Shown piece after piece: positions 1 to 25,010 of a stretch of 25,010 nt of DNA (positions are counted from its first letter, which is position 1; each line of letters starts with the position of its first letter). The translations under genes were made by a program, and so were the position numbers. Under the pieces are notes generated by a model. It was given only the letters and a program-made list of their open reading frames with translations, did not search any database and was not told the DNA's origin. Source of the DNA: a virus; IMG/VR virus record IMGVR_UViG_3300028388_004410, positions 1 through 25,010 of that record. One strand, written 5' to 3'.

Positions 1-302
1 AGTCTAAGCCGCGCTTGCTGCACGGCTTTAGGGGTCGTGCCGATTTCGTCTGCGATTTCTTCATCGGACAGCCCTTGCATTTTACGCCTCTCAAGATGTA
101 AAAGTCGCTGTTCGTCCCACTTGATGTAGTGTCGCATTCCCGCTCGCCTGCGTGCGTTCCTAATGGCCAGCTCTTTCTTTTCCGGAAACAGCGCAACCAT
201 CTCCCTGTCTGTCATGCCACGCTGAAATCCCTCCTGGAGCAGAGCCAATCGCTCCCGGTTCCAGTACGGGGTTTTCCTGCTTGCGTAAGACATGGGCGTC
301 AT
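1..302 (-). CDS. tandem helix-turn-helix DNA-binding protein, partial (cut by left window edge)
   Basis: This is an open frame of 100 codons running off the left edge without a stop. The ATG at 302 overlaps the TGA of the spike gene (ATGA), and a second in-frame ATG lies three codons later. The visible protein has two similar helical blocks. One is around residues 14-53 (WNRERLALLQEGFQRGMTDR, then IRNARRRAG). The other is around residues 57-98 (WDEQRLLHLERRKMQGLSDE, then EIADEIGTTPKAVQQARLR). Each starts with a Trp and ends in a basic recognition-like helix, resembling Myb/SANT- or sigma-70 region 4-like HTH units. A DNA-binding role is inferred. It could be a late regulator or a second packaging/terminase-type HTH protein. 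The missing C-terminus prevents a better call. Confidence 0.72.
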   Translation of the reverse strand, partial: MTPMSYASRKTPYWNRERLALLQEGFQRGMTDREMVALFPEKKELAIRNARRRAGMRHYIKWDEQRLLHLERRKMQGLSDEEIADEIGTTPKAVQQARLR

Positions 303-2806
303 CGGTATAGCCCCGTTTCCAGCACCAACCTGTCAGCGGCAAAATCGCCCACACGCTCTTGCACGAGATAACCGTTGTAACGCAACCCAGCCGATTCTTG
401 GCTCACGCGCCGCACCAGCGCCGTGAAATCCGGTGCGCTTGTATAAGCTATTTCCGCCTCTGCCGATCCATCCGCAACCAGCGTCATGCCCGTGGCGGAA
501 AAGACCGCCGCAACGGCATGCAGACCGGCGAGACCGGGCCTTGTCGCTGTCGCTGTGGTCGTGGTACCGGCTGCGTCAGTTGCTCGCGCTGTGACCGTTA
601 CAGCGTCCCCAGGGCCAGGTTCAATCAGTACCGCAACGGCATCAGTCGTCGTCAGAGACTCAACAGACTGCACGACGCCAACGCGATGCGCAGTGCCTAC
701 CGCGTCCACTTGCCCTACTAGCAGCAGCGCAAACGGCGCTGTGACCGGGGTTACGGGCTGCGATTCTGTATAGCTCGCTGTCGCCACACGCGCCGCATCG
801 TACAGATCAAGCCAGCCAGGCGGCAGATCGCCATCGCCAACGGCATCGCTATTGATCCCGCAATAGAGCGACGGGAAGCTCCCCAGTTCTCTTGTCTCGG
901 CAAACCCGCCAGCAGGCAAGCCTTCGGTGCCGGTCAGGCCCGCACTGATTAGGTGGCGTTTTCGGCTACCGTAGCCTGCGGCGTTTGGTATTTGATTGTG
1001 CGGGGCGGTGACAATCGATGCCGCAAATGGCGTCGCACCGTAGTGATACATGTCATCGTACCCCTGCCACACGGCATGCCGCCCTAGCGGATGATGCGGT
1101 GCAACACGCTCTGCCCCTGGCCCCGTCGTGACATAGACGGTCACTGCATCATCTACGACAGATGCGCGGACATACGCAAGCGCCCGACCGTTGCCGATTA
1201 GCGACCCATCCGGGCGCAGATGCCAATGCGGAAACCCACCCCCGAATTTTTGGAAATTGCCGTACTGACCGCAATTCGTGGTCACAAACAGTTCAGGGTC
1301 ACCCTCGGGATTGATCAGCTCAGCCGGTGAAAGCGGATGGATACCGTCAACCGTCGCTTTTGAATTCTGTTGCCCCCAGCGTAAATTAATCATGCCGGGG
1401 GGTGTAATGTCTGCCTGCGTCCAGGTCGCTCCATCGTAGCTAAAACGCACGAGACGGATATCGGTAGACCACTGCCAATCAATTGGCAACACCGTAGCGA
1501 CAACATCAACATCATCAGCGGCGGTTGCCTTGACATAGGTTGGGAAAACCATTGACGTACTACCAGCAGGCACAATCAGCTCTGCTGCCCATGCCGCCCC
1601 GGTCCATTTGATGTGATAAAAATTGTAACCCCCAACGTCGTCGTATGACGTCTGTGCAGTCTGGGCAACAGCGATCGGCACATGCGGGTTGCCGGCATCA
1701 TCGAGCGCAAACGTACTTTCGATCTGTGCAGCGATGTAAGCCGTATTCACTGGCAAGTTGACTATCGCCGAAGCGTCGCCGGTCCGGCCTACAAGCATTA
1801 CCAGCGGATTATCGACATCGGTATAGCTCAGTCCTTGCTGCGGATTCGCGGTCAGATTGTTGCCCGCCACATCTTGCCAGCGCCAGCTAGCGACTAATCC
1901 ATCGACATCCAGGTCGCACTTGATGACGGCGCAAAACACATGCGATCTCACCGGAGCCGCACCAGTCGATTCATCCTGATGCAGCGCAAACGTGACAAAA
2001 ACTTTGTCGCCGTCTACAGCAGTCCACATCGGGTAATGTCTGATGCTGTTGCCGCCGCCATCTGGGTGTCGTGGCCACGAATCATCATCGAGCGTCAATC
2101 CAAAAATTGTTTGAAAAAGTCCTGTTCCGTCGCCTCGGAACGATCCCGCTAGAGGCGTATCGGACCCAATACCACCATAGTCTCCGTCGCGGAAAAGAAG
2201 CAACACGTCGTTGCCGACCTTTGTCAGCGACGGGTAGGACACGAATCGATCAAGCGCAGCCTGTTCAGTCCATGTGACCGCATTAGGCGAAGTCCAAATG
2301 CCAAGCGCATCGCGATGAACACCGCCGACAACAATCCATTGCCCGTCACTAGTGCAGACTACGGCAGAATTGTTGTGCACGTCGCCATACCGCGAAGTCA
2401 GCCCCGGTTCTTTCGTACCTCGAACCGTGCTGTCAAAATTCGCCCAGCCAACCATCGCTGGCGGCGACCAACGCCCATCCCCATCGTCTCGATACTGCGC
2501 CATCAGCCTGCTGTAGCCCTGGAGCCATGTCCAGACTGTGCGGCCACTAGGTGCGTCCCGGTACGCGCTCGGGAACGTATACGCCCGCAGCACCGCGTAA
2601 TTGTTACCGGCTAAACTTGTCCATGGCTCATTGCAGTGAACTACATCGATTGGTAGCTCTTGCGTCCTGCTTGCATCCGCAAACGCTCGTAAATTGCCGG
2701 ACACATGCGGCAGCACGCCAATGTCATCTTCAGTGATCGGCAAAACGACATCACCCGCATACCCTGCGGCATTGATGCCAGACAGGTTGCGAGTAATTGA
2801 AATCAT
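299..2806 (-). CDS. tail spike/fibre with sialidase-like (BNR_4) propeller and C-terminal lectin-like domain
   Basis: This is an 835-aa protein. I chose the ATG at 2806 because it overlaps the TGA of the preceding fibre gene (ATGA); a start at 2830 would add only eight residues. The first ~110 residues look like a DUF2341-type beta domain (LRAFADASRTQELPIDVV). Residues ~110-640 carry BNR_4/sialidase-like signatures: HNNSAVVCTSDGQWIVVGG, a following SYPSLTKVGNDVLLLFR, and a later HYPMWTAVDGDKVFVTF, consistent with a beta-propeller. The last ~150 residues (from about TAPFALLLVGQVD) resemble a LamG/concanavalin-like jelly roll. By position at the end of the fibre cluster it is probably a receptor-binding or glycan-binding tail spike. 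Enzymatic activity is not shown: I cannot identify a full sialidase catalytic set. Domain names are by pattern recognition, and the phage adhesion role is inferred from context. Confidence 0.72.
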   Translation of the reverse strand: MISITRNLSGINAAGYAGDVVLPITEDDIGVLPHVSGNLRAFADASRTQELPIDVVHCNEPWTSLAGNNYAVLRAYTFPSAYRDAPSGRTVWTWLQGYSRLMAQYRDDGDGRWSPPAMVGWANFDSTVRGTKEPGLTSRYGDVHNNSAVVCTSDGQWIVVGGVHRDALGIWTSPNAVTWTEQAALDRFVSYPSLTKVGNDVLLLFRDGDYGGIGSDTPLAGSFRGDGTGLFQTIFGLTLDDDSWPRHPDGGGNSIRHYPMWTAVDGDKVFVTFALHQDESTGAAPVRSHVFCAVIKCDLDVDGLVASWRWQDVAGNNLTANPQQGLSYTDVDNPLVMLVGRTGDASAIVNLPVNTAYIAAQIESTFALDDAGNPHVPIAVAQTAQTSYDDVGGYNFYHIKWTGAAWAAELIVPAGSTSMVFPTYVKATAADDVDVVATVLPIDWQWSTDIRLVRFSYDGATWTQADITPPGMINLRWGQQNSKATVDGIHPLSPAELINPEGDPELFVTTNCGQYGNFQKFGGGFPHWHLRPDGSLIGNGRALAYVRASVVDDAVTVYVTTGPGAERVAPHHPLGRHAVWQGYDDMYHYGATPFAASIVTAPHNQIPNAAGYGSRKRHLISAGLTGTEGLPAGGFAETRELGSFPSLYCGINSDAVGDGDLPPGWLDLYDAARVATASYTESQPVTPVTAPFALLLVGQVDAVGTAHRVGVVQSVESLTTTDAVAVLIEPGPGDAVTVTARATDAAGTTTTATATRPGLAGLHAVAAVFSATGMTLVADGSAEAEIAYTSAPDFTALVRRVSQESAGLRYNGYLVQERVGDFAADRLVLETGLYR

Positions 2807-4278
2807 CGCTGTGACCGAGCGCCGAAACAATCAACCAAAAACCCGGTTGGCGAACCACCCTCAGTACCCCATCCATGAAAAAGCTGCGGATTCCCAGGTG
2901 TTACGGGGCACCATACTGGATTGTTAAAAAACCATTCACCCGCTGCTGCTGCTGTTGTCCTTGCTTGATAGGCAGGCCGAGACGACGCAACAGCGATATC
3001 TGCGTCAGCATCATAGCTGAATAACCGGGCTGTCATACTCAAACCAGCATCATTACGAATTTTTGCCGTTGCCAATACATGCTTGCATGTGGCTGTAACC
3101 GAGTTAGTTACCGGCACGTCCGTTGGCTCTACGGTATTCGATACCGCAGCTATTCCATTTTGCAGCCGGTTAGTATCCCCGGCGGGAGACCGCAAAAATT
3201 CTGCTTCTAACTCACCCATTGACGCAGAGGCGAGGAAGGGCGTAATTTTTCGCGTGCCGCCATCATCCTCAACGTAATGCCACCCCACCCAGCGCCGCGT
3301 GTTGTCCCCGTTTAGCGTCCAGTACTGATCTGCGTCACTCCACGTTGGACCAGTCGTCGCCTGTAGCACCATCTCAATGGCCCCGACGCCCGCGCCAGCA
3401 TCTACTAGGTAGTGATTCCAAACGCCAGTAGCGCTCAGCCCAGGGTCGGTTTGGAGTAAATTGCCGCTGTTGGCCGCAGTGAAATTAACGACGCTGCCAT
3501 TAACGTAAGCGACGCCGCCCGACCATCCAATGGTATCGGCATCGACCCATTGCGGCAGAATCCCTCGAACCTCGGTAAACGGAGCAAAAGCTGTAGCAGG
3601 CAACGGACGCACAGCCAAGTTACCCACCGCGTCCACCAGCAACGCATCGTTTTCGCTGCCCCCCGCTGTGCGGAAATCGATATTACCCGTGCCTGGCGTG
3701 ACCGTGCCCGTAGTGATTGCGGTTCCGTCGCCTTCCGGCGCGTGCTTGATGACAGCCGCTTTCAATACCGCCGCAGAAACACTTTGCGCCGTGGTATCTG
3801 TCCCGGTCTCCGCCACTGCCTGTGACATGGCGGTAGGATTGACCTGCGCTCCTGCGGCAATGTCGGTGAGCTTTCTTGCTTGTGTCCCGGTCATCAAGCC
3901 CGACGTGCCATCCACGATGACTTCAGGCAGGGTTGCGTTATTGCCTGTTGAACTGGCAAGCTCCCGCGTTGCAGCAGTGTAGGATAGGTCAGTGCCAGTG
4001 CCAGGCTGTGGGGCTACTGAAATGGTCCCGTCGCCAGCAACGCTGACACCAGAACCGATTTTGACCCCGCCCAGTACTGCATCTGTTGCGACAGGTAGGG
4101 TGTAGGCACTGCCCCCGTCGCCAGCAAAATAGGGCAGGGCACTCCAGGCGCTTACACCGTCGCCGTACTTGATCTTGCCAGTATCGGTTTCAAGCCCAGG
4201 CTCGCCCTGAGCCAGAACTGGGTCAACACTTGTCCAGTTTGCTGCCGTGTCACGGCGCAGTTGGATTTGGTCAGCCAT
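2803..4278 (-). CDS. tail fibre protein with Mtd-N/hyaluronidase-type N-terminal domain
   Basis: This is a 491-aa protein. The ATG at 4278 is preferred over an upstream TTG (4296) because GGAGG lies 8 bases before it and the protein then begins MADQIQLRRDTAANW. This N-terminus (QIQLRRDT, then GEPGLETDTGKIKYGDG and W) is the short module found at the start of many tail fibres, including major tropism determinant proteins, where it attaches the fibre to the virion. The middle is Ala/Thr/Gly-rich and repetitive, typical of a trimeric fibre shaft. The C-terminus ends in a Cys-containing Gly-rich segment (HGWGTEGGSPTGFLVDCFG). The start overlaps the 140-aa fibre gene by 8 bases and the stop overlaps the spike gene. 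No reverse transcriptase or variable repeat is visible nearby, so there is no evidence of a diversity-generating retroelement despite the Mtd-like N-terminus. Confidence 0.75.
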   Translation of the reverse strand: MADQIQLRRDTAANWTSVDPVLAQGEPGLETDTGKIKYGDGVSAWSALPYFAGDGGSAYTLPVATDAVLGGVKIGSGVSVAGDGTISVAPQPGTGTDLSYTAATRELASSTGNNATLPEVIVDGTSGLMTGTQARKLTDIAAGAQVNPTAMSQAVAETGTDTTAQSVSAAVLKAAVIKHAPEGDGTAITTGTVTPGTGNIDFRTAGGSENDALLVDAVGNLAVRPLPATAFAPFTEVRGILPQWVDADTIGWSGGVAYVNGSVVNFTAANSGNLLQTDPGLSATGVWNHYLVDAGAGVGAIEMVLQATTGPTWSDADQYWTLNGDNTRRWVGWHYVEDDGGTRKITPFLASASMGELEAEFLRSPAGDTNRLQNGIAAVSNTVEPTDVPVTNSVTATCKHVLATAKIRNDAGLSMTARLFSYDADADIAVASSRPAYQARTTAAAAGEWFFNNPVWCPVTPGNPQLFHGWGTEGGSPTGFLVDCFGARSQR

Positions 4279-4693
4279 TAGCTGCGCCTCCGTCAATGGT
4301 TTGTGAGGTCAGATACGCGCTGCCGGCAGAACCGCCGTCAACGACTTGTGATAATAAGTAAACGCTATTAGCTGAACCGCCGTCGATCCCCGCTATATCG
4401 CCACCACCCGTTCCTCCAACAACACCCCAACTGTCGTTCAACCAAACTTTTATGGGCGGCGGCGTTTCACTTGTGTCAAACCAAACAAAGTTTTCTCCTG
4501 GTGTTAATGGCTCAGCATCCCCAATGTACATACCATTAGAGGATTCAATCCAGGTATTACCGTCGTAGATCTTAAGCGACGGAACCGGCCCGCCTGTGTC
4601 TACCCAAGAATCTCCAATTAAGGGGTTGACTGGTGGTGTAGCGCCAGTAACTATGACGCTATTGCGTGTGTTGCATCCCCATAAAAGTGTCAT
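4271..4693 (-). CDS. small fibre-associated protein with two beta modules and DGGSA repeats
   Basis: This is a 140-aa protein whose ATG overlaps the TAA of the collagen-like gene by one base (TAATG). Two similar modules are visible: residues ~17-52 (GATPPVNPLIGDSWVDT, then SLKIYDGNTW) and ~56-90 (IGDAEPLTPGENFVWFDT, then IKVWLNDSWG). These resemble the short 'G..P..G..W.DT...LK.Y.G..W' units common in phage fibres and baseplate proteins. After a Gly-rich linker the C-terminus has three repeats of the type (I/V)DGGSAxSxYLxSQ, a motif seen at the end of phage tail proteins. The job is probably structural, as fibre connector or decoration, by position between two fibre genes. I do not recognise a named family for the whole protein. 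Confidence 0.68.
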   Translation of the reverse strand: MTLLWGCNTRNSVIVTGATPPVNPLIGDSWVDTGGPVPSLKIYDGNTWIESSNGMYIGDAEPLTPGENFVWFDTSETPPPIKVWLNDSWGVVGGTGGGDIAGIDGGSANSVYLLSQVVDGGSAGSAYLTSQTIDGGAANG

Positions 4694-6315
4694 TAGTCTG
4701 CCCCGCTCAATAGATACTGCTCAACATCATTTATTCTCTTAACAAGAGAATCTATCGTCTGTTGAAGTGAAATGTAGATTTCTGAAAATGAAGACTTTAC
4801 TGCAGAACTAATATGTTCATGCAGTTGATTTATTGGAACATCAACCTTTGTACCGTCATCTAACTGTAAGCGAAGCATTTCTCCATCCAAAATTCCAGCA
4901 ACTACCGTTGATCCGTCACGGCCATCTCTACCGGGCTCGCCCTGTTTGCCTTCTTTCCCACGCTGAGCAAACATCTTTGCACGCCCGTCTGGTAGTACCA
5001 AGAAAGTGGAGCCTTTGTCAATATATAGGTCGCCGGGCTCGTATGTCCTCTTTTCATCCTTGATACCGCACCACTCAAAACCAAACAGGCCAAACCGTTT
5101 CCAATGATCAGAACCGCGGGGATTTTGGCTGGTGTCTTTTACAGCTTTGTAGAGCTTGCCGAAAGCCGCTTGGACAATTGCACCTTCGCGATACACTTCT
5201 CCCGGTTGATGGTACGGAACGTCTATGCCTGCACCGGCTGCACCATCACGACCGTCTTTACCGCGAGTAGCGTGGATGAATTCATCGCATCGCTTTAGGT
5301 CTTCCTCGACCAATTTGCCCATCGCAATGGGGTCAGGTTTAACCCAAAGCTGAAACTCTTCATTCTTTTTCAGAGCTTCAATAACGTCGAGCGGGTTTAC
5401 CGATTTGCCGTCTTGACCGGCATCACCTTTATCGCCGCGCTCACCTTTTTCACCCCGCACCATATCGCGGAAGGTTTTATTGTCAATTAGAGCTTGCGCA
5501 ACAACAAGCGGATCAGATGCTGCACCCGGTGCTCCGTCTTTACCGTCTTTACCGTCTTTACCGTCTCGACCATCACGACCTGCCTTGCCTTCTACTTTGG
5601 CGAGGAAAGCAGGGTTCGCGGCCAACCGGTCAGCAACTTCGTTCGCGTCAACGGATTCGCGAGGTGAGCCCAGTTCCCCACGAACACCACGCACCAGTTC
5701 TTGAAACTCGGTGTCACCCTTTAGTTGACTAACTAATGAATCAAGATTGACCGGCGGTCCTTCGGGCCCGCGAGGCCCTTCTTCACCTTGCTCGCCACGC
5801 ATCAGTTCTTGAAACTCGGTGTCACCCTTTAGTTGACTAACTAATGAATCAAGATTGACCGGCGGTCCTTCGGGTCCGCGAGGTCCTTCTTCACCTTGTT
5901 CGCCACGCACAAGGTTAAGGAAACCTCTAGAACTCATCAAAACCCGTGCTACATCTTCAGGGTTGGCGTCTTTGCCAGCAGGTCCGGGCGTTCTTTCAAG
6001 CTGGTCTAGTCGACCTTTTAGCTCCGCAACCTGTGGTGCAGGGTCGGCTGGTATGCTGGAAAGTCTCCCACGAAGTTCCGCTAATTCGGCAGTCAGCGTG
6101 TGGTATTGTTCCAAAGCTGTTTTGTGACTGCTTTGAAGTCTGTCCGCAACATCTTTTCTTGCTGACGCTATTTCTTCAGTCAGGGCTTCAATATATGAAC
6201 TTTTCTGAGAAAGATCGGCCTCTAGAAGTTCAATGCGCGCAAGCAAGTCTTTGCGCTGCTCACGCATTACGTCGGCAGTTGCTTCTAAGACCGCTTGCGG
6301 TTCAAAGTCGTTCAT
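4693..6315 (-). CDS. collagen-like tail fibre protein
   Basis: This is a 540-aa protein beginning 4 bases after the portal stop. Residues ~1-110 form a charged heptad-rich coiled coil (EQRKDLLARIELLEADLSQK and onward). The rest alternates collagen-like Gly-X-Y blocks (RGEQGEEGPRGPEGPP; GRDGRDGKDGKDGKDGAPG; GEKGERGDKGDAGQDG; GKEGKQGEPGRDGRDG) with small helical segments of the type 'DxxxVxxxLxxxxxFxxLV'. A ~70-residue domain follows near 375-460 with W, Y and Gly residues (EWCGIKDEKRTYEPGDLYID), resembling carbohydrate-binding or head-fibre modules. The C-terminus is again coiled coil. Collagen-like blocks are known as trimerising shafts in phage fibres. Context, immediately upstream of other fibre genes, supports a trimeric tail or head fibre. 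Two copies of a 36-residue block are nearly identical (separate entry). Confidence 0.8.
   Translation of the reverse strand: MNDFEPQAVLEATADVMREQRKDLLARIELLEADLSQKSSYIEALTEEIASARKDVADRLQSSHKTALEQYHTLTAELAELRGRLSSIPADPAPQVAELKGRLDQLERTPGPAGKDANPEDVARVLMSSRGFLNLVRGEQGEEGPRGPEGPPVNLDSLVSQLKGDTEFQELMRGEQGEEGPRGPEGPPVNLDSLVSQLKGDTEFQELVRGVRGELGSPRESVDANEVADRLAANPAFLAKVEGKAGRDGRDGKDGKDGKDGAPGAASDPLVVAQALIDNKTFRDMVRGEKGERGDKGDAGQDGKSVNPLDVIEALKKNEEFQLWVKPDPIAMGKLVEEDLKRCDEFIHATRGKDGRDGAAGAGIDVPYHQPGEVYREGAIVQAAFGKLYKAVKDTSQNPRGSDHWKRFGLFGFEWCGIKDEKRTYEPGDLYIDKGSTFLVLPDGRAKMFAQRGKEGKQGEPGRDGRDGSTVVAGILDGEMLRLQLDDGTKVDVPINQLHEHISSAVKSSFSEIYISLQQTIDSLVKRINDVEQYLLSGAD
5695..5910 (-). repeat. two-copy 108-base tandem in-frame repeat in the collagen-like gene
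   Basis: The copies are 5695-5802 and 5803-5910. By my alignment they differ at four positions, all in the last ~40 bases on the plus strand, and the first ~70 bases are identical. Three differences are silent and one changes Met to Val at the block start (LMRG versus LVRG). Each copy encodes 36 residues: a Gly-X-Y stretch plus the helical linker NLDSLVSQLKGDTEFQEL. The length preserves frame and shaft periodicity, so the event lengthens the fibre by one module. Confidence 0.95.
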
Positions 6316-6319
6316 AGTA

Positions 6320-7720
6320 TTACGCGGCTATCAAAGTCCGTAGCCTATCAGCAGCAATTACCCGTTGCTGTCCATGTGGTAACTTTCGCTCGCCGTAATC
6401 AAAAGAATTTTCAGGGGCGGGAGCAGACGGCGGCGAGTCAGGTGCAGGTGGAGCTTCCGGCATCTTGCCAACCTGCGACAAAGGAACCACTTGCTGCTGC
6501 AAGCGAGGTTCATCACCGTATGGAACAGACGGCAGCCCAACTCTATTTCGCGCCTCATTAGGCGAATAAAGAGAACCCAATATTCCTTTTGTAAGAGCGT
6601 CAACGAGACCTTTCAAATCAGTGCGCAACAATTCTGTTTCATCAAAATGGACATACTGTTCTGCATCCAATCGAAACAGTCTGCCAATAGCCAACTCTAG
6701 GTGGCTCATGTGGAAACCAAGCCCTTGCGACAACCAGGTGTTGATCATCTGTTCCGTATTTCTATATGTCGCCTTGGTGTAATCACCGATCATTGCTAGT
6801 GGCACGTCAAAAACACGAGCAATGTCTTCGATGCTCATTCTGTAAGCTTCAATGAGCTGCGCGTCTTCTGAGGTAATTGTCAGCGGATTCCACTTCAATC
6901 CCCAGCCGAGAATAGGAACTTCACCAGCGTTCAAACCTTTAGACTTAGAATACCAAGCTTTGCGAAGGGCATCCATTTGCTCTTTGGTCAACTTTTCTTC
7001 AGTAGTCAAAACGCCCGAAGGTCTCGACATATTGCTAAAGAATGCTGACTGATTAGCGGCAATGTTGGTATTGACTTGGACAGAAAGCGTAGCGTATTTG
7101 ATTGGGCTGACACCAATAAGAGGGTGGTTTGGTGTATGCATCCGGACATGCATCACATCACGGGCAGGAACTAAAACTCGGATGTCTCCAATCAGTGGAT
7201 TGTTGCCAATCGCGTAGAAGACTTCCCCAGTTTCGGAAACGACATATGGCTCGGTACTGCCAGCCGGGACAAGATGCATCGACTCAATACGAGAAGACTC
7301 ATCGCGGTAAACCAGCACGTAAGCATTACCATAGCTCAGCAACTCAAAGACAAGATTCAAAAAGAAATCCGACCGACTTTGGTACCAGTTCGGATTGCGA
7401 AGCATCCGCGAAAGCGGGGAAGTTTTGATTTCTTCACGACCGCCGTTATCTAACCGCTTCATGTGGCGAGCAGTCATGCTGGCAATCGTTCGAGCAATGA
7501 CCCACTTGCAGGCGTAGACTGCGCCACAAGCCTTCATCAGCCATGGTGAGAGATTTCGTTGCCATCCGTCTTCCCAAGCGGTCATTTCATAAGCACCGCC
7601 TAACTCACCAATTCCCAAAAACGGGCCGCGCCAACTTCCCTCAACGTTATCGCTGCAATCACCAGGGTAAGATTTCTCAAGCGGCTTTCCGCGAGAGTCA
7701 ACAAGCTGCAACGCACTCAT
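6320..7720 (-). CDS. portal protein, HK97 family
   Basis: This is a 466-aa protein, the usual length for the HK97-type portal family (Phage_portal). Diagnostic stretches include VYACKWVIARTIASM near residue 70, LLSYGNAYVLVYRD near 130, LVPAGSTEPYV, DVMHVRMHTPNHPLIGVSPI near 190, the DRILxYRMSIEDIARVFDVP-type helix (seen here as YRMSIEDIARVFDVPLAMIG) near 285, and a C-terminal Pro-rich tail. The portal forms the dodecameric ring at the capsid vertex through which TerL pumps DNA and to which the neck attaches. Its ATG follows the 96-aa gene by 8 bases with no strong Shine-Dalgarno. Unlike the usual order (TerL, portal, protease, capsid), this portal lies after the capsid gene. Confidence 0.95.
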   Translation of the reverse strand: MSALQLVDSRGKPLEKSYPGDCSDNVEGSWRGPFLGIGELGGAYEMTAWEDGWQRNLSPWLMKACGAVYACKWVIARTIASMTARHMKRLDNGGREEIKTSPLSRMLRNPNWYQSRSDFFLNLVFELLSYGNAYVLVYRDESSRIESMHLVPAGSTEPYVVSETGEVFYAIGNNPLIGDIRVLVPARDVMHVRMHTPNHPLIGVSPIKYATLSVQVNTNIAANQSAFFSNMSRPSGVLTTEEKLTKEQMDALRKAWYSKSKGLNAGEVPILGWGLKWNPLTITSEDAQLIEAYRMSIEDIARVFDVPLAMIGDYTKATYRNTEQMINTWLSQGLGFHMSHLELAIGRLFRLDAEQYVHFDETELLRTDLKGLVDALTKGILGSLYSPNEARNRVGLPSVPYGDEPRLQQQVVPLSQVGKMPEAPPAPDSPPSAPAPENSFDYGERKLPHGQQRVIAADRLRTLIAA

Positions 7721-7728
7721 AGCACGTG

Positions 7729-8019
7729 TTACTCTTTTGATGTGCTTGCTTTGCGGGTAGAGCGACGACTTGGCTTCTCAGCTTCCATTGTTCGGGTCTG
7801 GTAAGTCTGGTCACGGGTTGGCTTAGGTGGAGGGTCTTCTTTTTCTTCTGGCTCTTGTGGAGCAGGGATTGTTTCTGGCACTTTCTCAAAATAGATACCA
7901 GAAGCCAGCATTGGAGATGGTTTATAAGCCCGGCCTTCTTTTTCCATTTGCATTGCTTGTGCAAGCGAAATGTTTTTAAGACTGCCTTTTAGTTGCTTGA
8001 GAACAACTTTCGATGGCAT
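7729..8019 (-). CDS. hypothetical small virion-region protein with charged, Pro-rich C-terminus
   Basis: This is a 96-aa protein lying between capsid and portal. AGAGG lies 9 bases before the ATG. The N-terminal half looks folded (VVLKQLKGSLKNISLAQAMQ, then a segment with YKPSPMLASGIYFEKVP). From residue ~50 on it is Pro/Glu/Lys/Arg/Ser-rich and likely disordered. No family is recognised. Its position suggests a head-completion, decoration or portal-associated role, but this is inference from neighbours only. Confidence 0.65.
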   Translation of the reverse strand: MPSKVVLKQLKGSLKNISLAQAMQMEKEGRAYKPSPMLASGIYFEKVPETIPAPQEPEEKEDPPPKPTRDQTYQTRTMEAEKPSRRSTRKASTSKE

Positions 8020-8031
8020 TGCATAACGCCT

Positions 8032-8118
8032 CTAGCCGTATTTGACCCAAACTAGCAGGGCATAGATGAGTGCGAACCCAACTATGCCCCGCAGTAGCAT
8101 CCCTACTACTTCATCCAT
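8032..8118 (-). CDS. 28-aa single-span membrane microprotein coupled to the capsid gene
   Basis: This is a small frame whose ATG overlaps the capsid TAA by one base (TAATG) and which ends in TAG 12 bases before the next ATG. The peptide begins MDEVVGMLLRGIVGFALIYA and ends LLVWVKYG. After an acidic start it contains about 17 uninterrupted hydrophobic or small residues, enough for one membrane span, and it ends with a Lys. It fills the 98-base gap between capsid and the 96-aa gene. Function is unknown. A membrane-active early, holin-like or virion-membrane role is possible. Existence is inferred from coupling, composition and gap fit; no homology claim is made. Confidence 0.5.
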   Translation of the reverse strand: MDEVVGMLLRGIVGFALIYALLVWVKYG

Positions 8119-9641
8119 TACACCCAGGCGATGCTGGTGCGATTAGCGACAACCCCGTCGCGCATCATCAGCCAGCTTGCCGGCGCGATCATGCGGACAC
8201 CTTCGCTGTAAGTTTGCCAGAGCGACCGAGCCTGATAACCCGCAGCATGCACCGGTGTAAGACCATCTTCCGGAACCACATTGATGCCGGTCGGGACCTG
8301 CCCAGCCGTACCAACAGCACCCGCGCCGTCATCGGCCATAGTCGGCGCAGTGCCGTCAGCATTAGCCATCACGACAGTAGCAACCTGCGACACGTCGAAC
8401 TCCGGAGGATCAAGCGCAATCGCCAAGCTGGATGCATCAACCATGATAGCTGTGTCAGCCGGCTTGACGTTACCACTGGAAATTACCGGAACATTCAGCA
8501 CGCGGCCGGACTGGAGTTCAGCCCGGAACACATATTCGCCCAGCGCGCTAGTGATAAACGACATCGCCATGCGCGTTTGGTTGTTGAGCAACAGCACCGG
8601 CTGTGCATCTTCGTTGTTGGCCATGATCGCGGCCGTCATCGCTTGCAGGTCCGCAGTAACCGAGTCAATGCCACCGTTAGCGTCACCGGCGCCGGTATTA
8701 TTACCAGCAAGACCGTTCAACAGACCAGCAGGACGATTGCCGGCAACAGCAGCCGCAGTGCTCAGCATCGAATTGTCCAAAACGCGCGCGTAAGCCTTCA
8801 ACATAGCACGACGGAACAACGCTTCGATGTCCACGACCGACCGCTCGCGGAGTTCCATGGTCGTAACCAGGATCTCAGCCAGCTTGTTGCGATTGATGGA
8901 CTTCGACCCGACCTGCAAAGAACCAACCGGAATTGCACCGCCTTCAGATACCCAAGCTGGCTCAGTCGGAGAGGCACCAGTCGGTTGGAGCACCGGGACT
9001 CGAATGCTTTGTGCACCACCGAAATTGACCAGCATACCGCCCGAACGCTGAGCCCACAGCGCCAGAGCAGCCGCAACGGACATGGCCTCGGTCTCTTCCA
9101 TCAGGCCGCGAATCTCTTCCTGCACCAACGCGCTAGCATAGTTAGTATCCGTAGTTGTAGCGATTGGAGCTTCGGCCTTGGTCAGATGCTGAAAAACCGC
9201 CTTGAAATGCTCGTCGTCGCCGTACAACTCCTCGGCTACCGCTGCGTCCGGCATTCGACGCAGGTGAGCCAGTGCCTTGACGACACCCATACGCACGAGC
9301 GATTGCGCGGGCTTGTGCTTAAGGGTCTGGCGCTTGATGAAAGTTGGACCACCCTGGGGTGGATCATTCTCAGCAGGCTTAGCGAGAGTAGCCGAACGCT
9401 TCTCGATAGCACGGTACCCATCAAGCCGCTTTTCCAAGGCCGTGACTTCTTCGGTCAGCGAGTCAATCTGCTCACCAACCTCATCAGACTCAGTAAGAAG
9501 CAGTTCCTCTGCTTCTGCGTCTTCAGTCTCGGCAATCTGCTTTGTGATGTCTTCGAGCTTGGCGGTCAGATCGCCTAGCTCCTTCTTCTTTGGCCCCAGC
9601 TCGGCGCTGGTAGCCAGGATTTTGTCGGAAATAGTACTCAT
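8118..9641 (-). CDS. major capsid protein, HK97 fold, with N-terminal delta/scaffold domain
   Basis: This is a 507-aa protein whose ATG overlaps the protease TGA (ATGA). Residues ~1-80 are a charged coiled coil (ELGPKKKELGDLTAKLEDIT), matching the scaffolding delta domain of HK97-type capsid proteins. A Pro/Gly-rich stretch (KPAENDPPQGGPTF) near 92-105 leads into the mature domain, a plausible region for protease cleavage. The mature part has typical features: LMEETEAMSVAAALAL, a W/G-rich segment (EPAWVSEGGAIPVG), KLAEILVTTMELRE, DNSMLSTAAAV, and an E-loop/A-domain-like C-terminus (GVRMIAPASWLMMRDGVVA). It forms the icosahedral shell. The protease encoded just upstream would remove the delta domain during maturation. 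Confidence 0.93.
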   Translation of the reverse strand: MSTISDKILATSAELGPKKKELGDLTAKLEDITKQIAETEDAEAEELLLTESDEVGEQIDSLTEEVTALEKRLDGYRAIEKRSATLAKPAENDPPQGGPTFIKRQTLKHKPAQSLVRMGVVKALAHLRRMPDAAVAEELYGDDEHFKAVFQHLTKAEAPIATTTDTNYASALVQEEIRGLMEETEAMSVAAALALWAQRSGGMLVNFGGAQSIRVPVLQPTGASPTEPAWVSEGGAIPVGSLQVGSKSINRNKLAEILVTTMELRERSVVDIEALFRRAMLKAYARVLDNSMLSTAAAVAGNRPAGLLNGLAGNNTGAGDANGGIDSVTADLQAMTAAIMANNEDAQPVLLLNNQTRMAMSFITSALGEYVFRAELQSGRVLNVPVISSGNVKPADTAIMVDASSLAIALDPPEFDVSQVATVVMANADGTAPTMADDGAGAVGTAGQVPTGINVVPEDGLTPVHAAGYQARSLWQTYSEGVRMIAPASWLMMRDGVVANRTSIAWV

Positions 9642-10222
9642 GGGAAACGAATCTCCAATGCAGCCTTGGCACGTTCAATCCGTGCGGTGGCTTGTTCTAT
9701 ACGGGAATTACGCTCAGACAAAGCATTGACCACTTGCGACCGCTTGACTGGGTCTTGGTCATAGGATTTCAGAGTTGCGATTGTGCAATCTGCGTTAGCG
9801 GGAATCGTTACAGCGGATAGCTCGAACCATTCCCATTCTTCAAAATGGATGCCGCCAGTCTCATTGCCTTTGTCATCCTGAATCCACTTGTACTTAAGCG
9901 GACGGAACCCGATAGACAGTCCCTTCACCAAACCATGGCGAATCTGTTTCCAGGCAGTTTCGATGTAATCGAGTTCGGTATCGGCGGCAACTTCACCTTC
10001 AACCTCAATACCTTTGCCAGTGACGTTGGCACGGTTGATATAGCCAATGGGCATGTGGTGAACATGCTGCGATAGCAAAGGAAGCGGCAGTTTGAACTTT
10101 GCACCTTTTGGATCAACGATATCTTCCATGCGATCCGGATTCGGCGTGCTGGCAATACCAGCAAACCGTCGTTTAGAATCGTCAAAGTCTTTAGTTTCAA
10201 GTATTGCGTATGCTCTGTTCAT
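9638..10222 (-). CDS. prohead maturation protease, HK97 family
   Basis: This is a 194-aa protein from the ATG at 10222; an upstream TTG at 10231 would add three residues. The family signature is clear: GIASTPNPDRMEDIVDPKGA near 24, LLSQHVHHMPIGYI near 52 (the His region of the catalytic set), and GLVKGLSIGFRPLKY near 100, where the Ser in GLSIGF is the expected nucleophile. It continues to WEWFELSAVTIPANADC near 130. These proteases self-assemble inside the prohead and cleave the capsid delta domain. The C-terminal ~40 residues are helical and basic. It sits directly upstream of and overlaps the capsid gene, as usual for the pair. Confidence 0.93.
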   Translation of the reverse strand: MNRAYAILETKDFDDSKRRFAGIASTPNPDRMEDIVDPKGAKFKLPLPLLSQHVHHMPIGYINRANVTGKGIEVEGEVAADTELDYIETAWKQIRHGLVKGLSIGFRPLKYKWIQDDKGNETGGIHFEEWEWFELSAVTIPANADCTIATLKSYDQDPVKRSQVVNALSERNSRIEQATARIERAKAALEIRFP

Positions 10223-10385
10223 TGCTGTCAACTCGCCGCCCGTCTACAGGCTTTTCAAAATTGCCGGATTCGTTGATGGTCGTGCCAATGGGATAGCCCA
10301 TCAAAACAGCCATTGCTATTTGTTGACGGTGCTGCTCCATGCGAACACGTGCGTTACGGATTTTTTCAATGGGCACAGGTTTCAT
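10197..10385 (-). CDS. hypothetical 62-aa protein before the protease
   Basis: A small basic protein begins MKPVPIEKIRNARVRMEQHR. Its ATG overlaps the TGA of the 71-aa gene (ATGA) and its 3' end overlaps the protease start by 26 bases. A helical N-terminal half is followed by a polar, likely flexible tail (INESGNFEKPVDGRRVDSN). No family is recognised. The tight overlap on both sides supports a real gene. Confidence 0.6.
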   Translation of the reverse strand: MKPVPIEKIRNARVRMEQHRQQIAMAVLMGYPIGTTINESGNFEKPVDGRRVDSNEQSIRNT

Positions 10386-10597
10386 GGAAAAACCTGATTT
10401 TCGTCAATTTGTTGGATGTCAACTTTTTCCAAAAGAAACTCAAGCTCGCTGTCCTCGAAATCCTTCAACCGAAATTCTGTAGTGTCTGGATTCACAAGCG
10501 CCCATTCAGTAAACCCTTTCCGCCTGCAATAAAGAGGCCGCTTGTAGGCAGCAGCTTCCAAAAGAGGCAAAATTGATTGTAGTTCTTCTGCAGTCAT
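10382..10597 (-). CDS. hypothetical 71-aa acidic protein after TerL
   Basis: It begins MTAEELQSILPLLEAAAYKR and is rich in Glu/Asp/Leu in its second half (FEDSELEFLLEKVDIQQIDE). It starts 40 bases after the TerL stop and overlaps the next gene by four bases (ATGA). No strong ribosome-binding site is seen. No family is recognised. The position, between packaging and head-assembly genes, suggests a head accessory protein, but only by context. Confidence 0.6.
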   Translation of the reverse strand: MTAEELQSILPLLEAAAYKRPLYCRRKGFTEWALVNPDTTEFRLKDFEDSELEFLLEKVDIQQIDENQVFP

Positions 10598-10637
10598 TTG
10601 CGTTTTCTACTGTAGCTAAAGAAATAGAGTTTCTGTG

Positions 10638-12350
10638 TCACCCTATCACACCCGCTACGTCAAATTGATTTTCTTGCACTTTCAACGTCCACCGTGCCAA
10701 TGCCATAATGGCAGCAACAGGACCATCGATTTTGTTCTGTTCACGTTCCTTACGTGGAAAAATATTGCCCTTACGGTCTTCTTTCACCACAAGGTTGCTT
10801 ATCATCCAATTGAAAGCAGGATTGTTATTGTGAAACATCAGCCCTTGCCGAACCAATGCTTCAAATTCTTTAGTAGGTTCACTGAAGTTTCTAACCGTAG
10901 CAGGAAACTCCACCATGGGTATCCCTTTGCCTAGCAAACGCTGCGCCAATTGCATAGACTGCCACGGGTCAAACGCTATTTCTTTCACATCATAGCGTTT
11001 GCAATCTTCTTCAATGTCTTCTTCAATCAGTTCAAAGTCGATAACGTCACCAGGCGTCATGATCATGTGCCCTCCAAGCGCCCAACCTTCATAGCTAGCA
11101 TGACCACGATTCTTTTTAACAGCTTCTTCTGGTAGATAAAGTTTTGGAATGATATGGTAGATGTACGGATGTTTAGCCGATACATCTAAATCGTTTGGGC
11201 GACGGAAAACCAGAATCCTTGCAGCAATATCAATTTTACTGGCAAGGTCGAGCCCCATGATACACTCATTACCAAGGAAATCATCTTCTTCCGCCGGACT
11301 AGCTTGGCGAGACCAAGCCATGCTATCCATCCAAGCGATGTTTGCATTAGTCCACTCATTCAAGTGTTTCATGCGAAATGTGTTTTGAAAACTTGGCACC
11401 TGCACCGCACGACTTGCCAATTGTGCAATGGTGTCAGGAACAACAGACAAACCCCAATTTGGGTTAGCTTTACGCCAAGTTTCTTCTACAGTCCAATCAT
11501 CACCAGGATCTGTAGCGTATATGATAGAGAAAAAAGTATCATCTTGGATGACACCTTCAAGCAATTTTTGCCCATAATCATGAACTTCAAACCCAATGCC
11601 GCCCTGATCTGGGCCAGCAGTGGTTATCATCCACATCAGAGGTTGATTACGCTTGCCAGTCGCCGTCTCTATAACATCATGAACTTCACGACTCTTATGC
11701 CGTGCAACTTCATCAAGCACGGCAAAGTGAACGTTCAAACCGTCAAGGGAACTTGCATCGGAACTAAGCGATTTGAAAACGCTGTTCGTGTCATCTTTCG
11801 ACACGGTGTGTGAATAGGTGTAGACGCCGGCTTTATTAAGGAAATGTTTTTTCTTCTGTGCCATTGCCTTTGCCGCATCAAAGACAATACGGGCTTGATC
11901 ACGGCTTACAGCGGCACTGTAGATTTCAGCACCACCTTCTCCATCAGCCGCTAGCATGTACAGTGCAATAGGGGCAACTAGTGTGCTCTTGCCATTACCG
12001 CGTGGCACTTCCGCATAGACTTTACGAAAACGCCGATGGCCATCAACTTTACGTTTCCAACCAAAAACATTGAGAATGATGAATTTTTGCCAAGGTGCCA
12101 GTTGAATACGATGCCCAGCTTCGGGACCTTTGATATGCGGCATCAATTCAACAAACTTGATCACTTTATCAACCGCTTCCCAATCCATGTAATAGGGCCA
12201 GTCGGTTGTAGAAGCTCGCTTCATATCATGGAAAAATCGGCCAATGGCCGATTTCACGAGCTTGCAAACTGGTATCTCACCTAAAGCTACGGCATTAGCA
12301 TAGTCGTAGCCTGCCAGGCAAGATTCAGGTATGTCTTCAATGTAAGACAT
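10638..12350 (-). CDS. terminase large subunit (packaging ATPase-nuclease)
   Basis: This is a 570-aa protein. I chose the ATG at 12350 over a TTG at 12377 because GAAGAG-type purines precede it and it overlaps TerS by 14 bases. Residues ~80-125 hold the adenine motif region and Walker A (IQLAPWQKF, VYAEVPRGNGKSTL, Lys ~121). The Walker B/catalytic acid region is VHFAVLDEVARH near 211-222, followed by the coupling motif MWMITTAGPDQGGIG. The C-terminal RNase H-like nuclease has the expected acidic positions: MGLDLASKIDIAA, then EIAFDPWQSMQLAQRL, then KIDGPVAAIMALA. This matches the Terminase_1/HK97-like family. It cuts concatemeric DNA and translocates it into the prohead through the portal. 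Confidence 0.96.
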   Translation of the reverse strand: MSYIEDIPESCLAGYDYANAVALGEIPVCKLVKSAIGRFFHDMKRASTTDWPYYMDWEAVDKVIKFVELMPHIKGPEAGHRIQLAPWQKFIILNVFGWKRKVDGHRRFRKVYAEVPRGNGKSTLVAPIALYMLAADGEGGAEIYSAAVSRDQARIVFDAAKAMAQKKKHFLNKAGVYTYSHTVSKDDTNSVFKSLSSDASSLDGLNVHFAVLDEVARHKSREVHDVIETATGKRNQPLMWMITTAGPDQGGIGFEVHDYGQKLLEGVIQDDTFFSIIYATDPGDDWTVEETWRKANPNWGLSVVPDTIAQLASRAVQVPSFQNTFRMKHLNEWTNANIAWMDSMAWSRQASPAEEDDFLGNECIMGLDLASKIDIAARILVFRRPNDLDVSAKHPYIYHIIPKLYLPEEAVKKNRGHASYEGWALGGHMIMTPGDVIDFELIEEDIEEDCKRYDVKEIAFDPWQSMQLAQRLLGKGIPMVEFPATVRNFSEPTKEFEALVRQGLMFHNNNPAFNWMISNLVVKEDRKGNIFPRKEREQNKIDGPVAAIMALARWTLKVQENQFDVAGVIG

Positions 12351-12894
12351 CGTCCCACTCTTCCGCTTCAGGATCAACGTACTCTTCTGTTTCTTCCTGA
12401 AGGGCTTTCAACAATGTCTTACGAGCGCTCGGTCCCATACCGAATTCTCGGCACAGCGACCTAAAAGTGTTGAACGCTTTATCGCGGACAGCGAACAGGT
12501 GATGAACCTTGACTCCTTTCTCGCTGGCAATCAGCCAACCTTCATCGGCGATGGTCTCTGACATGTCCGCCCACTGCGCATAGTAGGCACACATGGCTTG
12601 AATGAGAAATATGTCAGCTTTTTCTGCATAAGGCAGTTTCACTACCTCAGCGCGAATTTCTTTGAAAATGCTGATTTGGTTTTTGTCACGCATCCAGGTT
12701 GGCACTGGTACTGCGTCTTCAGCAATGCCGCCGGTTGGCTTGAGACTTTTGGTCTTGGCGCTACGGCGGTCGTCATCAGCCCGATACGTATCCCGCTGGT
12801 TATGCAGTTTACGGTTTCGCTTAGTACCACGCGGGCCGTTTGGCTGCCGGCGTGGTGCATGCGGGTTATAGGGATTGCTGGTATTGCTAGCCAT
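12337..12894 (-). CDS. terminase small subunit, P27 family
   Basis: This is a 185-aa protein overlapping HNH by 8 and TerL by 14 bases. A basic, Pro/Arg-rich N-terminus (PHAPRRQPNGPRGTKRNRK) is followed by the P27-type core. That core runs from PVPTWMRDKNQISIFKEIRA near 63 to ADIFLIQAMCAYYAQWADMS near 94, then a Gly-containing turn, and closes with FRSLCREFGMGPSARKTLLK near 144, the family's characteristic 'EFGxxPSAR' ending. It recognises packaging-initiation DNA and recruits TerL. AAGAG lies 8 bases before the ATG. Confidence 0.9.
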   Translation of the reverse strand: MASNTSNPYNPHAPRRQPNGPRGTKRNRKLHNQRDTYRADDDRRSAKTKSLKPTGGIAEDAVPVPTWMRDKNQISIFKEIRAEVVKLPYAEKADIFLIQAMCAYYAQWADMSETIADEGWLIASEKGVKVHHLFAVRDKAFNTFRSLCREFGMGPSARKTLLKALQEETEEYVDPEAEEWDDVLH

Positions 12895-13225
12895 GCCGAA
12901 GCTCTTTTGTTTCTACCGCAGTTTTCCTGCTGTGACAGCTATGGCAAAGCGGTTGAAGATTAGAAGGGTCAAGCCGACGCGACCAATCCTTCCTGATCGG
13001 GATAATGTGGTCTAGGTGTCGGCTCGGTGCGCCGCATCGCACACAATGTGGACGTGTACGCAGCAGTTGATTACGCAGCTCTTTCCACTGTTTTGTTTGG
13101 TAGAACTGCCACAGTGGTGAAGCTGCGCGTGATTGATCGTAGGTGGCTCTACGCGCCGAGAGGCGACGCGCACGGTCATCGGGGGAATCTCCGGGAGCAT
13201 AGTGTCTTGGAGCGCGCAGAGCCAT
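12887..13225 (-). CDS. HNH endonuclease of the packaging module
   Basis: This is a 112-aa protein from the ATG at 13225; an upstream TTG at 13261 would add 12 residues. The HNH fold is explicit: Cys pair PHCVRCGAPS, HLDHIIPIRKDW (catalytic His), an Asn in LDPSNLQPLC, and the second Cys pair with HSCHSRKT. The N-terminus is basic. HNH proteins encoded next to terminase genes are known to be needed for cohesive-end cleavage in HK97-like phages, so a cos packaging mechanism is likely here by inference. No strong Shine-Dalgarno is seen, but a promoter-like sequence lies just upstream. Confidence 0.92.
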   Translation of the reverse strand: MALRAPRHYAPGDSPDDRARRLSARRATYDQSRAASPLWQFYQTKQWKELRNQLLRTRPHCVRCGAPSRHLDHIIPIRKDWSRRLDPSNLQPLCHSCHSRKTAVETKELRHG

Positions 13226-13232
13226 GCGGGCT

Positions 13233-13261
13233 AGTATAGGCCACGCATATGGCCCACGCAA
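13233..13261 (-). promoter_or_regulatory. candidate late promoter upstream of HNH/terminase genes
   Basis: On the minus strand TTGCGT (13256-13261) is followed, after exactly 17 bases, by TATACT (13233-13238). The -10 matches the consensus at five of six positions; the -35 is weak (three of six). The expected transcript start would fall at or beside the HNH ATG. It sits at the junction between replication and packaging/structural genes, a sensible place for a late promoter. Confidence 0.35.
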
Positions 13262-13292
13262 GTGTAGCTATTGCACCACAGTTTGTTGCGTT

Positions 13293-14762
13293 TTAGCTAC
13301 GCTTTGCCCGCCATCGGGCCAAAAATTCCAGCAATGCATGCTGGCTGGCGTCGCGCTGCCGCAACCGGGGCAGCATCACTTCAGTTTCAATAGTGTCACG
13401 GACAACTATGTGGTGCACAAATACTGTGCTTTGCTGCTGCCCGCTACGGGCCAATCGACCGATAGCTTGCTGATACCCTTCAAGTGACCAAGGTAGGCTA
13501 AAGAATATGATATGGTGCCCGCCTTGCTGTAGATTTAACCCATGTCCCATTGAACGTGGGTGTCCATACATGATTTGATGCTCACCAGCATTCCATTCAT
13601 CACGAAGCTGATTGAATTTAGTAGTGGACAGTTTATTACTCAGCACGGGTGCCTTACGCCAAGCCTGTAATCTTTCAAGGTCATGGCGAAACGAATATAT
13701 GATCAGTACATTCTCACCGCCAAGGTCTTCAACCAATGCATCGAGCATTTGCAGCTTTTCATCATGTACCGGCTGCACCTGCTCATCATCAGTATAGATA
13801 GCGCCATTGCAAAACTGTTGCAGTTTGCCTGTCATGATGGCGGCGTTATTCACAGTGATTTCTGCATCACCTATATCAAGGAAAAACTCATCTTCCATGA
13901 ACTTGTAATTTTTTCGCACCTTTGGTGCAAAGTTTACAGTATGAGTTATTTCTTGTGTGTCTGGCAATACAGCCGCAATCTCTGCATCAGATATACGATA
14001 ACAAATATCGGCTATTTCATTCTGTATTTCTTGTTCTGCTTCCGGACCCTTAATTCTCCACATCCATGCTTCACGACCGTACTGATAATACCACCGTTTA
14101 CGAAATGTTGAAATATTCTTACCAAGGCGAAAACCTTGATCAAGTAGATATATCTGTGGCCATAGGTCTTCATAGCCAGCAGGTTTCGGTGTACCACTTA
14201 TTTCATAAACATATTCAAATTGATCGCAAACGTGTTTCAATCCTTTAACATCTGTTTTACCACGAAAACGTACTGACAAATAACTCTTCATCATAGAGCT
14301 TTCATCAAGTACAAGGCAATCGGCTGCAAAATTGGTTTTGTTCAACAGCCAAGTAATATTTTCATAATTTATAAGGTAGATGTCGGCATCAGCCGCTAAT
14401 GCTGCTTCACGTTGCTTAGGATTGCCTAGCACTAAACTGAATCGTAACCCTGCGGTGCGGGGCCAATCTCTGGCCTCTTGCTCCCATACTGATTTCACCA
14501 CCGCTATCGGGCCGATAAGCAATGCTTTCTTGATCTTGCTTTCAGCCAGCAACCGTTGAAGCACGTAAAGGATTATGATGGTTTTACCACTACCTAACCC
14601 AGCGTATAGGGCCATTCGCTTTGCGCGGTATAGATGCCAGCAAGCTTTATTCTGATACGGACGTAACTGCTTTTGCTGTTGCCGCCGCTGAAAATCACGT
14701 GCAGCTTCACCATCGGCATAAATACGCCGACGCCCACGCGCTTTCTTTACTCCATATGGCAT
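13293..14762 (-). CDS. SNF2-family (SF2) DNA helicase/translocase
   Basis: This is a 489-aa protein. Superfamily 2 motifs in order are: Q-like region LRPYQNKACWHLYRAKRMAL, motif I GLGSGKT (Lys60), motif Ia LLIGPIAVVKSVWEQEA, motif II VLDESS (Asp153-Glu154), motif III EISGTPKPAG, motif IV-V region VLIIYSFRHDLERLQ and GHGLNLQQGGHHIIFFSLPW, and motif VI QQAIGRLARSGQQ. This is the compact SNF2-like helicase typically found next to VRR-NUC nucleases in phage replication modules, where a role in recombination or replication restart is presumed. It starts three bases after the stop of the Cys/His-rich gene, without a clear Shine-Dalgarno, so it is probably coupled. Confidence 0.92.
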   Translation of the reverse strand: MPYGVKKARGRRRIYADGEAARDFQRRQQQKQLRPYQNKACWHLYRAKRMALYAGLGSGKTIIILYVLQRLLAESKIKKALLIGPIAVVKSVWEQEARDWPRTAGLRFSLVLGNPKQREAALAADADIYLINYENITWLLNKTNFAADCLVLDESSMMKSYLSVRFRGKTDVKGLKHVCDQFEYVYEISGTPKPAGYEDLWPQIYLLDQGFRLGKNISTFRKRWYYQYGREAWMWRIKGPEAEQEIQNEIADICYRISDAEIAAVLPDTQEITHTVNFAPKVRKNYKFMEDEFFLDIGDAEITVNNAAIMTGKLQQFCNGAIYTDDEQVQPVHDEKLQMLDALVEDLGGENVLIIYSFRHDLERLQAWRKAPVLSNKLSTTKFNQLRDEWNAGEHQIMYGHPRSMGHGLNLQQGGHHIIFFSLPWSLEGYQQAIGRLARSGQQQSTVFVHHIVVRDTIETEVMLPRLRQRDASQHALLEFLARWRAKRS

Positions 14763-14765
14763 AAT

Positions 14766-15212
14766 CTAATTTTCGTTTTTTAATTCAGCTATTGCAGCGT
14801 CATATAGTGCGATAGCTTCTTCTCGCGTTGGGCGTGCCCCCTTTGGCCGGAACAAACGGCAGCGATAGAAACAACCCCAATGATTTTCACTATCCCGCTC
14901 ACGGTCCATAGGACAACCCATACCCGGCTGCCAGCGCAAAGCGGAATAGGGTGGGTTTTCTGTCGGGAATTTGAACATACGCTTGTCTGGGTAGTGCTTT
15001 GGACTCTCACTACACATGCCCCAACTAGCGTGCGTATGCTTGCACCCGATTTCATCTGAGTCATCTAGGACTAATTCAGCGCCGCCAGTAATATCATCAC
15101 GGATGTTCTGCAACACCTCCAACGTTTGCTGAATAGATAACTCGTTTTGATTGTTTATGATAATGTGCGGCATGGCACCTTCGTGACACCAGTCTCTATA
15201 CTCATCTTTCAT
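14766..15212 (-). CDS. hypothetical Cys/His-rich protein, possible metal binder
   Basis: This is a 148-aa protein with GGAG 7 bases before the ATG. A helical N-terminal segment (residues ~24-45) is followed by conserved-looking Cys/His positions: Cys57, His59, His61, Cys67, His73, Cys100, His111, Cys114, Cys118, within CKHTHASWGMC and WGCFYRC. The C-terminus is a helix (REEAIALYDAAIAELKN). The pattern suggests zinc or another metal, but no family is recognised. It lies between dCMP deaminase and SNF2 helicase, so a nucleic-acid-related role is plausible. Confidence 0.7.
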   Translation of the reverse strand: MKDEYRDWCHEGAMPHIIINNQNELSIQQTLEVLQNIRDDITGGAELVLDDSDEIGCKHTHASWGMCSESPKHYPDKRMFKFPTENPPYSALRWQPGMGCPMDRERDSENHWGCFYRCRLFRPKGARPTREEAIALYDAAIAELKNEN

Positions 15213-15216
15213 ATTG

Positions 15217-15642
15217 TTACTCCATATGGCACGTTTTAACTCCAGCTCGATTTAGGTATTTCAACGGTTCAGTGTCACGGTATTCTTCAGCATAATAAAC
15301 TTCAACAATTCCCGCAGTAATTATCGCTTTCGCACAAGCTATGCAAGGGCTAAGGGTAACGTACAACTTTGAACCTTGGATTGCAATGCCTTTGCGTGCA
15401 GCATAAGCTATCGCATTCATCTCAGAATGTTGAGTACGAATACAACCACCGGTCCGAGGATCAATGATGCAACTTTCATCTAAGCAATGTGGTAATCCTG
15501 GTGGGCTACCAACATACCCATGACTAATTACGCGAGTATCTTGCGCAATTACGCAACCGACTTGTTTGCGATTACACGTACCACGCATCGCAGCAATATG
15601 TGCCATGCGCATCAACATTTCGTGTGCGGTTATTCTTTGCAT
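15217..15642 (-). CDS. deoxycytidylate (dCMP) deaminase
   Basis: This is a 141-aa protein with the zinc-dependent cytidine/deoxycytidylate deaminase signature: HSEMNAI (His72, catalytic Glu74) and SPCIACAK (Cys100, Cys103). The N-terminal VGCVIAQDTRVISHGYVGSP segment is typical of the dCMP deaminase branch that makes dUMP for thymidylate synthesis. Extra Cys/His residues before the active site (HCLDESC) fit the second metal site seen in this branch. The ATG at 15642 has AAAGG 7 bases upstream. A run of heptamer repeats lies in its leader. Confidence 0.92.
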   Translation of the reverse strand: MQRITAHEMLMRMAHIAAMRGTCNRKQVGCVIAQDTRVISHGYVGSPPGLPHCLDESCIIDPRTGGCIRTQHSEMNAIAYAARKGIAIQGSKLYVTLSPCIACAKAIITAGIVEVYYAEEYRDTEPLKYLNRAGVKTCHME

Positions 15643-15663
15643 CTGTTAGCCTTTGCCGCCGTT

Positions 15664-15698
15664 ACCCTATACCCTATACCCTATACCCTATACCCTAT
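15664..15698. repeat. five perfect tandem copies of ACCCTAT (ATAGGGT on the coding strand)
   Basis: This 7-base unit occurs five times without error between the VRR-NUC stop and the dCMP deaminase start. The VRR-NUC stop codon TAG is formed by the first unit, and a second in-frame TAG follows three units on. Each unit carries AGGG on the transcript. It is a simple sequence repeat prone to slippage; no function is established. Confidence 0.97.
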
Positions 15699-15976
15699 TG
15701 CCGGTAGCGCTCGTAGAGGCGCTTAGCGCGCGCTACGCTGCGGGCATAGTAGGCCGGTATACCCAGCCGCCGCAACTGGCGCTTACGCCGTACCTGTAAC
15801 TTCCTAATCACACCACCGGGTTTTTTGAACTCTATAAAGAAACACCGACCGCCCGGTAGTATCACCAGTCGGTCGGGTATACCACGCACCCAATTAGGGT
15901 TCTGCTTGAGACACAACCCACCTTGCTGCGTAACCCAGCGTGTGAACTGCTTCTCGATTTGAGATTCACTTACCAT
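15695..15976 (-). CDS. VRR-NUC domain nuclease
   Basis: This is a 93-aa protein from the ATG at 15976, which overlaps the polymerase end by 11 bases; an upstream GTG at 16015 would add 13 residues. The compact VRR-NUC (PD-(D/E)XK type) pattern is visible: SQIEKQFTRWV with an N-terminal Glu, GGLCLKQNPNWVRGIPDRLV (the G-x-PD motif), then ILPGGRCFFIEFKKPGG (the E-x-K catalytic pair), then the Q and Arg-rich helix and YYARSVARAK. Such stand-alone VRR-NUC proteins are regular partners of SNF2-like helicases in phages and are proposed structure-specific nucleases. Confidence 0.9.
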   Translation of the reverse strand: MVSESQIEKQFTRWVTQQGGLCLKQNPNWVRGIPDRLVILPGGRCFFIEFKKPGGVIRKLQVRRKRQLRRLGIPAYYARSVARAKRLYERYRQ

Positions 15977-17534
15977 ACCGTTCAGCAGCCACACCTTCTG
16001 CGGCAAGTGGCACACGGTTTATCAGATCGTCACTATCAGCCCAATCTGGCAATCGGCAGATTATACCTTCAAACCTTCTTGCCAATCTGTGCGGGTTACG
16101 ATAGTCGTGCAAAGTGATAATCTCATCATGGACTGTGCCGATATTTTTGAAACCTTCTTTGCTTCCCTGCCACATTCCGTAAACCATTATGTCACGGGCA
16201 ATTCCTTGCACTGCATTCTCTGTTTCTTTGCCGCCATACAGTGATTCTTCTACTGGGAACCCGCGATCAGTTACGGCTTCAAAGACTACTTGATCCCTGA
16301 CTTTATTGAACTTGTTTACTTTTTCAACCCGTGCCTTTGGGTATTTGATATATCGTCCGCTTGGTAGCCACATTCCAAGCGTACTACCGTCATATACGAA
16401 GTGCATACCGCGTGCAAAATCTCTATTCTTTATGAACACTTTACGCCGTGGGTTTTTTACTGCACGGAGTGCCGTTTCTTCAATATCCCGCCAGTATTTC
16501 TTTATCTTGGCATATCGTTCACGATAACCCAATACAGCTGTCTTAGCCATATCTATCGCTTCAGGGTTAAAATGTTTTTCTTCACGACTACCGATATTTT
16601 TACCATTGATACGAATAGGTATACCGGCTATATCATCACTACCTTTTGCTTCCATTTGGCAAAGGAACGTAATAATCCACATACTATAGCCGCAGCCAAG
16701 TATTGTATCTTTACCTAGCTTACGTTTTGAACTTTGTTCTATGTCACCTATTTTATGTCCTGCTAATATTTCATCAGGATCTTCATTGAACACATCGCCG
16801 GCCATGTCTACATAGACATCTTTGCCTTCATGAAACATCAGTGTCAAATCATCTTGACGCGCAAGCCAAGCTAACACGCGGGCCTCAATCGCACTATAGT
16901 CCGCCCGTACCAAAAGTTGTCCAACGGGTGCCTTGAACATCCCACGCATACAGCTACCGACCGCTTCCAGCACTGATACGGGGTTATCGTCGTCACCAGG
17001 GTAGCGTGCTTCAAGCTCATCAAACTTTTCTTCGTGCAGAAGTTCTATTACTTCATCAACTTCTTTAATCGTAGGACGTATGAAATTATGCGGCTGTAGC
17101 CCGACAGCCGTAAATCGACCGGGACCTGCACCATGATATATGAAACCACCACGCATTCGTGCATCACCGCTATCCATAGCCTGCATCTTTAACAGTTTCT
17201 TAGTAGCAACTCTACCTTGCTCTAATCGAATGCGGATTACTTCACGTATTTCAGGTTCTAGTTGCTCAGTTTTGAGTATGCGCTCAAGTGTCACCCGTTG
17301 CAGGTTTTTGATTTTAGGGTTGACGCTGGCTAACCACTGTTGCAGTTCGCCTACCTGCGTCGGTGCAATGCCGCCGGTAATGCGTCGGCATTGGCGGCTG
17401 CGCTTACGAGCGTAGCGTTTGAGAAACTTAACCGTTTTATCGACCAATGGCCGGTCGATGGGTAGGCCGCGCTCATTCATGCGCAGGGTTTCTTGAAAAA
17501 CCCAATGCTCCATATCATTAGCCAGCCAATTCAT
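15966..17534 (-). CDS. family A DNA polymerase, polymerase domain only
   Basis: This is a 522-aa protein. The ATG at 17534 is chosen because AAGGA lies 7 bases upstream, and it overlaps the exonuclease gene by 17 bases. An ATG at 17513 (7 residues shorter) is an alternative. The polymerase motifs are complete: motif A ADYSAIEARV (Asp212), motif B KRKLGKDTILGCGYS (~270-284) and motif C GTVHDEII (His469-Asp470-Glu471). The N-terminal ~100 residues are the thumb-like MNERGLPIDR region that in most phage Pol I proteins follows directly after the exonuclease within the same polypeptide. Here the proofreading domain is encoded separately upstream in the other frame. It copies the phage genome. Confidence 0.94.
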   Translation of the reverse strand: MNWLANDMEHWVFQETLRMNERGLPIDRPLVDKTVKFLKRYARKRSRQCRRITGGIAPTQVGELQQWLASVNPKIKNLQRVTLERILKTEQLEPEIREVIRIRLEQGRVATKKLLKMQAMDSGDARMRGGFIYHGAGPGRFTAVGLQPHNFIRPTIKEVDEVIELLHEEKFDELEARYPGDDDNPVSVLEAVGSCMRGMFKAPVGQLLVRADYSAIEARVLAWLARQDDLTLMFHEGKDVYVDMAGDVFNEDPDEILAGHKIGDIEQSSKRKLGKDTILGCGYSMWIITFLCQMEAKGSDDIAGIPIRINGKNIGSREEKHFNPEAIDMAKTAVLGYRERYAKIKKYWRDIEETALRAVKNPRRKVFIKNRDFARGMHFVYDGSTLGMWLPSGRYIKYPKARVEKVNKFNKVRDQVVFEAVTDRGFPVEESLYGGKETENAVQGIARDIMVYGMWQGSKEGFKNIGTVHDEIITLHDYRNPHRLARRFEGIICRLPDWADSDDLINRVPLAAEGVAAERYGK

Positions 17535-18063
17535 GCCATATTCCTTGCTCAGTAGCTGTGTCAGTTTTGCAGTAGTTTTGAAAATCAAGCCAGTCAGTGG
17601 GGAACTCCCACGGCCAATTACGTTTAGATGGACGAGATTGTGTGGGCTTGCGGGGCGTGCAAAATTTGCGAATTAGAAAACCACCACGCGTATCTTTTTG
17701 TACTGGCAAATCTAATGCAGCACCCGCACCTGCCAAGCTCTTGGGTAGACCATTCACCAATGCCAATGCGGCGGTATCGTGCATGTTACGCAGTTTTGGG
17801 TGAATACCGAGCACATGTCTCAATATGTTTAATTCAAACTCAATATTATGAGCGCAGATTGGTCCGCGAGCCAATGAATCATGCAAGTGGTTAGGCAAAC
17901 AATCATAGTCCCACGGCCCTTCGGGCAACCATAGCTCAGGCTCATCATTATCGTATGCCCATGACATCATAAGCACTTCACATGACCGATGACGTGCATA
18001 AGCCTGGGCACCGACTTCACGCACATCAATATCACAGTATGTCTCAAAATCAATATGGAGCAT
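17518..18063 (-). CDS. DnaQ-like 3'-5' exonuclease (proofreading domain of the split polymerase)
   Basis: This is a 181-aa protein. Exo I is IDFET (Asp5, Glu7), Exo II is AHNIEFE (71-77), the substrate region is MHDTAALALVNGLPKSLAGA near 113, and Exo III is YCKTDTATEQ (Tyr164, Asp168). These are the DEDDy-type elements that in phage family A polymerases form the N-terminal domain. The frame stops right after GIWHELAG, exactly where the polymerase domain would begin in a single-chain enzyme. The next gene's ATG precedes this stop by 14 bases. The start overlaps the 60-aa gene stop by one base (TAATG). It may act as a separate subunit in trans. Confidence 0.88.
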   Translation of the reverse strand: MLHIDFETYCDIDVREVGAQAYARHRSCEVLMMSWAYDNDEPELWLPEGPWDYDCLPNHLHDSLARGPICAHNIEFELNILRHVLGIHPKLRNMHDTAALALVNGLPKSLAGAGAALDLPVQKDTRGGFLIRKFCTPRKPTQSRPSKRNWPWEFPTDWLDFQNYCKTDTATEQGIWHELAG

Positions 18064-18245
18064 TATTCAGGCGGGTTGTCCTTTTGCAGTTGCTCCAAAT
18101 GCATCAGGCATACTTCCATATTATTCAGCAGTTCATTGAACCGTGACATACTTGGCCCACTGGCTTGCCGCATTACTTCATGCAGCCGATACCGTAGGCG
18201 AGTCAGGTCTGCATGGGCTGCGACTAATTCGTAGTGTACGTTCAT
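18063..18245 (-). CDS. hypothetical 60-aa helical protein
   Basis: It begins MNVHYELVAAHADLTRLRYR and is predicted to be two amphipathic helices (second around NELLNNMEVCLMHLEQLQK). It starts 8 bases after a strong hairpin that occupies the usual ribosome-binding-site position, and it ends in TAATG with the exonuclease gene. No family is recognised. It could be a small replication accessory by position. Confidence 0.62.
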   Translation of the reverse strand: MNVHYELVAAHADLTRLRYRLHEVMRQASGPSMSRFNELLNNMEVCLMHLEQLQKDNPPE

Positions 18246-18252
18246 GTTTTCA

Positions 18253-18272
18253 CGCCCGGCTTACACCGGGCG
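18253..18272. other. intergenic hairpin, GCCCGG-N6-CCGGGC
   Basis: A 7-base-pair perfect stem (CGCCCGG/CCGGGCG) with loop CTTACA lies between the ssDNA-binding protein stop and the 60-aa gene start. No U-tract follows on either strand, so it is not a standard terminator. The same arms and loop length recur at 21001-21018. Confidence 0.7.
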
Positions 18273-18288
18273 CTCCTCGCGCTAGTGG

Positions 18289-19053
18289 TTAGAAGAGTTC
18301 GTCGTCATCGTCATCGTCGTCATGGTCGTCTTCTATTTCTTCGCGGCGGCGACGACGGCGTGTCGGTTTGTCCGCCTTGCGCCGGCTGCGCCGGCTTGGG
18401 CGCTCCTCTTCTTCATCGTCATCAGTAGTAGAGTAACCACTGGCAAATACATCTTCGCCGGTTTCCTCTTCATCGAACGCTGTATCGACGTTCACACCAC
18501 CAGCACCCAACTGTTCGCCAGTCTTGAGGTATTGGACCGCCTGTAGGTAGCAGGCGACGCCCTTGCCACCTTGCTGATCGTATGGGTAGAAACGTACAGC
18601 CGCTTTCACGTAAACACCGCTGAAGAAAATATCCTCCAGGTTGTCCAACGTGCGCATATCGCGCTTGAAGTTGTCGATGATGGGCGGTGGCTTTTTACCT
18701 TCTGATGCACCAACAGCATTGAAGAAAACCTTACCCTGATAGGTCGGGTCATCTTCAAACTCCAGGTCGCCGTTGCGCAGCACACACCGCAGCTTGCCGG
18801 ATTTGCAAAGCTGACTGAATTTTGCGCCGAATGCTTCTTCGCCAATTGCGGTGATGCGCTCACGGATGCGCTCGATCTCTGCCTTGTCCTTCTTCTTGTC
18901 GAAGATGGCTTGCAGGCTGTATCTCGCCAGCTTCTCGGGGTCATTGGTCCACGGTTCAATCACATGCTGATAGGACATGCGAAATGGACCAATGGTCATA
19001 GTTTTCAACAGTTCGGGGTCAATGTCGAACTTTTTACGGGTTTGTTTTGCCAT
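18289..19053 (-). CDS. DUF2815-type single-stranded DNA-binding protein
   Basis: This is a 254-aa protein. The folded part (~1-185) has DUF2815 features: IGPFRMSYQHVIEPW near 22, KSGKLRCVLRNGDLEF, YQGKVFFNAVGASEGKKPP, IFFSGVYVKAAVRFYPYD, and GKGVACYLQAVQYLKTGEQL. The C-terminal third is low-complexity: an acidic patch (DEEETGEDVF), an Arg/Lys-rich block (RRSRRKADKPTRRRRRREE) and a terminal run of Asp ending ELF. A terminal acidic tail with a final Phe is the hallmark of SSB and T7 gp2.5-type proteins, which use it to dock polymerase and helicase. It sits 7 bases after the DUF2800 nuclease, a recurrent phage pairing. Confidence 0.85.
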   Translation of the reverse strand: MAKQTRKKFDIDPELLKTMTIGPFRMSYQHVIEPWTNDPEKLARYSLQAIFDKKKDKAEIERIRERITAIGEEAFGAKFSQLCKSGKLRCVLRNGDLEFEDDPTYQGKVFFNAVGASEGKKPPPIIDNFKRDMRTLDNLEDIFFSGVYVKAAVRFYPYDQQGGKGVACYLQAVQYLKTGEQLGAGGVNVDTAFDEEETGEDVFASGYSTTDDDEEEERPSRRSRRKADKPTRRRRRREEIEDDHDDDDDDDELF

Positions 19054-19060
19054 GTTTTAC

Positions 19061-20209
19061 TTACTCTTCGGGTTCAATATCGAACCAATCAGGTTCAGTT
19101 GCTTCAGGGTTATCGGTTTCTACTATGATCGTGCCGGTTTCCTCACGTGTTGTCAACGCTTCAACGCTGCCTTTGCCCAATAGTTTTTCAACTTGGGCGG
19201 GGCTGCGCACTGTTTGCTGATACAATACATCATCAGCAAAATACAGTTCAAGGTCTTCAGAGGATAATGCCCACTTACGGTTTCCGAGTTTCGTTTTCAA
19301 ATCCCAGTATGGAATATGTCCGCCGTCTTGCATAAAGCGTAATGCATAAGCACTTACTTCACTCATCCAACGGCGCATACCAGGTAATTCACGCAATAGG
19401 TGGCTAAGTTCTTCGGGTTCAAGTAACGAGGGTTCACGGTATGCTATTTCAGTTTCTACAATGTCCTCAAATGCACGCCTAGCCTGCCGTAACTCGTATT
19501 CTGCTAATGCACGGCAAACACCCTGTGCAGGGCAAAACCGACAAGCACCGTCAGGTTGCGGGCGAAAATGTGCATGTGCAGGGTTCAGGGCTTCTTTTGC
19601 GCGGTGACGTATTCTATCACCCCAGTCTAGTAATTCTTCAATTGAAAGCCGCCATTCTCTATTTATCCCATCCGCATGATACGTCCGAGGCTGACTAATG
19701 ACCAGAACAATCTCAGTAAAGTCGTAACCATCATCGCAAAAATCAGCGTAAGCACCCAAACCATAAATGATAAGTTGAAGATTATCAACAATGTCAACAG
19801 CAACACGCACACCAAACTTGAGATCAATGATGTACAGTGGTCCTTTGTCGATAGGTATGATAACATCTGCCGTCCCCTTGCAATGTCGTGTTCGTAAAAA
19901 CCGTTGCGGATTTACTCGTCTTTCACGATATATTGGAGGATTATCATATAAGTCACGAATATGCTGCACATATTCAATCGTATATGGCAAGTATTCTTTT
20001 TCTTCTGGTGTACGGTACCTTACCGCAAATGGGTTTTCCATACCAAGTGCGGTAGCCAATGTTTCATGTGCCAATGTACCTTCAGTGGCATATGGACTTT
20101 CTTCTGCTGTCAGATTAAGGCTTTCTATAAACTCTACACTAGCTGTGCAGTGATACCACCGATGCGCCGCACTAGGCGCGAGCTTACTATGCCGACCACC
20201 GTTAGCCAT
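19061..20209 (-). CDS. DUF2800 family PD-(D/E)XK nuclease with probable Fe-S cluster
   Basis: This is a 382-aa protein. Seen in order are AAHRWYHC (Cys21), EGTLAHETLA (Glu43, His48), GTADVIIPID (Asp115), IIDLKFG (Asp129, Lys131), QLIIYGLGA (the Gln-containing helix typical of RecB-like nucleases), then CRFCPAQGVC (Cys223, Cys226, Cys232). One N-terminal plus three C-terminal cysteines is the arrangement that holds a [4Fe-4S] cluster in Cas4/AddB-type nucleases. It is the usual upstream partner of DUF2815 in phage replication modules. A DNA exonuclease working with the ssDNA-binding protein in recombination is inferred. The C-terminal ~130 residues are acidic and less conserved-looking. Confidence 0.87.
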   Translation of the reverse strand: MANGGRHSKLAPSAAHRWYHCTASVEFIESLNLTAEESPYATEGTLAHETLATALGMENPFAVRYRTPEEKEYLPYTIEYVQHIRDLYDNPPIYRERRVNPQRFLRTRHCKGTADVIIPIDKGPLYIIDLKFGVRVAVDIVDNLQLIIYGLGAYADFCDDGYDFTEIVLVISQPRTYHADGINREWRLSIEELLDWGDRIRHRAKEALNPAHAHFRPQPDGACRFCPAQGVCRALAEYELRQARRAFEDIVETEIAYREPSLLEPEELSHLLRELPGMRRWMSEVSAYALRFMQDGGHIPYWDLKTKLGNRKWALSSEDLELYFADDVLYQQTVRSPAQVEKLLGKGSVEALTTREETGTIIVETDNPEATEPDWFDIEPEE

Positions 20210-20390
20210 TTGAAATAAGTATCCGTTCTAAATACCGCATTATATTTTGACACTGGTGCTCCGTTTTCACCTGTGCCAACATTTCATCGCCCCAGAACAC
20301 AAGCCAAACGTGGCCACCGTCTTTTATAAAAGCATCATACCACGGCCCATTGGCATGATACTTAGAACTACTCCGGTAAGGATTCGACAT
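20202..20390 (-). CDS. hypothetical 62-aa protein
   Basis: It begins MSNPYRSSSKYHANGPWYDA and contains an aromatic beta-like segment (GGHVWLVFWGDEMLAQV) then a helix. It overlaps the preceding gene by 23 bases and the DUF2800 gene by 8. No family is recognised and no strong Shine-Dalgarno is seen. The dense overlap supports translation. Confidence 0.58.
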   Translation of the reverse strand: MSNPYRSSSKYHANGPWYDAFIKDGGHVWLVFWGDEMLAQVKTEHQCQNIMRYLERILISNG

Positions 20391-20541
20391 GGTCTTGTAC
20401 TTGATCTGCTTCGTTTTTCAGTAAGTCAATCAGTTCTGCGTATGCATCGCGTTTTGGCTCGGGAACATGGCGTAGCATTTGTTCACCAAATGCGACAACC
20501 AATGCTACAGTTTGCAGCATGGCTTCAATATCTTTCTTCAT
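20368..20541 (-). CDS. hypothetical 57-aa acidic helical protein
   Basis: The ATG at 20541 is chosen over a GTG at 20562 because GGAG lies 6 bases before it. The protein begins MKKDIEAMLQTVALVVAFGE and ends in an acidic helix (ELIDLLKNEADQVQDHVES). No recognised family and no membrane span of full length. It is an early operon gene by position. Confidence 0.6.
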   Translation of the reverse strand: MKKDIEAMLQTVALVVAFGEQMLRHVPEPKRDAYAELIDLLKNEADQVQDHVESLPE

Positions 20542-20589
20542 GGGGTTCTCCAATTGGTGCACCGTCCATGGCGCACGCGGGCTACACTG

Positions 20590-20970
20590 CTACTCTTCTT
20601 CGGCTTCTTCAAGGGCTTCGTCGCAAGCCTCAAGGAACTCCTTGTAATCCTCTTCTTCCAGCTCGCTGACTTTCTTCACCTCGAACTCTTCCAGCAGTTC
20701 TTTCACGGTATCCTTGCCAAGCTCATCCTGTACTTCACGGAGCTTGTCATGGATCGTAGCGAGGGTAGGGCCGGCAGGCTTGCGGCCACGCTTGGCGGGC
20801 TCTTTTTTGGCGGGGGTAGACTTCTTAGCAGGTGCCTTTTTCTTCGGCGGCTCTTCCTCCTCATCTTCTGGCTCGGGTTCTTCTGCTGGCGCCGTCGCGC
20901 CGTTGCCCATTTTTTCAGTCAAGTCGATAACGGCTTGAGTGAGCTCTTCGATCTTTTGCTCAAGTGACAT
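20590..20970 (-). CDS. early protein with AT-hook-like Lys/Pro/Ala linker and acidic C-terminal domain
   Basis: This is a 126-aa protein with GGAG 9 bases before the ATG. It is the first leftward gene after the divergent promoter region. Residues 1-21 form a short coiled coil (EQKIEELTQAVIDLTEKMG). Residues ~22-40 are acidic. Residues ~41-67 are a Lys/Pro/Ala-rich histone H1-like linker with the AT-hook core KRGRKPAG. The last ~55 residues form an acidic helical domain (ELGKDTVKELLEEFEVKKVS followed by ELEEEDYKEFLEACDEAL). Similar C-terminal domains occur in other phage proteins, but I cannot name a function. DNA binding in the minor groove is plausible from the AT-hook. Confidence 0.7.
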   Translation of the reverse strand: MSLEQKIEELTQAVIDLTEKMGNGATAPAEEPEPEDEEEEPPKKKAPAKKSTPAKKEPAKRGRKPAGPTLATIHDKLREVQDELGKDTVKELLEEFEVKKVSELEEEDYKEFLEACDEALEEAEEE

Positions 20971-21000
20971 TCAATGTGTCTCCGTGCTATGGTTTTGTTT

Positions 21001-21018
21001 GCCCGGTACCGGCCGGGC
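21001..21018. other. hairpin GCCCGG-N6-CCGGGC in the leader of the leftward operon
   Basis: Six-base-pair arms identical to the hairpin at 18254-18271, with six-base loop TACCGG. It also contains the perfect palindromes CCGGTACCGG and CCGGCCGG. It lies ~30 bases before the 126-aa gene start, inside the predicted leader. An A-rich rather than U-rich stretch follows on the leftward transcript, arguing against termination. Confidence 0.65.
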
Positions 21019-21024
21019 CGCAAT

Positions 21025-21053
21025 AACCTAGCACGCCCTTGTGCTGAATGCAA
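21025..21053 (-). promoter_or_regulatory. candidate leftward early promoter
   Basis: On the minus strand TTGCAT (21048-21053), 17 bases, then TAGGTT (21025-21030). Spacing is ideal but each box matches only three of six consensus positions. It would drive the long leftward operon from ~55 bases before the 126-aa gene. It overlaps the rightward -35 region, so the two promoters would compete or share an operator. Confidence 0.3.
21031..21044. promoter_or_regulatory. candidate operator, GCAC-N6-GTGC inverted repeat
   Basis: The inverted repeat GCAC/GTGC around GCCCTT covers the rightward -35 box and the spacer of the leftward promoter candidate. Ribbon-helix-helix dimers bind short inverted or direct repeats, and such a regulator is encoded immediately downstream. 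The assignment is inference. Confidence 0.25.
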
Positions 21054-21067
21054 GCCGCGTGTATAAT
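21039..21067 (+). promoter_or_regulatory. candidate rightward early promoter
   Basis: TTGTGC (21039-21044), 17 bases, then a perfect TATAAT (21062-21067). It would start transcripts near 21074, about 30 bases before the ribbon-helix-helix gene, and would also serve the primase-helicase gene downstream. Confidence 0.55.
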
Positions 21068-21102
21068 ATTCCACTCCTCTACAAAAACAGTTGGTTACAG
21101 CT

Positions 21103-21279
21103 ATGGCAGAAAAGCAGCGGCATTTTAATGGCGACCATGCTCTGGTACTTGTAATGCCAAGGCGGGAAAAGCGGCGGCTTCGCCGTTTAGCTGATAAGGT
21201 TGGCATGAGCATGACACGCTATACTCGGGAAGCCTTACAACGGCACCACGAATATATCACACAAAAAGAAGCCCCGTGA
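21103..21279 (+). CDS. ribbon-helix-helix (Arc/MetJ-type) transcriptional regulator
   Basis: This is a 58-aa protein from the ATG at 21103. The core HALVLVMPRREKRRLRRLAD then KVGMSMTRYTREALQRHHEY fits a ribbon-helix-helix: one beta strand that would pair in the dimer, a basic first helix, a Gly-Met-Ser turn, and a second helix of the 'S.T.Y.REAL' type. Lying beside divergent promoters and an inverted repeat, it is likely to repress one or both arms and itself. No strong Shine-Dalgarno is seen. The stop codon lies within a hairpin. Confidence 0.78.
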   Translation: MAEKQRHFNGDHALVLVMPRREKRRLRRLADKVGMSMTRYTREALQRHHEYITQKEAP

Positions 21280-21292
21280 TGAAAACGGGGCT
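21270..21292 (-). terminator. perfect 8-bp hairpin at the end of the regulator gene; terminator-like on the minus strand
   Basis: AGCCCCGT (21270-21277) pairs with ACGGGGCT (21285-21292) around a 7-base loop. On the minus strand it is followed by TCTTTTTG, a terminator-like U-tract; on the plus strand it is followed by AAATAG, which is not. It might stop leftward (antisense) transcription coming from the primase side, or act as an RNA-stability hairpin for the regulator transcript. Confidence 0.45.
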
Positions 21293-21374
21293 AAATAGAT
21301 GGAGGTCAGAACGGGATTCCATCAGCATCTGACACCACGCCCATCACGCAACACCATTAGCCAATGGAGCCATA

Positions 21375-23768
21375 ATGGTACTACATACACACCTGCAACG
21401 CAACCCCGTAAAAATCAGCTATAGCACGCGCGGTCCTAAAGCACGCCGACGTGAAGCTAACCTAAAAACCATAGAATTCCCCAGCTTTACCAGCCTGCAA
21501 CGTTGGCTGCGTAAAGAAAGCGGCACCGCCAGCCGTAAGGAAGGCCCCTACATAATCGCCGGGCCAACCATAAAAGGCACATCTCACTCCAAAAACAATA
21601 TTGGCAACCTGGGCTGTATCATCATAGAATTTGATGGTAAAGCCGACGGGCCTACTGTGTCGCTAACTGATGCAGTGGCTTTGTTTGAAGCTGCCGACAT
21701 TGCTGTATTTGGCTATGAAACTTGGAGCCATGAACCCGATGCCGACCGCTGGCGTATTATTATAGCGACCAGTCGGCAAATAAACGTCAACGGCAGTATG
21801 GAACTGTTAAAGGTATTTGATTACCTGAAAACACAGTTCAGTGAAGAGTTTGGCGTTATCATCGGCCACGAAACAAAGAACCATAACCGTATCTGGTACA
21901 CCCCAAGATGGCCAAAAGGACAAACCCGTACCATTAAATCAGTACGTGGTCGAAACTGTCTAGACATTGATGCCATAATTGAATGGCATAAAGACAATGA
22001 ACATTATTTTGAACTACCAAAGCGTAGGTCAAACGAAAAAACCAATGTTGACACTAACTCTACAATTGGAGCATATAATGCAGAACATGACCCACGTGAT
22101 TTGCTGCTTGCAGCGGGGTATCAGCACAAGGGTTCGAGCCATAGCAGTGACATTGGTTTAGGTGTTGAGCGGTATAGCTGCCCATTTGACCCCGACACAC
22201 AGCCTGGAGTTATGGCGTTTGAACAGCCAGATGGTTGGTGGCGTATCTATAGCCACCATGTAGAAATGGACCCATTGTGGAATAAAGATGGTTATTCACA
22301 CGATGCTTTCAGTGTTTATGTGGAACTAGAACATGATGGTGATAGAGATGCTGCGCTGCGGACGTTACAAATTGATTCGTTTGATATTGAAGAGGATGTT
22401 GATATTGACACATCAGAACCGCCGATTACTGAGCCAAAAACAACCAACACGGTTGATTCACTCATTGAACGACTGCCGCCGGTGCATCAAATACTAGCCA
22501 GTCAACTGCTAACCTGCCCGGTTTACCCACTACGAAATATCGCGTTGTTCGGTAGTATTGCCATTGCACAGATGCTTGCAAATAGAATGCCATATTTAGA
22601 AAGCGGTGATGATGACAAAATATATGGAAATTGCTATTATCTATTTCTTGCTAAGACAGGTGCGGGTAAGAATACAGTGTTGCGGCTGAGCCGCTTATAC
22701 TGTGAAACTATGGGTATCAAAACTATAAGGAAAATAGGTAGCACCGCTGGATTAGAAACACAAATAATGAAAGATGAAAACCATGGGTTGTTGGTTGCAC
22801 TGCAAGATGAATATAACCCTATGAACCCGCAGCAGATAGATATTTCATTGGCATTAAATGAAATGTTCGATGCGGTAGACGGCGTATACGATTTGCGGGC
22901 GTTGAAAGAAGATAGTGATAAAACCTGTGCTAACCCTTTTGCAATGCATGTAGCCTGTACCACACCGACCACACACTTTCACATAGATCCTAAAGCTGGG
23001 TGGATACAAGCTACCGGTGGCAAACTGCGCCGCACGTTAATAGTGCAGTGTGAAGAAAAACGTGTGCGCAATGTAAATCATAAACGCCCCGTCGTGCATA
23101 ATGAAATAAACCAATGGTATGAAAATTTACGTGAACGCTATGGTGCAAAACTACCAGATGAAATAGATAATGACGACAAAAGTGCACTACGCCAGTCTAC
23201 AATTCGTGTGCGGCTTTCTAAAGAAGCACATGACTTTGTAGAGGAAAAGGTAGCGCAAGTGGACAACATACTAAATCAAACAGAAGATGAAATACAGCAT
23301 GCTATACTAACAGGTATGGAGTACCTAGCAAAGAAAATAGCCTTGTCTTTGCGGTTAGGCCGAAGCGTGAAAATCGACAGGCGTCTGACAGTATCCTTTC
23401 AAGAAATGGAATTAGCTTGGGACATAATGGAATATTATGCTGAAACGATGGGTGCGGCGTTGCGTGAGAATATGACGCTAAGCCCATTAGACGCAGACAT
23501 AAGAACAATAAAGAAAAAGGTAATGGAACTATTGGCCAACCCAAAGCAAACTGTGAAGAAATACATAGACTTCAAAAGAGGGGTGTATAAAGAAAGACTC
23601 TTACATGAAGGATTGGTTCCTTGTAGAGTTGTACATAGGTTAGCCGCCAGACAACTAAATAATCCTTTGGACGCCATAATTAGGCAACTCAACCATACAA
23701 ATGAGTTAAAGATAAAAACAATAGAAACTGGCAAGACTAAGCAAAAAGTGCATTTCTACAAACTGTAG
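21375..23768 (+). CDS. primase-helicase (AEP-like N-terminus, DUF3987-like ATPase)
   Basis: This is a 797-aa protein with GGAG 5 bases before the ATG. Residues ~75-200 resemble an archaeo-eukaryotic primase-type core: GCIIIEFDG (Glu85, Asp87), ADRWRIIIATS (Arg125, Arg127) and HNRIWYTPRWPKG. The usual first motif is Asp-x-Asp, so Glu85 is a deviation. Residues ~255-345 hold a small region with Cys, His and Trp (YSCPFDPDTQPG, WWRIYSHH) like primase accessory domains. Residues ~370-620 are the ATPase: Walker A TGAGKNT (Lys432), Walker B LLVALQDEYNP (Asp478-Glu479), sensor-like VACTTPTTHF. The C-terminal ~150 residues are helical and basic. It should open and prime the origin. It is markedly A+T-richer than the structural genes. 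Confidence 0.82.
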   Translation: MVLHTHLQRNPVKISYSTRGPKARRREANLKTIEFPSFTSLQRWLRKESGTASRKEGPYIIAGPTIKGTSHSKNNIGNLGCIIIEFDGKADGPTVSLTDAVALFEAADIAVFGYETWSHEPDADRWRIIIATSRQINVNGSMELLKVFDYLKTQFSEEFGVIIGHETKNHNRIWYTPRWPKGQTRTIKSVRGRNCLDIDAIIEWHKDNEHYFELPKRRSNEKTNVDTNSTIGAYNAEHDPRDLLLAAGYQHKGSSHSSDIGLGVERYSCPFDPDTQPGVMAFEQPDGWWRIYSHHVEMDPLWNKDGYSHDAFSVYVELEHDGDRDAALRTLQIDSFDIEEDVDIDTSEPPITEPKTTNTVDSLIERLPPVHQILASQLLTCPVYPLRNIALFGSIAIAQMLANRMPYLESGDDDKIYGNCYYLFLAKTGAGKNTVLRLSRLYCETMGIKTIRKIGSTAGLETQIMKDENHGLLVALQDEYNPMNPQQIDISLALNEMFDAVDGVYDLRALKEDSDKTCANPFAMHVACTTPTTHFHIDPKAGWIQATGGKLRRTLIVQCEEKRVRNVNHKRPVVHNEINQWYENLRERYGAKLPDEIDNDDKSALRQSTIRVRLSKEAHDFVEEKVAQVDNILNQTEDEIQHAILTGMEYLAKKIALSLRLGRSVKIDRRLTVSFQEMELAWDIMEYYAETMGAALRENMTLSPLDADIRTIKKKVMELLANPKQTVKKYIDFKRGVYKERLLHEGLVPCRVVHRLAARQLNNPLDAIIRQLNHTNELKIKTIETGKTKQKVHFYKL

Positions 23769-23782
23769 TTCTAAGGTGGCGC

Positions 23783-23805
23783 GTTGGCACCTTTAAGGTG
23801 CTAAC
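23783..23805. other. hairpin after the primase-helicase gene
   Basis: GTTGGCACC (23783-23791) pairs with GGTGCTAAC (23797-23805) around loop TTTAA: 9 pairs including one G-U. No U-tract follows directly. It also contains a TGGCA core like the downstream repeats. It probably stabilises the transcript end or adds to the following terminator. Confidence 0.5.
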
Positions 23806-23808
23806 ACG

Positions 23809-23846
23809 AAAAAACCAATCTAAGTCCTTGAGTGGCTTGGTTTTTT
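23809..23846. terminator. bidirectional intrinsic terminator candidate
   Basis: AAAAAACCAA (23809-23818) pairs with TTGGTTTTTT (23837-23846), 10 pairs with an 18-base loop. The A-tract/T-tract arms give a U-run at the end of the transcript in both directions. It lies 41 bases after the primase-helicase stop. The stem is A+T-rich and the loop long, so strength is uncertain. Confidence 0.6.
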
Positions 23847-24075
23847 GGTGAAGGTGGCAACATGGCAACATGGCAACGGGTGACACAAGGGTGGCGGCGG
23901 AGGGTATAAAAATATATGATGTATATAATAGAAAAATAATGGGTAGGGGTAAGGCGTTGTTATGTTGCCATGTAAAGAGAGAGAGAGTTTTTCCTCTTAT
24001 TTATTAAATACTTACCCCTTTTCAAAGATGGCAATTTTAATGGCAACGGCCTGTTGGCACGTTACCACCTTTGTG
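23847..24075. other. non-coding region with TGGCAAC repeats and A+T-rich block; replication-origin candidate
   Basis: No credible gene lies here. Three tandem 8-base units (a/g)TGGCAAC occupy 23854-23877, an inverted copy GTTGCCA is at 23964-23970, further copies are TGGCAAT 24029-24035 and TGGCAAC 24041-24047, and a partial TGGCAC is at 24055-24060. Between them is a strongly A+T-rich stretch (~23905-23940) and a GA-run followed by T's (~23975-23992). Iterated short motifs beside an A+T-rich unwinding-type segment next to a primase-helicase gene are the classic layout of an iteron origin. The function is inferred. Confidence 0.45.
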
Positions 24076-24104
24076 TTGACATAGATTGGGGCGGTCACTA
24101 CGAC
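24076..24104 (+). promoter_or_regulatory. candidate promoter for the right-hand three-gene cluster
   Basis: A perfect TTGACA (24076-24081), 17 bases, then TACGAC (24099-24104), a weak -10 with three of six matches. It lies just before the 93-aa gene. The weak -10 combined with an overlapping palindrome suggests regulated expression. Confidence 0.45.
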
Positions 24105-24106
24105 CG
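24092..24106. promoter_or_regulatory. candidate operator CGGTC-N5-GACCG
   Basis: Perfect 5-base inverted repeat with spacer ACTAC, exactly covering the predicted -10 box and ending 9 bases before the 93-aa start codon. A dimeric repressor bound here would block the promoter. Which protein would bind it is unknown. Confidence 0.35.
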
Positions 24107-24115
24107 TAAAGAGTA

Positions 24116-24397
24116 ATGAATAACACTCGCCGTCCAGGAACAACCGTACCGCTCTGGGAAATCGTGCATGCTGCCCGGCGCATGGAACTCCATGCATCAA
24201 CGCTACACCTGTTTCACGAAGACCCAGGTTTAGCGGCAGACTTACGACTGGCTGCGCGCGTGCTGCGCCAATGTGTAGCTGATGAACAACGGGTCTACGG
24301 CTTAGACATTGAAGAAGCAGAGCGCCAAGCTGTAGAATATGAACGGTGCCGCCGTGGTAAAGGTGCGAGTGTTGACCCAGATGCGGAGGGGTTCTGA
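24116..24397 (+). CDS. hypothetical 93-aa helical protein
   Basis: It begins MNNTRRPGTTVPLWEIVHAA and consists largely of charged helices (LRLAARVLRQCVADEQRVYG; IEEAERQAVEYERCRRG). It ends in TGATG with the next gene, so the two are translationally coupled. No family is recognised. It sits beside an operator-like palindrome at its promoter. Confidence 0.65.
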   Translation: MNNTRRPGTTVPLWEIVHAARRMELHASTLHLFHEDPGLAADLRLAARVLRQCVADEQRVYGLDIEEAERQAVEYERCRRGKGASVDPDAEGF

Positions 24398-24606
24398 TGG
24401 TCCTATACAGAATAGATTACGTCAATTATCCAATTGGCAATTGCATTCGTTGGGCTAAAACTAAAAAAGAAGTAGAGCATGTTCTGAAAGAAATAAATAA
24501 AGATCGCTGCAATTCTTCTATAACTGTGTCAAGAGTGTGGATACCAAAAACGAAAGAAGGGTTGTGCGCGTGGTTGAATACTTATCTTGACACAGATAAT
24601 GGGTAG
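24397..24606 (+). CDS. hypothetical 69-aa protein
   Basis: It begins MVLYRIDYVNYPIGNCIRWA and continues with a Lys-rich helix (KTKKEVEHVLKEINKDR), a strand (SSITVSRVWIP) and a C-terminal helix. The alternating strand-helix-strand pattern suggests a small alpha/beta fold. Its ATG overlaps the preceding TGA (TGATG). No family is recognised. It is A+T-richer than its neighbour upstream. Confidence 0.6.
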   Translation: MVLYRIDYVNYPIGNCIRWAKTKKEVEHVLKEINKDRCNSSITVSRVWIPKTKEGLCAWLNTYLDTDNG

Positions 24607-24613
24607 CGGGCAC

Positions 24614-24967
24614 ATGAACTGCAAACAGTGTGGGGCTAGCTTAGGTGCTGCGGTAGTGCGGCGTAAGTTCTGCTCGGCTAAATGTCGTCATGCATACTTC
24701 AGCACAAGTTATACCGCAGCCGATATCCATGTGCTTACGGATAAAGAAGCTGGTGATGCGTTTGATTGGAAACAAGTGGAGCTGTGGGCCAATCAATACA
24801 AATTCCCACACCATTGGTTGTTGCGGGCGTGTGAAGCATGTAGACTGGCAAATGTCGATCCGCGGGAATATGTGCTACCGCGATATTTGAAAGGTGATAT
24901 GACAATACCACTGAATAAAGAAGTTGATATGATTTTACGTGAAATACAGAAGAAACGTTGTCGGTAA
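24614..24967 (+). CDS. zinc-ribbon protein, hypothetical
   Basis: This is a 117-aa protein from the ATG at 24614, giving the N-terminus MNCKQCGASLGAAVVRRKFC. ATG 24599 and TTG 24587 are alternative starts. The first ~30 residues form a zinc-ribbon: CKQCG, then KFCSAKCRHAYF (C-x2-C and C-x3-C). The rest is helical with two more Cys (LLRACEACRLANVDPREY) and a basic end (LREIQKKRCR). It begins 7 bases after the preceding gene and is the last complete gene of the cluster. A nucleic-acid- or protein-binding regulator is plausible, but the function is unknown. Confidence 0.68.
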   Translation: MNCKQCGASLGAAVVRRKFCSAKCRHAYFSTSYTAADIHVLTDKEAGDAFDWKQVELWANQYKFPHHWLLRACEACRLANVDPREYVLPRYLKGDMTIPLNKEVDMILREIQKKRCR

Positions 24968-24979
24968 AAATCACGTTTT

Positions 24980-25010
24980 GTATTTTTGCGCGTCGGGCGC
25001 ACAAAAATAC
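24980..25010. repeat. palindrome ending at the last base of the window
   Basis: GTATTTTT plus GCGC on the left pairs with GCGC plus AAAAATAC on the right, with loop GTCGG and a 2-base bulge (AC). The right arm ends exactly at base 25010. The T-tract is in the 5' arm and the A-tract in the 3' arm, the reverse of a terminator. It lies 12 bases after the zinc-ribbon stop. Confidence 0.75.

Follow-up and report, generated by a model that had tools for sequence, protein, structure and literature searches.

In all phages of the LUZ24 group, the DNA polymerase and the proofreading exonuclease are stated to be encoded by separate genes (PMC3517423); the same paper reports, in one sentence, a similar separate-gene organisation for phiEco32. 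Gene tables of the Bruynoghevirus phages LUZ24 (gp25 with gp34/gp36) and PaP3 (orf39 with orf32) also list separate exonuclease and polymerase genes, and some PHROGs families, e.g. PHROG 403, bear the name 'DNA polymerase exonuclease subunit'. In the OM43 phages MEP401 and MEP402 a family A polymerase is found in two open reading frames, for which the authors consider an intron (PMC10580990). ExnV1 (PDB 7r0t) is described as a standalone viral exonuclease of the DNA polymerase I type, with 314 residues and an extra motif. According to its authors the ExnV1 gene is most likely truncated (PMC9629493), thus it gives no support for a working two-gene enzyme.

The window analysed here is the 25,010-nucleotide stretch at positions 1 to 25,010 of the metagenomic virus record IMGVR_UViG_3300028388_004410 (IMG/VR). 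It displays a 3′–5′ exonuclease and a family A polymerase on separate genes (Table 1), as does the LUZ24 group. However, LUZ24 and PaP3 have several other genes between the two, whereas in the window they are adjacent and overlapping. In MEP401 and MEP402, as described in PMC10580990, the polymerase domain itself is cut, with a small open reading frame separating the pieces, but in the window the break falls between domains. ExnV1 is standalone, like the window exonuclease, but differs in its length and extra motif, and its description (PMC9629493) names no partner polymerase. The window record may be a fragment, so that the genome may hold another polymerase outside it.

Similarity to the LUZ24-type proteins is low. 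BLASTP of the window exonuclease and polymerase against PaP3 proteins gave no significant similarity, and PHROG 403 did not match the window exonuclease at E 0.1. The exonuclease of a close relative (L043, see below) gives a weak match to this family (E-value = 7e-4). By sequence match, then, the window exonuclease does not appear to be a LUZ24-type subunit. A literature search, weak because subscription papers were outside its coverage, found no description of the adjacent overlapping split of this lineage. We read the window split as an independent, adjacent and overlapping variant of a known arrangement and not as a new kind of system.

Table 1. Coordinates of the exonuclease and polymerase genes, their junction and neighbouring genes in the window.
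Feature	Coordinates	Strand	Length	Remarks
VRR-NUC-like nuclease gene (neighbour)	15695..15976	-		PF08774, E 4e-4, 20.7 bits, below the cut-off of 23.8; synteny with L043
Family A DNA polymerase gene without exonuclease domain	15966..17534	-	522 aa	ATG at 17534
Overlap of exonuclease and polymerase genes	17518..17534	-	17 bases	polymerase frame +1; within the predicted inter-domain linker
AAGGA, Shine-Dalgarno-like	17542..17546	-		7 bases before the polymerase ATG
DEDDy 3′–5′ exonuclease gene	17518..18063	-	181 aa	ATG at 18063; stop TAA ending at 17518
Enc34-type ssDNA-binding protein gene (neighbour, replication module)	18289..19053	-		PF10991, E 8e-34; synteny with L043
DUF2800 / PD-(D/E)XK nuclease-like gene (neighbour, replication module)	19061..20209	-		PF10926, E 3e-59; synteny with L043

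The replication module is on the minus strand and begins with the DUF2800/PD-(D/E)XK gene, followed by the Enc34-type ssDNA-binding protein, a 60 aa open reading frame, the exonuclease and the polymerase. The VRR-NUC-like nuclease, a deaminase, a SNF2-type helicase, an HNH gene and the packaging and structural genes come after the polymerase. Gene overlaps in the module are not confined to the exonuclease/polymerase pair. The stop of the 60 aa open reading frame touches the exonuclease ATG, and the ATG of the VRR-NUC-like gene is 11 bases inside the polymerase gene, overlapping the polymerase stop. A perfect 7-base tandem repeat of TACCCTA (5.1 copies, positions 15663–15698) is situated between the deaminase and VRR-NUC-like genes. 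Another tandem repeat, of 108 bases in two copies that are 95% alike (positions 5687–5910), is found in a collagen-like gene at 4693–6315, after the portal-like gene. The plus strand carries a 797 aa protein (positions 21375–23768), which shows no Pfam match but is weakly similar to phage DNA primases (PHROG 3022, E-value = 2e-18).

The window exonuclease matches the exonuclease part of PHROG 17, a family of phage DNA polymerases, at profile positions 672–824. DEDDy exonucleases characteristically have a DxE pattern in Exo I, an acidic residue (Asp) in Exo II and YxxxD in Exo III. The corresponding residues of the window protein, D5 and E7 (Exo I), E77 (Exo II) and Y164 and D168 (Exo III), are invariant in 25 of 25 aligned exonuclease regions, with Glu in place of the textbook Asp at Exo II in every one. 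A search of the exonuclease profile against the PDB gave no sequence-level match, and therefore the fold was compared. The AlphaFold2 model (mean pLDDT 95.5) aligns to Klenow fragment 1kfs at residues 351–514 with Z = 13.5 and an rmsd of 2.9 over 147 residues, and to 8jrb with Z = 14.3 and an rmsd of 2.2 over 135 residues; the Klenow ranges given here and below denote the first and last aligned residue only. ExnV1 is among the Foldseek matches of the model. The protein has the motifs and the fold of the DEDDy 3′–5′ exonucleases of family A polymerases, and the activity is predicted.

The window polymerase also matches PHROG 17, at positions 817–1231, following the exonuclease match. The Pfam DNA_pol_A score is 51.1 bits, above the cut-off of 34.3. 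Family A polymerases are recognised by the Asp of motif A, Arg/Lys of motif B and His-Asp-Glu of motif C. All 25 aligned polymerase regions have D212, R271 and K275, and H469-D470-E471 is nearly invariant among them. The AlphaFold2 model (mean pLDDT 89.9) aligns to Klenow 1kfs residues 443–928 (Z = 25.6, rmsd 3.3, 384 residues) and to apPol 5dkt (Z = 26.8, rmsd 2.8, 335 residues). By Pfam score, motifs and palm-fingers-thumb fold the protein is a family A catalytic domain. A segment of approximately 25 residues after motif B (AGIPIRINGKNIGSREEKHFNPEA; polymerase residues about 300–325, positions about 16560–16640) is common to the window and the close relative described below, and is absent from five fused relatives aligned with the window polymerase.

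The preliminary description of this DNA, made from the sequence alone, reported an exonuclease frame with Exo I, II and III that stops at 17518, a polymerase frame shifted by one base with motifs A, B and C intact, and a polymerase ATG preceded by AAGGA in a 17-base overlap. These coordinates, and the motifs as judged by the alignments above, all agree with the present analysis. The polymerase frame is open up to a TTG at 17588 and down to 15966. The AAGGA has a duplex energy of −5.4 kcal/mol for pairing with the 16S 3′ end, and 9.5% of the 537 ATGs on the minus strand have one as good.

In the exonuclease model the Exo III helix occupies residues 155–179 of 181 and the chain ends two residues later. 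The polymerase model begins with a few poorly ordered residues, and its first helix starts at residue 7. The models thus place the gene break in the inter-domain linker, in keeping with the domain-boundary stop described earlier.

A search of IMG/VR viral contigs with the exonuclease gave two contigs, 3300022688_000072 and 3300022679_000045, at 72% identity, both split at the same point as the window. As these are 99.92% identical over 17.76 kb, they are counted as one virus assembled twice (loci L038 and L043). Its gene order agrees with that of the window, beginning at the DUF2800 gene and continuing to terminase, capsid and portal, with 72% identity in the exonuclease and 66% in the polymerase. 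The catalytic positions of both genes are kept in both viruses. The polymerase starts are homologous (MNWLAND in the window, MTWLAND in the relative) and a 10-base gap just upstream of the polymerase ATG separates the two sequences. The junction of the relative reads ...TCATGACT..., a 4-base ATGA overlap, and the exonuclease stop is not the same as the TAA inside the polymerase gene of the window. Relative to the exonuclease, the polymerase frame is offset by +1 in the window and +2 in the relative. The Shine-Dalgarno energy at the polymerase start of the relative is weak (−1.8), so translation of that polymerase would have to rely on coupling.

The same break in a virus at 66–72% amino acid identity indicates that the split is more than chance. 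The earlier reading, that the split is genuine and the polymerase has a start of its own, is supported by the comparison with related phages that was proposed there, as this one other virus has both the same break and a homologous ATG. A sequencing or assembly error, i.e. an indel in the contig that makes a single frame appear split, could be suspected in a window that is one metagenomic virus record and has mostly fused relatives. However, the break lies exactly at the domain boundary, and in both assemblies of the relative the linker is broken as well, with another overlap and another frame offset. A shared error is therefore very unlikely, and we hold the explanation by error to be highly improbable.

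The overlap of the two frames, and the predominance of the fused form among relatives, would suit a programmed frameshift or ribosomal hop that joins the frames into a fused polymerase as main or minor product. Fusion genes made by programmed frameshift keep a conserved relative frame, but the offset is not the same in the two viruses. The shift needed would be +1 in one and +2/−1 in the other, and thus a fixed frameshift cannot be a conserved mechanism. The polymerase moreover has its own conserved ATG. The +1 frameshift with a minor fusion product suggested in the preliminary description is not supported by this comparison, and joining of the frames by either device seems quite improbable. 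Its other suggestion, proofreading supplied in trans, fits the data and is the likely reading.

Between window and relative, the exonuclease has a pN/pS ratio of 0.23 and the polymerase one of 0.31, in both cases with saturated synonymous sites; by these ratios both genes are under purifying selection. Detachment of the exonuclease from the polymerase might suggest a remnant in the course of being lost. Decay of this kind is extremely improbable, however, given the low exonuclease pN/pS at such divergence and the conservation of five of five catalytic positions in both viruses. The exonuclease might instead have become an independent nuclease, acting in recombination or host DNA degradation, and have left the polymerase without proofreading. 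NrnC and RNase D, which are DEDDy exonucleases of other roles, share the fold of the model in structure comparison. Nevertheless each of the two viruses keeps the genes side by side and overlapping, and the exonuclease sequence stays in the polymerase-exonuclease family, with 29–44% identity to the fused relatives aligned, which makes an independent role quite improbable.

We consider it very probable that the split is a linker fission in the common ancestor of the window virus and the 3300022688_000072/3300022679_000045 virus, with halves that are translated separately and most likely act together, proofreading being in trans. A fused family A polymerase gene (3′–5′ exonuclease plus polymerase) would have been cut in the inter-domain linker, and both halves retained as working genes. 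Ribosomes would translate the exonuclease as far as the overlap and terminate there; the polymerase would then be started at its own ATG, by these or by fresh ribosomes, through its own ribosome-binding site and/or coupling to exonuclease termination. The Shine-Dalgarno-like site may help in the window, and the ATGA coupling would serve in the relative. The two polypeptides would most likely associate by means of the interface that fused enzymes have within one chain, to form a two-subunit replicative polymerase in which proofreading is probably supplied in trans.

A further proposal is that the exonuclease, made by fission into a subunit translated on its own, has its amount relative to the polymerase fixed by the overlap of the two genes, and that the re-framed overlap is an evolved tuning of the exonuclease:polymerase ratio. 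This is rather unlikely; if true, the overlap (4 bases of ATGA versus 17 bases plus an own ribosome-binding site) would adjust the mutation rate through this ratio. The pair appears to be a natural minimal two-gene Klenow-like polymerase, cut exactly between domains in a lineage rich in fused relatives. It allows one to ask whether a DEDDy exonuclease that lacks a covalent tether can edit in trans, and how the splitting of a gene is tolerated.

Further searches for the split arrangement added no other virus. A protein-only search of viral contigs for close polymerase relatives returned none, and genome contigs searched with a two-sequence alignment and a DNA pattern gave no match, i.e. no cellular or prophage copy. 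The plasmid search gave only matches below 60% identity. Eleven loci came from a terminase-based search for group members, two of them the contigs already known; L049 from this search is a 4-kb contig at 72% identity that is too short for the polymerase region. A first DNA pattern for the polymerase recovered the known contigs again, and a second added L074 and L075, which match parts of the polymerase only and were not counted. Only one other split virus was found, and the evidence for the split therefore comes from two lineages.

In a first set of related loci, 38 of 39 show a single frame, the exception being the split relative (L038); of these 38, all but L026 extend to the junction, which leaves 37. 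A further set of 10 loci contains, besides L074 and L075, 8 that extend to the junction, each of them in one frame. With the window left aside, a total of 46 loci span the junction and 45 of them are fused; near-identical viruses are counted separately here and five named phage records are included. The earlier statement that the two domains are one protein in most phages holds for these loci, but it has to be supplemented by the LUZ24 group and phiEco32, for which PMC3517423 gives separate genes.

The nearest named relatives, P26218, ctfPj964, ctvy9321, MJing1 and Donnerlittchen, all carry the fused form. In Rhodoferax phage P26218, Podoviridae ctfPj964, Myoviridae ctvy9321 and Microcystis phage MJing1 the domain order of the window is found in one uninterrupted gene, with 32–36% identity to the window polymerase. 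A helicase gene is found two places after the polymerase in P26218 and ctfPj964, and a DUF2800 gene before it in MJing1. The fused P26218 polymerase matches 1,648 named phage records. The best 60 rows of the 1,648, several of which are duplicate records of one phage, are all in one piece. Among 60 rows spread over the ranking, 56 are in one piece (including H165–H167, which do not reach the junction) and four in two pieces. None of these four named phages is annotated with a break at the exonuclease/polymerase junction.

Four phages were considered as further splits and rejected. Sodalis phage SO-1 has an annotated self-splicing intron, demigod and MR14 each have a single long CDS, and in Vibrio phage VP16T the break is near the C-terminus. 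VP16T carries there a separate 62 aa open reading frame (L060:3474–3662) with a 4-base overlap, which may be an error or a real split.

The window and L038 are paired (100/100) in a 30-row polymerase tree and sit in a 99/99 clade of 21 rows that otherwise consists of fused sequences. As 45 of 46 other junction-spanning loci are fused, the split looks like a single fission within one lineage of phages. When 'split' is mapped as a label on the tree with PaP3 included, two changes are needed. PaP3 is found apart on a very long branch, its place is unsure and some joins may be false. Independence of the fission from the LUZ24-type split is thus likely, being favoured and not proved, and points to more than one origin of the LUZ24-type arrangement.

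One family A polymerase in an IMG/VR contig (L036:3700–4860) contains an in-frame insert of approximately 320 aa, which begins with CLAGDTPVLT and ends with VHN before a Cys. The insert looks like an intein.
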